Shown: piece after piece, positions 1 to 64,000 of the stretch | Position numbering within the stretch: position 1 is the first letter of the stretch | How the letters are laid out: each line of letters opens with the position of its first letter | Source: Melioribacteraceae bacterium | Lineage (GTDB): Bacteria; Bacteroidota; Ignavibacteria; Ignavibacteriales; Melioribacteraceae | DNA: 64,000 nt | Assembly (NCBI GenBank): GCA_021739765.1 | Contig: JAIPBD010000002.1 | Location: 248,001-312,000, forward strand | Direction: 5' to 3' | Notes under the pieces: model-generated | Database searches by the model: none | Told to the model about the DNA's origin: nothing | Seen by the model: the letters and a program-made list of their open reading frames with translations, nothing else | Program-made: the position numbers and the translations under genes

Positions 1-1
1 T

Positions 2-562
2 AAAAAAGCTACACGCGGTGTAGAAACAATGTTCCGAAACGTGATGCGCACTCATGTTAGTTTTAGCGCAATGGCGGATAATAAAGCTAATATTATGATA
101 AGTGTGAACACATTAATATTAACCGCCGTAGTCGCGATTTTATCCCGCAAATTGGATTCCAATCCGCACCTTATTATTCCTACAATAATTATTACCGTGG
201 TTTGTTTGGTTACATTAATTTTCGCGACTCTCGTTACCAGACCGCAAATTAACCGTGGGACTTTCTCTAAAGACGATATTAAGGAGAAAAAAGCAAATCT
301 TCTATTTTTTGGCAATTTCTATAATGTCGATTTGAAGGATTTTAATTGGGGAATGAACGCAATGATGCGGGACGGTGATTATTTGTATGATAGTATGATA
401 AAGGATTTTTATTTCCTCGGGCAAGTTCTCGGTAAAAAATATAAATATTTAAGAATCTGTTACACCATTTTTATGTACGGATTAATTATTTCAGTAATTG
501 CCTTCGGTATTGCAACTTTTTTTGCGCCGGAAGGAACAGCATTAGGAGATTTCATTGAATAA
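2..562 (+). CDS. Pycsar-effector-like transmembrane domain protein (5' partial)
   Basis: The reading frame is open to the window edge, so this is the C-terminal part of a longer protein. It starts mid-protein with ATRGVETMFRN, a segment that in Bacteroidota often links an N-terminal HD phosphohydrolase domain to a Pycsar-effector-like (DUF5706 type) membrane domain. Visible here are the conserved MADNKANIMISVN stretch, a hydrophobic hairpin directly after it (two membrane segments around residues 30-75 of the visible part) and a third membrane segment near the C-terminus. Family knowledge: the domain is a membrane effector in cyclic-pyrimidine (Pycsar) defence, but chromosomal HD fusions are common and their role is not established. 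The ATG at 29 could be a start, but the conserved residues before it argue against that. The HD domain itself is outside the window, so the fusion is inferred. Confidence 0.75.
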   Translation, partial: KKATRGVETMFRNVMRTHVSFSAMADNKANIMISVNTLILTAVVAILSRKLDSNPHLIIPTIIITVVCLVTLIFATLVTRPQINRGTFSKDDIKEKKANLLFFGNFYNVDLKDFNWGMNAMMRDGDYLYDSMIKDFYFLGQVLGKKYKYLRICYTIFMYGLIISVIAFGIATFFAPEGTALGDFIE

Positions 563-1064
563 TAAGAAAACACTTTTCATTTGCCGTCATGCCAAATCCA
601 GTTGGAAAGATTTAAATTTATCCGATAAAGAACGCCCGCTAAATAAAAGAGGAAAACGTGATGCGCCTTTTATGGGTAAACTTCTTTCCGAAAAAGGAGA
701 AAGGGCCGATTTAATTATTTCCAGCAATGCCGTTCGCGCAGTGCTTACCGCAAAAGCTTACGCTAAGGAATTAGGATACCCAAGTGAAAATATCCGAATC
801 GTACCAAATATATACGAAGCCGGAAGCAGAGAATTGTTTGGTGTTATAAAACAAATTGATGACCAGTACAACAATGTATTTATGTTCGGTCATAATCCCG
901 GTTTTACTTTATTATATAATTTTATTACCGATGAACGATTGGATAATATTCCTACAAGCGGAGTTGTTAAGGTTTCTTTCGATGTAAGCTCTTGGAAAGA
1001 AATTGAAGTTGGAGCCGGTTTAACGGATTATTTTGAGTATCCTAAAAAATATCGAAACGGTTAA
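555..1064 (+). CDS. SixA-like histidine phosphatase
   Basis: A 169-aa histidine phosphatase (phosphoglycerate mutase-like) of the SixA branch. The catalytic RHG-type motif is ICRHAKSSW near residue 11, followed by LNKRGKRDA; the second catalytic His lies in FGHNPG around residue 115. SixA removes phosphate from histidine phosphotransfer proteins in E. coli; in Bacteroidota the substrate is unknown. The start is TTG at 555, overlapping the upstream gene by 8 nt, with an AGGAG ribosome site at 544-548. The overlap suggests translational coupling to the Pycsar-like gene. Length fits the family (about 160 aa). Confidence 0.85.
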   Translation: MNNKKTLFICRHAKSSWKDLNLSDKERPLNKRGKRDAPFMGKLLSEKGERADLIISSNAVRAVLTAKAYAKELGYPSENIRIVPNIYEAGSRELFGVIKQIDDQYNNVFMFGHNPGFTLLYNFITDERLDNIPTSGVVKVSFDVSSWKEIEVGAGLTDYFEYPKKYRNG

Positions 1065-1168
1065 TCGGCTCATTTCAAGTAGCCGAATTACATATTGATA
1101 CCGTACTTTTACTCCACAACATTCCCCTATTTTCCGTAATTTTATATGATAAATTAATCTGAATTAAC

Positions 1169-1993
1169 ATGCTTTCTACAATACATTTATTAAATATTCT
1201 GCTGCCCATTTTATATCTGGTGGCGTTCGTTGCTTACACTTACGATTTTATAGGCGAGGCTTCGAATTTCACGAATTCAAAACGGATATTTTTGTTTGTT
1301 ACTCTTTTTCTTCACACAGTTTATCTTCTATTCCGGACGATTGAATTTACACATGCACCAATTACAAATAAATTTGAAATATTTACATTGCTCGCGTTCG
1401 CCGTAAGTTTCTCATATTTTATTTTGGAATTGATGACAGACGTTAGAGGAACCGGACTTTTTATTATTGTCGTTTCGTTTGCGTTTCAAACTGTATCCTC
1501 AATTTTTATCCAAGATCTTGTTGAAGTAAAAGATGTACTAAGGAATGGTCTTTTAGGAATTCATGTTGTCAGCGCAATTATGGGTTATTCCGGTTTTACT
1601 ATTTCTGCGGTTTACGGCATTCTATTTATCGTATTATATAAAAATATCAGGAACAGTAAATTCGGAATAGTTTTTAAAAGGTTACCGAGTCTTGAGATTC
1701 TTGAAACACTCAGTTTTAAATCTCTCTTGATCGGATATGTTTTATTAACAATAGCTATTCTTATTGGTGTGGTTTGGTTGCCAACAGCATTCCCCGATTT
1801 TAAATGGTCGGATCCAAAACTGATTTCAAGTGGTGTTGTTTGGCTAATCTACACAGCAGGAATTACAATTAAATTAAAAGACGGTTGGTACGGGAAAAGA
1901 GTAATCTTTTTCTCCCTAACCGGATTTACAGTCGCGATATCATCGATGATTTTATCCAACTTTTTGGCGGAAAGTTTTCATTCGTTTTATTGA
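1169..1993 (+). CDS. HemX/CcsA-like cytochrome c assembly membrane protein
   Basis: A 274-aa integral membrane protein with about eight hydrophobic segments, of the CcsA/CcmC/HemX family. Conserved features visible are FEIF after a loop in the third segment, GIHVVSAIMGYSGF with a candidate heme-ligand His near residue 132, and WSDPKLISSGVVWLIY in the second half, which resembles the WSWDPKE region of CcsA proteins. It lies 21 nt upstream of hemA; in Bacillus and Bacteroidota hemX sits at this place, where it affects GluTR level or heme handling. Whether it works in cytochrome c maturation (CcsA) or in GluTR control (HemX) cannot be decided from sequence. It is the first gene of the heme operon, 104 nt after the previous stop. 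Confidence 0.8.
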   Translation: MLSTIHLLNILLPILYLVAFVAYTYDFIGEASNFTNSKRIFLFVTLFLHTVYLLFRTIEFTHAPITNKFEIFTLLAFAVSFSYFILELMTDVRGTGLFIIVVSFAFQTVSSIFIQDLVEVKDVLRNGLLGIHVVSAIMGYSGFTISAVYGILFIVLYKNIRNSKFGIVFKRLPSLEILETLSFKSLLIGYVLLTIAILIGVVWLPTAFPDFKWSDPKLISSGVVWLIYTAGITIKLKDGWYGKRVIFFSLTGFTVAISSMILSNFLAESFHSFY

Positions 1994-2014
1994 TCCGACG
2001 ATTTTTAGAGTAAT

Positions 2015-3313
2015 ATGAATCTTATTGGCGTAAGCTTAAATCATAAATCTGCAAATATAGATATTCGAGAAGCGCTTCATTTAAGTAAAAATGAGATACT
2101 CGAACTAATCCCAATTCTTAAAAGAGATCTTTTTTCTGAAGGGTTAGTATTATCTACTTGTAATAGAACCGAAATCTTTGGTTTCCCCAAAGATGTTGGG
2201 ATAAGTTATAAAGATATTCAAAAAACTCTGATCGAATACAAACCCGTTCCCGGTTTAAACAGCGGAAATTTTATCAATTACTTTTCATGCAGCGCGGTAA
2301 AACACATTTTTAATGTTGCTTGCGGAATTGATTCTTTAATTATCGGTGATAGCCAAATTCTTGGCCAAGTGAAAGAATCGATTCAACTTTCCGACGATTT
2401 AAATTTTTCGGGTAACGTTTCCAAAAGACTTTTTGATCAAGTGCTGCGTGTCGGTAAAAGAGCCATTAAAGAAACTCTGATTGGTGAAGGAGCGGTAACA
2501 GTCAGTTATGCCGCTGTTCAAATCATAGAGAAAATTTTCGCGAACCTGAATCGCCGCTCAGCTTTAGTTATCGGCGCCGGAGAAACAGGAGAATTAGCGG
2601 CGATACATCTGCGTGATAAAGAAATTGGAAAACTATCAATCACAAACCGGTCATTCGATAAAGCTAAAATAGTAGCTGAAAAATTGCGGGCTGATATTGT
2701 TGGTTTTGAAGATTACAAAGAGAGACTCCACGAGTTTGATATTGTGGTTAGCGCTACGAGTTCGCCTGCGTTTTTGTTGACAAAGGACGATATTAAATCC
2801 GTGATGAAAAAACGTCGCCGAGCACCAATTGTGCTTATGGATATTGCACTTCCAAGGGATATTGATCCCCAAACCGGAAATATCGATAATGTATTTTACA
2901 ACGATATCGATTCTTTAAATGTGATAGTCGAAGAAAACTTGCAAAAGCGGAAAGAAGAAATACCACTTGTGAACGATATAATTATGGAAGAAATGGTCGC
3001 TTTCTTCAGTTGGTTTAATTCTCTAAGAGTCGTCCCAACTATAAAGTCGTTCCGCAGCTTTTTTGAAGAAATCACACAGGATGAATTGAGAAAAATCCGG
3101 CATAAAGTTACGGACGAAGATTTTCAAAAATTGGAAAATATGACACGAAGATTAATCGGAAGATTGATGCACAATCCAACCAAAAAGTTAAAAGAAATAG
3201 CGGAAAATGGTATTGAAACACAAGAAGTTTCAAACACAACCGCCATGCTAATAGATTTATTCGATTTAAATAATCCATCTAAAGATGAATACACGGAAGA
3301 GAGAGAAAATTGA
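2015..3313 (+). CDS. hemA: Glutamyl-tRNA reductase
   Basis: Reduces glutamyl-tRNA(Glu) to glutamate-1-semialdehyde with NADPH, the committed step of C5-pathway tetrapyrrole synthesis in the cytosol. The 432-aa product has the catalytic Cys49 in LSTCNRTEIFG, the GluTR signature region around DSQILGQVKES, a Rossmann motif GAGETGELAA near residue 190 and a C-terminal helical dimerisation domain that ends with LMHNPTKKLKE. Length is normal for bacterial HemA. The stop codon overlaps the hemC start by 4 nt (TTGA), so the two are translationally coupled. Confidence 0.97.
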   Translation: MNLIGVSLNHKSANIDIREALHLSKNEILELIPILKRDLFSEGLVLSTCNRTEIFGFPKDVGISYKDIQKTLIEYKPVPGLNSGNFINYFSCSAVKHIFNVACGIDSLIIGDSQILGQVKESIQLSDDLNFSGNVSKRLFDQVLRVGKRAIKETLIGEGAVTVSYAAVQIIEKIFANLNRRSALVIGAGETGELAAIHLRDKEIGKLSITNRSFDKAKIVAEKLRADIVGFEDYKERLHEFDIVVSATSSPAFLLTKDDIKSVMKKRRRAPIVLMDIALPRDIDPQTGNIDNVFYNDIDSLNVIVEENLQKRKEEIPLVNDIIMEEMVAFFSWFNSLRVVPTIKSFRSFFEEITQDELRKIRHKVTDEDFQKLENMTRRLIGRLMHNPTKKLKEIAENGIETQEVSNTTAMLIDLFDLNNPSKDEYTEEREN

Positions 3314-4251
3314 AAAAAGAGAAATTAATTATCGGCACTCGTTCAAGCGATCTTGCAATGTGGCAAGCCAACTTTATCAAAAAAGAGCTTGAGAAACATC
3401 ATAAGAACCTTAAAGTAGAATTGGTAAATGTTAAAACTAAAGGCGATAAAATTTTAGATGTCGCCCTCTCGAAAATTGGTGATAAAGGCTTGTTTACTAA
3501 GGAACTCGAAGTCGCGCTTTTGAACAACGAGGTTGATATCGCTGTTCACAGTTTAAAGGATTTACAAACAGAAATTCCAAAAGGCTTAAAATTAGCAGCT
3601 ATAACAAAACGACATGAAGTTGAGGATGTTTTGATTGCCCGCAAAAAAAACACAACAATAGAAACTTTACCCGAAGGAGCGACAGTTGCAACCGGGTCTT
3701 TGAGAAGACGGTCGCAACTAAAACACCTTCGACCGGATATAAATGTTGTTGAGTTGAGAGGAAATGTCCCTACCAGAATTCAAAAATTTATTGATTCTGA
3801 TTGGGATGCGATTATACTCGCCCGGGCGGGTGTGGAAAGATTAAAATTGAAAAAACACATTTCATCCTATATCCCGGTTGATATGATGCTTCCGGCAGTT
3901 GGTCAGGGAGCGCTTGGAATTGAAATTAATGAGAAAAATGAATTTGCTGCAGAAATGGTTTCATTTCTTCATGATAAAAACACTTTCGCTGCGGTCTCTG
4001 CGGAACGTAAATTCCTTAAGGAATTAGAAGGCGGCTGTCAGGTGCCTATTGGCGCTTACGCTCAAGTAAAACCGAACGGATTGTATCTGGAAGGAATTGT
4101 GGGAGCTTTGGATGGTTCGGTTACTTACAGAGCCAAAATTAGAGGTAAAAAATCTGATGCTGAATTGTTGGGCAAAGAATTAGCAAAGCAGATTTCTCAA
4201 GCAGGCGCGAAATCACTCCTTGAGGAAATTTATGAAACGGTTAGAAAGTAA
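3310..4251 (+). CDS. hemC: Hydroxymethylbilane synthase (porphobilinogen deaminase)
   Basis: Joins four porphobilinogen molecules into hydroxymethylbilane. The 313-aa protein begins IIGTRSSDLAMWQA, carries the conserved arginine-rich GSLRRRSQL segment near residue 130 and the dipyrromethane-cofactor cysteine Cys243 in LEGGCQVPIGAY. The TTG start at 3310 overlaps the hemA stop. The substrate-producing enzyme HemB is not in this cluster and must be encoded elsewhere. Confidence 0.97.
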   Translation: MKKEKLIIGTRSSDLAMWQANFIKKELEKHHKNLKVELVNVKTKGDKILDVALSKIGDKGLFTKELEVALLNNEVDIAVHSLKDLQTEIPKGLKLAAITKRHEVEDVLIARKKNTTIETLPEGATVATGSLRRRSQLKHLRPDINVVELRGNVPTRIQKFIDSDWDAIILARAGVERLKLKKHISSYIPVDMMLPAVGQGALGIEINEKNEFAAEMVSFLHDKNTFAAVSAERKFLKELEGGCQVPIGAYAQVKPNGLYLEGIVGALDGSVTYRAKIRGKKSDAELLGKELAKQISQAGAKSLLEEIYETVRK

Positions 4252-4257
4252 TATATA

Positions 4258-5016
4258 GTGGAATCGATACCGAGAATATTAATTACGAAACAATTTTCAT
4301 CTACGATTTTTCATCAATTATTAAAATCGAATGTTGAGTTGATCTTTCTGCCCTGCATCAAAGTCGAGCCTCTCATACAAAAAAAAGATTCGTTAATTGA
4401 AGCAATTAATCAATCTGAAAGATCGATTGTGTTTTTTACTTCCGAAAATTCGGTTAACATTTTTTTCGATTTTATATCTGAATTGAATTTAAAGAAGGAT
4501 AATTTTTTTATTGCCGCGGTTGGCGGTAAAACTAAAAAAGCTGTTGAGAATTTTGGGTTTACCGTAGACTTGGTTCCTGCTGAATTTAGCGCAAACGGGC
4601 TTCTCGATTCTTTTGCCCAAATGGATATTATTGGTAAGAAAGTTTTATTTCCCTGCTCTGTACTTTCCGATAATAAAATGAAAACAGGACTTGAGGAAAT
4701 GGGAGCTGCGGTTTTACAAATTCCGATTTATGATGTTACACCAAATTTTGAATCAACGGAAATTGTAAAAATTGAAGAATCTAAGCCGGATATTTTTGCG
4801 TTTACGAGTCCGTCAAATTTTCATTATTTTTTAAAATTATTAAGTATTGATAATCCTAATAAATATTTTGGCAGCTCAACTTTGGCGGCAATCGGGCCGA
4901 CAACCAAAAAAGCAATTGAAAAACAAAATTTAAAAGTAAGAATTGTTCCGAAACAAAATTCATTAAGTGCTTTGGAAACGGAGATACTTACTTTTCTTAA
5001 AAACCGAAATTATTGA
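4258..5016 (+). CDS. hemD: Uroporphyrinogen-III synthase
   Basis: Cyclises hydroxymethylbilane to uroporphyrinogen III with inversion of ring D. HemD sequences diverge strongly; the call rests on length (252 aa), on two-domain features (FTSENSVNIFF near residue 60 and FTSPSNFHYF near 180, AIGPTTKKAIEK near 212) and on position between hemC and hemE. Start is GTG, 6 nt after the hemC stop. The stop lies 19 nt before the hemE start. Confidence 0.9.
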   Translation: MESIPRILITKQFSSTIFHQLLKSNVELIFLPCIKVEPLIQKKDSLIEAINQSERSIVFFTSENSVNIFFDFISELNLKKDNFFIAAVGGKTKKAVENFGFTVDLVPAEFSANGLLDSFAQMDIIGKKVLFPCSVLSDNKMKTGLEEMGAAVLQIPIYDVTPNFESTEIVKIEESKPDIFAFTSPSNFHYFLKLLSIDNPNKYFGSSTLAAIGPTTKKAIEKQNLKVRIVPKQNSLSALETEILTFLKNRNY

Positions 5017-5035
5017 ATTAATACAAGGATATATT

Positions 5036-6088
5036 TTGACACAATTACAGAATGATCTTTTCTTGCGAGCTTGCCGCAGGGAAGTTATCGAAAGAACACC
5101 TATTTGGATAATGCGACAAGCCGGCAGATATTTACCTGAATATCGCGCCGTACGAAAAAATTCCGATTTTTTAACAATGTGTAAAACTCCTGAACTTGCG
5201 AGTGAAGTCACTATTCAGCCTATCGATCTTATCGGAGTTGACGCCGCAATTTTGTTTTCCGATATTCTGGTTATTCCCGAAGCAATGGGAATGGAATTAT
5301 TGATGGTTGAATCAAAAGGTCCGCAATTTCCAAAACCAATCAGAAATGCTGACGATGCAAAAGCATTAAAACAAATAGATCCTACAAAGGATCTTAAATA
5401 CGTTCTTGATGCCATAAAAATGACAAAAGAAAATCTTAATAACCGTGTACCTTTAATTGGATTCAGCGGTTCACCTTGGACTCTCTTAACATATATGGTT
5501 GAAGGTGGCGGCTCGAAAACTTTTTCTAAAGTTAAAAATTTGATTTTTAATGATCCCGAACTTGCGCACAATTTGTTGGATAAAATTTCTGATGCGGTAG
5601 CGGATTATTTAAACGCTAAAATTGAAGCCGGAGTAAATGCTGTTCAAATATTTGATACTTGGGGCGGAATTTTAGCTCCTCATCATTTTTACGAGTTTTC
5701 ATTAAACTACGTCGAAAAAATTATTTCCAAATTAAAAGTTACAGACCAACCGGTAATTTTCTTCCCAAAAGGTATTAGTTCAGGTTGGAACAAGATCGCC
5801 AAAACCGGCGCAACTGTTATCGGGCTGGATTGGACTGTAAATATCGGGAAAGTTAGGGAACGAATCGGTGATAAAGTTGCACTTCAGGGAAATATGGATC
5901 CGACAATTTTATATGGAAATGTTGATAAAATTGAAATTGAAGCGACTAAAGTTATGGATTCATACGGTAACGGGTCCGGCCATATTTTCAATTTGGGTCA
6001 CGGCATACTCCCTGATGTTAAACCGGCGCATGCAAAAGCACTTGTTGATTTTATTAAATCCAAGAGCTCAAAATATCATATCAAGTAA
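5036..6088 (+). CDS. hemE: Uroporphyrinogen decarboxylase
   Basis: Decarboxylates uroporphyrinogen III to coproporphyrinogen III. The 350-aa product has the two family signatures PIWIMRQAGRYLPEYR at the N-terminus and IGFSGSPWTLLTYMVEG near residue 145, plus FDTWGGIL and GLDWT. The frame is open from 4967, but that start would overlap hemD and add residues the family lacks; the TTG at 5036 has an AAGGA ribosome site at 5025-5029 with proper spacing and gives the normal N-terminus, so it is preferred. Confidence 0.96.
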   Translation: MTQLQNDLFLRACRREVIERTPIWIMRQAGRYLPEYRAVRKNSDFLTMCKTPELASEVTIQPIDLIGVDAAILFSDILVIPEAMGMELLMVESKGPQFPKPIRNADDAKALKQIDPTKDLKYVLDAIKMTKENLNNRVPLIGFSGSPWTLLTYMVEGGGSKTFSKVKNLIFNDPELAHNLLDKISDAVADYLNAKIEAGVNAVQIFDTWGGILAPHHFYEFSLNYVEKIISKLKVTDQPVIFFPKGISSGWNKIAKTGATVIGLDWTVNIGKVRERIGDKVALQGNMDPTILYGNVDKIEIEATKVMDSYGNGSGHIFNLGHGILPDVKPAHAKALVDFIKSKSSKYHIK

Positions 6089-6097
6089 GGAATTATT

Positions 6098-7474
6098 ATG
6101 CTGAAATTAGATAAAAATCTTATTCGCAAATACGATAAACCCGGGCCACGATACACGAGTTATCCGACGGCTCCACAGTTTAGCGAGGAGTTCTCACACA
6201 GTGACTATATGGATGAGATAATCAAAACTAATCATGATTCAAACGCTCCGGATTTATCACTCTATTATCATATCCCTTTCTGCGATACGCTTTGTTATTT
6301 CTGCGGATGCAATATGATAGTAACTCGAAACCGAAGCAGAATAAGCGAGTATGTAAAATATTTGAAAAATGAAATCGATCTGCTCCGTTCATACATTTCA
6401 ACCGAGAGAAAAGTGTCACAACTGCATTGGGGCGGTGGAACTCCGACTCATCTAAATCCAGAAGAAATTTATGACCTGACTAAATACATTCAAGAAAGTT
6501 TTGATTTTCGCCCGGATTCTGAAAATGGCAGTGAAATCGATCCCCGGGGTTTAACCAAGGAACATCTTGAAGCGCTTCGAAAAGGTGGATTTAACAGAAT
6601 CAGCATGGGTGTTCAAGATTTTAATGAAAAAGTTCAAAAAGCTGTAAACCGAATCCAACCTGAAGATATGACCAGACAAGTAGTAAATTGGGTTCGGGAA
6701 TTGGGATTCGATAGTATTAATCTCGATTTAATCTACGGTCTTCCTTTTCAAACAGTGGATGGATTCGCGGAAACAGTTGACAAAATAATCGATATTTCTC
6801 CTGATCGAATTGCCGTTTTTAATTATGCCCATGTTCCATGGATGAAAAAACACATGGCGTTAATTAAAGAAGAAGATATTCCGGCAGCGGATGAAAAATT
6901 AAACATCCTTTTTATGACAATTCAAAAATTAACCGAAGCCGGTTACGAATTTATCGGAATGGATCATTTTGCAAAACCCGAAGATGATCTTTCAAAAGCT
7001 TTGAAGGAAAAACGGTTATATAGAAATTTTCAAGGATACAGCACAAATGCCGGCACTGATCTTTACGCGATGGGGATCACCAGCATTAGTCAAATTGGTG
7101 ATGTTTATACTCAAAATTTCAAAAAAGAAAAAGAATACTTTGATGCCGTTGAAGAAGGTGTTCTTCCAATCTGGAAAGGATATCGTTTCACCGAAGATGA
7201 TAAAATCCGCAAGGATGTTATCATGAAACTTATGTGCGACTTCGAATTGGAATTTAGTTCGATTGATAAAAAACATAATATCAAATTTGAAGATTATTTT
7301 GCCTTTGGATTAAATAATCTTAAAGACATGATTGAGGATGATCTCTTATCACTTGAAAACAGAAAAATAGTTATCAAGGATACGGGAAGATTATTAATTA
7401 GAAATATCGCTATGAATTTTGATGGATTTATTGAAAGACAACAAGATAAAGCGAGATATTCCAAAACTGTATAA
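6098..7474 (+). CDS. hemN: Oxygen-independent coproporphyrinogen III oxidase (radical SAM)
   Basis: Converts coproporphyrinogen III to protoporphyrinogen IX without oxygen, using SAM and a [4Fe-4S] cluster. The cluster motif is C62-x3-C66-x2-C69, followed by Cys71 (the HemN-type CxxxCxxCxC), in FCDTLCYFCGCN. Other HemN marks are the N-terminal RKYDKPGPRYTSYPTAP, GGGTPTHL, DPRGLT, and the C-terminal HemN domain. At 458 aa it matches true HemN rather than the shorter HemW. It sits directly between hemE and a protoporphyrinogen oxidase, in pathway order. Starts at ATG after AAGGA. Confidence 0.96.
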   Translation: MLKLDKNLIRKYDKPGPRYTSYPTAPQFSEEFSHSDYMDEIIKTNHDSNAPDLSLYYHIPFCDTLCYFCGCNMIVTRNRSRISEYVKYLKNEIDLLRSYISTERKVSQLHWGGGTPTHLNPEEIYDLTKYIQESFDFRPDSENGSEIDPRGLTKEHLEALRKGGFNRISMGVQDFNEKVQKAVNRIQPEDMTRQVVNWVRELGFDSINLDLIYGLPFQTVDGFAETVDKIIDISPDRIAVFNYAHVPWMKKHMALIKEEDIPAADEKLNILFMTIQKLTEAGYEFIGMDHFAKPEDDLSKALKEKRLYRNFQGYSTNAGTDLYAMGITSISQIGDVYTQNFKKEKEYFDAVEEGVLPIWKGYRFTEDDKIRKDVIMKLMCDFELEFSSIDKKHNIKFEDYFAFGLNNLKDMIEDDLLSLENRKIVIKDTGRLLIRNIAMNFDGFIERQQDKARYSKTV

Positions 7475-7476
7475 TT

Positions 7477-8880
7477 ATGAAAAGTGAAAAAAAGATTGCC
7501 GTATTCGGAGCGGGAATTTCTGGACTCGCAACCGCTCATTGGCTTACACAAAAAGGGTACGATGTAACGGTTTTCGATTCCGCCGGAAAAGCCGGTGGCT
7601 CGATGCAAACCGTATTCGAAGAAGGATACCTTGTTGATTTTGGTCCCAATAGCGGTCTTGAAACAACACCGTTAATTGCCAAATTAGCTGAAGATGTTGG
7701 GATGAAAAACGAAATGATTTATGCCAATGAGCAAGCTAATAAAAGGTATATCCTTAAAAATGAGAAGTTGCTTCCGCTTCCGACGGGCCCCGGCGCGTTG
7801 TTAAAATCGAGCATTTTTACAATAGGTGGAAAATTTCGAGTTGCGTTCGAACCATTTGTCGGCAAATCGGATGATGGCTATTATCAATCTCTCTATTCTT
7901 TTGTGGAACGACGTTTAGGAAAGCAGTTTGCCGATTACGTAATCGATCCTTTTGTTTCCGGTGTTTATGCCGGTGATCCTAATAAATTGAGCGTACAATC
8001 TGCATTTCCAAAAGTTTTCGCGCTTGAGCAGAAATATGGTGGCTTAATTAAAGGAATGATTAAAGGCGCCAAAGAGAGGAAGAAAAGTTCGGAGACATCC
8101 AAACAAAGCGCAAAAATGTTCGCATTCAAAAATGGGATGCAGAGCTTTCCGGAAGCCATCGCCAAAAGTCTTGGAAATAAAGTAAAGTTGAGTTCCAAAG
8201 TTGTAAAAGTAATTGACGTGGACTACGGTAAAAGAATATTGTACGATAATCCTGACGGTAGTCACGCGGAACTTGAAGTGGATGTAATCGTTTCAACAAT
8301 ACCGGCATCTTCAACCGCGGAGTTATTCGATGAAATTGATAATAATCTGCCGCCAAAACTAAATCAAATTGTTTATCCGCCGGTAATGGTGATTTATGCC
8401 GGTTATGATTTTTCACAAATCAAAAGAAAATTGGATGGGTTTGGGTTTTTAATTCCTTCTAAAGAGCAAAAGAATTTCCTCGGAGCAATTTGGAGTTCAA
8501 CCATTTTTCCAAATCGTGCGCCCGATGGGAAAGCCTCCTTCACAATCTTTACAGGAGGAATTAGGAATCAAAAAATATTAAAACAGACTGAAGACGAAAC
8601 AATTGCTTATGCCCTTAAAGATTTTAAAGAAGTGATGGGGATATCCGGCGAACCAGAATATTTGTCCTTCAAACTTTGGCCAAAAGCAATTCCCCAATAT
8701 AACCTTGGGTACATCGAAATTGAAAAATACTGCGATGAGTTTGAAACAAAGAATCCCGGCTTATTTCTAAGTGGAAATTTTCGGGGTGGAATTTCGGTAG
8801 GTGATTGTGTTAAAAACTCAGAGCTCGTTACAAATAAAGTAATTGATTATATGAATAATAAGTATGGAGCAAACGAATGA
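7477..8880 (+). CDS. hemG: Protoporphyrinogen oxidase (HemY/PPOX flavoprotein type)
   Basis: Oxidises protoporphyrinogen IX to protoporphyrin IX. The 467-aa protein has the dinucleotide FAD motif [15 protein letters not shown] at the N-terminus, the GGSMQT loop, and the C-terminal FAD-binding [17 protein letters not shown] motif typical of PPOX/HemY. This type normally uses oxygen, which contrasts with the oxygen-independent HemN just upstream; a facultative lifestyle or another electron acceptor would reconcile them (inference). Only 2 nt separate it from hemN, and it overlaps hemL by 4 nt (ATGA). Called hemG or hemY depending on nomenclature. Confidence 0.93.
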
Positions 8881-10169
8881 TCAATATTGCAAAAAGTGAA
8901 AAATTGTTCAGTGAAGCGAAAAATTTTATTCCCGGCGGTGTTAATTCACCGGTGAGAGCTTTTAATTCTGTTGGCGGAAATCCGCTTTTTATCAAAAAAG
9001 GATACGGCACTAAAATTTTGGATGCAGATGATAATGAATATGTGGAATATATTGGAAGTTGGGGACCACATCTTTTCGGACACAATCCCGAATTTATCAA
9101 AGAAGCATTGGTTAGAAGTATCGATAACGGCACTTCTTTTGGCGCCCCGACTGAAATCGAAATCGAAATGGCTAAACTTATTATCGATCTGGTACCTTCG
9201 GTTGAATTAGTCAGAATGGTTAATAGCGGAACCGAGGCTACAATGAGCGCTGTGCGTGCTGCCCGCGGGTTTACCGGAAGGGAAAAATTCATCAAATTTG
9301 AAGGGTGCTACCATGGTCATGCCGACTACTTTTTAATTAAAGCGGGTTCCGGAGCATTGACTCTCGGGGTCCCAACCAGTCCTGGAGTTACCAAAGGAAA
9401 CGCTGCCGATACACTTTGCGCGGAGTACAATAATATCGAATCTGTTAAAGAATTAGTCTTTGCCAACAAAAATGAAATTGGAGCCATTATAATCGAACCA
9501 ATTGCCGGTAATATGGGTGTTATTAAATCCAAAATTAAATTTTTACAAGAATTACGTGAACTCTGTACCGAAGAAAAAATAGTCTTAATATTTGATGAAG
9601 TTATGACCGGTTTTCGGGTCGCTAAAGGCGGCGCCCAAGAAGTGCTTGGAGTTAAACCCGATTTATCAACATTCGGGAAGATAATCGGTGGCGGATTGCC
9701 GGTTGGCGCATTTGGAGGAAAACGAGAAATAATGGAGCAAATTTCTCCTGTCGGACCGGTTTACCAGGCGGGGACGTTAAGCGGGAATCCTTTGGCCATG
9801 TCGGCCGGATTTGCAGCTTTGAATCACATTAAGGAACATCCGGATGTTTACGATATTTTGGAACAGAAGTCAGCTTATCTTGAAAAAGGCATGAAAGATA
9901 ATTTGGAATCACTTGGATTAAATTATTGGATGACCCGAATTGGTTCGATGAGCTGTATGTTTTTTACAGATGTTGAAGTTTCAGATTTTAAATCTGCGGT
10001 AACTTCAGATACGAAAAAATATGGGCAATACTTCCATGAAATGTTAAATCAAGGAATTTATTTAGCGCCTGCCCAGTTTGAAGCTATGTTTGTCTCAACG
10101 GCACATTCAAAGGACGACTTGGATAAAACAATTGCTGCACATAAAATTGCGCTTGGAAATATCAGCTAA
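8877..10169 (+). CDS. hemL: Glutamate-1-semialdehyde 2,1-aminomutase
   Basis: PLP-dependent class III aminotransferase that turns glutamate-1-semialdehyde into 5-aminolevulinate, completing the C5 route begun by HemA. The 430-aa protein starts with the family pattern [23 protein letters not shown], has the [11 protein letters not shown] phosphate-binding segment, [17 protein letters not shown], and the PLP Lys268 in [16 protein letters not shown]. It closes the operon although it acts early in the pathway. The following region is repeat-rich and non-coding. Confidence 0.97.
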
Positions 10170-10370
10170 TTTAATTCCATTACTTACTAAGAGATCAATC
10201 GATTTTTATTTTACTTTTGATCCCTTTTACGAAATGCACAGTGCATCCGAACAATTTTTAATATGATTTTTATGTTTGTCACAACAGTTCATGTGCTGCT
10301 CATAAATATTAGATTGTTAGGCTGAATGCAGCCTATCTGTCGATAGTGCGGGTTGCAGAACTCAAAAATT

Positions 10371-10399
10371 CCGTGCATTGAGCTTGTCGAAATGCACGG
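10371..10399. repeat. Palindromic repeat with GAGCTTGTCGA loop
   Basis: Perfect 9-bp arms, CCGTGCATT and AATGCACGG, enclose the 11-nt loop GAGCTTGTCGA. The same loop in reverse orientation occurs 36 bases downstream with different arms, and again inside hsdM. Short palindromic elements with this core are widespread in several bacterial groups; function is unknown. Confidence 0.75.
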
Positions 10400-10414
10400 A
10401 ATCGAGGATTATTT

Positions 10415-10435
10415 TGACTTCGACAAGCTCAGTCA
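10415..10435. repeat. Palindromic repeat with TCGACAAGCTC loop
   Basis: Arms TGACT and AGTCA enclose TCGACAAGCTC, the exact reverse complement of the loop in the neighbouring element. Same core, unrelated arms: the loop is conserved while the stem varies. Confidence 0.7.
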
Positions 10436-10500
10436 ACTGTAATTTCTACTAACAATTAGTTATGCAGCACGCTCGATAGGCATGTTCAGCATCTTAACTT

Positions 10501-10774
10501 CTCAATTTCAACTAGTTCTTCAAGAAGATCCCGAAACGAGTTCGGGATGACGAGTCTAATATTTTTCTTTGTCATTCCCAACCTGACACCCGAAAGGCAG
10601 GGTTGGTTCTAAATCTCAATTTTCCATTTGAGCGAATTCTTCAATACTATCCCACAGTAAATTCGGGATGACAATTCCTTTATTCTTTTGTCATGCTGAA
10701 TTCAATTCAGCATCTCAATTTCAACTAGTTCGGGATGACATGTCCAATATTTTTCTTTGTCATTCTGAACCTGA
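10501..10774. repeat. Degenerate direct repeats (CGGGATGAC type)
   Basis: Two related copies are visible: 10501-10586 and 10714-10774. Both have CTCAATTTCAACTAGTT, CGGGATGAC, a TAATATTTTTC/CAATATTTTTC stretch and TTTGTCATTC followed by AACCTGA; the first copy has an extra 24-nt insert containing its own CCCGAA/TTCGGG palindrome. A third partial copy with TTCGGGATGACA lies between them (10660-10690). They resemble dispersed intergenic repeats, not a CRISPR: spacing and unit length are irregular. Confidence 0.6.
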
Positions 10775-11121
10775 ATGGAGTCAGCATGCTTTGTTCAGAA
10801 TGATATATTTTGGAAAGCACCATTTTCAATAGCATCTTATTCTTTTACACCCCGGAAAAGTATTTTCGCCCACACAAAATAATCTTAGCAAATAGGACAC
10901 AAAGGCTTATTACTACAACTTTGTTTGATTAAATTTGTGGCAACTTGATAAAAAATCAATTAGTTTAAATAAATTTTTTGATAAAATTGACTGATAAACT
11001 GATACTCAAGAATTTTATATCCAAATCACTTTAAGGAAATAATTCGGCATAAACACATAATAATATTGTAAGTTATTGCAAATAAACGGTTTAATTTTAT
11101 TATGCAACCATACGAATCGAG

Positions 11122-11979
11122 ATGATAAAAAATATACTAAAATATTTGACTGTCTGTTTCTGTTTATTCCTCAACTCATTTATTTTCTCTCAAGATTATT
11201 TTCCACTTCAAATTGGGAACAGGTGGGATTATTCAGAGGTAACTCTTTCGCACGGCGGCGGGTCTTATTTCTGGGAATATTCTGTAAAGGTATTGGATAA
11301 TGTGACTTTGGGAAATGGTTTTGAATACTTCCTGTTGTCTAATAGTTACTTATTTGGAAGCAATCTTTTACGCCTCGATAATGATTCACTCTTTTGCTTT
11401 CGCAGCATAGATTCCACTGACTGTTTATTGTTTGTTTTTAATCAAGCAAAAAACTCTAGTTTCTTTTCTTGTGTTTTTGATTCAACTCTTTTTTTTAAAG
11501 ATGAGAATTATTCTAGTTATGGAATCGAAGATACTCAGAAAACTTTTGTTGCTAATCATCAATCGTTTGAGTTTTCAAAAAATTTTGGTTTAATAGAACA
11601 TTACGATTGGACAATATTTTTTTCTGAATCTAAGTCATCGCTAGAAGGATGTCTTATTGATGGTGTGCAATATGGCGATTTAATCGACGCAGTAAGTGCA
11701 CCTTCTTTAGGAGCCTCAGTTTTTCGGTTAGATCAAAATCATCCGAATCCATTCAATCCAATTACAATTATTTCTTATTATATCCCAAAAGATTCGTTTG
11801 TAAAGTTAATTGTGGCTAACGCTTTGAGTCAACCAGTTAAAATTTTCATCCAAGGTTTTCAGCAAAGTGGTTTTCACGAATTTGTTTTTGATGCTGAGGA
11901 TTTGTCCAGCGGAGTATACTTTTATAGCTTAATTACCAATGAAAAAATATTGACAAAGAAGTTGGTAGTGCTAAAATAA
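11122..11979 (+). CDS. Secreted protein with T9SS type A sorting domain
   Basis: A 285-aa protein with a signal peptide (hydrophobic residues 5-23, ending FIFSQ) and a C-terminal T9SS sorting domain: NHPNPFNPITIISYYIP near residue 210, then VKLIVANAL, DLSSGVYFYSL and the terminal KKLVVLK. It would be exported by the Sec system and then passed across the outer membrane by type IX secretion, with removal of the C-terminal domain. The N-terminal 180 residues (FPLQIGNRWDYSE) resemble small domains of unknown function common in Ignavibacteria secreted proteins. Function unknown. Confidence 0.8.
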   Translation: MIKNILKYLTVCFCLFLNSFIFSQDYFPLQIGNRWDYSEVTLSHGGGSYFWEYSVKVLDNVTLGNGFEYFLLSNSYLFGSNLLRLDNDSLFCFRSIDSTDCLLFVFNQAKNSSFFSCVFDSTLFFKDENYSSYGIEDTQKTFVANHQSFEFSKNFGLIEHYDWTIFFSESKSSLEGCLIDGVQYGDLIDAVSAPSLGASVFRLDQNHPNPFNPITIISYYIPKDSFVKLIVANALSQPVKIFIQGFQQSGFHEFVFDAEDLSSGVYFYSLITNEKILTKKLVVLK

Positions 11980-12236
11980 ATGTTGCCTGACAAGTTATTC
12001 CGATTAAAAATAAACAGAAAGTTGATGATAGAAGATTTAATAAGATGGGCAATGTAATGCTCAGCAAATAGTGGCTTGTAAGTCATACTATCAAAAATTC
12101 AATATTGGTACTCTAATGTCAGCTAAAATTAGTAATATAGCATGACCACCAAGTAGAGTTATTATTGCGCCAGACGTTCACAACAAGAAGAAAATAAATC
12201 TTATAACGAACGTCGTTTGGAAAACCACTTTCGAAT

Positions 12237-12638
12237 TCATCTGTGCCAGTGGCATTTTCCTGACGGATCCGAAGTTTTAATTTTACATCTCTCCCCTTTT
12301 TTAGTAACCCCGGTGCATTGTGTTGGTTCAAGCGGTTCTTCAATTTTCTTTTCACTGGTTTTTAAATCAAGCAAAGGTCGATTTGTAAGGTAACTGTCTA
12401 TCCATCCGGTGAGAGAATCCTGCTCGATGAAATAGAAGCCGTTGCTGGAATCTCGAATTGTAAAGGTTGTGTTTGAATCAATTACTGATAAAATTATAGA
12501 GCGGAATGTTGGTTCTTCATAAACATGGACGGGATATTCCGATATTACATCCGTCTTTGAGGCTGATGTGTCCGCGAATGTTTGTGCTAAAACAAACGAT
12601 TGAAGAATTAAAAATATTATTAGAAATAGCTGTCTCAA
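12237..12638 (-). CDS. Exported SH3-like protein with Cys/His-rich tail
   Basis: 133 aa. A signal peptide (residues 1-18, ending VLAQ) is followed by an SH3-type segment (PVHVYEEPTFRS...GWIDSYL, about residues 35-85), which in other exported proteins binds peptidoglycan or ligands. The C-terminal tail CTGVTKKGERCKIKT...GKCHWHR has four Cys/His positions, a small motif found at the end of many Bacteroidota proteins and possibly metal-binding. Stands alone, convergent with the upstream T9SS gene. Role unknown. Confidence 0.7.
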   Translation of the reverse strand: MRQLFLIIFLILQSFVLAQTFADTSASKTDVISEYPVHVYEEPTFRSIILSVIDSNTTFTIRDSSNGFYFIEQDSLTGWIDSYLTNRPLLDLKTSEKKIEEPLEPTQCTGVTKKGERCKIKTSDPSGKCHWHR

Positions 12639-12743
12639 ATCTAAATATTAATATTTTCTGATTGTTACAAAGCCAATCTTTGAAATTATTAATAAAAAGT
12701 CAAGACTTAATAAAAAATTAAGTCGCGATTTAAGAACTAATAC

Positions 12744-13706
12744 TTAAACTTTCCCCAAATCGATTTCATTCCAAATTAAAGCGCTGGCGCCAAGAATAGC
12801 CGCATCACCGGAGGGCAGCTTTGACGGTAGCAGTTGGCATGTATTCTTGAATATTTCTAACATGTGTTCATCCATATATCTTTGGGTCGGTTCAAATAAC
12901 AAATCACCGGCCAGAGCTAATCCACCGAAAAGAACAATTGCTTCACAACTAAACGCGGCGACAGCGTTTGCCAAAGCTTCACCTAAAACTAATCCCGTAT
13001 AATCAAACGCTTCTAAAGCAATTTTATCGCCGTTTCTGGCTTCATCGGCAATCCTTTTTGCGGATAATTCCTTGAAAGGAATCTCGCGTAGAACTGACTT
13101 TTCTCTCGAATCGCCAAGTAGTTCACTTACAGTTCGAACAATTCCGGTGGCTGATGCGTAAGTTTCCAAGCAACCTCTTCTGCCGCATCCGCAATCTCTT
13201 CCTCCAGAAACAGCTGTAACATGGCCTAATTCACCCGCAAATCCGGTTGCTCCGTACAAAACATCTCCATTCACAATTATTCCGCTGCCAAGTCCCGTTC
13301 CAAGTGTAATTTCGATAAAATTTTTCATCTCTTTGGCTGCCCCGAATTTTAATTCACCAAGCGCAGCAGCATTTGCGTCATTTGTGCAAACCGTCGGAAC
13401 TTCCAAATATTGCCGTGAAACTTCAACCACATTCGTATCATCCCATTCTAAATTTGGTGGATTTTCGACACTACCTCTAAAATAGTTTGCATTAGGCGCA
13501 CCAATTCCTACACCTTTAATTTCAAATTCGTCTAAGTTATGAGCATTTAACTGTTCATAAATTCGATTAAATAGCTTTTCAGCGGGCTCTGATGAATTAG
13601 TTGTAATCGAATCCGTTAATTTTTTATTTCCCTCCCTATCCACGAGTCCAAATACCGTATTTGTGCCTCCGATATCAATTCCTAAAGCAACTTCAATTTT
13701 TGACAT
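12744..13706 (-). CDS. ROK family sugar kinase (probable glucokinase)
   Basis: 320 aa. The N-terminal phosphate-binding motif ALGIDIGGTNTVFGLVD and the ROK zinc-binding cluster CGCGRRGCLETYAS near residue 170 are clear, as is GLGSGIIVNG before it. ROK kinases phosphorylate glucose or related sugars with ATP; glucokinase is the likeliest in this lineage but N-acetyl sugars cannot be excluded. No DNA-binding domain is present, so it is a kinase rather than a ROK repressor. Confidence 0.88.
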   Translation of the reverse strand: MSKIEVALGIDIGGTNTVFGLVDREGNKKLTDSITTNSSEPAEKLFNRIYEQLNAHNLDEFEIKGVGIGAPNANYFRGSVENPPNLEWDDTNVVEVSRQYLEVPTVCTNDANAAALGELKFGAAKEMKNFIEITLGTGLGSGIIVNGDVLYGATGFAGELGHVTAVSGGRDCGCGRRGCLETYASATGIVRTVSELLGDSREKSVLREIPFKELSAKRIADEARNGDKIALEAFDYTGLVLGEALANAVAAFSCEAIVLFGGLALAGDLLFEPTQRYMDEHMLEIFKNTCQLLPSKLPSGDAAILGASALIWNEIDLGKV

Positions 13707-13766
13707 AATTCACCTCTTCAATAAAAAATTATAAAACAATCCCGGATAACAGGCGGGAAAATCTAA

Positions 13767-14120
13767 TTATGAGAACAATTCTTCAATTTGTTCGATTGGA
13801 TTGGCTATAACTGCTTTTTCACCTAATTCTACAATCGGTCTGGACATCAGATTAGGTTCTTTGATTAATAAATCCAGAGCTTCTGCCTGGTTTATTTTTT
13901 TATCCTTCAAACCCAATTCTTTGTACAATTTGTCCTTTTTACGGATTAATTCAACCGGACTAATACCTATCTTCTTCGCAAGGCTTTTGATTTTTGCTTT
14001 TGAGAGTGGTTTCACAAAATAATTTATATCCTTAAACTCGATACCTCTTTCTCTCAAAGATTTTGCTAATTTTCTGCATGTTGTACAAGTCGGTTTGATA
14101 TAAATATAAACTTCTTTCAT
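13767..14120 (-). CDS. ArsC/Spx family thioredoxin-fold protein
   Basis: 117 aa, the normal size for the ArsC/Spx/YffB family. It begins with a beta strand and the Cys12-T-T-Cys15 motif (KPTCTTCRKL), has FVKPLSKAKIKSL, then LMSRPIVELGEKAVI, the segment holding the Arg and cis-Pro of the family. Such proteins act as glutathione- or thiol-dependent arsenate reductases or as redox regulators; with a second Cys in the motif and no ars genes nearby the substrate is open. Lies 60 nt downstream of the ROK kinase in the same direction. Confidence 0.85.
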   Translation of the reverse strand: MKEVYIYIKPTCTTCRKLAKSLRERGIEFKDINYFVKPLSKAKIKSLAKKIGISPVELIRKKDKLYKELGLKDKKINQAEALDLLIKEPNLMSRPIVELGEKAVIANPIEQIEELFS

Positions 14121-14219
14121 TTTTTAACTATACTCCGTAATACATGTTCAAAAATAATAATTCTTTCGGTTAATTAGACAATTCTTTGTTATTTTTAGGC
14201 TTTTGGGACAAATAAAATA

Positions 14220-14981
14220 ATGACCATTCAAGAGAAATTAATAAAAGATATAGAAGAAAAGGGAGCAATTTTCCTTGTTCTAATCGATCCGGATGAATTC
14301 GAGAAGGATGATCTGATCGAATTTGTTGATATTTGCAGCAAAAACGGGGTTGACGCACTTCTCGTTGGCGGAAGTCTTATGGTGACGGGAAATCTGGAAA
14401 AAACTCTCGATATAATTAAAGAAAATTGTGATTTGCCGAGAATTATATTCCCGGGCGGAGTTAGTCAGGTCTCTTCAAAAGCGGATGCCATTCTTTTTAT
14501 TTCATTAATAAGTGGAAGAAATGGAGACCAATTAATTGGCCAACACGTTATGGCAGCACCCGGAATTTTGCAATCGGGCATCGAGCCCATTTCAACGGGA
14601 TATATGTTAATTGAATCCGGCAAACGAACTACAGCCGAGTATATGAGCGGTACGAATCCAATCCCCCGAAACAAACCGGAAATAGCCGCGGCGACTGCTC
14701 TTGCCGCACAATACATCGGAATGAAATTAATATACCTCGAAGCCGGGTCGGGAGCTGATATGTCCGTACCCGAAGAAATGATTCAGAAAGTGAGTAAGTT
14801 TTGTAAACTACCTTTAATTGTCGGCGGTGGGATTAGAGATCCTCAAACAGCCGCAAAAAAAATTAAAGCAGGCGCAAAAGCGATAGTTGTTGGTAATTAT
14901 TTTGAAGATAAATCAACGTGGTCGGAAGTGAAGGATTTTGCGATGGCGATACACGAAAATCAATCAGTTAAATTTGTTTAG
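14220..14981 (+). CDS. Geranylgeranylglyceryl phosphate synthase-like protein (GGGPS/PcrB family)
   Basis: 253-aa TIM-barrel prenyltransferase that joins glycerol-1-phosphate to a polyprenyl diphosphate, making an ether bond. Visible motifs are LIDPDEF (metal site), VGGSLMVTG, IIFPGGVSQVS, YLEAGSGA near residue 178, IVGGGIRDPQTA and GAKAIVVGN (phosphate-binding). Family knowledge: archaeal enzymes start membrane lipid synthesis; Bacteroidota carry the same group-II type with unclear physiological product. It is 11 nt upstream of gmhA. Product chain length cannot be read from the sequence. Confidence 0.9.
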   Translation: MTIQEKLIKDIEEKGAIFLVLIDPDEFEKDDLIEFVDICSKNGVDALLVGGSLMVTGNLEKTLDIIKENCDLPRIIFPGGVSQVSSKADAILFISLISGRNGDQLIGQHVMAAPGILQSGIEPISTGYMLIESGKRTTAEYMSGTNPIPRNKPEIAAATALAAQYIGMKLIYLEAGSGADMSVPEEMIQKVSKFCKLPLIVGGGIRDPQTAAKKIKAGAKAIVVGNYFEDKSTWSEVKDFAMAIHENQSVKFV

Positions 14982-14992
14982 GAATATCGGAT

Positions 14993-15574
14993 TTGGATAT
15001 TAAAAAATTTATAGTCGATTCGTTAGAAGAAAGCTCACGTACAAAACTTGATATTTTGGCTGAGTGCAAAACCGATATTTTTCAGATAATTGAATTAACC
15101 GCCGATTCATTAAAAAAAGGCAATAAACTTCTGCTCTGCGGAAATGGCGGCAGTGCGGCAGATTGCCAACACATCGCAACAGAGTTTATGATCCGACTTT
15201 CTCATAAATTGGATCGACCGGCGATTCCGGCTTTTGCCATTACCACCGATACCTCGAATTTAACTGCCGGTGGAAATGATATTGGATTTGAAAATGTTTT
15301 TGCACGAAATGTGGAAGGACTTGGGAACGATGGGGATGTTTTGATAGCGATATCAACCTCCGGTAATTCAAAAAATGTAATTCTCGCGATTGAAAAAGCT
15401 AAAAGCAAAAATATGAAGTGTATCGCTCTACTCGGCGGAGATGGAGGCAAAATTAAAGGAACGGTTGATGCGGAAGTAATTATTCCGTCAACCAATACTC
15501 AAAGAATCCAAGAAGGACACATTACCGTCGCGCATATTTTATGTGAAGCAGTGGAAGAAAAACTCTACGGATAA
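14993..15574 (+). CDS. gmhA: Phosphoheptose isomerase (SIS domain)
   Basis: 193-aa SIS-domain isomerase converting sedoheptulose-7-phosphate to D-glycero-D-manno-heptose-7-phosphate for LPS core. It has LLLCGNGGSAADCQHIATEF, the SIS phosphate-binding ISTSGNSKNVI, and the C-terminal QEGHITVAHILCEAVE with the zinc-ligand Gln/His pattern of GmhA. The start is TTG at 14993 with AGGA at 14980-14983. No other heptose genes adjoin it, so DiaA-like roles remain possible but the metal-site pattern favours GmhA. Confidence 0.87.
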   Translation: MDIKKFIVDSLEESSRTKLDILAECKTDIFQIIELTADSLKKGNKLLLCGNGGSAADCQHIATEFMIRLSHKLDRPAIPAFAITTDTSNLTAGGNDIGFENVFARNVEGLGNDGDVLIAISTSGNSKNVILAIEKAKSKNMKCIALLGGDGGKIKGTVDAEVIIPSTNTQRIQEGHITVAHILCEAVEEKLYG

Positions 15575-15628
15575 AACACTTTATTCGATTTATCAAAATA
15601 GATTAGACATCTAATAATTCTGAGTAAA

Positions 15629-16516
15629 ATGAAAAAAAACAACCTGGTATATCTCGCGCAGCTTTTTTTAGCGGCTACATTTATTTTTTCGGCTTATTCC
15701 AAGATTGTTGACATTGGACTATTTGAATTGATAATAATAAATCAAGGATTGGTTGGTGATAGAGCAAATGCGGCGGTGATTGCAAGATTAGTAGTCGGAT
15801 TAGAATTCGCAATCGGTTTACTTTTAATTCAACGTTACTTCATAAAAACATTTGTTTCTCCCCTTACATTAGTCGTTCTCGGAATATTTTCCCTGCATTT
15901 ACTTTATTTGATATTTATCGGTGAAGATGGAAATTGCGGATGTTTTGGCGAGATGATCGCTATGAGCCCGCTCAGTTCGTTATTAAAAAATGTAGTTTTA
16001 ATTTTAATCGTTCTTTATGTTTGGTATTATTCAAAACAGAATACGACTCATTTCTGGATTCCCATCTTATTATTGATATTAGCTCTACCTTCCGCATTCA
16101 TATATTCACCTCAGAAAACAAATGCAAAATTTGAGTTTTCCGGTTATACGCAATTTGAAAACAGAGGCAATGTTGATCTTTCGGTAGGGACAAACTTGAT
16201 TGCAATATTTAATACCGAATGTGATCATTGCCAAGAAGCCGCAATGCAAATAGGCGAATTGAAAAATGAAAGTAAAAATTTTCCGGACTTCTATACATTG
16301 TTTTTTAGCGAGGGTGAGATTACTGTAGATTCGTTTCAGACACTCACCAATAGCGAATTTCCCTACGTGGAAATCAATTCAACTGAATTTTTTAACCTTA
16401 TCGGCAACTCCCCGCCCCGCATTTATTTGAATGAAAACGGAAGCACAAAAGCAAAATGGGATGACAATTTTGTTTCAAGAATAAAAGAGAATTTCAATTT
16501 GGAGATGAATGAATAA
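15629..16516 (+). CDS. MauE/DoxX-like membrane protein fused to thioredoxin-like domain
   Basis: 295 aa. The N-terminal half (residues 5-155) has about four membrane segments in MauE/DoxX pattern, including the FIFSAYSKI motif and NCGCFGE near residue 112. The C-terminal half is a thioredoxin-like domain exposed outside the membrane with C198-D-H-C201, then a cis-Pro-type segment NSPPRIYL. This pairing, a quinone-linked or electron-carrying membrane part plus a thiol domain, suggests extracytoplasmic disulfide chemistry (inference). It overlaps the next gene by 8 nt. Confidence 0.8.
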   Translation: MKKNNLVYLAQLFLAATFIFSAYSKIVDIGLFELIIINQGLVGDRANAAVIARLVVGLEFAIGLLLIQRYFIKTFVSPLTLVVLGIFSLHLLYLIFIGEDGNCGCFGEMIAMSPLSSLLKNVVLILIVLYVWYYSKQNTTHFWIPILLLILALPSAFIYSPQKTNAKFEFSGYTQFENRGNVDLSVGTNLIAIFNTECDHCQEAAMQIGELKNESKNFPDFYTLFFSEGEITVDSFQTLTNSEFPYVEINSTEFFNLIGNSPPRIYLNENGSTKAKWDDNFVSRIKENFNLEMNE

Positions 16517-17612
16517 AAATCTGTTAGTGTTAATTTTCACCTCGCCCGCTCTTTTTTTCATATCCTCGTGCTTCCAAAACACAGCTAAAATCGAAGTCAA
16601 TTCACCATTGCATTATGAAGTACTAAAAACAGAATCTGATTTTATTATTGATGGATTCGCCTCCGAATTGGATTGGAATAAAAGTAGTTGGACTTCCGAT
16701 TTTCTCGATATTCAAGGAGTGAAATATCCAACTCCGCGTTTTAAAACCAGAGTAAAAATGCTTTGGGATGTTGATTATTTATACATTTTTGCTGAATTGC
16801 ATGAACCGCATATCTGGGGAAATATCACAAAACGGGATGAGGTAATATTTTATAACAATGATTTTGAAGTGTTCATTAAACCGGATCAATACAAGCCAAT
16901 TTATGGTGAAATTGAAATCAACGCGCTAAATACTGTCTGGGATTTGCAACTTCCAAAATCTTATAGGACCGGTGGAAAAGCTATAGATGATTGGAATCTG
17001 ACGGACTTAAAAACCGCAGTGAGTATCAATGGCACCCTAAATAATCCTGATAATATCGATTCTTGCTGGAATGTTGAAATGGCTGTTCCAATAAACGAAA
17101 TACAAAAAATGATTGGGAAAACCGGCGTAAATCCAGGTGAAGTTTGGAGAATCAATTTTTCGAGAGTTCAATGGCAACATGAAATTATTGATGGAATTTA
17201 CCATAAAAAGAAAAATCCCGAGACAAATAAGTCATACCCCGAAGATAATTGGGTTTGGTCTCCGCAATACGCGATTGATATGCATAGACCCGAACATTGG
17301 GGATATTTAGAATTTTCGGAAAATTTGTCAGACACAGAGAAAAAGATAAATTTCGAAGAATTCGAGACAGAATATCAAGCATTATTTAGCTATCACCGAA
17401 ATCAAATTGAATTTAAGAAGCAGAATGGAATTTTTTCAAAGGATATAAACTCAATTGGCGGTTCTAATTTTATATGGAATAACAAACAATATGAAATATT
17501 CTTGGATGGAGATGAGAACAAGTATTCACTATCGATTCGACTTGAGAATAATTCGAGTATGAAACTTAATTCCGATGAACAAATAACTTTCGAAAAAGTG
17601 ATTAGCAAATGA
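16509..17612 (+). CDS. Lipoprotein with CBM9-like carbohydrate-binding domain
   Basis: 367 aa. The N-terminus has a hydrophobic stretch ending in a lipobox-like ISSC (Cys21). Residues 38-265 form a CBM9/DOMON-like module: DGFASELDWNKSSW at the start, DVDYLYIFAELHEPHIW, NNDFEVFIKPD, and EVWRINFSRVQW. This domain binds sugars in xylanases and occurs alone in many Bacteroidota secreted proteins. The C-terminal 100 residues are unassigned. It is sandwiched between the MauE-thioredoxin gene and a glycoside-hydrolase-like lipoprotein with overlapping ends, so the three form an operon. Confidence 0.8.
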   Translation: MNKNLLVLIFTSPALFFISSCFQNTAKIEVNSPLHYEVLKTESDFIIDGFASELDWNKSSWTSDFLDIQGVKYPTPRFKTRVKMLWDVDYLYIFAELHEPHIWGNITKRDEVIFYNNDFEVFIKPDQYKPIYGEIEINALNTVWDLQLPKSYRTGGKAIDDWNLTDLKTAVSINGTLNNPDNIDSCWNVEMAVPINEIQKMIGKTGVNPGEVWRINFSRVQWQHEIIDGIYHKKKNPETNKSYPEDNWVWSPQYAIDMHRPEHWGYLEFSENLSDTEKKINFEEFETEYQALFSYHRNQIEFKKQNGIFSKDINSIGGSNFIWNNKQYEIFLDGDENKYSLSIRLENNSSMKLNSDEQITFEKVISK

Positions 17613-18691
17613 TAAAAAGAATAATTCCGATAATATTTTTGATTTTTAGTATGATTTTGATGATTTCATGCGGGCAACAAGAAGTTAAACCAAAACCTTC
17701 AGAAGAAAAAATATTCGGATTATGGCTTGCATACAATTACGCCCCTAATCTGGAAAGCTGGAATAAAAGATTAAAAAAGTTCAATGAAAACGGTATTACT
17801 GATATTTTTCTATCCGCAACTCCGGATCAGACGAAAGATTTCATTGAGTTAGCTTCAAAACAAAATATAAAAACACATGCATGGATTTGGACATTAAACG
17901 CACCGAACGACGAAGAGGCAATGAAACACCCTGAATGGTATGCGGTGAACCGACTCGGACAAAATTCGCTTGAATATCGGGCATACGTTGATTATTACCA
18001 ATGGTTGAGCCCTTTTTCCGAAGGAGCAAGAGAACACATAAAAAGTAAAGTCGCAAATTATCTTTCCATTGATGGGTTGGAATCGATTCACTTAGATTAT
18101 GTCAGATATGTTGACGTAATACTGGGAGCTGATTTACAGCCTAAATACAATCTTCAACAAGATCATCAAATGCCCGAATTTGATTACGATTATCACCCGA
18201 ATGCGCGTGCCGAATTCAAAGAGCTGTTTGGTGTCGATCCTATGGATCTCGAAAATCCGGAATTAGATATGGAATGGTTGCAATTTCGATTGAATGCTGT
18301 GACAGCTTTGGTGAACGATATTTCCTATATGGTACACCTCGAAAATAAAAAACTCTCTGCGGCGGTTTTTCCATATCCAGAAATGTCGAGACAAATGGTT
18401 CGCCAGGATTGGTCAAGCTGGGATTTAGACATTGCCGTTCCTATGATTTACCACAATTTTTATCGTCAAAATATGAACTGGATACAATTTGCGACTGAGC
18501 AGGGTGTACGAGAATCGAAAGGGAAATTCAAATTAGTAACCGGTTTATTCCTACCCTCATTAAATGAAAACTCGCTGAACGAGGCAATTAAAAAGGCATT
18601 TGATGGTGGTGCGGATGGCATCTGTTTGTTTGGGCTAAACCAAAGAGTTGATTTTCCGGTAAAGATTATCGGTAGATTTTCAAAAAAATAA
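17609..18691 (+). CDS. Putative glycoside hydrolase lipoprotein (GHL10/DUF187-like)
   Basis: 360 aa. A signal sequence ends in MISCGQQ (lipobox, Cys21). The rest is a TIM-barrel-like fold: FGLWLAYNY at strand 1, GITDIFLSAT, KTHAWIWTLN, WLSPFSEGARE, GLESIHLDYVRYVD (a conserved D-Y-R near strand 4), LSAAVFPYP, DIAVPMIYHNFY. The pattern matches the glycosyl-hydrolase-like family 10 proteins; true substrate unknown. It overlaps the CBM9-like gene by 4 nt (ATGA). Confidence 0.75.
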   Translation: MIKRIIPIIFLIFSMILMISCGQQEVKPKPSEEKIFGLWLAYNYAPNLESWNKRLKKFNENGITDIFLSATPDQTKDFIELASKQNIKTHAWIWTLNAPNDEEAMKHPEWYAVNRLGQNSLEYRAYVDYYQWLSPFSEGAREHIKSKVANYLSIDGLESIHLDYVRYVDVILGADLQPKYNLQQDHQMPEFDYDYHPNARAEFKELFGVDPMDLENPELDMEWLQFRLNAVTALVNDISYMVHLENKKLSAAVFPYPEMSRQMVRQDWSSWDLDIAVPMIYHNFYRQNMNWIQFATEQGVRESKGKFKLVTGLFLPSLNENSLNEAIKKAFDGGADGICLFGLNQRVDFPVKIIGRFSKK

Positions 18692-18794
18692 TCTTCAGAA
18701 AAGTTGTGTCGTTGATTCTATTCAGCCGTTTCATACCAGATCGGGTATCTTCTAAATTAAGGAGCACTTAAAAGAAATACTCTCCCCTTTTCAG

Positions 18795-18802
18795 TATATT
18801 TG
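18795..18802 (+). promoter_or_regulatory. Candidate Bacteroidota-type -7 element for aconitase
   Basis: TATATTTG matches the TAnnTTTG -7 consensus of the Bacteroidota housekeeping sigma factor and lies 27 bases before the aconitase start, leaving a short leader with an AAAGGAG ribosome site at 18817-18823. A clear -33 TTTG element is not seen. Confidence 0.45.
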
Positions 18803-18828
18803 CATAAAAATAAATTAAAGGAGAACAA

Positions 18829-21090
18829 ATGACCGCAAATATTGATATGATTGAAAAGGTCTATACCGGTCTGGCGGAAAAGCTCGAGAAAGCCCGCGCG
18901 GTATTGAACCGACCGATGACTTTAACCGAGAAAATTTTATACAGCCATTTGTGGGAAGATCCCACAAGAGAATATGAAAGAGGAAATGATTACATAAATC
19001 TTTCTCCGGATCGTGTAGCAATGCAAGATGCAACAGCCCAAATGGCTTTGCTTCAGTTTATGCACTCGGGTAAAAAAACTACCGCAGTTCCTTCAACCGC
19101 CCATTGTGATCATTTAATTCAAGCCGAAGTTGGCGCTGTAGATGATTTATCCAAAGCGAAAAGTGAAAACAAAGAAGTTTTTGATTTTATCGAAAGTATT
19201 TCGAAAAAATTCGGTGTTGGATTTTGGAAACCGGGTGCGGGAATTATCCATCAAGTTGTTTTAGAAAATTATGCGTTTCCGGGCGGCATGATGATCGGGA
19301 CCGATTCACACACTCCAAATGCCGGCGGATTAGGAATGGTTGCGATTGGTGTCGGAGGTGCGGACGCGGTGGATGTGATGGCCGGAATGCCTTGGGAATT
19401 AAAATGGCCGAAAATAATCGGTGTAAAATTGACCGGAAAACTCTCCGGTTGGACTTCACCAAAAGATGTTATTCTGAAGGTTGCCGGAATCCTTACGGTT
19501 AAAGGTGGAACGGGTGCAATTGTAGAATATTTCGGCGAAGGCGCTAACTCAATTTCGTGTACCGGTAAAGGAACAATCTGCAACATGGGCGCGGAAATTG
19601 GCGCGACAACTTCAGTTTTTGCCTTTGATGAAAAAATGGCAGCTTATCTTGAAAAAACAGGCAGAAAAGACGTCGCTGATTTAGCTCGTAAACATACAAA
19701 TGATCTTAAGGCGGATGATGAAGTTTTCTCAAATCCCGAATCATATTTTGATCAATTAATTGAAATTAATTTAAGTGAATTAGAGCCTCATTTGAATGGA
19801 CCTTTCACACCGGATAAAGCCTGGCCGGTTTCGGAACTAAAAAAAGCTGTTAAAGAAAACGACTATCCCGATAATATTTCTGTTGCGTTAATCGGAAGCT
19901 GCACAAACTCAAGCTATGAGGATATCGACCGAGCGGCGAGCATAGCGAAACAAGCTTTGGCCAAGGGTCTAAAAGCGAAATCGCAATTCACAATCACACC
20001 GGGTTCCGAACAAGTTAGAGCAACAATTGAACGCGACGGACAATTAAAAACTTTGACTGATTTTGGTGGAGTTGTTCTCGCAAACGCATGCGGACCATGC
20101 ATAGGAATGTGGAAAAGAATGGATAATGAATCCGGGGAAAAGAATACAATCGTCACGTCATTTAACAGAAACTTCGCTAAAAGAAATGATGGGAATCCAA
20201 ATACATTGGCCTTTGTTGCGAGTCCTGAAATGACGACCGCACTTGCCATTTCCGGAAGTCTTTCTTTCGATCCAGCAAATGATGAATTAATAAATGCAAA
20301 TGGCGAAAAAATTAAACTTGATCCGCCGTTTGGAGATGAATTACCCAATGACGGATTTATCGCGGACGAAGCAGGATACATCGCTCCTTCCGATAAATAC
20401 TCGGATACTGAAGTAATCATAAAACCCGAGAGTAAAAGGCTTCAATTTTTAGAGAAGTTTGACGCGTGGGATGGAAAAGATTATTTAGATCTCCCGGTTT
20501 TATTAAAAGCAAAAGGGAAATGTACAACCGATCATATCTCAATGGCCGGGCCTTGGCTAAGATTCCGTGGACATTTGGATAACATCTCGAAAAATCTTTT
20601 TCTTGGAGCAATTAATGAATTTACGGATGAAGCAGGATCTGTTAAAAGCCAGCTTTCAGGCGAATACAGACAACCGCACGAAGTAGCCCGCGAATATAAA
20701 GCGGAAAATATGAACTGGGTGGTGATAGGAGATGAAAATTACGGCGAAGGATCCAGTCGTGAACATGCCGCAATGGAACCGAGATTTCTTGGCGGTAAAG
20801 CAATAATCGTAAAAAGCTTCGCACGAATTCATGAAACAAACCTTAAAAAACAAGGTATGTTGCCGTTAACATTTGTAAATCCGAATGATTATGATAAAAT
20901 CCAAGAAGATGATAGAATTTCACTCGTTGATTTAGCAAATTTAGCACCGGGCAGACAAGTAAAAATGGTAATTAAACATTCTGACGGAACAACCGAAGAT
21001 GTGATGTTGAATCACACATTCAACGAAAATCAAATTGGATGGTTTAAAGCCGGAAGCGCGCTAAATTTGATTGCCAAATTAAATCAGTAA
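18829..21090 (+). CDS. acn: Aconitate hydratase (mitochondrial-type)
   Basis: Isomerises citrate to isocitrate in the TCA cycle through a [4Fe-4S] cluster. The 753-aa protein carries the three cluster ligands Cys358 (GSCTNSSY), Cys421 and Cys424 (ACGPCIGMW), substrate segments [12 protein letters not shown] and [14 protein letters not shown], and the C-terminal swivel domain with [15 protein letters not shown]. Size and order fit the mitochondrial-type aconitases rather than the 890-aa AcnA or AcnB. Transcribed alone, ending in a strong hairpin shared with the convergent DUF192 gene. Confidence 0.96.
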
Positions 21091-21098
21091 TATTCTTC

Positions 21099-21126
21099 GT
21101 AGAGACGGGGAATGCCCCGTCTCTAC
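21099..21126. terminator. Hairpin between convergent genes (GTAGAGACG type)
   Basis: Perfect 12-bp arms GTAGAGACGGGG and CCCCGTCTCTAC around the loop AATG, placed between the aconitase stop and the DUF192 gene stop. It has no clear T-run on either side, so it may act as a bidirectional terminator or be a copy of the GTAGAGACG palindromic repeat seen in several bacterial phyla. Confidence 0.7.
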
Positions 21127-21128
21127 AT

Positions 21129-21683
21129 TTAAATCCTTCGCCAAACTATTTTATCACCTTCTTTAATATTATTCCTGTCGGTATAACCGGCGTTAACTTC
21201 AACAACATATAATGCGGGTCGCACTGAAGGGTAAGATGTTTCCGTAAATGGTTGAGTATTTTTATGGATTCGAACAATTTCCATATCCTTATTGACAAAT
21301 AGAATGTCCAACGAAATTTCTGTATTACGCATCCAGAAAGATTGTGGTCGTTCATCGTCAAAAATAAAAAGCATTCCCCGATCTTCGCGCATTTTTACAC
21401 GATACATTAAACCAACCTGTCGTTGCTCAGGTGTATCGGCAATTTCAATATCAATTTTATTTATAAACTCATTTTCCGCAGAGGAAAAGGTCAACTCCCC
21501 TTCTTTTTGGAAATCAAATCCTGTAAATCTTTTTAAAGTCTTGGTCTCTTGTTTTGGAGAACTGATGAAGTTGTTCGCGATGAAATATCCTGCGAATGAC
21601 ACGATTACAATTCCGACCACTATATTTTTAATCGTAAAAAACGATTGATTTTTATTCGCTTTACGTGTTTTTTTCTTCGACAT
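21129..21683 (-). CDS. DUF192 domain protein, membrane anchored
   Basis: 184 aa. A lysine-rich start is followed by one membrane segment (residues 20-42); the rest is the DUF192 domain: FINKIDIEIADTPEQRQVGLMYR, MREDRGMLFIF, SFWMRNTEISLDILFVN, and YVVEVNAGYTDRNNIKEGD. The family is common as small exported proteins with no known biochemical role. Divergent from the hydrolase gene. Confidence 0.85.
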   Translation of the reverse strand: MSKKKTRKANKNQSFFTIKNIVVGIVIVSFAGYFIANNFISSPKQETKTLKRFTGFDFQKEGELTFSSAENEFINKIDIEIADTPEQRQVGLMYRVKMREDRGMLFIFDDERPQSFWMRNTEISLDILFVNKDMEIVRIHKNTQPFTETSYPSVRPALYVVEVNAGYTDRNNIKEGDKIVWRRI

Positions 21684-21749
21684 AATATTATCTTCAACCG
21701 TATTAATTTGAAATCAATGTTGAAAATAAATCTTTCAAATGGGAAATTC

Positions 21750-22604
21750 ATGGCAAAAATGATAATTGAGCGAGAAATTATTTCATTATCCGAAATTCAG
21801 ACAAAAATGATTCGCAGCGGCTGGAGTAATAACGCGATAGATGATGTGACCGTGGAAAAAATTACTTATTTATCAAATGGGTTAAAAGTAAAAGGTTATG
21901 TCGCATATCCGAAAGATAATTCAAAAAAACATCCTTGCATTATTTGGTGCCGTGGAGGAATCGGAAATCAAGGCGTAATTGATAAATTTAATGCACAAGG
22001 AATATTCGGCGAATTGGCGAGCTGGGGTTATGTTGTATTCTCAACCCAATATCGTGGAAATGACGGCGGTGAAGGAAAAGATGAGTTCGGTGGCAAAGAT
22101 TTGAATGACATTGAAAATCTCGTTCCATTAGCGGAGGAAATTCCGAATGCCGATCCGACAATTTGGGGAATCGAAGGCTGGAGTCGCGGCGGAATGATGA
22201 CTTATCTCACTCTTACGAAAAACAACAATTTCAAAGCGGCCGTTGTTACCGGAGGAATTGCTGATTTACGTTGTAATGCTGAAGAATCAAAATTCATGAA
22301 ACGTCTTTACGAAACCACAATGGGAGATTCACATTCAGAAAATTTTGAGAATTTATGCGCTTCGAGATCGATCGTAAATTTTGCTGAGAAATTGCCGAAA
22401 ACTACTCCAATTTTAATAATGCATGGAACGGCGGATAATCGTGTATTACCACACGACTCGCTTGATCTATCGTATAAATTGTTAAAAAATGAAATTCCTT
22501 TTCGATTGATAATGTTGGAAAACGGCGATCATTTTCTCAAAAAACATAAAAAGGAAGTTGATCAAAACCGGAAGATGTGGTTCGAGAAATATTTGAAAAA
22601 TTAA
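21750..22604 (+). CDS. Alpha/beta hydrolase (prolyl oligopeptidase-like)
   Basis: An S9-type alpha/beta hydrolase of about 284 aa with no propeller domain. Visible are the strand VKGYVAYPKDN, oxyanion region RGGIGNQG, QYRGNDGGEG, the nucleophile elbow GIEGWSRGGMMTY (G-W-S-R-G), the acid region MHGTADNRV and the catalytic His in ENGDHFLKKHKK. The frame is open further upstream to 21645, overlapping the divergent gene's promoter; the ATG at 21750 gives a sensible N-terminus (ATG at 21717 is an alternative). Substrate unknown, no signal peptide. Confidence 0.82.
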   Translation: MAKMIIEREIISLSEIQTKMIRSGWSNNAIDDVTVEKITYLSNGLKVKGYVAYPKDNSKKHPCIIWCRGGIGNQGVIDKFNAQGIFGELASWGYVVFSTQYRGNDGGEGKDEFGGKDLNDIENLVPLAEEIPNADPTIWGIEGWSRGGMMTYLTLTKNNNFKAAVVTGGIADLRCNAEESKFMKRLYETTMGDSHSENFENLCASRSIVNFAEKLPKTTPILIMHGTADNRVLPHDSLDLSYKLLKNEIPFRLIMLENGDHFLKKHKKEVDQNRKMWFEKYLKN

Positions 22605-22705
22605 AAGAAGTATTCGATAATTCGATATTTCGAAAGTTTTAGACTACTTGAACAAATTCAAATTCATATTTGTTATTAATTGCGTTGCACAAATAAGGAA
22701 TAAAA

Positions 22706-23170
22706 ATGAAACACTGGTTATTTAAATCCGAGCCGAATTCATATTCAATCGATGATTTGGCAAAAGAAAAAGCACAGACAACTTATTGGGATGGCATTAG
22801 AAATTATCAAGTCCGCAATTTTATTCGTGATGATATGAAAATCGGCGACAAAGTTTTGTTTTACCACAGTAATGCAAATCCAATGGCAGTTGTTGGAGTT
22901 TGTGAAATCGTAAAAGAGGGTTATCCCGATTTTAACGCGTTTGATCCCGACCACCATTATTACGATCCAAAAAGTAAAAAAGAGCAGCCGGCGTGGTTTA
23001 TGGTGGATATAAAACTAACCGAAAAATTTTCTCGCCAAGTTACTTTAGAGGAGATCAAATCGAATCCGAAATTGAGTGAAATGCGACTTATTCAACGGGG
23101 AAACAGATTAAGCGCTTTTCCGATAGAAAAAAAAGAATTTGATGAAATCGTAAAAATGAGCAGAAAGTAA
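22706..23170 (+). CDS. EVE domain protein
   Basis: 154 aa, the whole length of an EVE domain: KHWLFKSEPNSYSIDDL at the start, WDGIRNYQVRNFIRDDM, GDKVLFYHSN, VGVCEIVKEGYPD, WFMVDIKL and LIQRGNRLSAFPI. EVE domains are PUA-like and bind modified bases in DNA or RNA; stand-alone bacterial members sit in the cytosol with unknown targets. Located upstream of a photolyase, a possible but unproven DNA-maintenance link. Confidence 0.9.
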   Translation: MKHWLFKSEPNSYSIDDLAKEKAQTTYWDGIRNYQVRNFIRDDMKIGDKVLFYHSNANPMAVVGVCEIVKEGYPDFNAFDPDHHYYDPKSKKEQPAWFMVDIKLTEKFSRQVTLEEIKSNPKLSEMRLIQRGNRLSAFPIEKKEFDEIVKMSRK

Positions 23171-23275
23171 TCGTGTCATCAGTACTTATCATTCCTCCCA
23201 CCTTATTTTAGAAATTTAAAATGAGTAAGATTACCGGAATGTAACTACAAAGAATTTAGGACGAACTAGCATTTT

Positions 23276-24613
23276 ATGAATGAAAACAGATTAAAAATTC
23301 TTAAGGATGGTGAGAAAAAAACTGGGCCTGTCGTTTATTGGATGCAGCGCGATCAGCGCGCGAATGATAATTGGGCATTGATTTACGCACAAAGCAAAGC
23401 CTGTGAAATGAATGTGGATTTGCGTGTGGTTTTTAATCTCGTCCCCGAATTTTTGGAAGCAACGGTTCGTCAATATGAATTTATGATAAAAGGATTGGAA
23501 GAGGTTGAACAACATTTGAATCGATTCAATATTCCGTTCAATTTATTTCTCGGTGAACCTGAGCAAAACTTACCGCGGTTTTTGGAAAAGATTCATGCTT
23601 CACTTTTAGTTGTCGATTTTAATCCGTTAAAAATCGCTCGGTTCTGGAAGAAAAAAGTTGCCGATAAAATCCAAATCCCAATCCATGAAGTTGACACACA
23701 TAATATTGTCCCGTGTAAATATGTCTCGGATAAAATAGAATATGCGGCTTACACAATTCGGCCAAAAATAAAACGAAATCTTGATGAATTTTTGGATGAA
23801 ATCCCCCCCCTTTTAACAATGGAAAACAATCCCAACTTGGAAAAAGTTGATTGGGAAAAAGCTCGAAATTCATTAAAAATAAATTTTAGTGTCCCTGAAG
23901 TTGATTGGTTAATTCCCGGTGAATCAACCGCAAAATCGATTCTTGAAAAATTTATCAACCAAAAACTTGAGAGTTATAATCAACACAGAAATGACCCAAA
24001 CTTGAATGCATTAAGTAATCTTTCGCCGTATTTTCACTTCGGACAAATTTCGCCCCAGCGTGTTGCGCTTGCGGTTTCCTCGGTAAATAATTTCCCGGAA
24101 TCCAAAGACGCTTTTCTTGAAGAGTTGATAGTGAGAAGAGAACTTTCCGATAATTTCTGTTATTATAATTCCAAATATGATTCATTTGAAGGGTTTCATG
24201 ATTGGGCAAAAAAGACGTTGAACGAACATCGGGAGGACAAACGGGAATTTATTTATCGACTTGAACAATTTGAAAATGCGGAAACTCATGACGGTTTGTG
24301 GAATGCGGCACAGATAGAAGTTATAAAAAAGGGGAAAATGCACGGATTTATGAGAATGTATTGGGCGAAGAAAATCTTGGAATGGACGGAATCTCCCGAA
24401 CAAGCTTTAGAATTTGCACTTTACTTAAATGATAAATACCAGCTTGATGGCCGTGATCCAAACGGATACGTCGGAGTAGCTTGGTCTATAGGCGGAGTTC
24501 ATGACCGCGCCTGGACAGAACGGCCTGTGTTCGGAAAAATTCGGTTTATGAATTATAACGGGTGTAAAAGAAAATTTGATATTAAGTCTTATATTTTAAA
24601 TAATCAGAAATAG
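23276..24613 (+). CDS. phr: Class II CPD photolyase
   Basis: Repairs cyclobutane pyrimidine dimers with blue light and FADH-. The 445-aa protein opens with VVYWMQRDQRANDNWAL, the mark of class II (animal-type) photolyases, has the FAD-domain segments NLSPYFHFGQISPQRVA, EELIVRRELSDNFC, and the class II C-terminal KMHGFMRMYWAKKILEW and GVAWSIGGVHDRAW. Length fits the class. An 8-base C-run inside the gene (around 23805) is a potential slippage site but the frame is intact. Confidence 0.94.
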   Translation: MNENRLKILKDGEKKTGPVVYWMQRDQRANDNWALIYAQSKACEMNVDLRVVFNLVPEFLEATVRQYEFMIKGLEEVEQHLNRFNIPFNLFLGEPEQNLPRFLEKIHASLLVVDFNPLKIARFWKKKVADKIQIPIHEVDTHNIVPCKYVSDKIEYAAYTIRPKIKRNLDEFLDEIPPLLTMENNPNLEKVDWEKARNSLKINFSVPEVDWLIPGESTAKSILEKFINQKLESYNQHRNDPNLNALSNLSPYFHFGQISPQRVALAVSSVNNFPESKDAFLEELIVRRELSDNFCYYNSKYDSFEGFHDWAKKTLNEHREDKREFIYRLEQFENAETHDGLWNAAQIEVIKKGKMHGFMRMYWAKKILEWTESPEQALEFALYLNDKYQLDGRDPNGYVGVAWSIGGVHDRAWTERPVFGKIRFMNYNGCKRKFDIKSYILNNQK

Positions 24614-24627
24614 CAAAAAGGAAAATT

Positions 24628-25020
24628 ATGTTAAAACAAAATTTTGACGATCTGGCGAGATTTATTTTGCGAGTATCTTTATCAACAATGATGCTTACTC
24701 ATGGTATTCCCAAATTAACAAAACTATTATCCGGTAATTTTGGTTTTGCCGATCCGATAGGACTTGGTTCAACAGTATCACTTTTCCTCGCTGTTGGTGC
24801 AGAATTTTTCTGTTCCATTCTCGTTATGATCGGATACAAGGTTCGTATGAGTTCAATTCCACTAATTATTACAATGGCGGTCGCTGCTTTTATAGTTCAC
24901 GCTTCCGATCCTTGGAAAAAACAAGAATTTGCGCTGCTTTACTTTTTTGGATTCATTGTTATCGCTTTACTCGATTCGGGGCGTTTTTCGTTAGATTCAT
25001 TCCTTTCCAGAAAAAAATAA
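24628..25020 (+). CDS. DoxX family membrane protein
   Basis: 130 aa with four predicted membrane segments. The N-terminal LARFILRVSLSTMMLTHGIPKL and the middle VGAEFFCSILVMIG match the DoxX/YphA family. Such proteins are linked to thiol or redox stress in other bacteria; role here unknown. It follows the photolyase by 14 nt and is likely cotranscribed. Confidence 0.85.
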   Translation: MLKQNFDDLARFILRVSLSTMMLTHGIPKLTKLLSGNFGFADPIGLGSTVSLFLAVGAEFFCSILVMIGYKVRMSSIPLIITMAVAAFIVHASDPWKKQEFALLYFFGFIVIALLDSGRFSLDSFLSRKK

Positions 25021-25092
25021 TATCCAGAATTGCAATTTGTAGCTAAAACTGTATTTTGGAATAAATTTTATAAATTAAATTAAGGTGAAAAT

Positions 25093-26013
25093 ATGCAAAC
25101 AATTCTTGGAGCAAATGGTTCGATTGGAATCCCCTTGGCAAAGGAGCTAAAAAAATACACTGAAAACATTCGACTTGTCAGCCGGAATCCGAAAAAAGTG
25201 AACGAATCTGACGAACTATTCAAATGCGATCTCACTTCATCGGATGATGTGTTCAAAGCTGTCGAAGGTTCAGAAGTAGTTTATATGACCGCGGGATTTC
25301 CTTACAAAACAGAAGTGTGGAAGCAAATTTGGATTCCGGTTATAAAAAATATTATCGATGCTTGTAAACAACACAAATCAAAACTGGTATTTTTCGACAA
25401 TATTTATATGTATGACCCGGAAAAAGTAGGCAATATGAAAGAAGATTGTCCCGTTAATCCAAGCAGTGAAAAAGGGAAAATCAGAAAAACTGTCGCGGAG
25501 CTGGTTTTAAAAGCACATGAATCCGTTGAAATAAAAACCTTAATTGCGAGATCAGCAGATTTTTACGGACCTGACAGCGAAGGTAGAAGTGTGTTGCAAG
25601 AAGTGGTTATCAAAAATCTGAAAGCCGGAAAGAGAGCAAACTGGCTCGGTTCGGCTGACAATATTCATTCATTTACGTTTACTCTCGACGCAGCAAAAGG
25701 AACCGCAATTCTCGGAAATGATGATTCGGCCTATGGTCAAATCTGGCATTTACCGACTTCATCCGAAAAAATAACCGGGAAACAGTTAATTGAAATGGTA
25801 GCTTCTGAATTAAACACAAAACCAAAATATGTGACCGCCGGAAATTTTATGGTAAAAACCATCGGTTTATTTGATCCTATCATGAAAGAATTTGTGGAAA
25901 TGATGTATCAATACGATCGCGACTACTTTTTCGACAGTTCAAAGTTCAATGAAAAATATAATTTCGTTCCAACTTCATATAAAGAAGGAATTAAGAACAC
26001 CATAAATGCTTAA
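25093..26013 (+). CDS. NAD(P)-dependent epimerase/dehydratase-like protein
   Basis: 306-aa short-chain dehydrogenase of the extended or atypical type. The Rossmann motif ILGANGSIGIPLAKEL is at the very N-terminus, with VYMTAGFPY, VFFDNIYMYD (an N-x-Y-M-Y in place of the standard YxxxK) and RSADFYGP further on. The catalytic tyrosine-lysine pair is not in classical form, so this may be an atypical SDR with NAD(P)-binding but uncertain activity. Substrate unknown. Confidence 0.8.
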   Translation: MQTILGANGSIGIPLAKELKKYTENIRLVSRNPKKVNESDELFKCDLTSSDDVFKAVEGSEVVYMTAGFPYKTEVWKQIWIPVIKNIIDACKQHKSKLVFFDNIYMYDPEKVGNMKEDCPVNPSSEKGKIRKTVAELVLKAHESVEIKTLIARSADFYGPDSEGRSVLQEVVIKNLKAGKRANWLGSADNIHSFTFTLDAAKGTAILGNDDSAYGQIWHLPTSSEKITGKQLIEMVASELNTKPKYVTAGNFMVKTIGLFDPIMKEFVEMMYQYDRDYFFDSSKFNEKYNFVPTSYKEGIKNTINA

Positions 26014-26178
26014 GCTATTTGCGTGATCAATTTATCATTCTTCAAATTATATAAATTGCCGGGTAGAATCGGAATAGATCTTCCCGGATTAATATATTCT
26101 CACCCACAAAACTAACCAGCAATGCAGAACTTTTTCCCATGATAGCCGTCTTAAATAGACTTATAACCTGCGAAAAAA

Positions 26179-28077
26179 ATGAAATCAACTTTAGTAAAAA
26201 CAATTGCATTATTTATTACTCTCGGCATTTCGTCTTGTACCGTTCAAGACCCCGAAACATCTATAATTCCGGTTAAGGATTTTTTCAGAAATCCCGAAAA
26301 ATCGAATTATCAACTTTCACCGAATGGTGAATACCTCTCCTTTCTCGCGCCCAACCAAAATCGATTGAATATATTTATTCAAAAAATTGGTGAAGCCAAA
26401 GCAGTACAGATCACAAATTCTGAGGATCGTGATATTTTTAAATACCTCTGGGCAAATGATGATAAACTGCTTTACTTAAAATACAGCGGCGAAAAAGGGA
26501 GCAAATTATATATGATTCACAAAGATGGCTCTGAGGTAAAAGATCTTACCCCGGTTGAAAACACCTCCGTTCGAATCCTTGATTTGATGGCGGATGTCCC
26601 GGGTGAAATTTTAATCGAAATGAGTTCCGGTGGAACGGGATTATATGATGTTTATAATTTGAATCTTGAATCCGGTGAAATAATTCTTAAAGAGAAAAAT
26701 CCGGGCAATATTACCATGTGGAAGACCGATCATGATCATAATGTAAGAATTGCTATTTCGAATGATGGTGTAAACCAGGTTGTTTTGTTTCGAGAGGGCG
26801 ATACGGGACAGTTTAAAAAAGTTATTTCTACGAACTTTCGTGAACATCTTGAGCCTTTAATATTCACATTCGATAATAAATATGTTTATGCATCTTCAAA
26901 TCTGGGGAGAGATAAATCCGCTATCGTAAAATACGACCTCCAAAATAATAAGGAACTTGAATGTATATTTGAACACCCTGAAGTTGATGTTTATAACCTT
27001 ATGTATTCACCAAAAGAGAATAAAATTGGCGCTGTAACTTATACAACTTGGAAGATGGAGTACGAATTTTTTGATGAAGGTTGGGAGAAATTTTTTACGA
27101 GTTTGTTTAAGAAATTCGAAGGATATGAAGTTACCGTACCAAGCAGAAGTAAGGATGAAACAAAATATCTCGTTCGCACCACAAGCGATAAATCAATGGG
27201 CGCATATTATTACTACGACACAAATACTGATGAATTTGAAAAGTTGGCTGATGTAAGTCCTTGGATTGACGAGAACGATCTTTCTGAGATGAAACCGATT
27301 CGGTACAAATCTAGAGATGGATTAACGATTCATGGCTATTTAACAATTCCTAAAGGTAAAGAATCTAAAAATCTACCGACGATTATTCTGCCGCACGGCG
27401 GTCCGTGGCTTAGAGACAAATGGGGTTATAACCAAGAAGTGCAATTTTTAGCAAATCGTGGGTACGCGGTTCTTCAAATGAATTACCGTGGATCGGTTGG
27501 CTACGGAAGCAAATTCTGGGAAGCCGGCTTTAAAGAATGGGGGCAAAAAATGCAAAATGATGTCTCCGACGGTGTTGAATGGTTAATTAGTCAAGGAATC
27601 GCTGATCGCGAAAGAATCGGAATTTTTGGTTATTCGTTTGGTGGATATATCGCGTTAGCAGGATTGGTTTACACTCCCGAATATTATAAATGCGGAGTTT
27701 CTTATTCAGGGTTGCCGGATATAAAATCTTTCATCGGATCGATTCCGGTTTCTTGGCGGCCATTTAAAGAAATGATTTATGAAATGGTTGGGCATCCGAA
27801 AAAAGACTCGGAAATGCTCGAAACATATTCGCCCGTTAATCACGCGGATCGGATTGTTGCCCCGGTTTTTTATGCATACGGTAAGCAAGATAATATGATT
27901 GATGTTTCTTTGAATCAAGAATATGTAAATTCTTTAAAAGCTAATGATGTTGATTTAACTTTGATGGTTAAAGAAGATGAAGGACATTTCTTTGCAAATG
28001 AAGAGAACCGTTTAGAGTTTTTTAACAAGTTAGAAATATTTCTTGATAAAAATCTAAACGGTAGAACATCCAAATAA
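26179..28077 (+). CDS. S9 family prolyl oligopeptidase-like lipoprotein
   Basis: 632 aa. The N-terminal signal sequence ends in ISSC (lipobox, Cys20). Residues 30-360 form a beta-propeller-like region with WD40-type TolB repeats (YQLSPNGEYLSFLAP); the C-terminal third is the peptidase: HGGPWLRDKWGYN, NYRGSVGYG, the nucleophile Ser486 in FGYSFGGY, Asp571 in GKQDNM and His603 in DEGHFF. Cleaves peptides, probably dipeptides or oligopeptides, in the periplasm. Convergent with the YbjQ-like gene, 7 nt apart. Confidence 0.9.
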   Translation: MKSTLVKTIALFITLGISSCTVQDPETSIIPVKDFFRNPEKSNYQLSPNGEYLSFLAPNQNRLNIFIQKIGEAKAVQITNSEDRDIFKYLWANDDKLLYLKYSGEKGSKLYMIHKDGSEVKDLTPVENTSVRILDLMADVPGEILIEMSSGGTGLYDVYNLNLESGEIILKEKNPGNITMWKTDHDHNVRIAISNDGVNQVVLFREGDTGQFKKVISTNFREHLEPLIFTFDNKYVYASSNLGRDKSAIVKYDLQNNKELECIFEHPEVDVYNLMYSPKENKIGAVTYTTWKMEYEFFDEGWEKFFTSLFKKFEGYEVTVPSRSKDETKYLVRTTSDKSMGAYYYYDTNTDEFEKLADVSPWIDENDLSEMKPIRYKSRDGLTIHGYLTIPKGKESKNLPTIILPHGGPWLRDKWGYNQEVQFLANRGYAVLQMNYRGSVGYGSKFWEAGFKEWGQKMQNDVSDGVEWLISQGIADRERIGIFGYSFGGYIALAGLVYTPEYYKCGVSYSGLPDIKSFIGSIPVSWRPFKEMIYEMVGHPKKDSEMLETYSPVNHADRIVAPVFYAYGKQDNMIDVSLNQEYVNSLKANDVDLTLMVKEDEGHFFANEENRLEFFNKLEIFLDKNLNGRTSK

Positions 28078-28084
28078 TTGTTGA

Positions 28085-28399
28085 TTATTCTGCATAAACC
28101 GCGGTGCCATAAACCAATATTTCCGCGGCATTTTGCATTATGTAACTGGTAGAGAATCTGCAATCAACAATTGCATTCGCACCCAACTCTTTGGCTGAAT
28201 CCATCATTCTATCCATTGCCTGCTCTCTAGCTTCCCCCAATAGTTTAGTATATTCTTCAATTTCGCCGCCGAAAATATTTTTAAAAGCCGCGGTAATATC
28301 CCGACCAATATGCCGAGCGCGAATCGTGTTGCCTCGTACTACGCCAAAAGTTTTTTTAATTTCTTTCCCTGCAATTGATGAAGAAGTTGCGATGATCAT
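28085..28399 (-). CDS. YbjQ family (UPF0145, heavy-metal-binding-like) protein
   Basis: 104 aa covering the whole YbjQ/UPF0145 domain: VVRGNTIRARHIGRDITAAF, GGEIEEYTKLL, AREQAMDRM, AKELGANAIVDCRF, EILVYGTAV. Forms a pentameric ring in solved structures; biochemical role unknown. It overlaps the anti-sigma-like gene by 4 nt, so it is the third gene of the sigma operon. Confidence 0.9.
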   Translation of the reverse strand: MIIATSSSIAGKEIKKTFGVVRGNTIRARHIGRDITAAFKNIFGGEIEEYTKLLGEAREQAMDRMMDSAKELGANAIVDCRFSTSYIMQNAAEILVYGTAVYAE

Positions 28400-28839
28400 C
28401 TTTTGATCTCCTTGTATTTATCTTTTGAGTAAGTGAATAATTTTTCGCGCAAAACTGAAATGAAAAGAACAAATATTCCAAACACCAAAGCTGCCGTACC
28501 GAATTTTATATAGCCGGGTGTACCGGTATCCGAAATAAATTTGTCAACAATTTCGTAACTGGCGGCGGCTAACAAAATTATTAATCCGATGGAAACTGCA
28601 ATCCATGCAATTCCCCGCTCAATTTTGTTATAAAGTCCCATCCAGTATCCGTCCCAAACTTCCTTCTGCGGATTACTTAATTTCATTTTACTTAACACCT
28701 CCTTAACCCGTTTTTGATCTTCGAATTCCGATTTTAATTTATTGTTAGTTGCGAGCAAGTTCTCAAACTCGACTTTCTCTTCATCGGTTAAAATGTTTTC
28801 AAAATTCTTCTCCATCAAAATCAAAAATCTTTCATTCAT
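28396..28839 (-). CDS. Probable anti-sigma factor, membrane protein
   Basis: 147 aa. The N-terminal 60 residues are hydrophilic and helical (DEEKVEFENLLATNNKLKSEF) as in anti-sigma N-domains, without the HxxxCxxC zinc motif. Two membrane segments follow (around 75-95 and 110-132), then a short positively charged tail. Position directly downstream of an ECF sigma factor with a 4-nt overlap is the main reason for the call. Signal unknown. Confidence 0.7.
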   Translation of the reverse strand: MNERFLILMEKNFENILTDEEKVEFENLLATNNKLKSEFEDQKRVKEVLSKMKLSNPQKEVWDGYWMGLYNKIERGIAWIAVSIGLIILLAAASYEIVDKFISDTGTPGYIKFGTAALVFGIFVLFISVLREKLFTYSKDKYKEIKR

Positions 28840-29351
28840 TTTAAATACGCTCCAATTCTTTTAGCAATTTTCTTTCTTGCATAATAAATTTTCGACATTA
28901 CCGTACCAATCGGAATCTGCATCATTTCTGAAATTTCTTCATAAGAATAACCTTCAAACTCCCTTAGTATCAATACTTCCCTATCGGTTGTTTCTAAATT
29001 TGAAATTTCCTTTTTAGTTAATTCATAAATTTCTCGATTTTCAATATTCTGATTTAGGTCGTTCTCTTCAAAAGTGTATTCCAGATAATTATTTGAATCT
29101 TCATGAACCAGTTTTTTATTGTCTCGAATAATATTCAGGCAATTATTCCTGAGTATTTTGTAGTACCACGTAAAGAAATTCTTTGTTTTATCGAACGTAC
29201 CAAAACTCTTATAAGCCTTTACAAAAGCGGATTGTGAGGCTTCCATCGCCAAATCATGATCGCGCAAAATACCCAAAGCACTGAAGTAAGCTTTTTTCAT
29301 GTTTTGTTTTACATGTCTTTCAAATTCAATTTTTTGTTCAACAGTAGACAA
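28836..29351 (-). CDS. ECF RNA polymerase sigma factor
   Basis: 171 aa with sigma region 2 (residues 10-75: AMEASQSAFVKAYKSFGTF, FFTWYYKILRN) and region 4 (115-165: LETTDREVLILREFEGYSYEEISEMMQIP, then GTVMSKIYYARKKI as the recognition helix). Lacks regions 1 and 3, as expected for group 4 sigma factors. Cotranscribed with a membrane anti-sigma candidate, so likely controlled by an envelope signal. Confidence 0.93.
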   Translation of the reverse strand: MSTVEQKIEFERHVKQNMKKAYFSALGILRDHDLAMEASQSAFVKAYKSFGTFDKTKNFFTWYYKILRNNCLNIIRDNKKLVHEDSNNYLEYTFEENDLNQNIENREIYELTKKEISNLETTDREVLILREFEGYSYEEISEMMQIPIGTVMSKIYYARKKIAKRIGAYLK

Positions 29352-29467
29352 TTAAGCACCAAGTTTATTATTGATACACGGCAAACTGAATTTTATTCAA
29401 TGAAAAATGAATTTTTTCTATTTTTTTTGCATTATCAATATATAGTATAAATAATCCAAGGAATTTT

Positions 29468-30904
29468 ATGCGATTATCAAAATTGATTGTGGTTCTTTTT
29501 TTGATCTCTACAAATATAATTTCAGCCCAAATCGAATTAGAAAATGCCTTTCCGAATATTTCTATTCCAAATTTAGTGGAAATTCAAAACTCCAATGACG
29601 GGACTGACAGACTATTTTTAGTTAATCAATCGGGGATTATATATGTTATCGAAAACTCGGAATCCGTAAATGAAAAAAGTACTTTCCTTGATATATCAGA
29701 AAAGGTTTTATTTGGCGGCGAGCAGGGACTTCTCGGATTAGCATTTCATCACGATTATAAAAACAATGGCTATTTTTTCATCAACTACACTGTCGCGAAC
29801 CCGAGGCGAACGATTATCTCGCGATTTAGAGTTGAGCAGTCGAATGCAAATTTAGCCGATGTAGGAAGCGAAGTTGAGTTGCTCTCGGTTAGTCAGCCAT
29901 TTTCAAATCACAATGGAGGTTGTATCGTTTTCGGGCCGGATAATTATTTGTACATTTCGTTCGGTGACGGTGGCAGCGGCGGCGATCCTCAAAATAACGG
30001 ACAAAATTTATCAACTTTACTCGGCTCCATAATTCGGATTGACCCGGTAAATCCAAGCGGAGATCTGCAGTATTCAATTCCCGCCGATAATCCTTTTGTG
30101 GGTAATAGTAATCAATTCCGGGAAGAAATTTGGGCATACGGATTAAGAAATGTCTGGAAATTTTCATTCGACAGTGCGGGTAAATTAATTGCCGCGGATG
30201 TCGGACAGAACGAATGGGAAGAGATTAATATCATTGAAAAAGGTGGAAATTATGGTTGGAGAATAATGGAAGCCGGACATTGTTACAATCCGAGTTCAAA
30301 CTGTAACACGAACGGATTAGAAATTCCCATCTGGGAATATTATCACAATTTTCAAGGTGGTTTTTCAATCACCGGTGGATTCGAATATCAGGGGATTTCC
30401 GCTCCTTCTCTGTTTGGAAAATATATTTACGGCGATTTTGTTAACGGAAACATTTGGGCGCTGGATTATAAAAATGACCCGGTTGAAAACCAATTTCTCT
30501 TCGATTCAAACATCTCTATATCAACTTTTGGAATGGATGAAAACGGAGAGCTTTATATGGCGAATTACGGCGGCGATATTTACAAATTTGTAGAAACTTC
30601 TACTTCTGCGCAGAATGTAATGACAAACACCTATATGCTTCATCAAAATTACCCGAATCCTTTTAATCCGACAACCACAATCCAATATTCCGTGGCCGAT
30701 GTTGCGAACAGCTCAACCACAAGTGTAAAACTTAAAGTTTATGATTTGTTGGGAAATGAAGTTGCTGTGCTGGTAAATGAGGCAATACCCTCAGGAAATT
30801 ATGAAGTAAAATTTGACGCGACTGATTTATCAAGCGGAATATATTATTACAGTCTGGAAGCCGGCGAATTTTCGGAAACCAGAAAAATGATTCTTTTAAG
30901 ATAA
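29468..30904 (+). CDS. PQQ-type sugar dehydrogenase with T9SS sorting domain
   Basis: 478 aa. A signal peptide (ending ISAQ) precedes a six-blade propeller of the glucose/sorbosone dehydrogenase family: EQGLLGLAFHHDY, FSNHNGGCIVFGPDNYLYISFGDGG, AYGLRNVWKFSFD, VGQNEWEEI, GGNYGWRIMEAG, and GGFEYQG. The tail is a T9SS type A sorting domain, NYPNPFNPTTTIQYS at residues 396-410 and MILLR at the end. Likely a secreted or surface-exposed quinoprotein that oxidises sugars or aldehydes; PQQ binding is inferred from family. Confidence 0.88.
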   Translation: MRLSKLIVVLFLISTNIISAQIELENAFPNISIPNLVEIQNSNDGTDRLFLVNQSGIIYVIENSESVNEKSTFLDISEKVLFGGEQGLLGLAFHHDYKNNGYFFINYTVANPRRTIISRFRVEQSNANLADVGSEVELLSVSQPFSNHNGGCIVFGPDNYLYISFGDGGSGGDPQNNGQNLSTLLGSIIRIDPVNPSGDLQYSIPADNPFVGNSNQFREEIWAYGLRNVWKFSFDSAGKLIAADVGQNEWEEINIIEKGGNYGWRIMEAGHCYNPSSNCNTNGLEIPIWEYYHNFQGGFSITGGFEYQGISAPSLFGKYIYGDFVNGNIWALDYKNDPVENQFLFDSNISISTFGMDENGELYMANYGGDIYKFVETSTSAQNVMTNTYMLHQNYPNPFNPTTTIQYSVADVANSSTTSVKLKVYDLLGNEVAVLVNEAIPSGNYEVKFDATDLSSGIYYYSLEAGEFSETRKMILLR

Positions 30905-30912
30905 AAGTATTT

Positions 30913-31881
30913 TTAGAGAAGTAAATCCTTGATTAATTTTTCCTCGCCTGAAATGATATCGACGACCGGCATATTTTCGATAACTTTAATTCGATTGACA
31001 CCGGAAGTAAAAGTCAAACGTCCGTGCACATCGCGTGATTCTCTAAATTTACTTTCTGCGTACCCGTCCTTACAGCTGACGGGTTTAACGCCCGATGCAA
31101 CATCCCGCCGAACAAAAAAAGCATTTGCACCGGCGCTGCTGCACCCTACAAACACATATCCCTTTTTCTCAGCAAGTATACACAACGCTTTAAGTGATGC
31201 CCCAAAGTAGAGGTTAGAGAAATGCGCTTCGGTTGTATTGAAGTCTTTATCGTATGGAATTGTTACCGCTTCTTCAAAACCGAAAATGCTGTTGTATTCA
31301 CAAATAATTATTCGTGGTGAAATTACATCGATCGAATCCCAAACCCAATAATCATTTCCGTCGATGTCGATGCTAAGCAACCCGATATCACCCGCGATTC
31401 CTGAAGCCTTTATCACTGAATTGATGTTATCCTTTGTTATAAAAACGGCTTCGGATTTAAGATCGTATCTCCAATAAAATTTTTTTCCTCTTATCGATTG
31501 GATATTATTCTCATCACCGTCGAGTATCAATCCACTCCAATTATTATTCATCAATAAAAATCGCGTATTTGATTCCAGATAATTTTCAACCCCGAATTCG
31601 ACAAAAATTTTATTCTGAATTGGCACTTTCGATATTAGGAATTGAATAATGCCGTCCTCACCCCATTGAGAAAATACTTTAAATTCGATATCAGATAACT
31701 TCGACGGATAAATTTTTAATTCTCTAATATCATTTATTAGTGATTTTGCGAATAAAATTCGATTCTCCTCCACATTATTTTTGAGCTCGGAGAGATGATA
31801 TATCTGGTTCTCAAGTTTGGACAGTTTATTTACAATAGGGGTGAAAAGCTTATATAACAGTTTATGAATCATCTTCTTCAT
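30913..31881 (-). CDS. FkbM-like methyltransferase-fold protein
   Basis: 322 aa. A helical N-terminal region (residues 1-55) leads to FSQWGEDGIIQFL, KIFVEFGVENYLES, GLILDGDE, LLSIDIDGNDYWVW and IIICEYNS, the strand order of a class I SAM-dependent methyltransferase fold of the FkbM neighbourhood. Such proteins are frequent near cell-surface polysaccharide genes. Neighbours are a sugar dehydrogenase and YpdA, so context does not fix the substrate; methyl transfer is inferred. Confidence 0.6.
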   Translation of the reverse strand: MKKMIHKLLYKLFTPIVNKLSKLENQIYHLSELKNNVEENRILFAKSLINDIRELKIYPSKLSDIEFKVFSQWGEDGIIQFLISKVPIQNKIFVEFGVENYLESNTRFLLMNNNWSGLILDGDENNIQSIRGKKFYWRYDLKSEAVFITKDNINSVIKASGIAGDIGLLSIDIDGNDYWVWDSIDVISPRIIICEYNSIFGFEEAVTIPYDKDFNTTEAHFSNLYFGASLKALCILAEKKGYVFVGCSSAGANAFFVRRDVASGVKPVSCKDGYAESKFRESRDVHGRLTFTSGVNRIKVIENMPVVDIISGEEKLIKDLLL

Positions 31882-31897
31882 TCTTTTCTGACCTTAA

Positions 31898-32881
31898 TTA
31901 TAGATTTGAACTAACCGTAAATTTTTCCGAAATATCTTCAAAAATCCTTCGGGCGTGCACGATAGAATTTTCTATAAACCATTCGTTGGTTACCATTCCA
32001 CCGCATACAACTCCTGCAAGATAAATCCCTTTTGCGTTTGTTTCAAAAGTCACCGGATCATATTCCGGTTTTTTCTTTTCGTCGATTGTAAGATTGATTC
32101 CTATCCTTGAGAGAAAATCAAAATCCGGATGATAGCCTGTCATCGCCAGCACAAAATCATTTTTAAGTGTGACATTACCGTCCGGTGTTTGGATATCAAC
32201 TTCCCCTTCTCGAATTTCCGCGACAGATGAATTAAAATATGCTTTAATTGAATCTTCTTTTATTCGATTTTCAATATCCGGCTTTACCCAATATTTTACG
32301 CCTGGGTCAATCTCCCCTTTCTTAACTATGAGTGTTACTTCCGCTCCCCTGCGAAAAGTTTCAAGCGCGACATCAACACCGGAATTGCCGGCTCCGACAA
32401 CCAAAATTTTCATGCCGATGTACGGATGCGCTTCGTCGTAATAATGTTTTACTTTGGGCAATTCTTCCCCTTTAACATTTAAGTAGTTTGGGAAATCAAA
32501 AAAGCCGCTTGATACAATTACTTTTCTTGCGAAGTAATTATCCTTTTCCGAGATAACATTAAATGATCCATCGCTTCCGGAAACGGAAGTGACCTTCTCA
32601 TAAACATTCACATTCAAAGCCCATGATTCTTTAACCCTTCTAAAATATTCAAGTGCTTCGGTGCGGGTTGGTTTTGGCCCGTGAGAAATAAAAGGAACAT
32701 CCCCTATTTCTAATCGTTCAGAAGTTGAAAAGAAAGTCATATTTGCCGGATAGTTGAAAATAGAGTTTACGAGGCACCCTTTTTCAAGAATCAAATAGGA
32801 GAGATTTCGTTTCTTCGCTTCAATCCCGGCTGCTAAACCAATCGGTCCGGCACCAATAATAATTACATCAAAGTTTTTCAT
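31898..32881 (-). CDS. ypdA: YpdA-type bacillithiol disulfide reductase-like flavoprotein
   Basis: 327-aa NAD(P)H-dependent FAD enzyme. The FAD motif IIIGAGPIGLAAGIEA and the following EKGCLVNSIFNYPANMTFFS match YpdA, with a second nucleotide motif VVGAGNSGVDVALE near residue 170 and the C-terminal GIYLAGVVCGGM. YpdA reduces oxidised bacillithiol in Firmicutes, and this group (Bacteroidota-Chlorobi) makes bacillithiol or N-methyl-bacillithiol. No other bacillithiol gene is in the window. Confidence 0.88.
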   Translation of the reverse strand: MKNFDVIIIGAGPIGLAAGIEAKKRNLSYLILEKGCLVNSIFNYPANMTFFSTSERLEIGDVPFISHGPKPTRTEALEYFRRVKESWALNVNVYEKVTSVSGSDGSFNVISEKDNYFARKVIVSSGFFDFPNYLNVKGEELPKVKHYYDEAHPYIGMKILVVGAGNSGVDVALETFRRGAEVTLIVKKGEIDPGVKYWVKPDIENRIKEDSIKAYFNSSVAEIREGEVDIQTPDGNVTLKNDFVLAMTGYHPDFDFLSRIGINLTIDEKKKPEYDPVTFETNAKGIYLAGVVCGGMVTNEWFIENSIVHARRIFEDISEKFTVSSNL

Positions 32882-32981
32882 ATCTGCGTTCGTCTATTAT
32901 TAAAATAAAATTTTTCGTCGATTACTCCATCGTTGAGTTTACCGAGATTAAAAATGGAATCAAGAATTACTGATCTTTTCA

Positions 32982-32989
32982 TATCTTTG
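32982..32989 (+). promoter_or_regulatory. Candidate -7 element upstream of 33058
   Basis: TATCTTTG fits TAnnTTTG and lies 69 bases before the ATG at 33058, in the divergent region between ypdA and the next gene. No obvious -33 element; a low-confidence promoter call. Confidence 0.35.
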
Positions 32990-33057
32990 CCTGTTAGATA
33001 TTATTTATAACATTAAAATAGCAATTCGGAATAACAGTTTCGTTTTTGCAGGAAATA

Positions 33058-33600
33058 ATGAAAGAATTCAAATACCCACTACTCGCAAAATTTGTTTACC
33101 GTTGGGCGAATGTACCGCTTACTTTTTTATTGCTGATCCACTGGGCTTCGTCGGTAATTGGTTTAACGGAAAGTTGGACTTATTCGCTACCCTTAATTAT
33201 AAACACAGCAGTTATAATACTATTAAATCTTTTCTATTTCCGATCCTACAAAACATTTCCCTTCAAATTTCAAATTGATAATGAGAAGATGATTTGTTCG
33301 GATTATATGAACGGTGATAAAATTGTTGAGCTAAACTTAAAGGATATTGATAAACTGAAAGGCGGAATCTTTACCGGCCAACCAACCCGTCCAATCTATA
33401 TCGAAGCGACATCCAAAAATATTAGAATCGGAATGCACCAGCATGTAAAAGGCCTCAACAAAATGTTGACCATTATTTTAAGCAATGTATCGGATGAACT
33501 TTACAATCAAATGTTGAGCGATGCTAAACTTCTAAATGATGCTCAGAAAGAATTAATCAAAAACCGCGCTTCAAAAAAGAAGAAAAAAAAAGGGAAATAG
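33058..33600 (+). CDS. Two-pass membrane protein of unknown function
   Basis: 180 aa, starting at ATG with AGGA just upstream (a TTG 12 nt earlier is less likely). Two membrane segments near residues 16-35 and 42-62 are followed by a compact beta-rich domain (FPFKFQIDNEKMICSDYMN ... IYIEATSKNIRIGMHQHV) that resembles a PH-like YdbT/PH-domain layout, then a helical tail rich in lysine. I do not recognise a family. The last lysine codons form an A-run that also serves as the T-run of the opposing HU terminator. Confidence 0.7.
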   Translation: MKEFKYPLLAKFVYRWANVPLTFLLLIHWASSVIGLTESWTYSLPLIINTAVIILLNLFYFRSYKTFPFKFQIDNEKMICSDYMNGDKIVELNLKDIDKLKGGIFTGQPTRPIYIEATSKNIRIGMHQHVKGLNKMLTIILSNVSDELYNQMLSDAKLLNDAQKELIKNRASKKKKKKGK

Positions 33601-33617
33601 AGTAGCTCTATTTCCCT
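33591..33617 (-). terminator. Intrinsic terminator of the HU gene, overlapping the opposing CDS end
   Basis: A perfect 12-bp stem (33591-33602 with 33606-33617, loop TAG) sits between two convergent genes. Read on the minus strand it is followed by a long T-run, supplied by the lysine codons at the end of the plus-strand gene, so it is a textbook rho-independent terminator for HU. The plus-strand stop codon lies in the stem. Confidence 0.88.
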
Positions 33618-33639
33618 CAAAACTGCAATTCAGTTTATA

Positions 33640-33939
33640 CTATTTTGGAGGATAAACTGCGTCTTGGCATTGTTTTCCAACTTTAAATTTGACCACCTTT
33701 TTAGCTGGAATTATAATTTCTGCACCCGTTTGAGGATTTCTGCCTTTTCTTTTCTTTCTGCTAGATACTGAAAGTTTTCCTAACCCTGGAATTGTAAATC
33801 CTTTTTTAGCTTGTTTATAAGCTAATTGATTCAATTCATCAAGAAATTGTGTAGCAACTTTTTTTGTTGTTCCTAACTTTCCTGCTAAATGATCAACGAT
33901 TTCTCCCTTGGTCATTGATTTTGCTGGTGCTGTTGCCAT
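33640..33939 (-). CDS. HU/IHF family DNA-binding protein
   Basis: 99 aa: the N-terminal helices ([28 protein letters not shown]), [25 protein letters not shown] with the DNA-intercalating NPQTG arm tip, and [17 protein letters not shown] histone-like nucleoid protein that bends DNA. A ribosome site AAAGGAG precedes the ATG, and a strong terminator follows. HU or IHF subtype cannot be assigned. Confidence 0.95.
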
Positions 33940-34089
33940 TCTAACTCCTTTTGTAAATTATAATTGTGTTAATTAAGGATTGATTAAAATACTTATTTCA
34001 CAATAAAAAACAAACGGTTTAGCGAATATTATTAGGGGTTTTCCTATTTTGGATACTCTCTAAATCATTATTTAAGGGCGATAAAAAGC

Positions 34090-36150
34090 TTGTCGAAAGT
34101 TCACTGTTCAATCTTGGTTTTGTTCTTTTTAATTTTGCAGAGCAATTATGCAAAAGCACAAACCGTTATCCAATCCGATACACTTTCCTCAAAAAACAAT
34201 CCGGCTGCAGATTCACTAAAAATAAATTCTGAAATTGTAAAGGATACCTTGAAACCCGTTTTGAGTTTTGGAATTCTTGACCGGGATAAAATTGGATATC
34301 GAAACACTTCGAAAGAAATTAGAAAAATTGATTATAGAAATGTTGGACAGTTGTTTGATAATTTTCCCGCTGCATATTTCGCTGATTTAGGACAACTCGG
34401 TTCCCCTTCTGAAATTTTCATGTACGGATTGGGATTCCGCAATACAACTTTTCTTGAAGAACAAGTTTCAATTAACAACCCGTATTTTAATGTTTTTGAT
34501 TTGAACACCTATCAATCGGAAAGAATTGGAATGATTGAAATCCTTCCTCTTTCCAGGGCTTTCAGTATTGGATTCGAAAGTAATCCGACCGCGGTAAATT
34601 TTATCCGCAAAGATGAAATCGGAATCGTGCCGAGAACAAGAATCAGATTAATGCAGGGCCCTAACAGTGAAGGATTTGTTGATGTTCGATTCAACAGATA
34701 TATGACGAAAAAAATCAATCTGAATTTTGATGTAACAAATTACAATACCGTTGATAGGTTTTTAAATTCTTCAACAAGTGGATGGCAGACAGCATTGGAG
34801 CTAAAATATTACCTTTCAAACAACCACAATATCAAAGCGAACTACACGCATGTAAATTCGCAATATCAGATAAACGGCGGGGTTGATAATGAATCTGTTC
34901 AATCATTAATCGCGACAGGAGAAGATCCGGATTTGCTTTTTAATGAATCCCTCGCCCCCGTGACAAATTCGACTTCCTATAAAAAGATAAAAGCAAATAA
35001 TCTCCGTTTGGATTTGATGAGCAAATCCGGGGAGAATTTTAATTCGTTGATTTCGCTTTATCATAATTCTGAGCTGCAAGAATTCCGCTCAAATGAATTA
35101 TTGAAAAGTGATATCGATCCTTTTATCAAGAATGAACATGAAGTTATAAGGTCCGGTCTAAGTGCGAATGCCCGACTTACGGCGGGAATGTTTCGGGTAA
35201 ATTCTAACGCGGGATTTGAATCATTAAGTTTTGATTCTGATCTTTCATTAATAAAAAAGGATAGCCGGATTTATGCGGGAATTACGGGAAGTGCCGATTT
35301 AATCGAAAACTTTCTCCGACCAAGCGTCACTTTGAAATATTCTAAAAATGATTTGGATTCGTATTCAGGATTAGGCTTCGATTTATTGCTAAACTTAAAA
35401 GACGAGCTATCACTCTTTATGGGATACTCTTCTTTTGAGAGATCAAATAATTACATCGATTATAACCTTCTGTTGCAAAACTCTAATCTCAATTTCAGTC
35501 TTGCCGAAAACCTTTCACCAATATTTATCCATCCCGGAAGGACTAATACTTTGGAAGTGAAAGCGAATTACGCGACTGGCAAAACAAATGCTGCTGTAAA
35601 ATATTTCCGAATCGAAAACGAGAATATCGATCAATACTTTGTAGATAAAATTATTCTGACGAACTCCAAGCCGATGTTAAACGGAATAAATCTATTTGCG
35701 GAAATGGAGAAATGGAATATTCTTCTGACCACAAACTTTACACTCTATCCTTCAGCCGAAGAGAGCGATTATTTTGGCCAGCCTCAATTCACTTTAAATA
35801 CCGGTATTTATTATGTAGATACTTTATTTAATGAGAATCTGAAACTGAAAACGGGATTAAATTTCAAAGCAATCGGAACACAAAAAGTTTTTAAGTATGA
35901 TTTCGAAACTTACACGAAACTCAACTATTCGTACTATCCCGAGATTTATATCAGCAGCTATGATCTAAATGATAGAATTGAAGCCGCTCAATATTCAATC
36001 GATTTCTATCTTGCCGGAAATATCCAAAATCTTGCGACGGTTTATTTTATCTTTGAAAACATCCTCAACAATCAATACTACTTTGTACCGTACTATCCAA
36101 AACAAGAACGTGGTCTTCGTTTTGGCGTTTCATGGGATATCAATAACTGA
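34090..36150 (+). CDS. TonB-dependent-receptor-like outer membrane protein
   Basis: 686 aa. A signal peptide (ending YAKA) precedes a plug-like domain (NVGQLFDNFPAAYFADLGQLGSPSEIFMYG, about residues 80-150, followed by IEILPLSRAF) and a long stretch of alternating aromatic/hydrophobic beta strands (residues 180-686) ending in GLRFGVSWDI, as in a 22-strand barrel. The plug suits a TonB receptor, but there is no visible TonB box, so transport substrate is unknown. TTG start at 34090; an AAGGG ribosome site is 10 nt upstream. Confidence 0.72.
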   Translation: MSKVHCSILVLFFLILQSNYAKAQTVIQSDTLSSKNNPAADSLKINSEIVKDTLKPVLSFGILDRDKIGYRNTSKEIRKIDYRNVGQLFDNFPAAYFADLGQLGSPSEIFMYGLGFRNTTFLEEQVSINNPYFNVFDLNTYQSERIGMIEILPLSRAFSIGFESNPTAVNFIRKDEIGIVPRTRIRLMQGPNSEGFVDVRFNRYMTKKINLNFDVTNYNTVDRFLNSSTSGWQTALELKYYLSNNHNIKANYTHVNSQYQINGGVDNESVQSLIATGEDPDLLFNESLAPVTNSTSYKKIKANNLRLDLMSKSGENFNSLISLYHNSELQEFRSNELLKSDIDPFIKNEHEVIRSGLSANARLTAGMFRVNSNAGFESLSFDSDLSLIKKDSRIYAGITGSADLIENFLRPSVTLKYSKNDLDSYSGLGFDLLLNLKDELSLFMGYSSFERSNNYIDYNLLLQNSNLNFSLAENLSPIFIHPGRTNTLEVKANYATGKTNAAVKYFRIENENIDQYFVDKIILTNSKPMLNGINLFAEMEKWNILLTTNFTLYPSAEESDYFGQPQFTLNTGIYYVDTLFNENLKLKTGLNFKAIGTQKVFKYDFETYTKLNYSYYPEIYISSYDLNDRIEAAQYSIDFYLAGNIQNLATVYFIFENILNNQYYFVPYYPKQERGLRFGVSWDINN

Positions 36151-36233
36151 CCTTTTCTTATTGAATTGAGAATTATTCCTTTTTGTGATAGCTTATGTAG
36201 TCCAAAAAATTTTACAATAGGAAAGGCACACAA

Positions 36234-39134
36234 ATGAAGAGGATTATTCTATTATTCTTTGCGGCATTTATTGGATTAAATGCTCAAACAACGTACACAA
36301 CCTTCCCCCAATCTCCCACCGTTTTTGATTCACTTGAAATCACGTTTGATGTAACCAATACCACTCGCAATTTAGCCGGCTATTCCGGGCAAGTTTACGC
36401 GCATACAGGTGTATCGGTTGAAAACGCATCCGGGGGAATTGATAGGTGGCAACATGTTATTGAAGGCTGGGGCAACGATAACACACAGCCGAAATTAACC
36501 AGAGTATCAACCAACATTTATAAACTTATAATTCCCGATCTGCGAGAATTTTATTCAATTCCGGTTTCTGTAGATCTTAGTGATGTGAAAGAAATTTGCA
36601 TCGTTTTGAGATCCGCAAATACGACCGGCGATTATCAACAAACCGAAGATTTGTTCATTACATTATTTGGTGCAGGAATAACGGTGTTAGTTAACAATCC
36701 GTCTTTTGCGGTCGATTATGTTGCAGATGAAAATAACCCGTTTATTATGTCGCGTGCAAGCAGTTTACAATTTGAAGCGAGCGCTGCGGCTGTGGGAACC
36801 GAAGTTGACAGTATGTTTTTCTGGATCGGAAATAGTTTAATTAAATCTGCATCCGGCGATAAACTAACTCATTATTTGGTCGGCAGTTCCTCACCGGTTG
36901 GATTGAACTTATCACACGTAATAGCCAAAGATACAGCCGGAATTGCAGATACAATGTCATTTTACATGTTAATTACTCCAACTCCGGTTTCTGCTTCGTT
37001 ACCGCAAGGAATTGAGGCGGGAATTAATTATACATCGGATAATTCAGTTACACTTGCGCTAGAAGCTCCGGGTAAGCAACGTGTTTACGTTGTCGGTGAT
37101 TTTAATAATTGGCAATTAAACGATGATTATTATATGAAAAGAACTCCCGATGGTAAAATTTTCTGGCTTGAGATCACAGGATTAACACCCGGCGAGGAAT
37201 ACGCATTTCAGTATTTAGTTGATGGTTACGGAGGAACAGTTCGAATTGCTGATCCATACACAGAAAAAATTCTGCATTGGGATGATTCTTGGATTTCGAA
37301 TTCTACTTATTCCAACTTAAAGGATTATCCTTTTGATTCAAATCAATTCGCGGTAAGCGTTCTTCAAACCGGTAAGCAAGAATACCAGTGGGAAGTAACG
37401 GATTTTACACCACCCGCAAAAGATGAAATGGTAATTTATGAATTGCATATTCGTGATTGGGTTCAAAATCACGACTACAAATCATTGATTGATTCAATCG
37501 GTTACTTCGAAAGATTAGGAGTTAATGTAATTGAGTTGATGCCGATTAACGAATTCGAAGGAAATGAAAGCTGGGGATATAATCCCGCATTTTATTTCGC
37601 GCCGGATAAATATTACGGTCCGGAAAACGATTTGAAGAAATTTATTGATGAATGTCATAAAAGAGATATTGCCGTATTTATTGATTTAGTACTAAACCAC
37701 TCATTCGGTCAATCACCTCTTGTTCGAATGTACGCTGAGGGAAATTATGGGCCCGCAGCGAATGATAACCCCTGGTACAACTCCGTCTGTCCTCACAGTT
37801 TTTGCTGGGGTGAAGACTTCAACCACGCTTCACAATACACCAAGGATTTTATCGATCGGGTTAATCGCCATTGGATTGAAGAATTTAACGTGGACGGTTA
37901 CAGATATGATTACACACGCGGATTCACAAACAGCGACAACGGATACGACCAAAACAGAATCAACAATCTTAAAAGGATGGCTGACGAAATTTGGTCATAT
38001 GATTCCGACTTTACAATTATTCTTGAACACTGGTGCGACAATGCCGAAGAAAAGATACTTACTGATTATGGAATGATGGTCTGGGCAAATGTTACACATG
38101 CTTACCAAGAAGGTGCCATGGGATACAACGAAAGCAGCAAATCGGATTTTAGCGGAGCTTCCTACAAAGCTCGTGGTTTTACAAAGCCACATATTGTGAG
38201 TTATATGGAAAGCCACGACGAAGAACGAATAATGTACAAGAATAAATTGTATGGAAATTCGAGCGGTAATTACAATACAAAAGATCCTTCTACACGATTG
38301 GACAGAATGGCTCTTGCGGCGACTTTCTTTTTCCCGATTCCCGGACCAAAAATGATTTGGCAATTTGGAGAACTCGGTTATGATGTTTCAATTAATATGA
38401 ACATCAATGAAGAATTGCCTCCATCTAATTGGGACGAAGATGCCTACAGGACGGATAGAAAACCTATCAAGTGGCAATATTATCAAGATCCGGATAGAAG
38501 AGATCTGTTTAATGTTTTCAGACAACTTATCCATTTGAAGAAGAATTACGATGTGTTCAAAACAACGGATTACGGAATGAATGCAAGTGGAGCATTAAAA
38601 ACGATACATCTCGCCCACAGCTCGATGGATGTAACAATTCTTGGGAATTTTGGCGTTACTGAAGCAAATATTACTCCATATTTCCAACAAACCGGGAAAT
38701 GGTACGAATACTTCACGGGCGACAGTATTTCAGTAAGCGATCCAACATCCTGGATTTTACTTTCCCCAGGTGAGTACAGACTTTACACATCGGTAAAAAT
38801 TGATAATCCTTATATAGTAACCGGTGTTTCGGATGGAAACAAAAATAATTTACCAACCGAAACAAAGTTGCTGGCAAATTATCCGAATCCGTTTAATCCA
38901 AGTACAACAATCTCTTATACACTCAATCAATCCAGTTTTGTTGAGGTGAATATTTACAATAGTTTGGGTCAATTGGTTCGAAAACTTGTTTCGGAAGAAA
39001 ACACCGCCGGATCGTATTCGGTGATATGGGATGGTAAAAACAATTTCGGCAAAGAGATGAGTTCAGGTATTTATATCGTATCAATGACCGGACAAAATTT
39101 TAATTTTTCACAAAAAATAATGTTGTTAAAATAA
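36234..39134 (+). CDS. Secreted GH13 alpha-amylase-family enzyme with T9SS domain
   Basis: 966 aa. Signal peptide (ends LNAQ), an N-terminal beta domain, a CBM48-like starch-binding region near residues 265-350 (VYVVGDFNNWQLND), then the GH13 barrel: ELMPINEFEG, DLVLNHSFGQSP, the nucleophile Asp559 in GYRYDYTRG, the acid/base Glu598 in ILEHW, and Asp662 in ESHDEER. The tail is a T9SS sorting domain, NYPNPFNPSTTISYTL then KIMLLK. Cleaves or rearranges alpha-glucans (amylase, pullulanase or branching-type not resolved) outside the cell. Neighbour genes give no pathway. Confidence 0.92.
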   Translation: MKRIILLFFAAFIGLNAQTTYTTFPQSPTVFDSLEITFDVTNTTRNLAGYSGQVYAHTGVSVENASGGIDRWQHVIEGWGNDNTQPKLTRVSTNIYKLIIPDLREFYSIPVSVDLSDVKEICIVLRSANTTGDYQQTEDLFITLFGAGITVLVNNPSFAVDYVADENNPFIMSRASSLQFEASAAAVGTEVDSMFFWIGNSLIKSASGDKLTHYLVGSSSPVGLNLSHVIAKDTAGIADTMSFYMLITPTPVSASLPQGIEAGINYTSDNSVTLALEAPGKQRVYVVGDFNNWQLNDDYYMKRTPDGKIFWLEITGLTPGEEYAFQYLVDGYGGTVRIADPYTEKILHWDDSWISNSTYSNLKDYPFDSNQFAVSVLQTGKQEYQWEVTDFTPPAKDEMVIYELHIRDWVQNHDYKSLIDSIGYFERLGVNVIELMPINEFEGNESWGYNPAFYFAPDKYYGPENDLKKFIDECHKRDIAVFIDLVLNHSFGQSPLVRMYAEGNYGPAANDNPWYNSVCPHSFCWGEDFNHASQYTKDFIDRVNRHWIEEFNVDGYRYDYTRGFTNSDNGYDQNRINNLKRMADEIWSYDSDFTIILEHWCDNAEEKILTDYGMMVWANVTHAYQEGAMGYNESSKSDFSGASYKARGFTKPHIVSYMESHDEERIMYKNKLYGNSSGNYNTKDPSTRLDRMALAATFFFPIPGPKMIWQFGELGYDVSINMNINEELPPSNWDEDAYRTDRKPIKWQYYQDPDRRDLFNVFRQLIHLKKNYDVFKTTDYGMNASGALKTIHLAHSSMDVTILGNFGVTEANITPYFQQTGKWYEYFTGDSISVSDPTSWILLSPGEYRLYTSVKIDNPYIVTGVSDGNKNNLPTETKLLANYPNPFNPSTTISYTLNQSSFVEVNIYNSLGQLVRKLVSEENTAGSYSVIWDGKNNFGKEMSSGIYIVSMTGQNFNFSQKIMLLK

Positions 39135-39146
39135 TTTTCGAATGAG

Positions 39147-39605
39147 ATGAAGAGTCACTTTTTACATTTGTTTGAGTATAATCTGTGGGCAAATGAAAAT
39201 ATTTACAAAGCGATTAAAGATTCAAACGAAATTCAAAACGAATGTTTGAAACTTTTTAGTCATATAATTTCCAGTCAAGATTTATGGTTGGATCGAATTA
39301 ATGGTGGCTCTTCATTTCAAATTGATATTTGGCAGACTTATAATTTGAGAGAAGCAGAATTTCTATTTAATAAAAGCAATGATGCATGGATCAATTTTCT
39401 AGAAGAATCTTCCGATGACGGGATGCAAAGAAGGAAGAAGTATAAAAACAGTGAAGGATTGGATTTTAGGAATACCGTTTTGGAAATTACTCAGCACGTG
39501 ATTAATCATTCGAATTACCATCGAGCCGGAATAAACTCGCTATTGAAACAAAACGATTGTGCACCCGCAAAAACCGATTACATTCTTTACGTCCGCGCGA
39601 TTTGA
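39147..39605 (+). CDS. DinB family protein
   Basis: 152 aa, four-helix DinB-like fold: FEYNLWANENIYKAI at the start, LFSHIISSQDLWLDRI, and TQHVINHSNYHRAGI, whose His residues together with His43-type residue in LFSHII form the predicted divalent-metal triad. DinB-like proteins are metal-binding thiol transferases in some systems (bacillithiol or mycothiol S-transferases); that would fit the YpdA gene upstream, but is inference. Its end overlaps the convergent RNA methyltransferase gene by 19 nt. Confidence 0.85.
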   Translation: MKSHFLHLFEYNLWANENIYKAIKDSNEIQNECLKLFSHIISSQDLWLDRINGGSSFQIDIWQTYNLREAEFLFNKSNDAWINFLEESSDDGMQRRKKYKNSEGLDFRNTVLEITQHVINHSNYHRAGINSLLKQNDCAPAKTDYILYVRAI

Positions 39606-40360
39606 TTTTTATATGCGACTTCTGCCAAAATTATCGCGTTCGCGTTAGCTACATTTAATGATTCGGCATTACCAAATTTTGCAATGCTAATTTTTTGATC
39701 GGTTATACCCAATAATTCCGCAGACGGACCTTCGGATTCGTTGCAAAAAACAAGAACAAACTTATCTGAAAATGAAAATTCTCTATAATCCCTCGAATTC
39801 AAATCAGCCGAAACAATCTTGTAACCATTCGATTTTAACTCCTCAAGATCGCTGATAAAATTCGAACATTCTTGTATTCTTAAATGAAATAATGAACCCA
39901 TCGACGAACGAACCACTTTCGGATTATATATCTCCGCAGAATTTTCGCTAATCAACAAATCACTCATTCCGAACCAATCGCAATTTCGAATAATTGTACC
40001 AAGATTACCAGGATCGGAAATATCCTCGAGCGCAATAATCATGTCGGCATTTTTATGTAAACCCGTTGTGGTTTTGTTAACCACAGCAACAACCCCGGAC
40101 GGAGTTTTTGTATCAGAAAGCTTGGCGACGTCTTTTGCGCTAATAATTTCGATTCGAATACCATCAAAAACTCTATCATCAAAAAAATTGGGATTATCTT
40201 CATAAAATTCATTTGTTGTGATTATAACTTCGGTAGACAAACCCGAAGTACGCGCCTCCCTGACAAGTTTTTTGCCTTCAATTAAAAATTTATTCTCAGC
40301 CAAACGGTACTTTTTTAACAATAACGAACTGTAATATTTCAACTGATTTTTACTAATCAT
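39587..40360 (-). CDS. TrmH/SpoU family RNA 2'-O-methyltransferase
   Basis: About 257 aa. An N-terminal substrate-binding domain (ENKFLIEGKKLVREA) and a SPOUT catalytic domain with LEDISDPGNLGTIIRNCDWFG, VVRSSMGSLFHLRI, LVFCNESEGPS, and SIAKFGNAESLNVANANAIILAE. Methylates the ribose of rRNA or tRNA using SAM through a knotted fold. The frame extends to TTG at 40369, but ATG at 40360 is the more usual start. Target RNA unknown. Adjacent to tRNA-Thr by position only. Confidence 0.9.
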   Translation of the reverse strand: MISKNQLKYYSSLLLKKYRLAENKFLIEGKKLVREARTSGLSTEVIITTNEFYEDNPNFFDDRVFDGIRIEIISAKDVAKLSDTKTPSGVVAVVNKTTTGLHKNADMIIALEDISDPGNLGTIIRNCDWFGMSDLLISENSAEIYNPKVVRSSMGSLFHLRIQECSNFISDLEELKSNGYKIVSADLNSRDYREFSFSDKFVLVFCNESEGPSAELLGITDQKISIAKFGNAESLNVANANAIILAEVAYKNQIART

Positions 40361-40446
40361 CGGCCGCAAATAATTTTAGATAAAATGCAAAATACAAATT
40401 GCGTACAAATAGAAAAAACATTAAATTTTGTATCTATATTTTTTAC

Positions 40447-40505
40447 TTCAGTAGCTCAGTTGGTAGATTTACCCCGTATTTCAGGGGCAGCCGAATTTAC
40501 TGAAA
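40447..40505 (+). pseudogene. tRNA-like fragment upstream of tRNA-Thr
   Basis: A 59-nt sequence with perfect 7-bp acceptor-like ends (TTCAGTA at 40447-40453, TACTGAA at 40498-40504) and a D-arm block GTAGCTCAGTTGGTAGA identical over 17 nt to that in the functional tRNA-Thr 76 bases downstream. It has a CCCC/GGGG stem with an 8-nt loop in place of a proper anticodon arm and lacks a TTCGA T-loop. Too short and irregular for a canonical tRNA; most likely a decayed or rearranged tRNA gene. Confidence 0.5.
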
Positions 40506-40521
40506 TGAAAGAAAAGTTTTT

Positions 40522-40594
40522 GCTGGTGTAGCTCAGTTGGTAGAGCAGCTGATTTGTAATCAGCCGGTCGGTGGTTCGAGTCCTCTCACCAGCT
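40522..40594 (+). tRNA. tRNA-Thr (anticodon UGU)
   Basis: 73 nt with acceptor stem GCTGGTG/CACCAGC and discriminator T, D-arm GCTC-AGTTGGTA-GAGC, anticodon arm GCTGA-TTTGTAA-TCAGC (anticodon TGT, reads ACA) and T-arm GGTGG-TTCGAGT-CCTCT. The T-stem has one U-U mismatch in its middle. CCA is not encoded. A terminator hairpin follows at once. The 3' 45 nt are the left copy of the island attachment repeat. Confidence 0.95.
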
Positions 40595-40642
40595 CTCAAA
40601 AAGCTCGATTTTGAAATGAAATCGGGCTTTTTTGTTTTAAAG
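40550..40642. repeat. Left attachment repeat (attL) of the genomic island
   Basis: 93 bp starting in the tRNA-Thr anticodon stem and running through the tRNA terminator. It is repeated directly at 55531-55623 with a single mismatch (A at 40614, T at 55595). The tRNA is left intact on this side, as expected for tyrosine-integrase insertion into a tRNA 3' end. Confidence 0.93.
40602..40638 (+). terminator. tRNA-Thr terminator
   Basis: Stem AGCTCGATTT with AAATCGGGCT (one G-U pair) and a following T-run. It is part of the 93-bp att repeat and is therefore duplicated at attR. Confidence 0.8.
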
Positions 40643-41096
40643 CAATTTGAAAGTCACGCTGATTACAGCTTTTTCAGTATGAACTCGGTATGTACTACTC
40701 GTTATTGTTTTGAAATAGATTACCGAAACAAGTATAAATATTTTTCTTTTCTTTCCCAAAATTCACGCTCCATGTAAACGGAGCAAAGTCGGGCATATTC
40801 CCTCCCCGACTTAGCGTAGTGATGTTTTAGTGATTATGTAAGACCGCACGTAAAAATATTTTTAATGTCGTGCGGTCGATTGTGCCGAGTTTATATAACG
40901 CCACATTATGCGACAGGACAGAATTTCTTATTTACGTTGGGACTGCCCCAGCTTGTTGCATAAATGTGTGTTATGTAAATCTGGCTGCCTATACTCTGAT
41001 TTTCTGAATATTCAATGAGAGGTTTTTCTACCCATAAGATTTCCAATATGAATTAATGAAATGGCTTTGAAATAGAAATAATTTCTTTAATTCATA
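40643..41096. other. Structured non-coding left end of the island
   Basis: About 450 bases with no credible gene but four inverted repeats: GCTCC/GGAGC at 40767-40784, AAGTCGGG/CCCGACTT at 40786-40812, a perfect 9-bp GACCGCACG/CGTGCGGTC at 40842-40877, and a 20-bp pair with one mismatch at 41043-41100. The first three are consecutive, as in a folded RNA or a recombinase/relaxase substrate. Function unknown. Confidence 0.6.
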
Positions 41097-41402
41097 TTGG
41101 CTCAAAAGAATGTGCAATTGAAGACGGAAGGATGGAGTCTTTATTTGCACGCCTTTTTAACGAATAATGAATTACCTCAAGTAATTTTCTGTGAAGCTAT
41201 GAGCAGAAATTTACGGACTGTGAGCTTAGTAGGATCTGGCTTTGTTTACTGGAGCTTCACGGAAGACAATATAGAATTAGTCTTTGGAATAGTTTTGTCT
41301 GGAGTGGAGCGACAACTCCGCGACTATATGAATGTCGATTTTAGCAAGAGTAATTTAATGCGAGTACTCGAGCATTTATTTACGGTGGTGAAAACGATTT
41401 AG
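41097..41402 (+). CDS. Possible small island protein, unknown
   Basis: Open frame of 101 codons starting TTG, with an amphipathic, plausible composition (LPQVIFCEAMSRNLRTVSL, LVFGIVLSGVERQLRDYM). No family recognised, no ribosome site is convincing, and the TTG lies inside the right arm of a 20-bp inverted repeat; GTG at 41112 or TTG at 41118 are alternative starts. It is followed by a strong hairpin, which favours a real transcript. Confidence 0.35.
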   Translation: MAQKNVQLKTEGWSLYLHAFLTNNELPQVIFCEAMSRNLRTVSLVGSGFVYWSFTEDNIELVFGIVLSGVERQLRDYMNVDFSKSNLMRVLEHLFTVVKTI

Positions 41403-41426
41403 AATAGAAAACGAATGTAAACTTTG

Positions 41427-41461
41427 AACCTTGTCCAATAATTAAAAAATTGGACAAGGTT
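41427..41461. terminator. Hairpin between convergent island genes
   Basis: Perfect 13-bp stem AACCTTGTCCAAT / ATTGGACAAGGTT with loop AATTAAAAA, between the 101-codon frame (plus) and the end of the hsd operon (minus). No long T-run on either side; likely a bidirectional terminator. Confidence 0.7.
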
Positions 41462-41477
41462 TAGAGTGGTAACTTGG

Positions 41478-41681
41478 TTAAGATGTTAGAACAATTTTTG
41501 AGGCTCTTGTGTATGCAGCTTTTTCTCTTTTCTCAAGATCTCTTCTAAAATCTCTCATCTCTTGATTTACTCTTCTATTAATTTCTGCCATTTTCTCATC
41601 TGAAAAAAGTAATTCCCCCTCCACCTCATTTTCAAGAAATGATTTTTTTGGGGTAGCTTCTGTTCTTTCTTCATTAGGCAT
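41478..41681 (-). CDS. Small charged protein at the end of the hsd operon
   Basis: 67 aa, highly charged, with a predicted amphipathic or coiled-coil helix (DEKMAEINRRVNQEMRDFRRDLEKREK). No family recognised. The gene starts 2 nt after the stop of the protease-like gene, so it belongs to the same transcript. It could be an antitoxin-like or adaptor peptide; there is no direct evidence. Confidence 0.6.
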   Translation of the reverse strand: MPNEERTEATPKKSFLENEVEGELLFSDEKMAEINRRVNQEMRDFRRDLEKREKAAYTRASKIVLTS

Positions 41682-41683
41682 TT

Positions 41684-43195
41684 CTAAACCTCTGATAGAT
41701 TATTAAATAAATTGATTTCACTAAAAGAAAAATCAAATCTTCTTAATTTTAAATCGCGCTGAGTAATGAAATTACCATTAATAGCTACGAAAATCAATGA
41801 ATAAAAGATGTTTTCATTTGGCTCTGTAGCATCTAAGACAATAAGTCCAAGAGCTTTCCCTTGGATAAACTTTTCGCGTGTACTAAGTTCACACACCCAG
41901 ACGAATTTAGGCATTTTTCTCTTTATAAATGCATTTTTTGCGGATTCATTCAATAATTTAGAATTCGCGATATGACTCTTAAATGATCGGCTGGAAGTTA
42001 AAAATATTCTTTTTAGGTACTCGTTATTTACTCCAAAGATGCTTTCATGTTCTAATTCTTCAATAATGAACTTCACAATCCGTCTTGCATTTATAGCATC
42101 AAGATATACTTTATTAAATAAAGGAACTATCATACCAGCAATATGTGTGTTTTTAAATTTTTCGGAATTATAAGACTCCAATGGATTATTGAAATCATAC
42201 AGACTATATGGGGGATGATTATCATCTATTGCGACAAATTTTCTTGCAATATCTGATAAATCAATATAAGAATTTGTTTTGGTTAAAAAACTACACTTCC
42301 CCTTTAAACTCATCACCATTTTATCGCTAATTGATTCTTGACCAATAACAGAAATAGCGTGTGAGATGTACTCATTTTCGATGATAGCAATAAAGGGAAT
42401 TCCAGATAAGATATAATCATAAAATATTTGTCTAAAAAATTCACCATGCTCATATTTCGTATTGGACATATACATTTGGGTTCCAAATCCAAAGCTTTTG
42501 AGAGTAAAAGCGATTTGTGTGGATACTAATCCATGACTTGGAGTTTGTCTCTCATAGCTTTGCGCTGAGAGGCACTTTATAATTTGAGAGGGTAATACTG
42601 GGGAATATTCTTGATAGCGACTGCTAAAATACTCAAGTACATTCCAGAGTGTAATTTCCGCACAACTCGTGGTCTCCTCATCTTGAGATGAATATGGGTA
42701 TGCATCAACTTCGAATTTTACCCCATTAACAGATGCTTGATTTTTACACAATCTAACTTTTGCAGATTCTAACTTGGTCGCAGATGGATTTATTGCAGTT
42801 CGACCAATTAATTTTGGGAATGTCGGTCTGATTACAAAATAACCACAATATTTTTGTTGGATCAACTTGATTGCCTCAGTTTCTCGAAACATACTGTTTT
42901 TAATAGGTATACTAAATAGTGAAACACGTATGCAGTATCTGGAGTATGCGCGATGTTTCGTCGAATAGTATAAGTAATAAGTGTCTCTATAAAATTTATC
43001 AACATAAGGTGCCTCAACATAATAATGCATGTTCGGATTTAAATTATTAAGGAAGTTGTCTAAATAAATATCTGTTTCTGGAGGAACTTCACCAAATACT
43101 TCAAAGATTGCCTTTTTAATCCAATAGACAAGATCGTTGAAATCGCAAATAACCGCACTTATAATTTCTTCTTTTTTTTTATCACTAAGACTCAT
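41684..43195 (-). CDS. Papain/C39-like cysteine protease-like protein in the hsd operon
   Basis: 503 aa, no signal peptide, no membrane segment. The central part (residues 165-330) carries an arrangement typical of papain-fold/C39-like proteins: Cys178 at the start of a helix (TTSCAEITLWNVLEYF), a distal His279 in YISHAISVIGQE and Asp324-Asp325-Asn326 in FVAIDDNHPPY. Residues before it (Y/W-rich, 60-150) and after it (370-500) match nothing I know. It overlaps the upstream exported-protein gene by 4 nt (ATGA) and stands 453 nt downstream of hsdR. Proteolytic activity is inferred from the residue pattern only; a non-enzymatic papain-fold protein is possible. Confidence 0.65.
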   Translation of the reverse strand: MSLSDKKKEEIISAVICDFNDLVYWIKKAIFEVFGEVPPETDIYLDNFLNNLNPNMHYYVEAPYVDKFYRDTYYLYYSTKHRAYSRYCIRVSLFSIPIKNSMFRETEAIKLIQQKYCGYFVIRPTFPKLIGRTAINPSATKLESAKVRLCKNQASVNGVKFEVDAYPYSSQDEETTSCAEITLWNVLEYFSSRYQEYSPVLPSQIIKCLSAQSYERQTPSHGLVSTQIAFTLKSFGFGTQMYMSNTKYEHGEFFRQIFYDYILSGIPFIAIIENEYISHAISVIGQESISDKMVMSLKGKCSFLTKTNSYIDLSDIARKFVAIDDNHPPYSLYDFNNPLESYNSEKFKNTHIAGMIVPLFNKVYLDAINARRIVKFIIEELEHESIFGVNNEYLKRIFLTSSRSFKSHIANSKLLNESAKNAFIKRKMPKFVWVCELSTREKFIQGKALGLIVLDATEPNENIFYSLIFVAINGNFITQRDLKLRRFDFSFSEINLFNNLSEV

Positions 43196-43623
43196 TTTTC
43201 TGCCCCAAAAATCACTCTCATTTGCTCAAGAAATGAATTAAAATCAGCACCCTCAGAATATTCCGGCTTTTGAATTGCAAAATACATTAGAGTGTTTACA
43301 ATTGGGATTTTAAGATTTCGTTTGTCTTCATAGAATTGATCGATTTTTTCTATCACCGAGTTTAGATCTCCAGCTGGAATGCTAATATCATAAATTCTAT
43401 CGAATACTCTTGTAAAACTTTCTAATTCCATCTTTAAAGTTGATCTATAGTTTTTAAGGCCCTCTATATGACCTCTCAAATAGACTGACTTCATTCCATC
43501 TGCTGTAAATTCCTTCCAAGCATATCCATTCATAAAGTCCTTAGTAAAAATGCTCTCGTTTGTCTGTGCTGTGTCGCATTTCGCAAATAATAAAATAAAA
43601 CCGATTAAAAGTAGCTTCTTCAT
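43192..43623 (-). CDS. Small exported protein, unknown
   Basis: 143 aa. A signal sequence (KKLLLIGFILLFAKCDTAQ) directs export; the Cys17 lies after FAK, a poor lipobox, so cleavage after TAQ by signal peptidase I is as likely. The mature part has the pattern NGYAWKEFTADGMKSVYLRGHIEGL, as in a diverse family of small bacterial exported proteins whose helices have a conserved W, Y and G-x-x-x-G. Located 24 nt after hsdR and overlapping the protease-like gene, an odd partner for a restriction system. Confidence 0.7.
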   Translation of the reverse strand: MKKLLLIGFILLFAKCDTAQTNESIFTKDFMNGYAWKEFTADGMKSVYLRGHIEGLKNYRSTLKMELESFTRVFDRIYDISIPAGDLNSVIEKIDQFYEDKRNLKIPIVNTLMYFAIQKPEYSEGADFNSFLEQMRVIFGAEK

Positions 43624-43647
43624 ATGTGCCTCAGTTGATGGAGTTGA

Positions 43648-46600
43648 TCAGTTGTTAGGTATATTTTCCATATAATCATCACAAAGTTTTTCAACTAAAT
43701 CTTCTGTTTCTTTGAAGAAATAATCTCCTACTTTTTGTCGATTTAGGGCTCTGTACCTTCTATATATTTTTCCAAAATCATCATAAATTTCATTTTCATT
43801 TACATGAGATTTAATCTTTACTATTAATCGTTCACCTTCTGGAGTTGTTGTCACATAATCAAAGAAGTCAATAATTTTATTCTCGAATTCTTTTATTAAT
43901 TCTCCGGTCTTTGCTTCTTGTTCATTTCGTGCAGCAATTACGGCTAAGACATCAAATAAACCGCCTTGATATAATTCCTTTCCTTCAGCGACTTTTATTT
44001 CTTTGGGTGGGATGGGTGGGCGGTATTCGGGTTCTACTTCAATTATACCAATCTGATTATCAAAGTAAACTTCGATTGGATCCTTGATCTCTCCGGGTCG
44101 ATGGAGCATGTTATAAATTGTATTGAATTTCTTCCAAAAGAATAGAAAACTTCCATCTCGATATTTATCTTCAATTTCAATTACATATTCAATCCGGTTT
44201 AGGATTGTAAAGTATTGAGCTGCTTTTGCTTTTGTATCGGCTGTCTGTTTTGGATTCGCACCAATATATTTTTCCAAACTATTCTGAAAATCAAGATAGC
44301 ACTCAGCATTATCCTTCTTTTCTGCATCGCGATAAATATCTATAAAAATATCGAAGTATTTTTTATACGGCTCACATTTTTTCAAATGAGTCAGTAATAA
44401 TTCCAAAACTTTTTTATCGGCGAATGGATCAAAATCACTTACGACAACATCTGAAAAATGTTCGAAGGCATCTTTAATATTTTGAACGTTTACATTGTCG
44501 TATGAAAAGTCAACAATCTTACAATCGTTTTTATATTTCGCAGTTCGGTTAACTCTGGAAATAGTTTGAATTGCACTTATTCCCCTAATCTCTTTATCAA
44601 GAAACAATGTGTGCAAACGTCTTTCATCAAATCCGGTTTGTAACTTAGCAACGACAATTATTAATCCGTTTTTCTTTAATTGAAAACTTTCCAAAACTTT
44701 GGATTCTTTCATTCCTTCATTTAGTCGTGATGCGCTTTGTTCATCTTGATTGCTTGAATAAACTATGTGAATCGGTGCATCTGCATATTTTTCATACTTG
44801 GAATCTTTCACTAACTCATTAAAATATTTTGTAATTGCTTCTTTATATGCAATTGCTGATTTGATCGAATAAACAGCAAGCATCGCTTTCCCGTAGCCAC
44901 GTATTTGTCTGTAAACATCCTTCACGAGCAAATCTGCGACATATTTAGCTATGGCATTTATTCGATCCCGATTCTCATAAATTTGCTTTTTCTGAGCATC
45001 TTTATATTCTTGTTCCGAAAGACCTTCAAGCTTGTTTGTTGGAAGATCAAACAACATTCTTGATGCAACCGGAACAATATTTTTTAATGGGTTTAGAATA
45101 AAACCATCTTCAATAGCTTCGGTCATTGTATAAGAATCGAAGGGTCGCCATAGTTTTTCGCTTTCTGCGTAACCGCTAAATTCACCAAATCTCGCTAAAG
45201 AATGATCATCGGGCGTAGCTGTAAAACCAATTATAAGATTTTTCTTTTTTTGAAGATTACTGTATTCCGGTGAATCGAAAGGTGCTTGTAATTCATCAAA
45301 AATTGAGATCATTTCTTCATGCTGATCACCACTATTTGAACGGTGGATTTCATCAATAAGAAAAACGATTCGCATTTTGGATAGCTTCTTAAGAATGGTT
45401 TTATCCATCATTTCTTTAACGGCACCAAACTTTTGAAGATTTACAATTACCAATCTTACATCTGATGAAAGAGCATTTTTGAATGTGCTTTTATTTGTGG
45501 CTTCGAGGAACATTTTCTTATCAATGTTCATGTTCATCATTAGAGAATCGATTTGTCCTCTGAGTTGTAAACGGTCAACCACGATCATAATTTTATCGTA
45601 AACAAATTCACCGTTTCGCATTAAATCTTTTAGTTGCAAAGCAGACCAACCAATTATATTGGACTTCCCAAATCCGGCTGCATATTGCATTAAAAGAGAA
45701 TAAACATTTTTGTTGTTTGAGTAGGATTTTCGTTTGTCGAGAAGTTCTTTTTTCTTTGCTTCACTTACTCCGGTAAGCTGTTTTTCGAGAAGCTTTTCGA
45801 AATAATCCGGTTCCGATTCGTGTTCTAAAAACTCATCAATTTTGGTTAGAATTTTATCTGTTCCGAATTTTTGTTTCGGTCTTGGTGAAATTAATCTTCC
45901 GGCTTCGCTTTTTAATTCTTTGATTCCATCGGAATAAGTCACTTCCCTTTCGATAAAATTATAATAAAGGATCTCTTTTTCGAGATAGTATTTTCCATAA
46001 TGAGCAGAAAAAATTTCCTTTATTTTTTCTTTTTTGTCGGCATCCGGTTTTAACAAAGGATATGGTTTGAATGATTTTGATATTTTCTGTTCAATTCTTT
46101 CTCTATCAAATTTCTTTTCTCTGCAAGTTTCAAGCATTTCATCAAAATATTCTGTGATATTTCTTATTACAAAAGTCTCTGAAATATCTGTTGTTGTTAT
46201 ATGAATGGCTTTTTCAAATATTTTAAGGAAGTCTTTCCGATAGGATTGTTTCTCATTTTCACTAAGCATCGAATTATTATCAATATTTTGATAATAGGAA
46301 CTAACCGCTTCGAAGTAATCTTTAATTACTTTTCCTCTGCCGTTTTTACTCGCTGTTTGGTTTGTGTAGTTCGATTTTAATTCGCTGTAACCTAAATAAA
46401 TTCCATTTATGAAAAGCACTACATCAGGGCGGAATGAAAATATTTGTGTTCCTTGATAATCATATTTGTAGGGCAATTCTTGAACAACTGAAAATATATT
46501 TTCAACAAATAAATTGTTTCCGTGAATTACACTGTCGCTTGTGTAAAAAAGATTTAGTTTTACTCCGTTTAGTGTTATCGATTTATTGGCATTTAGAAAT

Positions 46601-46860
46601 AATGCCATATTCCTACTGCTCGAAATTCTTTCTTGAATTAATTCAATTAGGTCTTTAAGTAATTGGTTTTCGTTTCCACGATACTTTTTAATTAAAATTT
46701 CGTATGGTTTTTTGTTCAGTGTCGTTTCGTATATAAAGGAAAGAAGGTCTTCTTCTATGATAAGTGAATTTGTTATCGTATTAGCTTTCACTTCTTTGTA
46801 ACCCAACCCATCTCTAAAAAATGGAATTAGGAATTTATCTTGAAGGTGAAGTTCGTTCAT
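43648..46860 (-). CDS. hsdR: Type I restriction enzyme, R subunit
   Basis: 1070 aa. The nuclease motif is Asp146...Glu160-x-Lys162 in FRPDVVLFINGIYLGYSELK, preceded by the HsdR_N domain. The helicase core has Walker A AAGFGKSN (Lys399, an AxGFGKS form), the DEIH box at 503-506 (FLIDEIHRS), FTATPDD and the second-domain motif QTISRVNRT. It cuts unmethylated DNA far from the recognition site after ATP-driven translocation. Its ATG shares one base with the hsdS stop (TAATG), so the subunits are coupled. Confidence 0.96.
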   Translation of the reverse strand: MNELHLQDKFLIPFFRDGLGYKEVKANTITNSLIIEEDLLSFIYETTLNKKPYEILIKKYRGNENQLLKDLIELIQERISSSRNMALFLNANKSITLNGVKLNLFYTSDSVIHGNNLFVENIFSVVQELPYKYDYQGTQIFSFRPDVVLFINGIYLGYSELKSNYTNQTASKNGRGKVIKDYFEAVSSYYQNIDNNSMLSENEKQSYRKDFLKIFEKAIHITTTDISETFVIRNITEYFDEMLETCREKKFDRERIEQKISKSFKPYPLLKPDADKKEKIKEIFSAHYGKYYLEKEILYYNFIEREVTYSDGIKELKSEAGRLISPRPKQKFGTDKILTKIDEFLEHESEPDYFEKLLEKQLTGVSEAKKKELLDKRKSYSNNKNVYSLLMQYAAGFGKSNIIGWSALQLKDLMRNGEFVYDKIMIVVDRLQLRGQIDSLMMNMNIDKKMFLEATNKSTFKNALSSDVRLVIVNLQKFGAVKEMMDKTILKKLSKMRIVFLIDEIHRSNSGDQHEEMISIFDELQAPFDSPEYSNLQKKKNLIIGFTATPDDHSLARFGEFSGYAESEKLWRPFDSYTMTEAIEDGFILNPLKNIVPVASRMLFDLPTNKLEGLSEQEYKDAQKKQIYENRDRINAIAKYVADLLVKDVYRQIRGYGKAMLAVYSIKSAIAYKEAITKYFNELVKDSKYEKYADAPIHIVYSSNQDEQSASRLNEGMKESKVLESFQLKKNGLIIVVAKLQTGFDERRLHTLFLDKEIRGISAIQTISRVNRTAKYKNDCKIVDFSYDNVNVQNIKDAFEHFSDVVVSDFDPFADKKVLELLLTHLKKCEPYKKYFDIFIDIYRDAEKKDNAECYLDFQNSLEKYIGANPKQTADTKAKAAQYFTILNRIEYVIEIEDKYRDGSFLFFWKKFNTIYNMLHRPGEIKDPIEVYFDNQIGIIEVEPEYRPPIPPKEIKVAEGKELYQGGLFDVLAVIAARNEQEAKTGELIKEFENKIIDFFDYVTTTPEGERLIVKIKSHVNENEIYDDFGKIYRRYRALNRQKVGDYFFKETEDLVEKLCDDYMENIPNN

Positions 46861-48146
46861 TAATCTTCCTTTGTGTAAACCTTTATTTTACCGGTAACTA
46901 CATCATTAATTAGGGTTTTGCGGAGTTCTTGCAATTTTTCTATTTGGGTATTTATTGTATCAATTATAACATTTATTTGATGTGTTTTTTGTTTGAGATA
47001 TTTCACGATTTGTTTTTGTTCATTTAAAGCGGGAACACCATAAACATTGTTTAATAATACTGACGGAGTAAAATGCGGAATAGTTGTTCCATTTGAAAAA
47101 TCCTTAAATACTTTTTCTAAAGATTTCAACATAAAATAAAGGAATGAATTAGATATCATTTTATTTTCATTTACAACTGCCATCGTTGAAGAAATATAGC
47201 CTTCTTTGGAAAGTATAATTTCACCAGCGTTTGCACCATCCCAAAGAACTAAAACTTTATTTGCATCAATTTTCACAAGATTGATATCTGGTTCAACAAA
47301 GACAGATTTTGTTTGTTTTCCTCTCAAATATTCCATAGATAAATACGGCAAGAAGCTGTTATCAGCAGAAAATTCGCTTGGTGTCTTTCCCTTCTGAAAC
47401 GTAACAAATTCTTTACCTCGTTTCACTTCCCAATGCTCCGGCACTTTCCCAATCCATTCAACTCCGATCTCTTTTAGTTTTACCGTTTTATCAAGACCAC
47501 GTGTAACAGTTTCGTTTATTAGGGATTGTTTAAGCTCCTTGTATTTTTCAGCTTTTTGTGTGAGTAGGTTTATCTTTTTATCAATGAGTGAAGTTTTTTC
47601 ATCAAGGTAGTTTGCTATTGCGGTTTGTTCGGGGAGAGGTGGAGAATATCTAAGGAGAGTATTCAATCTCTCCAAGTTCAAATTGTCTTGTGTACTTGTA
47701 ACTTTCACTCTATCTAATTCTGGTTTTGTCGCATAAAAAAGATAAAAAAGAAAATTCACATCTGATTTAATGGGAGTAAACCCAACAATGCTATCGGGAA
47801 CGTAAGTATCAAAGTTTACAATGGCGACATCACCAATATTTGCCGCGATTGCCATTAAAAGTGTACCGTTCTTAAATTCTTTGCTGACTTTTATTCCTTT
47901 TTCAGAGAGCGTTTGTCGGAATTGAGTTATAAATTTTATTGCTCTTGCAACCTCACCAGTTTGGATAAAAGGATAATTTCCTCCATACATTTGCGGATCA
48001 TTTCTTGGTCTATGTGTAAACTTACCACGCTCAAGGATGGCCAAATTTTTAATCCGTACTTCAGCCCAATGGGAAGGGACAGTATTTAATCCTTTAATAC
48101 GGCTATCTTTATATTGATTGTATTTAGTCAAATTAATTTTTTTCAC
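46860..48146 (-). CDS. hsdS: Type I restriction-modification specificity subunit
   Basis: 428 aa with the two target-recognition domains and their conserved helices: WAEVRIKNLAILERGK at the start of TRD1, LPEQTAIANYLDEKTSLIDKKI as the first spacer, WEVKRGKEFVTFQKGK for TRD2 and LNEQKQIVKYLKQKTHQINVII for the second spacer. The two halves follow one pattern, as expected for a bipartite recognition sequence. The overlap with hsdM is 4 nt. Confidence 0.95.
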   Translation of the reverse strand: MKKINLTKYNQYKDSRIKGLNTVPSHWAEVRIKNLAILERGKFTHRPRNDPQMYGGNYPFIQTGEVARAIKFITQFRQTLSEKGIKVSKEFKNGTLLMAIAANIGDVAIVNFDTYVPDSIVGFTPIKSDVNFLFYLFYATKPELDRVKVTSTQDNLNLERLNTLLRYSPPLPEQTAIANYLDEKTSLIDKKINLLTQKAEKYKELKQSLINETVTRGLDKTVKLKEIGVEWIGKVPEHWEVKRGKEFVTFQKGKTPSEFSADNSFLPYLSMEYLRGKQTKSVFVEPDINLVKIDANKVLVLWDGANAGEIILSKEGYISSTMAVVNENKMISNSFLYFMLKSLEKVFKDFSNGTTIPHFTPSVLLNNVYGVPALNEQKQIVKYLKQKTHQINVIIDTINTQIEKLQELRKTLINDVVTGKIKVYTKED

Positions 48147-50242
48147 AATTCTAATTCTTCTTCAAGAGTTTGAAGCTGCTGAGCAATGTTAGACAAATCT
48201 TCGAGGATTTCGACCATAGGACGAAGTTTTTTTGGTATATAAAAAACCTTATTAAAGTTAATTTCAACTCCTATAACATTTTCCAAATATTCAAATGGTT
48301 TAGTGATGTACTTAGCCATAAAATTTTCAATTTCTTTTTGGTTGGCTACTTCATCTTTGTGAAATGGTATAATTTCATAATCTTTTTGGTAATCGGGAGT
48401 TAGTTCTACCGTAATTTCAATTTTTTCCGGTTGGGTTTTACTTTTTTTCTTGTATGCAGCTTTCACCAATATTTTTCCGCATCCCGCTTCGACGTTGCTC
48501 AGCGCAGGCACTTCGGCGTTGCTCAGCGCAGGCGCTTCGACAAGCTCGGCGGAGGAAGATAAGGGCTTTATGATTATTGTTTCTTTGTCGTTGTCAAAAG
48601 AGTATTCAGCATCTTCGGTAGTGATTACCAAAGGTTGTTCTTTGTAATCCAAACTTGAGATAAATGGTTTTAAATCATCTTCATAATATTGTAATAAGGA
48701 TTTGTATTTATTTTTATCATATTCTGTAATCGTAAAGTCGTTTAGTTCCCTCTCACCGTTGGAAAGTTTTACGGGTTCAAGTTTTGTACTCTTTTTACCT
48801 TTTTCTAACCGGCTTTCGTAGGTTCTTCCAGCTTCATCAATATTGGTAAGCATAATCGCTTGTTTGTTGAAATAAAAATATTCTTTATCAAAAACTTTAG
48901 CGTAATCTTTATCCTTAAACTCTGCAAGTGTATTTACTATTTCTAATCTGCTTTCTTCATCAACTTCTTTCCGTTTAGAACCTTTACTTTTTTTGAGTGG
49001 TTTGAATTTATCACCGGCGTTAATAAGCATCAGTTTATCTTTTCGATCATCAGATTTATTCTTATTCAGCACCCACAGATAAGTATAAATTCCGGTATTA
49101 AAAAATTCATCGGTTGGCAATTGAATAATTGCTTCAACATAATCTTTATCAAGCATCCATTTACGAATATTACTTTCAGAAGATCCGGCATCACCACTAA
49201 AAAGAGTTGAACCGTTATGAACAACTACTCCCACTCCAACGGAATCGAGCTTAGCGATAAGGTGTTGCATAAATAGTAGCTGACCATCGGAAATTGAAGG
49301 AAGGTAGTTAAAGCGCCCGGTTTTATCGTTTTGAATGTCTTTTTGATATCCTTTCCAACTTACACCATAAGGTGGATTGGCTACAACTACGTCAAATTCT
49401 TCGTTATAGAATTTGTCTTCAACAAGCGTGTTTCCGTGTTCAATTTTTGAATCTTCTCTGAAACGGCTTTCAATTTTTGCAAGTGCGTAAAGAGTATCGT
49501 TCCAATCTTGCCCAAAAGTTTGAGTATAACGGTTAAACTTTTCGTTTATCCGGTCTTCAACACCAAAGAGCATATTTCCACCACCACAAGTACAATCGTA
49601 TATTTTAAGCAGTTTATCTGATTCTTCAATCTTTGAAGCGATGATTTCTGATATTAGAGCAATAATATCATCCGGTGTATATTGCTCTCCGGCGGTTTCT
49701 GCTGAAATATCCGCCCATTTTCTTTTAATGTGTTCTTCGAGAGTTGTAATTTCAGAGTTGTTGAAGGGTTTTAGATCAATCTCCGCCCAAAGTTTTGTGT
49801 AACCGTAGAGGACTTTTTTGGAGTTTAGTTTTGCTATTATTCCTTTAATATCAAGGAATTTTTCTCCATCATTGGAATCAACTCCAAGAAGGTCTTTTGT
49901 TTCACCATCAAATCCATTTAAGTAGGCATTAAAATCAATATCAAATGATTTATCATTTTTGCAAATATCCAAAAGTGACTTTTCATGTTCAAAAATAAAT
50001 ATATTATATCCTTGCCCTTTATCAGTGATCAAGCTGTATTTATCATCCGAGTCCATGTTTTTTAATTCATTTTCACCAACATCGATCTTTAGATTATCGA
50101 ACATTCGTACTAATCGTGATTCGATTAGCATTAACGCAAAAAAGGGCATCATATAAGATGGCCATTCGGATTCTTTTATTCCGCTTCCTCTCAATAAATC
50201 GGCTGTAGCCCAAATTTTAGATTCGTATTGAAGGATATCCAT
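48143..50242 (-). CDS. hsdM: Type I DNA adenine methyltransferase subunit with palindromic-repeat insert
   Basis: 699 aa. HsdM N-domain, SAM-binding GGGNMLFGVEDR near residue 220 and the catalytic NPPY at 289-292 (VVANPPYGVSW). Together with HsdS it methylates adenine in the recognition sequence. At about residues 562-586 the protein has a foreign Ala/Glu/Val-rich stretch (SSAELVEAPALSNAEV and onward) encoded by three short palindromic repeats at 48485-48555; it lies between the catalytic core and the C-terminal helical tail. Otherwise normal; probably still active. Confidence 0.95.
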   Translation of the reverse strand: MDILQYESKIWATADLLRGSGIKESEWPSYMMPFFALMLIESRLVRMFDNLKIDVGENELKNMDSDDKYSLITDKGQGYNIFIFEHEKSLLDICKNDKSFDIDFNAYLNGFDGETKDLLGVDSNDGEKFLDIKGIIAKLNSKKVLYGYTKLWAEIDLKPFNNSEITTLEEHIKRKWADISAETAGEQYTPDDIIALISEIIASKIEESDKLLKIYDCTCGGGNMLFGVEDRINEKFNRYTQTFGQDWNDTLYALAKIESRFREDSKIEHGNTLVEDKFYNEEFDVVVANPPYGVSWKGYQKDIQNDKTGRFNYLPSISDGQLLFMQHLIAKLDSVGVGVVVHNGSTLFSGDAGSSESNIRKWMLDKDYVEAIIQLPTDEFFNTGIYTYLWVLNKNKSDDRKDKLMLINAGDKFKPLKKSKGSKRKEVDEESRLEIVNTLAEFKDKDYAKVFDKEYFYFNKQAIMLTNIDEAGRTYESRLEKGKKSTKLEPVKLSNGERELNDFTITEYDKNKYKSLLQYYEDDLKPFISSLDYKEQPLVITTEDAEYSFDNDKETIIIKPLSSSAELVEAPALSNAEVPALSNVEAGCGKILVKAAYKKKSKTQPEKIEITVELTPDYQKDYEIIPFHKDEVANQKEIENFMAKYITKPFEYLENVIGVEINFNKVFYIPKKLRPMVEILEDLSNIAQQLQTLEEELEL
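48485..48555. repeat. Three tandem palindromic repeats inserted in-frame in hsdM
   Basis: Units of 24, 24 and 23 nt (48485-48508, 48509-48532, 48533-48555), each of the form CNCTTCG...CTC(A/G)GCG.AGG. Unit 3 contains TCGACAAGCTC (48537-48547), identical to the loop core of the palindromes at 10371-10435. The first two have a diverged core with GTTGCTC. They keep the reading frame open. Confidence 0.85.
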
Positions 50243-50287
50243 TAGAAAGTTACTCCCAAGAGAAAAGAATTGTTAGATTTGACAATG

Positions 50288-50369
50288 AATTTGTTATATC
50301 GTGGTTTAATAGGATTTAGTTCTATTTTTATTATTAATTAGTTTAATTGAAAAATAGTTATAACAAATT
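50288..50369. promoter_or_regulatory. Inverted repeat in the divergent hsdM / HTH-gene region
   Basis: Perfect 11-bp arms AATTTGTTATA (50288-50298) and TATAACAAATT (50359-50369), 60 bases apart, in the 189-nt region between hsdM (minus) and the 261-aa gene (plus). A possible operator pair. On the minus strand a TAATTTTG sequence at 50408-50415 fits the Bacteroidota -7 element for hsdM. Confidence 0.45.
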
Positions 50370-50431
50370 AAATCTACAAACTGTTGATGTGACTAACTTT
50401 AAGCACCCAAAATTAATTTATCGGTGAAGTT

Positions 50432-51217
50432 GTGGCAAAAAAGAAAAAAGATAGAGATTCGACAAATATTAGTATTCACATTGCGGAAAGTGGAGCAGAA
50501 AAAAAGATTAATGTTCTTACAAGAAGTCAATCAGACTTCAAGATTAATGAATTGGGGACTTCAAGTAATAAGTTCGTTTTTATTAATCCGACAGGAGCGA
50601 CTCTCTTGCAACATCCAGAAATACTTAAAATTGTTGAAGACAAAATTGATGAATTTATGAAAAATTGGCAATCTTCCGTTAAGAATGAAATAGGAAAAAT
50701 GAGGGAAATTTCGAAATTCTTTGTGCTGACGTATTTGGATTACCGCATTTTGAGTGACGATAAACTTCGGAAAAAATATACTGAGAAAGACGATATAATG
50801 AATGAATTAATTGAGGAAGTAGAATTAATTATTGAAGAGTTTTTCGAATTACCGGAAATAATGATTGATTCGTTTCGAATGAAGGAGGAGGATTGGAAAA
50901 ATAGAATCATTGACATTGAAATGAATTATGTAAGAAGACTTTTAACTCCAGAAAGAGCCAAGCTATACAAAAAAATAGCACGACTTATAGTAGTTATTAC
51001 AAATGACTTTTATCGCGGTTATGGTGCACAAGGTTTAGCATGTAAAATTATGGGAACTGATCCAAAAACATTTTCAAAGTGGAAGACGTCGACTTTAGAG
51101 CACAGCGAAGTCATGTATAATTTGCCAATTTTTGAAAAATTTCAAGAAAACATTTCAGGTTCGGAACGAGAAGAATTGAAAGAATTAGTTAAAAAACATC
51201 TTGAAAAGGGCATTTAG
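50432..51217 (+). CDS. Island protein with C-terminal HTH-like segment
   Basis: 261 aa, start GTG, lysine-rich N-terminus. Mostly helical and acidic in the middle (residues 100-165); residues 190-225 (YGAQGLACKIMGTDPKTFSKWKTS) look like a helix-turn-helix. No family recognised. It is divergent from hsdM, the place where a controller of the restriction system would sit, but a role in that system is inferred from context only. Confidence 0.6.
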   Translation: MAKKKKDRDSTNISIHIAESGAEKKINVLTRSQSDFKINELGTSSNKFVFINPTGATLLQHPEILKIVEDKIDEFMKNWQSSVKNEIGKMREISKFFVLTYLDYRILSDDKLRKKYTEKDDIMNELIEEVELIIEEFFELPEIMIDSFRMKEEDWKNRIIDIEMNYVRRLLTPERAKLYKKIARLIVVITNDFYRGYGAQGLACKIMGTDPKTFSKWKTSTLEHSEVMYNLPIFEKFQENISGSEREELKELVKKHLEKGI

Positions 51218-51417
51218 AAACAATTAGTTTTATTGTTATCCTACTTCCAAAAACTCGACAGCCAATCCTACCTCTTGAAGTGTGTTGAGTAACCACTAAA
51301 CAATATAGAAATTCGCACTACATTTTTAACAATATGTAGAGCGATATTATCAACAACTCAAATTTAGAATCTAATCTGCAAGGCGATTTAGGAATCGTAT
51401 TTTCGCAACTTGCTCAG

Positions 51418-52323
51418 TTGCTTCAGATAAACTCGAAAGAGGCTCCGAATAATCCAATTACTGTCGGCTATGTTATTGAGCAGTATTTGAAATATATTAA
51501 AAGAGATAGATCACCAGCTTATTATCGATCCGTTGAATTATCTTGCTCCCATCTAATCAACCATTTCTCATCTGAGAAACTAATTACCTCGTTTACATTG
51601 CAAGAGATTGAAGACTTTTTTGGTCGATTAAAAGTAAATGCACCAAAAGGTTATCACGTCTATTACAGAAATATTAAAGCAACATTTAATAAAGCTGTTG
51701 AGTGGGGTTATTTAGTTAAAAATCCACTAAAAGGATATAAACCAGATAAACTTCAAAGAGGATTTCCACTATATCTAAGCAGAGAAGAACTTGATGAAAT
51801 ACTCCTTCATGTTACTAATGATCGATTGAAAGAAATTTATTTATTTGCTTTCTATACCGGAATGAGACTTGGGGAAATAACGAGTTTAAAAATGAAATGT
51901 ACAAATCTACGTGAAAAAATAATTGTAATCGGCAACAATGAGTTTACAACTAAGTCAAGGAAAGTGCGACAAGTGCCAATGACTGATCTTGTTTATGAAA
52001 TCGTTCAATTGAGAGTGAATAATTTTCCAAAGAATTCTTATGCAGAAATACAAGAATATTATCTTTTCGGAAAATCAAAGAAAGTACCCTTCACAAAAAA
52101 TTTCATATCCAAGTCATTTAAGAACGCTGTAAAAAAAACAACACTGAACCAAACGCTTCATTTTCACTCATTAAGGCATTCCTTCGCTTCACTCTTAGTA
52201 CAGAAGGGTGTTTCTCTATATGTCGTTAAGGAATTATTAGGGCACGAAAATCTGATAACAACTCAGGTGTATGGACATTTAAATATTAAGTCTTTATATA
52301 AAGCGGTTGAGTTTCTCAATTAA
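51418..52323 (+). CDS. Tyrosine recombinase (phage-type integrase)
   Basis: 301 aa from TTG. Core-binding domain (residues 18-110) and catalytic domain with a full active site: Arg150 (TGMRLGE), His250-x-x-Arg253 (HSLRH), His276 (LLGHEN) and Tyr285 (TQVYGH). It closely resembles the broken integrase near attR. The frame is open 78 nt further upstream without a normal start, so the N-terminal arm-binding part may be missing or begin at an unusual codon. It is 32 nt upstream of the SF3 helicase gene. Confidence 0.9.
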   Translation: MLQINSKEAPNNPITVGYVIEQYLKYIKRDRSPAYYRSVELSCSHLINHFSSEKLITSFTLQEIEDFFGRLKVNAPKGYHVYYRNIKATFNKAVEWGYLVKNPLKGYKPDKLQRGFPLYLSREELDEILLHVTNDRLKEIYLFAFYTGMRLGEITSLKMKCTNLREKIIVIGNNEFTTKSRKVRQVPMTDLVYEIVQLRVNNFPKNSYAEIQEYYLFGKSKKVPFTKNFISKSFKNAVKKTTLNQTLHFHSLRHSFASLLVQKGVSLYVVKELLGHENLITTQVYGHLNIKSLYKAVEFLN

Positions 52324-52355
52324 AACTAATCAATCAATAAAACAAGGATGTAATT

Positions 52356-53720
52356 ATGTCTAATTACAGAAAAAATGATTTACTTAAATCATTTGCAGAT
52401 GAAACAAATTTCATCGAATATCTAAATTCACTTAACTTAAGGAAGGTCACAATCAGTGGTAAAAACAATCCGGTTATTAAAAACGGTTCATTTGTAAAAA
52501 AAATAACAAATCCCGAGATCAAGAATTTAGTGATGTCTAACTTAAGGAACTTCAAATCAACATCCGGTACAAAGATTTCGCCCAAAAAGGCACTGATTCA
52601 GAATCATAAAAAGTTATTCACAGATTCTTTATTTGACTTCCTCGAAAATATTGAGGTGGATGATTCTCAAGATAATATTAATTGCTCCTATTTTCCTTTT
52701 AGAAACTGCTTAGTAAAAGTTGGTATGGCTGGAATTACAACAATAAACTACGGGGACTGTGAACACATCTTCTGGGAAAGTGAAGTAATACCATTCAATT
52801 ACATTGAAGATTCATCAAAATCTGTGTTCTCCAAATTCATTGAAAATATTTGCAATAATGAGCATGAGAGAATTAATGCTATTGGTTCCGCGATGGGATA
52901 TTTACTCCATAAGTATAAGGACCCATCACGACCGGTAGCAATAATTCTAATGGACGAAAAAATATCAAATAGTCCAGACGGTAGAACAGGCAAAGGTATA
53001 ATTAGTAAAGCTGTAGGTCAAATGAGACAATCTCTAATTTATGATTTCAAAAATACTAATATGAATGATAAATTTGCATTTCAATCTGTCGATCTGAACA
53101 CTGATTTAATAGTATTTGATGATATTCGCAAGGGTTTTAGGTTTGATCGTTTGTTTTCGATGATAACTGAGGGCATGAAGTCTGAACAGAAGTATGAGCA
53201 CGAAGTAAAACTTTCTTATAAGAACTCACCGAAAATCCTTATCACAACGAATTTTGCATTACTTGGGAGCGGAGAATCAGCAAAAGATCGGCAGTTTATT
53301 TTTGAATTATCGGATTATTATTCAGCTACGCATAAACCAATTGATGATTTTAAGGAAAGGTTCTTTGACGAGTGGGATAATGCAGAACATAATAGATTCT
53401 TCAACTTCATGCTAAGTTGCGTTAGATATTACCTTTCTCATGGCTTAGTAAGATATAACTACATTAATCTGGAGAAGAAGCAATTAATCAATGCAACAAG
53501 TTTAGAGTTCTCAGAATTCGTAGAAAGTAATGTAAAGTTGGGTGAAAAATATAGTGCTCAGAAATTGTATACTCTCTATAAGTCAGAATATAGTGCTGAT
53601 GAACACACTACTTTAATAGGTTTTAGTAAGTGGTTTAGGAGTTATGCTGAGATCAAACAACTCAACTTAAAGCGGATTAAATCACATGGAGCCCGTTATT
53701 TAATACTTTCTAAAAACTAA
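52356..53720 (+). CDS. SF3 helicase / D5-like replication protein
   Basis: 454 aa. The core resembles superfamily-3 helicases of phage P4 alpha/D5 type: Walker A region PDGRTGKGIIS (Lys213), Walker B LIVFDDIRKG (Asp255-Asp256) and motif C KILITTNFAL near residue 300. No primase catalytic motif is visible in the first 180 residues, which may form an unrelated origin-binding or a degenerate primase domain; the C-terminus has a winged-helix-like end. Such proteins replicate satellites and plasmids. Immediately downstream is a candidate origin. Confidence 0.82.
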   Translation: MSNYRKNDLLKSFADETNFIEYLNSLNLRKVTISGKNNPVIKNGSFVKKITNPEIKNLVMSNLRNFKSTSGTKISPKKALIQNHKKLFTDSLFDFLENIEVDDSQDNINCSYFPFRNCLVKVGMAGITTINYGDCEHIFWESEVIPFNYIEDSSKSVFSKFIENICNNEHERINAIGSAMGYLLHKYKDPSRPVAIILMDEKISNSPDGRTGKGIISKAVGQMRQSLIYDFKNTNMNDKFAFQSVDLNTDLIVFDDIRKGFRFDRLFSMITEGMKSEQKYEHEVKLSYKNSPKILITTNFALLGSGESAKDRQFIFELSDYYSATHKPIDDFKERFFDEWDNAEHNRFFNFMLSCVRYYLSHGLVRYNYINLEKKQLINATSLEFSEFVESNVKLGEKYSAQKLYTLYKSEYSADEHTTLIGFSKWFRSYAEIKQLNLKRIKSHGARYLILSKN

Positions 53721-53734
53721 AATCTGGGACAGAA

Positions 53735-53820
53735 GGGGCGGTTAAAATCTAATTTTATTATAATTATTAATTAAGTGAGAATAAAAGGTAGATTGATATT
53801 TAACTGCCCCAATAGCCCCT
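53735..53820. other. Candidate replication origin of the island
   Basis: GGGGCGGTTAAA (53735-53746) and TTTAACTGCCCC (53799-53810) form a 12-bp inverted repeat with one mismatch around a 52-nt segment that is almost entirely A/T. A second nested GC-rich pair, AGGGGC (53734-53739) and GCCCCT (53815-53820), flanks it. Position just after the SF3 helicase gene is where P4-like satellites and many plasmids have origins. Inference from layout. Confidence 0.45.
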
Positions 53821-53910
53821 AAAAATAATAATATCATAAGACTAACTATCTAATTTTGATATTCTCAATTGTTTCCGTATAGTTACAATTCAATATTTAG
53901 GATTTACACT

Positions 53911-54351
53911 ATGCGTTATATTCTTCTTCTATCACTAACCATAATTTTATATTCATGTGCCCCAAGTAATCGAATAATCCCAGAATCCATTTATGTTTTA
54001 GAATATGACTTTGGCAAATATGAAGAACAGGGTTTTTTGTTTACTCCAAATGCATATTCAGGAAATGCCATTCCTAAAGGATATATTTTTCTTGAATTTT
54101 TCCCTAAAGGAGAGCGAAAAAAATATGGTAGTCCCGGTGGACAAACTATATTAAAATCAGAAAAGTGGAAGTTGTGGGATATTGATCCAATAAATACAAA
54201 TAAAATAATTAGTGAGACATATCAAAAAGCAATCAAAATGGGGGGTAATTCGATAACAAATCTAAAATTTGAACCAATTCAGAAAATTGAAGAAAATCTC
54301 ATAATTGATGGCGTTAGACTCACCGGATGGGTAATCGATCGAAGAGATTAG
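53911..54351 (+). CDS. Island lipoprotein, unknown
   Basis: 146 aa from ATG at 53911, with a TAGGA ribosome site upstream. A signal sequence ends at LYSC (lipobox, Cys16). The mature part (VLEYDFGKYEEQGFLFTPN) has a compact layout with strands and one helix; no family recognised. It is the only envelope gene between the helicase and the broken integrase, and could be cargo. Confidence 0.65.
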   Translation: MRYILLLSLTIILYSCAPSNRIIPESIYVLEYDFGKYEEQGFLFTPNAYSGNAIPKGYIFLEFFPKGERKKYGSPGGQTILKSEKWKLWDIDPINTNKIISETYQKAIKMGGNSITNLKFEPIQKIEENLIIDGVRLTGWVIDRRD

Positions 54352-54420
54352 CAGATACACCGCATAAAATCTCCGATCTTCCCCTAAACAACTCTTCAAA
54401 TCCTATGGGCGACATCCATA

Positions 54421-55446
54421 TTAGTCAAACTGCTGGATGGCTTCATTTAGATTGCTTATCTGTAGATGCGAATAAACTTGAGTGGTTGATAAATTTTCAT
54501 GTCCGAGCAATTCTTTTACAACGTATAATGAAATCCCTTTTTGAACTAAAATAGATGCGAAGGAATGCCGTAAAGAGTGGAAATGAATTTTGTCATTCAG
54601 CCCACACGAACGAACTATTTTTTTGAACTTCTTACTAACGTTGTCTTTTTTGTATCCATTTTTAAGTCCTTTTCTGAAAACAAAATCCTTCATCTGAATG
54701 TTATTCGTATTGCTAACTAATATTTCTAAAATATTATTATGGATAGGAATCTTTCTTTCCTTTTTACTCTTAGAGGAGAATCCATAATCAGAAATTATCG
54801 TGATTGTATTTTCTTCAAAATTGATCCAATTCCTTCTCATGTTTACGATCTCCCCTAACCTCATTCCAGTATAGAATGCTATAAAAAATATATTTCTAAA
54901 GTTTTCATCATCTGTTGATGCTATTATTTTTTCAAATTCTGTTTTTGTAATAAAAATTGGATTGGATTAATTTAAGCGTGGAAATCTAATTTTCTTAAAA
55001 TGATTTACTTGGAGATATTCCCAATCAACCGCTTTTGAAAACGCAGCTTTTAGAGTTCTGTAATAAAGATAAGCTCCTCTTTGTGTCCGTGCATAGGTCA
55101 CTGTAATAAATTGATCTAATTCTCTAAGGGTTATTTCTTCTAAATTTTTGTTTCCAAGAAATGATTCTAACTGCCGGAATGATAACCCAATAGACTTAAG
55201 ATAGCTTTTGGATTTGGTTGGTCTTAAATAATTTTCATATTCATTTGAAAAATTTTTTAATGAATTATTTGAATTAAGCGGAATTGTTGGTGAATTTTGT
55301 TCAGTATTAAGTTCGTGCATGAATTTTTTAACAAATTCTTCAGCGATTTTTAATGATTCGGTTTTCGTTGAAATTGAAGTTCTTTTACCATCTTTGAAAT
55401 AGTAAAATTGATAAAAAGGTGATCGGTTGGTTTTTGTGAGAAACAT
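54421..55446 (-). pseudogene. Tyrosine integrase interrupted by an in-frame stop codon
   Basis: One reading frame of 341 codons. Codons from 55446 encode the arm-binding and core-binding domains (KTNRSPFYQFYYFKDGKRTS at the start, then NYLRPTKSKSYLKSIG); a TAA at 54967-54969 interrupts it; codons 54966 to 54421 continue in the same frame with FITKTEFEKIIAST, GMRLGE, HSLRHS, LLGHEN and TTQVYSHL, so all catalytic residues (R, H, R, H, Y) survive. A single base change would restore it. It lies at attR, oriented away from the repeat: the ancestral integrase of this island. Confidence 0.9.
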
Positions 55447-55530
55447 AATACATTCTCCTTATATGAGTATGTACTATGCGACTTCATACCAAAAAAGCTC
55501 TATTACGTTCTAAAAACGAAACAATCATCA

Positions 55531-55623
55531 TGATTTGTAATCAGCCGGTCGGTGGTTCGAGTCCTCTCACCAGCTCTCAAAAAGCTCGATTTTGTAATGA
55601 AATCGGGCTTTTTTGTTTTAAAG
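55531..55623. repeat. Right attachment repeat (attR)
   Basis: Direct copy of 40550-40642 with one mismatch, containing the 3' part of tRNA-Thr and its terminator. It lies just beyond the start of the broken integrase. The length from one repeat to the other is 14,981 bp. Confidence 0.93.
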
Positions 55624-55688
55624 GAAATTCAAAGATAGCCAACTTTACATTACAACTTGATCGATTAGTAAATACCCATCAATATCCG

Positions 55689-58600
55689 CTACTTAATTTT
55701 TTCGGCAATATTTTTATCTCCACCTTGAAATATTGTTAATCCGGTAACTTTATTTGATTCATTTAGGTCAAAATTAATCGACACATCAGCATTAATAACA
55801 CGAAATTCAGTCTCAGATTTTGGATATAACGCTACTGTTCGACCGGATGGATCAGTAAGATTTAATGTATTCCCTTTAAGCACTAAGGCGAGTATAAAGC
55901 CTTCAGCGATTTTGTAATTACCAACGTATGATTTTAATATATCCACAGATACGATTTTTATTCCGGCAACCTCTGTTGTTAAGTCTTTATTAACAATACG
56001 TTTTGGCTGATTATTCCTCACTTTAGCATCACCTATTTTAAGATATTCTTCATTTATCTCCCAATTATGGTCAAATATTCCGGAAACTACTGCTGCATCT
56101 GTTTCACTAATATTATTATTTAAATCGGAAAGAGTGCCATCGGTAATAACGAAGTCATAATTATTTGAATTTCGCGGTAAGAAATATAAACCTACCGGTG
56201 AAGTGCCGGCAATTATACGAATGTAACGATCATTATTTGTAGGATTTGGATAAAGCATCTGGACGCAGGCATCCGGAGCGCTAAACTTCTTCCGACCAAT
56301 CATAACATTCTCTCCTTCTATTTTTAGAGGCACTTTATTGATTAACGATTTGGTAACCAGATTTTCTTCTGCACCCCCGTATAAAATTAAAGAATATGAG
56401 GAAATCTGCTCATCGGTTATTTCCGTATCCTTAAATACTCTTGGTTCAAATTTTTGCCAATCTTTCCAATACGAAATAAATTCTTGGGACTTAAGATTGA
56501 TCAATTCTTGAGCAGTCTCATCTCCCGATATTGTTCCAATTACAAGAGCAAAAGGAGTGTTGAAAAAGTCTTCCATTGGTCCGGCAACAAGAGGAGTTTT
56601 GTGTAAATCATTTTTAATGTAATTCGGATGATCTAAAACTATTTTCCCATCGGTGATCTTCAGGCATCTAACATCATTTGTGTTCCAAATAATCTTTACT
56701 TCTTCCAAAGGTGAGATCAAACTAGAACTTGGCGACAATTCGATTTGGAGTACATTCTCGGTAGTCAGTTGAATTGTATTGTTTTTAAATACTTCTACTT
56801 CTGCTTTTATCATCTCAAATGGATTCTTCCTTTGAGTTACTTGTACCCAATGTGACTGTGCGGTTCTTAGTTCGGCAGATCGCAATCGAACTTGTTTTGG
56901 TGAATAATTTCTTTTGTGCTTTAAGAGCCATGGAATCAATTCATCCCACAGATCAATTCCTTCATGACCAAATCCGGGGAATTCATGATAATTTATTTCA
57001 TAACCCCATCGCTGTAACATTTTTACAACATATCTTGATTCTTCAACATTAACCGCCGCATCAATATCTCCATGAAAAACCATAACTGGAGTCGTTAGTA
57101 AGGCATCAGCTTGAGCATAGCTGCTACTTTTTTCGTTAAAAAACTTCTCATTTTTAGAGAGCGATTGGTATTCATCTTTATCCATAATTACATGGTAATC
57201 CCATCCACCGTAAATTGGTGCTATGGCGGCAAAAATTTCCGGATGACGAGTTCCAACCCACCACGTTCCTCCGCCTCCCATTGAATCGCCTGTCAGATAA
57301 ACCCGATCTTCATCCACGCTGAGTTCATCGATAATTTTTTCAACACAACGAATGACATCCAGTTCTCCCAATCCCCGATAACCGGTATTACCTCGCCCAT
57401 GTGGTTCAGCGTAAATAATATTGTATCTGTCTGCGTACTCGTTGTGGCGCTTATCAACTGACCACCAATTAATGTATTTAGGATTTGACGGATTATATCC
57501 GTGTAGTTTAATAACTAGAGGATATTTATTCTGAGGATCATAGTTTAAAGGAAGGTTAACTCTGCAAAACTGTGGGGTTCCGTCTATCGGATCAATCCAT
57601 GCTAAACGTATAAAACCATTGCTGCGTTTGTTTGCGTCTGCCCCGAGTTTTATCTCCTCATACTCCATTAACGCCGGATATATATTTGGAATTTTATTTC
57701 TATCAATATCTTCGAACCCGTCCATGCGATTCATCAACAGCTCTTTCAGCATTTTGTGTATCAAACCCGTGGGATCTTTACCGTATTCCGGGACTTCGTG
57801 AACCAATTCCGAAGCCAATTCTAACGGATCACCTTTATACCAAAGCATATTTGATGTGATTAAATTTCCTTTATTATCTTCACTTACAAAACAAATATCA
57901 TAACTTCCCTCACTCCAATCATCTGTTTTAAATTCGACACTTGAGTTTCTTTTTGTGTTTTTTTCGGCTACAATTCCCCCACCGGCCGATCTTACTTTTA
58001 CATTTACATCAATTTTGTGAAGATATGGATTCATGGATCGATCGGTTTGAATCTTTAATATTCCGTTTCCGGATTCAGCCTCTAATATTCTTGGGCTTAA
58101 TACAAAATTGTTTGCCATCGATATTTTATCCGGATCGATAAACCTAATTCTAAATCCCCATGTCCAGCCGCTGTGAACAGTTTTCACAAGAATCCGATTT
58201 TTACCTTCCCTTAGCTTTACATTTTTATGTACACTTTCATGCGCTGTTCCATTACCGGACGGGTTTTCTTCAACCAGTTCCCCATTCAACCAAATTTTTG
58301 TAGCTGAGTGAGAGCCATAGGAAAGGATCATATCTGTAGCAGTTTTTTGTTCGATCTCTGCATAGGCATAAGCTGTACCGTTATAAAAGTTGATATCATT
58401 TAGAGCATCAAAAAGATTGATGTAGGAATAACGTGATTTATAGGCACGCCACGTTGAGGTGCCAACACCATTCTTAATTTCTGCGCCTTCATGGGGAAAA
58501 ATCGAACCTTCATTCTTGGTTTCCAAAAAATTAAAATCGAACATTGGTTCGGTTGAAGTTCGGAGTCCGCCAACAATCAACCAATCTGTTATAAATCCGC

Positions 58601-58715
58601 CAGACTTTTCTGTGAACGGCATCCTAATGTTGTTTCGAACATTATTCTCTTGAGCAGACAAATTAACAATTGATATCAGCAAAACTAAGGGCAATAAATT
58701 TTTGAAGACTTTCAT
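55689..58715 (-). CDS. Large secreted esterase / S9-like peptidase
   Basis: 1008 aa. Signal peptide (ends NLSAQ); an N-terminal beta domain of about 200 residues (WRAYKSRYSYINLFDALND, GTAHESVHKNVKLREGKNR), a middle spacer, and an alpha/beta hydrolase domain at 380-610: LVIKLHGYNP, HGRGNTGYRG, the nucleophile Ser478 in TGDSMGGGGTW, Asp552 in FHGDIDAAVN and His584 in PGFGHEGID. The C-terminal 400 residues include further beta-rich parts. Likely a secreted carbohydrate esterase or peptidase in the glucan cluster. It starts the cluster just outside attR. No T9SS domain. Confidence 0.8.
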   Translation of the reverse strand: MKVFKNLLPLVLLISIVNLSAQENNVRNNIRMPFTEKSGGFITDWLIVGGLRTSTEPMFDFNFLETKNEGSIFPHEGAEIKNGVGTSTWRAYKSRYSYINLFDALNDINFYNGTAYAYAEIEQKTATDMILSYGSHSATKIWLNGELVEENPSGNGTAHESVHKNVKLREGKNRILVKTVHSGWTWGFRIRFIDPDKISMANNFVLSPRILEAESGNGILKIQTDRSMNPYLHKIDVNVKVRSAGGGIVAEKNTKRNSSVEFKTDDWSEGSYDICFVSEDNKGNLITSNMLWYKGDPLELASELVHEVPEYGKDPTGLIHKMLKELLMNRMDGFEDIDRNKIPNIYPALMEYEEIKLGADANKRSNGFIRLAWIDPIDGTPQFCRVNLPLNYDPQNKYPLVIKLHGYNPSNPKYINWWSVDKRHNEYADRYNIIYAEPHGRGNTGYRGLGELDVIRCVEKIIDELSVDEDRVYLTGDSMGGGGTWWVGTRHPEIFAAIAPIYGGWDYHVIMDKDEYQSLSKNEKFFNEKSSSYAQADALLTTPVMVFHGDIDAAVNVEESRYVVKMLQRWGYEINYHEFPGFGHEGIDLWDELIPWLLKHKRNYSPKQVRLRSAELRTAQSHWVQVTQRKNPFEMIKAEVEVFKNNTIQLTTENVLQIELSPSSSLISPLEEVKIIWNTNDVRCLKITDGKIVLDHPNYIKNDLHKTPLVAGPMEDFFNTPFALVIGTISGDETAQELINLKSQEFISYWKDWQKFEPRVFKDTEITDEQISSYSLILYGGAEENLVTKSLINKVPLKIEGENVMIGRKKFSAPDACVQMLYPNPTNNDRYIRIIAGTSPVGLYFLPRNSNNYDFVITDGTLSDLNNNISETDAAVVSGIFDHNWEINEEYLKIGDAKVRNNQPKRIVNKDLTTEVAGIKIVSVDILKSYVGNYKIAEGFILALVLKGNTLNLTDPSGRTVALYPKSETEFRVINADVSINFDLNESNKVTGLTIFQGGDKNIAEKIK

Positions 58716-59108
58716 ATTCAGTTCCTTTATTATTCTATTTTTATTTGTTCTAAATAGTTTTTATGAGATTCAATCGAGCAGTTTTTTTCTGCCGAATACC
58801 AAACTTTACAACAGTTGCCGGTAAATTAAATAATCTGCTGACAATAAAAACCGTTTGCCGAAATCAATTTAAAAAGCAAATTAACTTTTCTTCTAAAATT
58901 AATCGCAACTAAATACTACTATTGTTGTAAAGTGATTTTTATGAAGAAGCTCCGTGCGTATTAGATACTCCGGCTAAAAAGCTGCGATGCGTGTGAGTTA
59001 ATTCATTCATTCTTACAAACAGGACATTCGTAGGATAAGTTAATGGCGGAAATCATTTTTGCCAAAAACTGTTTTACCGGGATGGTTAAAGCGAAGCACA
59101 AGTATCAT
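58716..59108. other. Intergenic region
   Basis: About 390 bases with no gene. It is upstream of the secreted esterase, so that gene's promoter should lie here, but I see no clear TAnnTTTG element. Nothing else of note. Confidence 0.6.
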
Positions 59109-60365
59109 CTATAATCCATAAATGCGTTTAGGATTATCGTGCAGCAAGTTTTGCGCAATTTCCGGGATATCATCGATTTCCAGAAATCCCTCTTCAACAT
59201 AATCGGATAGTGTTTTTGCTAAACGATTTTTTGAAAGCAGCAGTTTTCCGTAAATCCATTCAACAATATAACCATCAGAAAAAAACGCGTTCCAAGAATT
59301 ATGAGGCAGCATCTCCAAACGGTCCCTAAAAAATAGACCTAACGTAGTCGGTGTAAATCCGTGCCACCAAGCGCCACTGACCGAAAGATTTGAAGAAGTT
59401 CGAGAAATTGACGCGCTCTCAAAACCGCTAAATCTTGTTGCGAGAAAAAGATCAATAGACGTGTTTTTATGTTCTGAAGCAAATCTTGGTAATGACCTTA
59501 CAAATTCCGGTTCTGAATGGCTCGCGACAAATTTTGGTGCCTCACTGCCATAAAAATCCATTCCGTGAAATACTTGCAGTGTAATTCCTAATTCGGCCGC
59601 GATTTCAGCAACAGTGTCAGCAAAAAAACTGACTAAGCGATTATCTTCCTCCAGTGTTAAATTTATTCCTTTCAACATTCTGTGAAATAAAATTTCGGCT
59701 TCATTTTTTTTGCATGACTTATAAACCCAGGACTCTCGAATCCAAAAATGAAGTATTTTGATATTGTTGTTTTTCCTCAAGAATTTAATTCTGTTAACAA
59801 TTAATTCAGATACTTCGGTGATGGAATCGGGGATTTGTCCGGAATTATGGCTTACCAGTTCCATAAACCTAAGCGGAGTAGTAGGAGCGAATAAGTATTC
59901 GCCGTACTCATACGGAATAAACTTTCCGGAGTCATCCGGTATTCCTGCGGTTATCGGAACACTCAATTTTGTAATTTTTGATTTAGTTAGAACTTCATTC
60001 AAACGATTTTTATTCTTTGCATCTTCTCTTACTTTTTTATCAAGCGATTCCCAATTCGATTCGGTCAATGTTCGCTCATCAAATCCATACAAATCTTTTA
60101 ACAGTTGCATAAGACACCAATGATTAGCAGTATTTCTAATCAATTTGAAATGAGGAACTACTGAATGAAGGTATTCGTCCGGATTCTCTACAACTTCAAC
60201 GAATGGGGTTTGACCGCCCGCTCTGTTAATTTCAAGATGAATCCAATGATATGCTACAATGTCGGCTAAATTTCGTGCTTGTCGAAATCCTCTATCTCCG
60301 AGGTGCGTATGAATATCAATAACTGGTGTGTTGTTCACGATCTCGGTAATTGAAGTATTTGCCAT
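59109..60365 (-). CDS. Uronate-isomerase-like amidohydrolase
   Basis: 418 aa. The metal-binding start VIDIHTHLGDRGF, then LTESNWESLDKKV, LQVFHGMDFYGS (strand with metal His), SVSGAWWHGF and a C-terminal NAFFSDGYIVEWIYGKLL match the glucuronate isomerase (UxaC) branch of the amidohydrolase superfamily, but it is shorter than typical UxaC (about 470 aa). Could be a uronate isomerase or a relative acting on other sugars. It fits a polysaccharide-degrading cluster, where sugar acids arise. Confidence 0.72.
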   Translation of the reverse strand: MANTSITEIVNNTPVIDIHTHLGDRGFRQARNLADIVAYHWIHLEINRAGGQTPFVEVVENPDEYLHSVVPHFKLIRNTANHWCLMQLLKDLYGFDERTLTESNWESLDKKVREDAKNKNRLNEVLTKSKITKLSVPITAGIPDDSGKFIPYEYGEYLFAPTTPLRFMELVSHNSGQIPDSITEVSELIVNRIKFLRKNNNIKILHFWIRESWVYKSCKKNEAEILFHRMLKGINLTLEEDNRLVSFFADTVAEIAAELGITLQVFHGMDFYGSEAPKFVASHSEPEFVRSLPRFASEHKNTSIDLFLATRFSGFESASISRTSSNLSVSGAWWHGFTPTTLGLFFRDRLEMLPHNSWNAFFSDGYIVEWIYGKLLLSKNRLAKTLSDYVEEGFLEIDDIPEIAQNLLHDNPKRIYGL

Positions 60366-60416
60366 AATTTTAGGATTCCTATAAAAGTATTTTCAATTTG
60401 GCACTTTTCAAAAGTA

Positions 60417-60461
60417 ATAAAAAATGCCGGTCAGATTTTTAAATAATATCGGACCGGCATT
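60417..60461 (-). terminator. Terminator of the T9SS gene at 60480-62351
   Basis: Stem AATGCCGGTC / GACCGGCATT (60423-60432 with 60452-60461) followed on the minus strand by a T-run (60417-60424). It lies just past the stop of the T9SS protein gene and before the amidohydrolase, so the two are probably not fully cotranscribed. Confidence 0.8.
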
Positions 60462-60479
60462 CTGTTAATTATTTTCTAC

Positions 60480-62351
60480 TTATTTGATCAGTATCATTTT
60501 TTTGACTGAAGAAAAACTTCCGGCGGAAAGTGAATAAACATAAGTGCCTGAAGATAAATCAAGTCCATCAAAGGTTACTTCAAAAGTACCGGCATCCTTC
60601 AACTCATTAATCAATGTCGCTACTTCTTGTCCGAGCAAATTGTACACTTTTAATGTTACGTGTTCCGCCGCAGAAAGATTAAAACGAATTCTTGTAGACG
60701 GGTTAAATGGATTCGGATAATTTTGTTCCAAAGAATAAGTTGTGGGCAATGACTCCGATATTTTTTCCACTCCGGTTGCAGTGCTGGAGAATGTTATATT
60801 ATCAAAGTATGAAACATTATCTGTTGCTCTGCCATTCAAATCAAAATCCGGGAAAACAACTATTTGATCGATGTTGCTCGCTTCAACGAGTGATAACTTG
60901 CTAGAAAAATCGAAAGTAAGTTCTTCCCATTGATTGATAACCGTATTCGGAACTTTAAGTTCACCGAATGATCCGCCGGCTGGCTGTGCGAATTTTATTC
61001 CTACATCGCTTATTACTGATTTGTAAACCATAATTTTTACAATTTTGTTACTTTGATCAAGATTTAAAGTACCAAAATCTTCACCATGTTTACTTTCAAC
61101 TCCAGCATAAGGAGCACCCGTTACCAGTGAAGTAAATTTAGCGACGGTCGCAGAAGTATTAATTCCAGATGCATCAGGGTTCGCTACAATTTCTAATGCC
61201 GGGTCTGTATCATTTTCGAATGTCTTCCAACTCCAAGTTGCTCCGTGACCATCGGTTTCAAAATCAATCGGCGCATTATAACTGGTAGGAGGAACAACAA
61301 TAGTACCACCACTGAAATACATATTATCCAAGTAATAATTTCCACCACCATCAAACTTAAATTGGTAAATATCGTTCAACAACAATCCTTGATTTGAAAA
61401 TTCAGTAAGAGGAATTACCAAACTTACCCATTCATCTTTTGTAAGAGTTACAGCATAACTTTTTTCTCCGGATCCTTTACTGATTAAAAATACATTTAAT
61501 GCACTTCCGTCAGATGTCCAATAATCAAGATGAAGATTGACCATTCCGCTTACGTCCAACTCCGCTCCAAAATCAATTCCTTGATAATTAAAATCAGTCA
61601 TTTTTAATGTATTGTTTCCGGCAATTTCAACTTCTGTTGTAACAGTTGCTTGACCCCAATCCGGATCTGTATTTACGGTTGGTACATTTGTATAAGCGTC
61701 ACTAAAAATAGAGAGAACCGTTCCGGCGTCAACTGTTGGAGTTGGTGCGGCTGTAGTCGGGCCGTCACCGGGATTAACAACTTCCCCCGAGAAAGATATG
61801 TTATCAAAATATGATACATTATCCGTCGCCCTTCCGGCTAAATCAAAATCCGGGAAAACAACTATTTGATCAAGATTTTGTGCTGCCGGTTCTTGTAATT
61901 TTCCGGAAAAGTCAAATATAATTTCTTCCCATTCGTTTACTTTGGTGTTTGGAACTTTAAGTTCGCCAAATGAACCGCCGTTTGGTTGAGCAAATTTTAT
62001 TCCCACATCACTGATCACAGTTTTATAAACCATGATTTTTATAGTACTGTTCGTTGAGTTCAGATTGAATGTACCAATATCCGCTCCGTGTTGAGATTCA
62101 ACACCCGCGTATGGAGCGCCCGCGACTAAGGATGTAAATTTGGCAACTGTAGTGGAAGTGTTTATTCCCGAAGCGTCAGGGTTCGGTACAATTTCTAATG
62201 CCGGATCTGTGCCATTTTCGAATGTCTTCCAAGTCCAGTTGGCTCCGTTGCCACCGGATTCGAAATCAATTGGTCCGACTTGTGAGAAAACAAAATTGCT
62301 CACAAATAGGATAAATAATACGGTAAGATTTAACTTTAATTTCTTTTTCAT
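60480..62351 (-). CDS. Secreted protein with duplicated carbohydrate-binding-like domain and T9SS tail
   Basis: 623 aa. Signal peptide (ends FVFSQ), a first domain at residues 26-190, a middle domain at about 200-350 (GNNTLKMTDFNYQGIDFGAEL), a second copy of the first domain at 362-530, and a T9SS type A sorting domain (NYPNPFNPSTRIRFN, KMILIK at the end). Both copies carry WKTFEN.TDPALEIV, INTS.TVAKFTSL and ELKVPNT, and are nearly the same over 165 residues. Beta-rich jelly-roll-like, so sugar binding on a secreted protein is plausible (inference from the neighbouring glucanases). Confidence 0.8.
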   Translation of the reverse strand: MKKKLKLNLTVLFILFVSNFVFSQVGPIDFESGGNGANWTWKTFENGTDPALEIVPNPDASGINTSTTVAKFTSLVAGAPYAGVESQHGADIGTFNLNSTNSTIKIMVYKTVISDVGIKFAQPNGGSFGELKVPNTKVNEWEEIIFDFSGKLQEPAAQNLDQIVVFPDFDLAGRATDNVSYFDNISFSGEVVNPGDGPTTAAPTPTVDAGTVLSIFSDAYTNVPTVNTDPDWGQATVTTEVEIAGNNTLKMTDFNYQGIDFGAELDVSGMVNLHLDYWTSDGSALNVFLISKGSGEKSYAVTLTKDEWVSLVIPLTEFSNQGLLLNDIYQFKFDGGGNYYLDNMYFSGGTIVVPPTSYNAPIDFETDGHGATWSWKTFENDTDPALEIVANPDASGINTSATVAKFTSLVTGAPYAGVESKHGEDFGTLNLDQSNKIVKIMVYKSVISDVGIKFAQPAGGSFGELKVPNTVINQWEELTFDFSSKLSLVEASNIDQIVVFPDFDLNGRATDNVSYFDNITFSSTATGVEKISESLPTTYSLEQNYPNPFNPSTRIRFNLSAAEHVTLKVYNLLGQEVATLINELKDAGTFEVTFDGLDLSSGTYVYSLSAGSFSSVKKMILIK

Positions 62352-62550
62352 TTTTCCTCCATGGAAAATATTTCATCTTAAATTAGTTTATGAATCCGAT
62401 CTTTTACAATCAATTCATCGATCACACTTCTCATTTAATAGAGCGATTGAATCCTACATTTACAGCATCTGAACGTCAGTATTACGACCAGATTTCCAAC
62501 TAATACAACTCCTCCTTAAAGCTTTATATTCTTAATTTGTATACTCTCCA

Positions 62551-63678
62551 TTACTTCTTCGTGGTAAGTAAATAATTCGAAAATGATTCTTTTGGTGTTC
62601 GGTTTTCATAAAAAACACCCCAATGCTTTTCAACTTCATTTGGACCGGAGGCTTCACCCCCGCCTTTCCATGGTTCATCGAATGCTTCGAAAAGGAATGA
62701 AACTACTTGTTTTTCATTAACCCAATTGTTGAATATTTTTAAAAATTCTTCTTGCGGCTTTAAACCGACCTTTCCCTTTATCAAAGAACCTTGTTCTCCC
62801 GGACCCGTTTTTTCGGCGTTATATGTGGTAGCCCAACCGGTTTCTCCAAGTGCCACAAATTTATTTGGATGATTTTTCTTAACATCTTCAAAAAATATTC
62901 TATCAGTCCATTCGATAGCATTATCAAGAGTTTGCCCGTTCCATAACGCGTAAGCATGAGTAACGATAAAATCCAATTCCTTGGCCATGTTTTTGCTTCG
63001 CGGTTTGTTCCAGAAATTGTAGTCATCCGCAACAGTTACGGGCACCGGTACATTATTTCTTACCGCGCGTACATATTGAATTTGTCTATTTAAATTCATT
63101 TTATGATATGACCAGTCGACCTGCGCTTCATTTCCCACTGATATCGCGGCAATGATATCTTTGTACTCATTTCCGAGTTCAATCGCATACATCGCGTTTT
63201 TAATATTTAGTATTTTTGTTTCGGGCGATCCGGTTTCCTTTGCCAACCAAACGCCTAACATCATCTTAATCGGTAAATCATTTGTTCTGATAACTTCCAA
63301 AATCCTTCTTGCGTCATCATCAGCGTTATAAATTCTGATCAAATTCCAATGCTCTTTTAAGATGTTCAGATCTTCAAGGATTTCCTCCTTCGAGGGTCCA
63401 ACCACACCCGGTGCTTGTCCTTTTCTATAGCAGCCATAAGAGACTGCGTTGCCAATCCATTCACCATTTAGATAAGGATCAAATTCACGTACAACAAATG
63501 GAGTTTGAACACTTAATGAATCTCCGCTTTCCAGCGTTATTTTTACTTCTTCCATATTCCCTTTACTTTCAATGTGATTGTTTTTTTGATCTTCCATTTT
63601 ACCGCACGAAAATGTGAGGATTAATAAAACTATAAAAAACTGATTCAAATAAAACTTTGTCTTTTGATTGATCGTCAT
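62551..63678 (-). CDS. GH17-like beta-glucanase lipoprotein
   Basis: 375 aa. Signal sequence ending TFSC (lipobox, Cys25). The barrel has GNAVSYGCYRKGQAPG, LIRIYNADDDARRI, the acid/base Glu184 in SVGNEAQVDW, FIVTHAYALW, and the nucleophile Glu279 in ALGETGWAT, followed by FEAFDEPWKG, a typical GH17 end. GH17 enzymes cut beta-1,3-glucans (laminarin type). Surface or periplasmic location by lipidation. A GH16-like enzyme lies directly upstream in the same direction. Confidence 0.87.
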   Translation of the reverse strand: MTINQKTKFYLNQFFIVLLILTFSCGKMEDQKNNHIESKGNMEEVKITLESGDSLSVQTPFVVREFDPYLNGEWIGNAVSYGCYRKGQAPGVVGPSKEEILEDLNILKEHWNLIRIYNADDDARRILEVIRTNDLPIKMMLGVWLAKETGSPETKILNIKNAMYAIELGNEYKDIIAAISVGNEAQVDWSYHKMNLNRQIQYVRAVRNNVPVPVTVADDYNFWNKPRSKNMAKELDFIVTHAYALWNGQTLDNAIEWTDRIFFEDVKKNHPNKFVALGETGWATTYNAEKTGPGEQGSLIKGKVGLKPQEEFLKIFNNWVNEKQVVSFLFEAFDEPWKGGGEASGPNEVEKHWGVFYENRTPKESFSNYLLTTKK

Positions 63679-63800
63679 GATATTCTTTTCCTTAATTTAT
63701 ATAATTATTTTTTATTTAATTATAGTTGAAGAGTATCTTTTTTTAATCTTAATCGGGATAATTGTTGACCGATTATTTCGGTTAGTGTGGGTATAAGGTC

Positions 63801-64000
63801 CTATATTTCCCTAACTGCAACATATTCAATCTTCATAAACTGATTATTAATCATCTCACGCCCTTCCTCGCTTACAAACTTTTTGCAGTTTTGGAGCGGC
63901 GTTTCAGAATCATCGAATTGAAGTCCTGCCCATTTTCCACAAAGTGTTATATTAAATATCATTTTCATATTTACAAATGAGCATGAAGTACTTTCCGAGC
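63801..64000 (-). CDS. C-terminal end of a GH16-like glucanase (5' partial)
   Basis: Open to the window edge on the minus strand; 66 codons plus a partial one, ending TAG at 63801-63803. The encoded NMKMIFNITLCGKWAGLQFD, CKKFVSEEGREMINNQ and FMKIEYVAVREI match the end of GH16 laminarinase/lichenase-type enzymes, where CGDWAG and a final YWEI-x-S-x-x-V-Y strand occur. The catalytic motif is upstream of the window, so this rests on the C-terminal pattern and on the GH17 neighbour. Confidence 0.6.
   Translation of the reverse strand, partial: SESTSCSFVNMKMIFNITLCGKWAGLQFDDSETPLQNCKKFVSEEGREMINNQFMKIEYVAVREI

Follow-up and report, generated by a model that had tools for sequence, protein, structure and literature searches.

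The window, the whole 64,000-nucleotide stretch of Melioribacteraceae DNA analysed here, carries an integrated island of 14,981 bp with an exact 64-bp repeat, including the 3' end of a tRNA-Thr gene, at both borders. The left attachment repeat (40550..40613, + strand) comprises the 3' part of the tRNA-Thr gene and the sequence after it, the right copy (55531..55594, + strand) is identical, and the island has its own tyrosine integrase gene (51418..52323, + strand). On the minus strand lie profile-confirmed hsdM (48143..50242), hsdS (46860..48146) and hsdR (43648..46860), the last encoding an SNF2-type restriction subunit, so that the N6 methylase, specificity and restriction subunits of a type I restriction-modification (R-M) system stand in one run. 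The run continues on the same strand with the gene for a 143-aa exported-type protein (43192..43623, 24 nt after hsdR), that for a 503-aa cysteine-peptidase-like enzyme (41684..43195, overlapping the 143-aa ORF by 4 nt) and that for a 67-aa partner (41478..41681, 2 nt after the 503-aa ORF). The preliminary description gave the coordinates, order and spacings of these six genes exactly, and was right to place the last three outside a standard type I system. A hairpin 3' of the 67-aa gene (41421..41467, minus strand; -19 kcal/mol, z -5.6, equalled in stability by 0/200 shuffles) is a terminator-like end to the operon; it was not among the sites of a consensus terminator scan, and a promoter scan gave no excess (40 found, 40.4 expected). 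A scan of 13 island ORFs revealed neither secretion genes nor Ubl, E1, E2 or JAB genes.

Only two of the three extra genes, those for the 503-aa and 67-aa proteins, form a unit. An independent module had been proposed, and this is the right idea since enzyme and small partner recur in 52 loci, many of them without hsd genes nearby. The exported protein had been proposed as a component; the enzyme recurs with the 67-aa partner, which the preliminary description mentioned without giving it weight, and not with the 143-aa protein. For the latter, 65 loci (L012-L076) gave no match at E ≤ 0.1, and the 6 further genomes of 395 that have a homologue are ones where the enzyme was not found. It is probably a lineage-specific passenger outside the module; its hydrophobic N-terminus makes the label 'exported' plausible. 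By profile, a partner homologue stands immediately 3' of the enzyme gene in 49/52 loci (48/52 on a stricter count), and the gap between the two genes runs from -7 to +12 nt in 44 loci including the window, with the exception of L075, where the enzyme gene is a remnant.

The distribution is patchy, with the enzyme found in 10/395 genomes of the phylum sample. The pair recurs across Bacteroidota and Chlorobiota, single copies occur in metagenome-assembled genomes labelled Lachnospiraceae, Dojkabacteria and archaeon, one copy is on a viral contig, and distant relatives sit on 4 plasmids. Often the pair stands alone; sometimes it comes after genes of defence (type I R-M, reverse transcriptase, patatin, ThiF-type E1), and just some of the loci have known or suspected defence genes as neighbours. 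Loci of a distant clade have, in 7/8 cases, a short ORF upstream in its place, and 0/8 match the partner profile; no members of this clade were found in viral contigs, and searching a class of 244 genomes returned only 2, both already known.

Sequence and model both place the 503-aa protein among the clan-CA (staphopain/C39-like) cysteine peptidases, proteolysis itself being a prediction. Residues Q171, C178, H279, D324 and D325 are invariant in 46/46 aligned relatives, and the same columns in 14/14 members of a wider set, which bears out the earlier Cys-His-Asp assignment. The papain-like label likewise agrees with these active-site residues and with the staphopain-like predicted fold (pLDDT 91.5). 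Six PDB entries matched the model in Foldseek with E ≤ 0.001, five of them staphopain entries, the best fold match, and the sixth UfSP2 (6.9e-04); PCAT1 (0.003) and UfSP1 (8.1e-03) followed. TM-scores were 0.60-0.63 on four mature staphopain chains (173-183 residues) and 0.32 on prostaphopain. The window protein matched no family in Pfam, NCBIfam or PADLOC; Peptidase_C10 and C39_2 were each matched weakly by 7/46 relatives (best E 0.00032 and 0.00042), neither by the window protein, and a 2023 copy of PADLOC matched 0/14 members at E ≤ 0.1. Pfam showed no delivery domain in the window enzyme, the 21 families with weak matches to the 46 relatives include none, and no N-terminal signal is visible by eye. 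A viral structure library gave no match with E ≤ 0.001 and PHROGs, a set of phage-protein families, none below E 0.02; a literature search, whose coverage of subscription journals and bioRxiv was thin, returned no recognised description of the enzyme/partner family.

The 67-aa partner has no match in Pfam, NCBIfam or PADLOC. It ends in ASKIVLTS, and across the family the tail keeps a fixed register counted from the C-terminus, with the pattern hydrophobic-hydrophobic-L-[T/N]-small-COOH; 47 of the 49 homologues have T or N as their penultimate residue (-2). Co-variation of this T/N choice with enzyme columns (top 127 and 350) was not used, being confounded by descent because the tree needs only ~5 changes. 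Comparing PDB sequences with the partner profile gave 11 matches (best E 0.063), which we judged to be chance helices.

Enzyme and partner from one locus (L076) were modelled as one chain, from an alignment of fused and enzyme-only rows; partner-only rows were left out because 29/30 were misaligned against the fused rows. The model (pTM 0.89) predicts for the partner one short strand and one long helix, its first 20 residues having pLDDT below 50. It contains two isolated bridge residues, at tail position -4 and just after the equivalent of G222-L223, which have no counterpart in the model of the window enzyme alone, a comparison that sets different sequences side by side. This suggests that the partner tail occupies the substrate groove of the enzyme, in a register uncertain by one or two residues and predicted more loosely than the fold itself. 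A similar arrangement appears in passages of PMC7863939 on staphostatin B, whose I-G-T-S spans P2 to P2' in its protease; the window partner ends in V-L-T-S. According to the same passages, staphostatin B requires Gly at P1 and other residues turn it into a better substrate. If the modelled register holds, Leu stands at this point and the partner tail might be cut. A further argument in those passages is that inhibition of papain-like proteases proper does not follow a substrate-like mode; staphopain is a papain-related enzyme (PMC7863939).

The explanation we prefer, tentatively and at a little short of even confidence, is that the pair forms a toxin-antitoxin-like protease-inhibitor module, following staphopain/staphostatin logic with an unrelated helical partner. 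It would be a portable two-gene module in which a cytoplasmic papain-like cysteine peptidase is held silent by a small dedicated partner, the helix docking on the enzyme and the fixed C-terminal tail lying in its active-site groove. Were the partner removed or lost, for example upon phage infection or loss of the island, the freed peptidase would cleave a protein of the host or of the phage, halting growth; inhibition, toxicity, trigger and phage defence are the steps that we infer. In the window, the pair closes a type I R-M operon carried by a tRNA-Thr island. The gene layout of the pair fits that of type II toxin-antitoxin systems, and in the portion of PMC12136450 describing Cpe1-Cpi1 a papain-like protease arrests bacteria from inside, with the immunity gene adjoining. 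The partner is intact in 5/5 loci with a broken enzyme gene, a pattern of little weight since a random lesion would mostly strike the nearly eight-fold longer enzyme gene; some of the breaks may be assembly errors. Against this reading count the Leu at P1 in the modelled register, the published argument on papain-like proteases, the helical and not barrel-like prediction for the partner, the different layout of the distant clade and the limited share of loci with defence neighbours. Recurrence of the pair in many bacteria makes it a candidate for a self-poisoning or virus-defence switch that has so far gone unrecognised. What is at stake is a protease family unnamed in Pfam, NCBIfam and PADLOC with a mini-partner linked to it in 49/52 loci: if the partner is an antidote, the pair would be a protease-based toxin-antitoxin system or defence effector whose switch is the last residues of a ~65-residue protein, and if it is a substrate, a new C-terminus-reading processing system. 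The fixed tail makes these two readings separable by a small experiment.

Unlikely, though the leading rival, is the substrate reading, in which the peptidase would recognise the free C-terminus of the small protein and trim or transfer it, as a minimal peptide-tagging or precursor-processing system. The tail is indeed fixed relative to the C-terminus, and UfSP2 is among the six Foldseek matches with E ≤ 0.001; the UFM1 proteases UfSP1 and UfSP2 act on the C-terminus of a small protein, processing a modifier. Genes of the bacterial ubiquitin-like kind (multiubiquitin, ThiF-type E1 or DUF6527) adjoin the pair or lie within ~2 kb in five loci (L014, L015, L023, L033, L059), with the ThiF gene of L033 ending 26 nt upstream of the enzyme's first possible start. 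Multi_ubiq lies near the pair in 2/46 searched genomes against 0.016 expected, in a test prompted by the data themselves. However, Multi_ubiq was not found in 41/46 searched locus-bearing genomes, nor in that of the window, and we rejected dependence of the pair on a ubiquitin-like system for this reason; the partner is not predicted to adopt a beta-grasp fold, has no Gly-Gly end, and no acceptor or ligase was seen. A broader variant, which we consider quite unlikely, would make the pair a peptide-tagging or peptide-plug immunity core, the peptidase reading the free C-terminus of its dedicated helical mini-protein and trimming or transferring it as the common effector stage of unrelated defence operons, ubiquitin-like ones included.

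A guard of R-M is an improbable role, in which HsdR or its complex would hold the pair in check until restriction is inhibited by a phage, a logic like that of PrrC. In the window hsdR directly precedes the 143-aa gene, and in L025, whose enzyme is sister to the window protein in the tree (support 99/94), a Pfam-confirmed hsdR stands 42 nt before the enzyme gene. An hsdM-type methylase lies within 10 kb in 3/46 searched genomes (L025, L046, L066; 0.53 expected, P = 0.017), but that of L046 is 4.5 kb away on the opposite strand and many loci show no hsd gene nearby. Moreover, HsdR from the window did not cluster with HsdR from L025, so the R-M partner varies. Also improbable is that the pair is a metabolic or housekeeping enzyme plus its small subunit, with no role in conflict; by eye, ordinary genes surround many copies, against which stand the patchy distribution and the mobile settings (plasmids for distant relatives, the viral contig, the integrated island). 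An interbacterial toxin and immunity pair of the Cpe1-Cpi1 type is very improbable: the order of protease gene then small gene fits, and the one-chain model weakly matches, among others, 9l5u, a papain-like toxin/immunity structure (E about 0.05), but Pfam showed no delivery domain in the window enzyme or its 46 relatives, the window enzyme shows no signal by eye, and the conserved partner tail contrasts with the considerable divergence that parts of PMC12136450 describe for immunity proteins of the Cpi1 type.

Returning to the protease-inhibitor module, its resemblance to known systems is partial in each case. Although a fold match to the enzyme model, UfSP1/UfSP2 differ in that the enzyme here has no ubiquitin-fold partner. 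C39 peptidases of the PCAT1, ComA and LahT type share the Gln-Cys-His-Asp arrangement, the weak C39_2 matches and, through PCAT1, a place in the Foldseek list, but ABC transporter domains were not detected in the enzyme and the partner has no Gly-Gly leader. Bacteroides C10 proteases with Bfi/Bti inhibitors have reportedly spread on mobile elements, going by the title of PMC2873492. In passages of PMC3462683 the genes of these papain-like proteases share a transcript with a small inhibitor-like gene located before or after them; Bfi/Bti are exported and resemble staphostatins, and Peptidase_C10 matches only the few enzyme members given above. Cpe1-Cpi1 again sets a papain-like protease acting on bacterial proteins beside a small protective gene, and the text seen of PMC12136450 has Cpi1 blocking substrate binding and not the active site, while here the enzyme has no delivery domain and the partner tail is modelled in the groove. 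Closest is staphopain-staphostatin (C47/I57), in whose operons, according to passages of PMC3462683, a small cognate inhibitor gene adjoins the protease gene and is co-transcribed; staphopain is the best fold match of our enzyme, and groove binding by the partner is modelled here. The staphostatin family itself has a beta-barrel fold, which the L076 partner does not show, being predicted as a helix with a free C-terminal tail. Compared with staphopain, the enzyme is larger and without a visible signal peptide, and the genomic context of the pair includes mobile and defence loci.

On the minus strand of the window, hsdM, hsdS and hsdR are followed by the 143-aa, 503-aa and 67-aa reading frames (43192..43623, 41684..43195 and 41478..41681), with gaps of 24, -4 and 2 nt before them respectively, and the preliminary description of this run of genes proved exact to the base. 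The identity of the three hsd genes was confirmed with Pfam and PADLOC; hsdM and hsdR also match NCBIfam, below the NCBIfam cut-off. Directly behind the 67-aa gene is a hairpin (41421-41467) of -19 kcal/mol versus -7.1 in shuffles (z -5.6), which looks like the transcript end. The six-gene run sits on a mobile island with a tRNA-Thr (40522-40595), a tyrosine integrase (51418-52323) and two exact copies of a 64-bp repeat, 14,981 bp apart (40550-40613 and 55531-55594), the repeat covering the 3' end of the tRNA. Close to the right repeat, the catalytic and SAM-like parts of another tyrosine integrase are encoded in two reading frames, 54421-54864(-) and 54967-55446(-), apparently one split gene. 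Just before the tRNA-Thr lies a tRNA-like remnant (40440-40505), in which a 28-nt stretch matches the beginning of the tRNA region at 86% identity. Within hsdM a 24-bp unit occurs twice, in tandem and in frame (48487-48534), and, allowing up to three mismatches, its 22-nt core recurs nowhere else in the genome. The interval separating the divergent hsd operon from the integrase encodes a 261-aa protein (50432-51217(+)), without a credible Pfam match and with a weak PADLOC match to HEC-02B (E 0.0012).

The protease-like and exported-type proteins behind hsdR had been suggested as a possible abortive-infection add-on or a system of their own. In a neighborhood search the 503-aa and 67-aa proteins recur together; the exported-type 143-aa protein found no match at E <= 0.1 in the 65 loci examined (L012-L076; 11,235 reading-frame segments). 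Homologues of the latter occur in six further genomes from its order or class (7/395 with the window's own) as short proteins with hydrophobic N-termini and, judged by eye, unrelated genes alongside; these six genomes, part of the 395-genome sample, gave no enzyme match. The 143-aa protein is most likely a passenger.

The 503-aa enzyme is predicted to be a papain-like peptidase with extra conserved N- and C-terminal parts. It matched no family in Pfam, NCBIfam or PADLOC and no PDB sequence, also not by profile search. Residues Q171, C178, H279, D324 and D325 are invariant in 46 aligned members and likewise in a 14-member set including distant members, and weak matches to Peptidase_C10 and Peptidase_C39_2 were each seen in seven of the 46 (best E 3e-4). 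Its AlphaFold model (mean pLDDT 91.5) matched six PDB entries at E <= 0.001, namely five staphopain entries and UfSP2. The enzyme is present in 10 of the 395 genomes of the phylum sample, the window's genome counted; a plasmid search returned four distant relatives among 72,556 records, and phage records held none. In the species-genome collection the single protein as query found no confirmed relative, an alignment of six members found 51 loci (five sharing contigs with loci found before), and a viral-contig scan added one, giving 52 loci whose record titles are mostly Bacteroidota and Chlorobiota. Single enzyme-bearing MAGs are labelled Lachnospiraceae, Dojkabacteria and archaeon, labels that may reflect misbinning. 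Two distant plasmid members, L012 and L015, which share 28% identity across the full proteins, carry an additional C-terminal region of ~200 residues, absent from shorter members.

By locus coordinates the partner gene lies directly 3' of the enzyme gene, and the partner profile matches in 49 of the 52 loci (48 under a stricter per-domain limit, which misses L053). Because this profile was built from 38 of the 52 loci plus the window, most matches arise by construction; the real observation is the placement of the partner together with its tail. Three loci are without a match: an archaeal MAG (L073) has at the partner's place an ORF with an unrelated tail, and in L067 and L074 the enzyme match reaches the contig end. 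The tail keeps a fixed register relative to the C-terminus. Its penultimate residue is T (32) or N (15) in 47/49, the exceptions being L045, one residue shorter at the end, and L053, with Cys; the last residue is A or S in 34/49, position -3 is L in 40/49, and position -8 is A in 37 of a 44-locus set. None of the eight distant loci matches the partner profile; in seven of them the enzyme is instead immediately preceded by a short ORF (52-71 aa), and L022 is ambiguous.

In locus L076 and seven others a single TAA stop separates the two genes, which share one frame, and enzyme and partner could therefore be modelled as a continuous chain. The L076 model (pLDDT 87.8, pTM 0.89) leaves the partner's first 20 residues unmodelled (pLDDT below 50), followed by one short strand, a helix of 32 residues scoring 83 to 92 per ten-residue block, and the tail, whose last block averages 78. 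Set against the secondary structure predicted for the window enzyme alone, a different sequence, this model shows two new isolated bridge residues, 577 and 226. The former is tail position -4; the latter falls just after the equivalents of G222 (invariant) and L223 (nearly invariant), ~45 residues past the catalytic Cys, where in papain the corresponding segment makes up the S2 side of the groove. We infer from the model that the two residues would pair, placing the partner tail along the substrate groove in a register that may be wrong by one or two residues.

Our leading interpretation, tentative and at slightly under even odds, is a protease-inhibitor module of toxin-antitoxin-like logic, with inhibition, toxicity and a role in defence all putative. 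Known systems include staphopain genes adjoining and co-transcribed with genes for small inhibitors, the staphostatins (PMC3462683), and toxins of papain-like type, paired with immunity genes, whose cleavage of GyrB and ParE arrests bacteria (PMC12136450). In staphostatin B, I-G-T-S spans P2 to P2' in the groove and the glycine is required for inhibition (PMC7863939); its likeness to V-L-T-S at the end of the window partner is suggestive. Were the register the same, the leucine of the window tail would predict cleavage. That the partner is a substrate of the peptidase ranks next and is rather improbable. An inhibitory partner also fits the five loci with a broken enzyme gene (L034, L060, L069, L072, L075), all with the partner intact, as expected of an antitoxin; this is weak evidence, because the enzyme gene has nearly eight times the length of the partner gene, and sequencing errors may account for some breaks.

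Among the matches listed, with ORF lists read by eye and chosen neighbors profile-searched, the pair stands among ordinary genes in many loci and behind defence or conflict genes in others. It is preceded by hsdM, hsdS, a kinase, a TPR protein and hsdR, the last 42 nt upstream (L025); by hsdM, hsdS and an AAA_21-family (AbiEii-like) ATPase, with a 345-aa gene between (L066); by a reverse transcriptase gene and directly by a 212-aa gene without a Pfam match (L070:8025-11592); by a patatin 9 nt upstream (L043); or by a Fic protein (L037). An apparent operon at L033:6348-11742 comprises an HTH-like ORF, an IrrE-like protein, multiubiquitin, a 117-aa ORF, a ThiF-type E1, the protease and the partner, with 26 nt between the E1 gene and the protease's first possible start. 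Hma proteins lie alongside on the other strand in L036, and Snf2-type helicases nearby in L050 and L076. Assuming uniform placement, an hsdM-type methylase within 10 kb of the pair was found in 3 of 46 searched genomes versus 0.53 expected (P 0.017), and multiubiquitin near it in 2 of 46 versus 0.016, a test prompted by the data. Across whole genomes of the phylum sample no clear link between enzyme and Multi_ubiq was seen (1/10 enzyme genomes versus 20/385 others). The HsdR proteins of the window and of L025 do not cluster together; the L025 enzyme is the window enzyme's nearest relative in the tree (support 99/94), and hsdR adjoins both. The neighbors of a Hymenobacter plasmid member (L013:5574-12575) are a protein with a Pfam caspase domain and, by annotation, a DEAD/DEAH helicase gene.
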